This document shows, one piece after another, positions 1 through 7,146 of a stretch of 7,146 bases of DNA; the first letter of the stretch is position 1, and each line of letters begins with the position of its first letter. The stretch comes from an uncultured bacterium. Its GTDB lineage: Bacteria > CALINM01. A program made the translations under genes and the position numbers. The notes under the pieces were generated by a model that worked only from the letters and a program-made list of their open reading frames with translations, ran no database searches and was not told the DNA's origin. The stretch is taken from assembly GCA_938045315.1 (NCBI GenBank), contig CALINM010000122.1:1-7146 (forward strand), in the 5' to 3' direction.

Positions 1-2
1 AT

Positions 3-734
3 ATACTTTTTAGAGATATTAGAACTGATGGGTTCAAGGAAGATTACTATAGATTAGCAAGTGAAATGGGTGTCAGATTTATTAGATTTGAACCCGAGAG
101 TAATTTAAATCCAGAAGTGGAAGAAATAATTAATGGAAATAAAAAAGAAATAGTTGTAAGGGTCTTTGATCAGGTATTACAAAAAAAATTAGAATTGAGA
201 GCAGATATTTTGGCTCTTGCTGCAGCTATCATTCCCAATGATGATGTTTTTGATGTTGCTGGCTTTTTTAAGGTCTCTACAAGTATAGATGGTTTTTTTA
301 AGGAAGCTCATGTAAAATTGAGACCAGTAGATTTTGGGACGGATGGTGTTTACCTTTGTGGTCTGGCACATTATCCAAAGTTTATTAGTGAATCTATAGG
401 TCAGGCCCTAGCATCGACAAGTAGAGCTGTTACGCTTCTTTCTAATGATACAATTTTTGCTTCCGGTTCTATATGTGATGTGGAAGAAAAAAAGTGTATT
501 GGGTGTGGTGCGTGTGAAGAAGTATGTGCCTATATGGCGATTGATTTATATAAAACTAGTAAGGGTATGAAAGCCAAAGTAAATCCAGTTCTTTGCAAAG
601 GTGATGGACTTTGTAATGCTGTGTGTCCAACGGGTGCAATACAGTTAAAACACTTTACAGACGATCAATTATCAAGTGAAATAGATAGCGTCTTTGAAAA
701 AAAAGAATCTGAGAACATTAGAAAGGTTGGATAA
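3..734 (+). CDS. hdrA: HdrA-like heterodisulfide reductase subunit A, C-terminal part (5' end outside window)
   Basis: The frame is open from the window edge, so the visible 243 residues are the C-terminal part of a larger protein. HdrA subunits are cytoplasmic FAD/iron-sulfur proteins that form the electron-bifurcating core of Hdr-type complexes. Family hallmarks seen are an RDIRT-x-GF-x-E-x-YY segment at the edge, EAH-x-KLRPVDF followed by TDGVYLCGLAHYPK, and a C-terminal ferredoxin-like domain. The first cluster motif is complete (Cys at fragment residues 165, 168, 171, 175). The second reads C-KGD-GL-C-NAV-CP (198, 201, 204, 208), with Asp where the second Cys is expected, so it may hold a 3Fe-4S or Asp-ligated cluster. 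The FAD-binding N-terminal half is not visible. The mvhD-like gene starts 62 bp downstream on the same strand, the usual partner arrangement. The in-frame ATG at 66 is internal, not the start. QmoA/QmoB-like proteins are relatives, but the C-terminal ferredoxin plus the MvhD neighbour favour HdrA. Confidence 0.9.
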   Translation: MLFRDIRTDGFKEDYYRLASEMGVRFIRFEPESNLNPEVEEIINGNKKEIVVRVFDQVLQKKLELRADILALAAAIIPNDDVFDVAGFFKVSTSIDGFFKEAHVKLRPVDFGTDGVYLCGLAHYPKFISESIGQALASTSRAVTLLSNDTIFASGSICDVEEKKCIGCGACEEVCAYMAIDLYKTSKGMKAKVNPVLCKGDGLCNAVCPTGAIQLKHFTDDQLSSEIDSVFEKKESENIRKVG

Positions 735-796
735 TATGTATATAGTTTATGAGGTTAAGTGATAAATAAGAATAAGATTAAAGAGTGGAGGTTTAC

Positions 797-1612
797 ATGA
801 ACATTAATTTTAAACCAAACATTGTTGGTTTTGTGTGTTACTGGTGAGGGTACGGAGCTGCAGATTTAGCTGGAGTTTCCAGACTACAATATACAAGTGA
901 AATTAGATTAATCAGGGTAATGTGTACTGGAAGGATTGATATGTCCTTCATAGCCCGTTCTTTTTATAATGGCGCGGATGGTGTTTTTATCGCTGGTTGC
1001 AGGTTAAATGAATGTAGTTATATAACTCATGGAAACTATTATGCTCTAAACATGACATTACTTTTTAAAAAGATTATGGAATATTTAGGAATAAGCCCAG
1101 AAAGAGTTCATATAGAGTTTATGACTTCCAGTGATGCGCAACATTTTGTTGAAACAGTTAATGATTTTACAGATAAAATAAGACTATTGGGTCCGTTGGG
1201 AGAAAGAGAAGGAATATCTGATGAAGAGATTAAAGCAAAGCTCTCAAAATTAATAAATCTTATCCCATATATTAAAATTGTAGAGAGGGATAGATTTAAA
1301 TTAAAGATTAATAATCCTGAGGAATGGGATAAAATTTTTACTATAGAACATGTAAGGGAACTATTTGATACCATCCCCTCATACTGGATTGATCCAGAAA
1401 AATGTGCTGCTTGTACTATATGCGCCCAAAGATGTCCAGTAGATGCCATAGAGGGTGGTAGAAATAAAATTCATGTAATAGATCAGGACAAGTGTATAAA
1501 ATGTGGCACATGCCTTTTAGTTTGTCCCACAAAGTTTAGTGCTGTAAAAAAACTTGTTGGCGAGCCAGTCCCTCCCCCCTTAGCAGAAGAAAAAAGGATT
1601 AAGGTTAGATAA
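797..1612 (+). CDS. mvhD: Selenocysteine-containing MvhD/FlpD-family iron-sulfur subunit fused to a 2x[4Fe-4S] ferredoxin domain
   Basis: This is a 271-residue protein if the in-frame TGA at 845-847 is decoded as selenocysteine. MvhD (FlpD) carries a [2Fe-2S] cluster and passes electrons from a hydrogenase or dehydrogenase to HdrA. The start at 797 has GGAGG at 787-791. Residues 14-17 read C-Y-W-U and are followed by GYGAADLAGVSRLQY, matching the family CNWC-x-Y-x-GAD-x-AG-x-SR motif with Sec replacing the second Cys. Family Cys residues follow at C43 (CTGR) and at C68 and C73 (AGC-x4-C-x-Y-x3-GN). The C-terminus adds two complete CxxCxxCxxxCP motifs (203/206/209/213 and 233/236/239/243). Codons on both sides of the TGA encode conserved family sequence in one frame, so a frameshift or true stop is unlikely. 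Sec is known in the VhuD homologue of Methanococcus species. The ATG at 920 is internal; starting there would remove the Sec motif. It lies 62 bp after hdrA, probably in one operon. Confidence 0.92.
867..886 (+). promoter_or_regulatory. Candidate bacterial SECIS hairpin for UGA recoding
   Basis: The RNA downstream of the in-frame TGA (845-847) can fold as UAGCUGG (867-873) pairing with CCAG-A-CUA (879-886). This gives seven base pairs with one bulged A at 883, closing a five-base loop AGUUU. Bacterial SECIS elements lie inside the coding region just after the UGA, present a small apical loop with a G in its first two positions, and place that loop roughly 16-37 nt from the UGA. Here 26 nt separate them and G is the second loop base. 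The fold was done by hand, and SelB binding is inferred. Confidence 0.65.
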
Positions 1613-1626
1613 AAAAATTATTTTTG

Positions 1627-1655
1627 TTGACAGTGGTATCTAAGAGGTCTATACT
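1627..1655 (+). promoter_or_regulatory. Sigma70-type promoter of the cold-shock gene
   Basis: A perfect -35 box TTGACA (1627-1632) and a -10 box TATACT (1650-1655) are separated by exactly 17 bp. The predicted transcription start near 1662 gives a leader of about 42 nt before the cold-shock gene. It begins 14 bp after the mvhD-like stop codon, so csp is transcribed independently. Confidence 0.85.
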
Positions 1656-1668
1656 GAAAACGTATCAT

Positions 1669-1680
1669 GCGGGTAACCGC
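1669..1680 (+). promoter_or_regulatory. Small GNRA-loop hairpin in the csp 5' leader
   Basis: GCGG (1669-1672) pairs with CCGC (1677-1680) around a GUAA tetraloop, a stable GNRA-type loop. It lies between the predicted transcription start and the Shine-Dalgarno sequence AGGAGG (1689-1694). A role in mRNA stability or temperature-dependent translation is plausible, as cold-shock leaders are often structured, but nothing in the sequence proves it. Confidence 0.4.
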
Positions 1681-1703
1681 GAAGTAAAAGGAGGAATTGC
1701 AGT

Positions 1704-1904
1704 ATGGCAGTAGGAAAAGTTAAGTGGTTTAATGAGAAAAAAGGCTTCGGCTTTATTTCTCAGGAGAATGGTCCAGATGTGTTTGTTCATTATTCAGCCA
1801 TTCAAACTGACGGTTTCAAAACCCTTAAAGAGGGCGACAGTGTTTCTTTTGAAATTACTGATGGTCCCAAGGGTCCACAAGCCACCAATGTTAAAAAAAG
1901 CTAA
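1704..1904 (+). CDS. CspA-family cold-shock protein
   Basis: This 66-residue single cold-shock domain protein is of normal length for the family. It is a small beta-barrel that binds single-stranded RNA or DNA and acts as an RNA chaperone. The RNA-binding motifs are RNP1 (K-GFGFI, residues 13-18) and RNP2 (VFVHY, 26-30), preceded by the typical GKVKWFN start at residues 4-10. AGGAGG at 1689-1694 sits 9 nt before the ATG. The gene has its own strong promoter and a strong terminator, so it is a single-gene unit. Whether it is cold-induced or a constitutive paralogue cannot be told from the sequence; such families usually have several members per genome. Confidence 0.97.
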
Positions 1905-1925
1905 GCTTTTTTAACTGGACTTCAG

Positions 1926-1958
1926 AACCCTGTCCATTAAGGTGGACAGGGTTTTTTT
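1926..1958 (+). terminator. Rho-independent terminator of csp
   Basis: An 11-bp perfect stem, AACCCTGTCCA (1926-1936) with TGGACAGGGTT (1943-1953), closes a six-base loop and runs into seven T residues (1952-1958). It is one of the strongest intrinsic terminators in the window. It ends 11 nt before the xseA start codon. A second weaker inverted repeat, AAAAAAGC/GCTTTTTT (1894-1901 and 1905-1912), brackets the csp stop codon just upstream. Confidence 0.92.
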
Positions 1959-1969
1959 ATTTGTAGTTT

Positions 1970-3325
1970 ATGGATAATTTACATGTTTTTACCGTATCAG
2001 AAATAAACAGTATTATAAAAAATATTCTGGAAGAAGCCTTCCCTGAAATATGGGTTGAAGGTGAAATTTCAAATTTCAAAAATTATAATAATCACCTTTT
2101 TTTTACTCTAAAAGACGAAGAGAGTCAAATAAAAGCTGTTTTATTTAGAAGTTATACAAATTCTCTCAAATTTATGCCTAAAGATGGCATGAAAGTATTA
2201 GTAAGGGGTAAATTAACTCTTTATGAGGCAAGGGGTGAATATCAGCTTGTTGCAAATTATATGGAGCCTCTGGGAATTGGAATTTTAAAAATAAGATTTG
2301 AAGAATTGAAAAAAAAATTAGAAGAAAAAGGGTATTTTGATGAGGCCAGGAAAAAACCTATACCACTTTTCCCTCATAAAATTGGTATTATAACGTCAAC
2401 AAAGGGAGCAGTGATTAAAGATATGTTGAATATCTTGAAAAGAAGATTTTTTGGACTACATATTATCATCTTCCCAGTGAAGGTTCAGGGAGAAGGGGCA
2501 AAGGAAGAGATATCTGATGCTATAAATTTTGCGAATAAACATTTTAAAGATTTTCTTGATGTAATAATTTTAGCAAGAGGTGGTGGGAGTTTTGAAGATT
2601 TGTTTGCCTTTAATGAAGAAATTGTTGCTGATGCAATTTATTGTTCCCATATACCTATAATATCTGCAATAGGCCATGAGACGGATTTTACAATATCTGA
2701 TTTTGTAGCAGACTTAAGAGCACCTACACCATCAGCAGCAGCTGAATTGGTAGTAAATAGTAAGGATGTATTGGAGGATAGAATTTATAATCTTTTTTTA
2801 AGATGTAAAAGTAGCCTTTCTAAGAGAATACTGGAAATTAAGAAAAAAATTGATTATGAAAAAAGGAGCTTAAAATCATTTCTCCAGTCGATTAAAAGTA
2901 GTTCTGAGAAAATTTTATATTATGAAAGCAGAATTTCAAGGGCAGTTTTTGTAAAATTAAATAATGGGAAGCAAAAGATAGGAAACCTTTATAAGTTTTT
3001 TTGTCAGCTTTCTCCTCAGAAAAAATTGAAATTAAAAAGAGAAAAATTAATGAGATTAAAAAGTATTCTCATTAATTCCATAAAAAAAATAATTCAATTA
3101 AAGAAAATGCCTGTTTATAATTTTTCAGCCTCCCTTGATTCATTAAGCCCATTAAAAGTAATATCCAGGGGATACAGTATAACGAGAGAGGTTAAGACAG
3201 AGAGAATTATTAAAAATCCCGATGCTATTAATGTGGGGGATGAGATTTTGACTATTGTTCAATATGGTGAAATTATCAGTGTGGTAAAAAACAAAACAAA
3301 AAAAATTTCTAAAAAAAAATTCTAA
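1970..3325 (+). CDS. xseA: Exodeoxyribonuclease VII large subunit
   Basis: XseA is the catalytic subunit of exonuclease VII, which degrades single-stranded DNA from both ends in a complex with several copies of XseB. The 451-residue protein is of full length. The N-terminal OB-fold is recognisable from FTVSEIN and WVEGEISNFK through FTLKDE (about residues 7-50). The catalytic domain contains RGGGSFEDL (203-211), GHETD (235-239), D244 and D248, and APTPSAAAE (251-259). A long Lys/Glu-rich, probably coiled-coil, region spans about 265-375, and the conserved SPL-x4-RGYSI box lies near the C-terminus. The ATG at 1970 gives the standard N-terminus, and an in-frame TAG at 1964 excludes an earlier start. 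There is no Shine-Dalgarno sequence close to the ATG, and the csp terminator lies immediately upstream, so expression probably depends on read-through or an unseen promoter within csp. xseB is not adjacent. Confidence 0.97.
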   Translation: MDNLHVFTVSEINSIIKNILEEAFPEIWVEGEISNFKNYNNHLFFTLKDEESQIKAVLFRSYTNSLKFMPKDGMKVLVRGKLTLYEARGEYQLVANYMEPLGIGILKIRFEELKKKLEEKGYFDEARKKPIPLFPHKIGIITSTKGAVIKDMLNILKRRFFGLHIIIFPVKVQGEGAKEEISDAINFANKHFKDFLDVIILARGGGSFEDLFAFNEEIVADAIYCSHIPIISAIGHETDFTISDFVADLRAPTPSAAAELVVNSKDVLEDRIYNLFLRCKSSLSKRILEIKKKIDYEKRSLKSFLQSIKSSSEKILYYESRISRAVFVKLNNGKQKIGNLYKFFCQLSPQKKLKLKREKLMRLKSILINSIKKIIQLKKMPVYNFSASLDSLSPLKVISRGYSITREVKTERIIKNPDAINVGDEILTIVQYGEIISVVKNKTKKISKKKF

Positions 3326-3329
3326 CCCC

Positions 3330-3358
3330 TTGACAATAGAAAAATTAATGTTTAATTT
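3330..3358 (+). promoter_or_regulatory. Promoter of the groES-groEL operon
   Basis: TTGACA (3330-3335) is a perfect -35 box. With a 17-bp spacer the -10 box is TAATTT (3353-3358), which keeps the key first T, A and last T. It starts 5 bp after the xseA stop codon and abuts the CIRCE operator, so a bound repressor would cover the transcription start. Confidence 0.8.
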
Positions 3359-3359
3359 A

Positions 3360-3386
3360 TTAGCACTTAAAGCACGAAAGTGCTAA
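3360..3386 (+). promoter_or_regulatory. CIRCE operator (HrcA binding site)
   Basis: The inverted repeat TTAGCACTT, nine-base spacer, AAGTGCTAA (3360-3368 and 3378-3386) matches the CIRCE consensus TTAGCACTC-N9-GAGTGCTAA. The two deviations are complementary, so the 9-bp palindrome stays perfect. CIRCE is bound by the HrcA repressor, which depends on GroEL for activity, giving heat-inducible feedback control of groESL. hrcA itself is not in the window. Confidence 0.96.
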
Positions 3387-3413
3387 TAAAATCTAAAAAA
3401 GGAGTGAGGTGCT

Positions 3414-3707
3414 ATGAAAGTAAGACCACTGTATGACAAAGTGTTAGTAAAAAGGGTACAGGAAGAAGAAAAAACGAAAGGAGGGATTATAATCCCTGAT
3501 ACTGCGAAAGAAAAACCACAGGAGGGTGAGGTAATTGCTGTGGGACATGGAAGGATCCTTGAAAATGGTCAAAAAGTTCCCCTAGAGGTTAAGGAGGGAG
3601 ACAGGGTAATTTTTGGAAAGTATGCAGGTACAGAAATAAAAATTGATGGTGAAGAATACTTAATAATGAGAGAAGAAGATATTTTAGGCATAATTACAAA
3701 AAAATAA
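3414..3707 (+). CDS. groES: Co-chaperonin GroES
   Basis: This 97-residue Hsp10 forms the heptameric lid that caps the GroEL cavity in the cytoplasm. Family features are the N-terminal [13 protein letters not shown] strand, the mobile loop (about residues 17-34) carrying the hydrophobic GGIIIP segment (23-28) that docks on GroEL, and the C-terminal [13 protein letters not shown] strand. AAGGAG at 3399-3404, followed by a second GAGG, precedes the ATG at a suitable distance. It is first in a two-gene operon, 21 bp before groEL, under a CIRCE-controlled promoter. It ends in tandem stops (TAA TAA). Confidence 0.99.
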
Positions 3708-3728
3708 TAAAAAAAGGAGGAATGATAA

Positions 3729-6050
<2,322 letters not shown>

Positions 6051-6070
6051 TTCAAGCAAAAAATATTGAG

Positions 6071-6142
6071 TGGGCGATACTGGATTCGAACCAGTGACTT
6101 CTACCGTGTGAAGGTAGCACTCTCCCTCTGAGTTAATCGCCC
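6071..6142 (-). tRNA. tRNA-Val (anticodon CAC)
   Basis: The minus strand folds as a complete 72-nt cloverleaf. The acceptor stem GGGCGAT pairs with ATCGCCC plus discriminator A. The D-stem is ACTC/GAGT with GG in the loop. The anticodon stem CTACC/GGTAG closes the seven-base loop TTCACAC, so the anticodon is CAC, reading the valine codon GTG. The T-stem ACTGG/CCAGT closes the loop TTCGAAT. CCA is not encoded (ACTC follows), so it must be added by CCA-adding enzyme. The gene has its own promoter immediately upstream, and six T residues (complement of 6058-6063) follow the 3' end. Confidence 0.97.
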
Positions 6143-6154
6143 GAAACTACTTTA

Positions 6155-6183
6155 ATTGTAATTACAAGCTTTGGTTATGTCAA
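6155..6183 (-). promoter_or_regulatory. Promoter of tRNA-Val
   Basis: On the minus strand TTGACA (complement of 6178-6183), a 17-bp spacer and TACAAT (complement of 6155-6160) form a near-consensus sigma70 promoter. Transcription should start only about six bases before the mature 5' end of the tRNA at 6142. It is back-to-back with the cytochrome promoter. Confidence 0.88.
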
Positions 6184-6217
6184 TCATTTTAGAGTCTGTG
6201 AAGAAAACTTAAATTGA

Positions 6218-6246
6218 TTGACAAGTAGGTGATTTACAAGTAAGAT
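6218..6246 (+). promoter_or_regulatory. Promoter of the cytochrome c3-resB unit
   Basis: TTGACA (6218-6223), a 17-bp spacer and TAAGAT (6241-6246) make a good sigma70-type promoter. It fires away from the tRNA promoter, with 34 bp between the two -35 boxes. A start near 6253 would give a leader of about 30 nt, just enough to include the extended ribosome binding site. Confidence 0.82.
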
Positions 6247-6266
6247 TAAAAATTAAATCTTTAATT

Positions 6267-6278
6267 AAAGGAGGTGAT
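6267..6278 (+). promoter_or_regulatory. Extended Shine-Dalgarno sequence of the cytochrome gene
   Basis: AAAGGAGGTGAT is complementary over all 12 bases to the 3' end of standard bacterial 16S rRNA, with 9 nt between GGAGG and the ATG. Other genes in the window match over only 5-8 bases. This suggests very efficient translation of the cytochrome. Confidence 0.85.
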
Positions 6279-6283
6279 AAACA

Positions 6284-6613
6284 ATGAAAAGGTTAGCGGG
6301 CATAGTAACAGTAGTTTTCGCATTAGTAATTATTACAAGTGGCGTTTATGCAGCTGCTAAGGATACTTATGAATTCAAGGGCGGTACATTTGGAAAGGTA
6401 ACATTTAATCACAAAGCCCATCAGGATATGGGAATAAGCTGTCAGAAGTGCCATCACAAAGATGAAGCGGGTAAGGAGCAAGTTTGCAGCACCTGCCATA
6501 CAAAGGATTCAAAAGTAAAAGCAAAAGAGGCCTTTCACAACAGCTGCAAGAAGTGTCATGAAGAAGGCAAGAAGGGACCAACCAAATGTGGAGATTGTCA
6601 TAAGAAAAAATAA
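6284..6613 (+). CDS. Small periplasmic tetraheme cytochrome c3 (class III family)
   Basis: The 109-residue precursor has a signal peptide: MKR, a hydrophobic core (about residues 5-19) and a probable cleavage after VYA (23). The mature protein would be about 86 residues. Four heme-binding CxxCH motifs are present: 53-57, 68-72, 88-92 and 102-106. Distal histidines for bis-His ligation match the c3 pattern: H43 and H46 in VTFNHKAH, H58 directly after the first heme motif (CHH), and H85 in FHNSC. Class III cytochromes shuttle electrons in the periplasm between hydrogenases or formate dehydrogenases and membrane complexes. It is shorter than classical c3 and resembles triheme c7 in loop length, but four motifs and four spare His support four hemes. 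It has a strong promoter and ribosome binding site, and resB follows 68 bp downstream, a sensible partner for heme attachment. Confidence 0.94.
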   Translation: MKRLAGIVTVVFALVIITSGVYAAAKDTYEFKGGTFGKVTFNHKAHQDMGISCQKCHHKDEAGKEQVCSTCHTKDSKVKAKEAFHNSCKKCHEEGKKGPTKCGDCHKKK

Positions 6614-6633
6614 ATTTTGTTGCTTGGGGTTGG

Positions 6634-6655
6634 GGGAGGGTGAAGTAACCCTCCC
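6634..6655 (+). other. Stable GC-rich hairpin between the cytochrome gene and resB, no T-run
   Basis: GGGAGGGT (6634-6641) pairs perfectly with ACCCTCCC (6648-6655) around a six-base loop GAAGTA. No T-run follows, so it is not a standard intrinsic terminator. It may protect the 3' end of an abundant cytochrome mRNA, attenuate transcription, or mark a processing site that lets the cytochrome be expressed above resB. Upstream Gs (from 6627) make the segment strikingly G-rich. Confidence 0.65.
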
Positions 6656-6681
6656 ATATGATTAAATTTTAAGGAGAATTA

Positions 6682-7146
6682 ATGGTTTCTAATAAAAAGT
6701 TTGATATATGGGAATTTCTGGCATCTATTAAATTAGCAGTTTTTTTACTGATAATTTTAGCTATAACATCAATAGTAGGTACAATTATTCCTCAAAACGC
6801 CAGTTATGAAGAATATCTCAATAATTATGGATACATGTTAACACAAATAATAGATTTGTTAGAACTTTATGATATGTATCATTCCTGGTGGTTTATATTT
6901 CTTCTTGCAGTTTTTACCCTTAATCTAATAGTATGTTCCACAAAAAGGTTAAAACCACTTCTAAAACAAATTAAAAATCCAAAGAGAATTTTAGATAATG
7001 AGTTAGAAAAATCACTTGGTTTAATTGATGTAATTAAAAAAAGAGGCAACTTAGATTTATGGTCAGAGGCGTTAAAAAAACTTTTATATCCAAAATTTGG
7101 TTCGCCCTACGAAGAAATATCTCAAGATGTTTATCTTTATTATGAT
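6682..7146 (+). CDS. resB: ResB-like cytochrome c biogenesis protein, N-terminal part (3' end outside window)
   Basis: The frame is open to the window edge, giving 155 residues. ResB (Ccs1) is a membrane protein of System II cytochrome c maturation that, with ResC/CcsA, brings heme to apocytochromes outside the cytoplasmic membrane. The N-terminus matches the family: SIKLAVFLLIILAITSIVG (15-33) is the first membrane segment, followed by GTIIPQN (33-39). DMYHSWWF (64-71) leads into a second membrane segment (about 69-86) ending in LNLIVCS. A soluble, probably periplasmic, domain then begins. AAGGAG at 6671-6676 lies 5 nt before the ATG. It is probably read from the cytochrome promoter through the intergenic hairpin. 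A ccsA/resC gene would be expected next but is outside the window. Confidence 0.93.
   Translation, partial: MVSNKKFDIWEFLASIKLAVFLLIILAITSIVGTIIPQNASYEEYLNNYGYMLTQIIDLLELYDMYHSWWFIFLLAVFTLNLIVCSTKRLKPLLKQIKNPKRILDNELEKSLGLIDVIKKRGNLDLWSEALKKLLYPKFGSPYEEISQDVYLYYD

Follow-up and report, generated by a model that had tools for sequence, protein, structure and literature searches.

In the solved Hdr complexes, the subunit of the FlpD/MvhD type carries a [2Fe-2S] cluster that lies near HdrA's bifurcating FAD (PMC12350162). Selenocysteine (Sec) at the CxxU motif of this family (PF02662) is tabulated among the prokaryotic selenoproteins in a 2026 review (PMC13188914). In methanogens, the Sec-containing form is VhuD (PMC2933860). 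In bacteria, four Sec MvhD proteins (mvhD1, 2, 3, 5) were annotated in Desulfobacterium autotrophicum HRM2 in 2009 (PMC2702500), and Desulfococcus multivorans has one mvhD with a UGA and a SECIS (PMC5109826). The bacterial SECIS model describes a hairpin placed just 3' of the UGA, with a G in the first two loop positions, a spacing of 16-37 nt, an upper stem of 4-16 bp and an MFE of -7.5 kcal/mol or lower (PMC13188914). The archaeal SECIS elements are placed outside the coding region (PMC1088965), unlike the hairpin described below.

The window analysed here is a stretch of 7,146 bases that corresponds to an entire contig (C122) of a 1.86 Mb genome, assembled in 244 contigs and 92% complete. 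Judged by its sequence, one gene of this window almost certainly encodes a selenoprotein of the FlpD/MvhD family, in which UGA 845-847 would be decoded as Sec17 by means of a SECIS hairpin at 867-886. This reading is based on the open frame, on a TGA and a hairpin that are both conserved, and on the Sec genes of the genome. The features are collected in the table.

Features of the hdrA-flpD locus in the window (positions 5' to 3'; aa, amino acids)
Feature	Position	Strand	Description or basis
HdrA-like gene, 3' part	3..734	+	truncated at the 5' end, where the contig begins; open ORF with Fer4 domains; upstream partner of flpD
GGAGG, Shine-Dalgarno-like	787..791	+	five bases ahead of ATG 797; from sequence
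flpD-type gene, predicted selenoprotein	797..1612	+	271 aa with Sec17: FlpD domain (9-132) and C-terminal 2[4Fe-4S] domain
C14-Y-W-U17-G motif	836..850	+	sequence
TGA as predicted selenocysteine, residue 17	845..847	+	frame, Sec genes, G002 orthologue, homologues, hairpin
Bacterial SECIS hairpin, predicted	867..886	+	pairs 867-869/884-886, bulged A883, pairs 870-874/878-882, loop G875-U876-U877
Other conserved FlpD thiol codons	923..1015	+	C43 (923-925), C68 (998-1000), C73 (1013-1015)
C-terminal 2[4Fe-4S] ferredoxin-like domain	1385..1534	+	residues 197-246, Pfam Fer4

The initial annotation had joined the ATG at 797 and the GGAGG ahead of it to a long frame continuing past a lone TGA, and the frame is indeed open: between ATG 797 and TAA 1610-1612 (272 codons, + strand) the sole interruption is the TGA at codon 17. 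The context of this codon, VCYW-TGA-GYGAADLAG, places it at the second position of the FlpD/MvhD C-x-W-C motif, and the comparison of Sec and Cys homologues indicates that a Cys stands at this position in the latter. The PF02662 profile aligns across the TGA at residues 9-132 (E=5e-45, 152.9 bits against a cut-off of 22.3) and is covered in full (positions 1-123 of 123). The assignment of the TGA to the second Cys of the family motif is confirmed. The TGA-bearing motif occurs once in the window and in none of 200 shuffles.

A second genome of the same family and another genus (G002) contains an orthologue that is 79% identical and carries the TGA at the same codon; the match position is as in the public record JAOAGA010000038.1 (L096). 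When the comparison is restricted to degenerate codons of conserved amino acids, 15 of the 17 codons right after the TGA are identical between the two genes, compared with 86/189 in the rest of the gene (Fisher p=7e-4). No other stretch of 17 codons in the gene shows stronger synonymous constraint, and this one was picked once the alignment had been inspected.

The orthologue also bears on a rival reading, namely a pseudogene or truncated gene whose translation ends at 845 or begins again at ATG 920. Standard ORF calling yields 920-1612 alone, a protein of 230 aa, as had been anticipated. Nevertheless, the frame ahead of the TGA is kept back to the start codon between the two genera, and downstream of the TGA 100 codons differ synonymously and 52 with an amino acid change. 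A start at 920 would drop C14 and the residue at codon 17, both invariant in the aligned family, so that the redox centre is missed, as the initial annotation had pointed out. The truncated gene is thus very improbable, and the selenoprotein reading is retained.

The occurrence of the motif was surveyed with a DNA pattern for C-[NY]-W-U-x-Y-x-[GA]-A-D in approximately 85,000 species genomes, which gave at least 117 stretches, with 80 loci listed. Among the matches listed, 79/80 CxWU loci are FlpD by phmmer (E<1e-5), and the phyla represented include Thermodesulfobacteriota, Bacillota, Actinomycetota, Gemmatimonadota, Eisenbacteria, Planctomycetota, Acidobacteriota, Zixiibacteriota and others. 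Of the 290 genomes in a broad sample, 58 contain the Cys pattern and 9 the TGA pattern. A tree of 133 FlpD domains, built on few columns (124) and with weak deep forks, nests the window gene inside a group in which 103 of the 104 rows are Sec; its neighbours are genes from Syntrophaceae and Syntrophorhabdaceae. Several variants of the Sec genes were also seen. At L147, two Sec flpD genes are placed in tandem (L147:1217-2044 and L147:2179-2943), one with a 2[4Fe-4S] tail and the other in a 255-aa form. At L069, L087, L090, L112, L169 and L172, the Sec FlpD frame closes about 50 codons past the first TGA. The readthrough count for L087, L090, L112, L169 and L172 is one further stop within the domain, and the sequences suggest that this stop may be a second Sec near residue 68, like in the two-Sec VhuD.

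The conservation of the TGA in G002 and in the 79 FlpD loci among the matches listed rules out chance. It also weighs on the proposal that the gene is a Cys-type FlpD whose TGT or TGC became TGA through an error of sequencing or assembly. The assembly is fragmented into 244 contigs and a paralogue elsewhere in the genome carries a frameshift and a stray TGA, both of which would agree with an error. On the other hand, the identical TGA in an independent genome refutes it, the listed FlpD loci share the codon, the region downstream shows a SECIS-like constraint and the Sec genes are present. The probability left to an error is close to nil.

The window hairpin, which was absent from the initial annotation and adds to its case for Sec, has its GUU loop 27 nt past the UGA and comprises 8 bp with one bulge. 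It agrees with the bacterial SECIS model, at -7.6 to -7.9 kcal/mol once the initial nucleotides are omitted or the pairing of the core is imposed. On its own, the 54-nt RNA favours a competing fold (-12.1 vs -7.9 kcal/mol with the SECIS core forced) that requires bases 854-859. When the first nine bases past the UGA (848-856) are omitted, the SECIS pair probabilities are about 0.75-0.98 and the SECIS fold dominates. A ribosome with the UGA in the A site would roughly occupy 848-856, and may therefore favour the SECIS fold.

Of 73 distinct Sec sequences, 68 contain the SECIS core, against 8.1 expected from synonymous codon resampling at matched GC. Considering all loci, the core is found in 97/106 distinct TGA-bearing FlpD genes vs 4/35 TGT/TGC genes; in these counts the related sequences are non-independent and the Cys comparison genes are drawn from a different sample. 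The stem occurs in two registers, CUGG/CCAG at +23..+26/+32..+35 and, in a second group of genes, CUCGC/GCGAG at +19..+23/+31..+35. G+28 and U+29 lie in the loop in both registers, each in 71/73 sequences. Within L059-L175 (+19..+39), the G-U that reaches the loop is the same in both registers and belongs to a Val codon. The two registers explain why RNAalifold returned no structure for the 73 pooled sequences. At Rfam gathering thresholds, no SECIS was found in the window, the only hit being one tRNA. The first fold, computed from 56 nt starting at the TGA (z = -0.93), was a non-SECIS structure and was discarded; the cross-gene comparison revealed the real hairpin.

The machinery for Sec insertion is encoded in the source genome: selA, selB, selC and selD, the genes that the initial annotation had proposed to look for, were all found. 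The tRNA-Sec scores 70.2 bits against an Rfam cut-off of 47 and is also called by ARAGORN, with anticodon TCA (UCA). In profile searches, SelB, SelA and SelD score 358, 513 and 316 bits, with cut-offs of 242, 268 and 125, respectively. A single TGA also lies in frame within selD; its context, GUAAK, is the known UxxK site. A complete formate dehydrogenase (Sec) was sought in the genome and only fragments below the cut-off were found; consequently, the Sec genes seen in this genome are two, selD and flpD. A genome-wide reassignment of TGA (to Trp or Gly, codes 4 or 25), or its decoding as Cys, is left open by the frame, which by itself does not fix the identity of the residue, but has a negligible probability: the six other genes whose ends lie in the window are free of in-frame TGA and all terminate with TAA, the TGA falls on a Cys position of the FlpD family and nowhere else, and tRNA-Sec(UCA), SelA, SelB, SelD and a SECIS-like hairpin are present.

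The gene is placed in a two-gene hdrA-flpD unit. Its neighbours are hdrA and cspA in the window, and hdrA and an unrelated opposite-strand gene in G002, where the HdrA-like orthologue directly upstream of flpD is complete (951 aa). No mvhA/mvhG or other hydrogenase genes stand beside flpD in the window or at the G002 locus, and bamB-D and bamG-I are missing from the window and from the surroundings of the G002 orthologue. The identification as MvhD therefore holds at the level of the FlpD/MvhD family and of the HdrA partner. It does not extend to a canonical MvhD or to a hydrogenase context, since the protein is a fusion of FlpD with a 2[4Fe-4S] tail, adjoins hdrA and has no hydrogenase genes as neighbours. 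A FlpD-type, HdrA-associated Sec protein is a more exact name. At 5370-6062 on the - strand, the window also contains the remains of a gene resembling, by eye, the formylglycine-generating sulfatase-modifying family, split into several frames.

A separate Bam-like cluster with a Cys-type FlpD paralogue, containing AOR, an Fe-S protein, HdrA, FlpD and a CCG protein, is found on G000:C54 (L216, ~5850-6693) and L002. In this paralogue the frame shifts near codon 36, a TGA stands in frame at a position that is not a Cys, and Ser replaces Cys in a ferredoxin motif; the HdrA neighbour of the paralogue also seems to have lost cluster cysteines. These defects are decay or assembly errors.

Regarding the fold, the predicted model of the FlpD domain consists of blocks mostly at pLDDT 90-97 and matches solved MvhD/ElpC chains with target TM of 0.91-0.96 (0.93 for 5odh_D; 0.93-0.96 for 5odh_D and 8rvu_F). 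The sequence search retrieves the same MvhD/ElpC chains and, in addition, chain K of 9sfi/9t1s. In this chain, one X (non-standard residue) coincides exactly with position 17 and another with the C68 position, the query of one of the searches being approximate in its first residues; the X is probably Sec. The residues C14, U17, C43, C68 and C73 are invariant across 40 aligned Sec homologues. The 2[4Fe-4S] C-terminal tail is common to 38/104 homologues by a simple motif count. Homologues that lack it have mostly about 250-285 aa, and those aligned show a Cys-poor tail that is helix-turn-helix-like by eye.

In the mechanism proposed, the hairpin just 3' of the UGA would recruit SelB with the Sec-tRNA(UCA), the UGA would be decoded as Sec17 and translation would continue to TAA 1612. 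Then, by analogy with the solved relatives and given the conserved thiol positions, the FlpD domain would carry a [2Fe-2S] cluster a short distance from the bifurcating FAD of HdrA, the partner encoded just upstream, and relay electrons between this cluster and redox partners, whereas the C-terminal 2[4Fe-4S] domain would probably supply extra relay clusters. Sec17, with C14, C43, C68 and C73, would be placed at the cluster end of the fold, either as a ligand or as a redox-active neighbour of the cluster. Direct ligation of the [2Fe-2S] cluster by Sec17 is a tentative proposal and rather unlikely. If true, natural Fe-S clusters with a selenolate ligand would occur at the entry to HdrA-type bifurcating complexes in the widespread bacterial Sec-FlpD family, whose members have ferredoxin or helix-turn-helix-like tails. 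The altered redox or exchange properties that the initial annotation attributed to a Sec at the cluster are a reasonable proposal.

Compared with the known systems, Sec in this gene is a further case of something already known. The precedent of the methanogen VhuD, invoked by the initial annotation, stands, and is not the limit of the phenomenon, as Sec at this position is known in bacteria too. The knowledge of Sec in MvhD/VhuD is therefore unchanged by this gene. What is gained is the corrected annotation of one gene, in which standard callers truncate away two of the five conserved thiol positions, and the conservation of the SECIS in Sec-FlpD across many bacterial phyla, shown by the Cys comparison set and the synonymous-constraint test.

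The methanogen MvhD/ElpC subunits of Hdr complexes (5odc, 7bkb, 8rvu) have the same fold over residues ~5-135, with 41-46% identity, but contain Cys in place of Sec and lack the C-terminal ferredoxin domain. BamF of the class II benzoyl-CoA reductase of Geobacter metallireducens is likewise a FlpD-type subunit encoded with an HdrA-like protein, BamE; however, it is annotated with an HTH tail (PMC1924859), whereas the window protein has a 2[4Fe-4S] tail and its gene has no bamB-D or bamG-I genes beside it. The Sec VhuD (9sfi/9t1s chain K) shares the FlpD fold, the Sec at the second position of C-x-x-U and the HdrA partner, and differs in its size (~134 aa), the lack of a C-terminal ferredoxin domain, the second X at the C68 position and the hydrogenase partner; a solved structure now exists for VhuD. 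The deltaproteobacterial Sec-MvhD of D. autotrophicum and D. multivorans are, like the protein described here, bacterial selenoproteins of the same family encoded by genes that adjoin hdrA (PMC2702500; PMC5109826).
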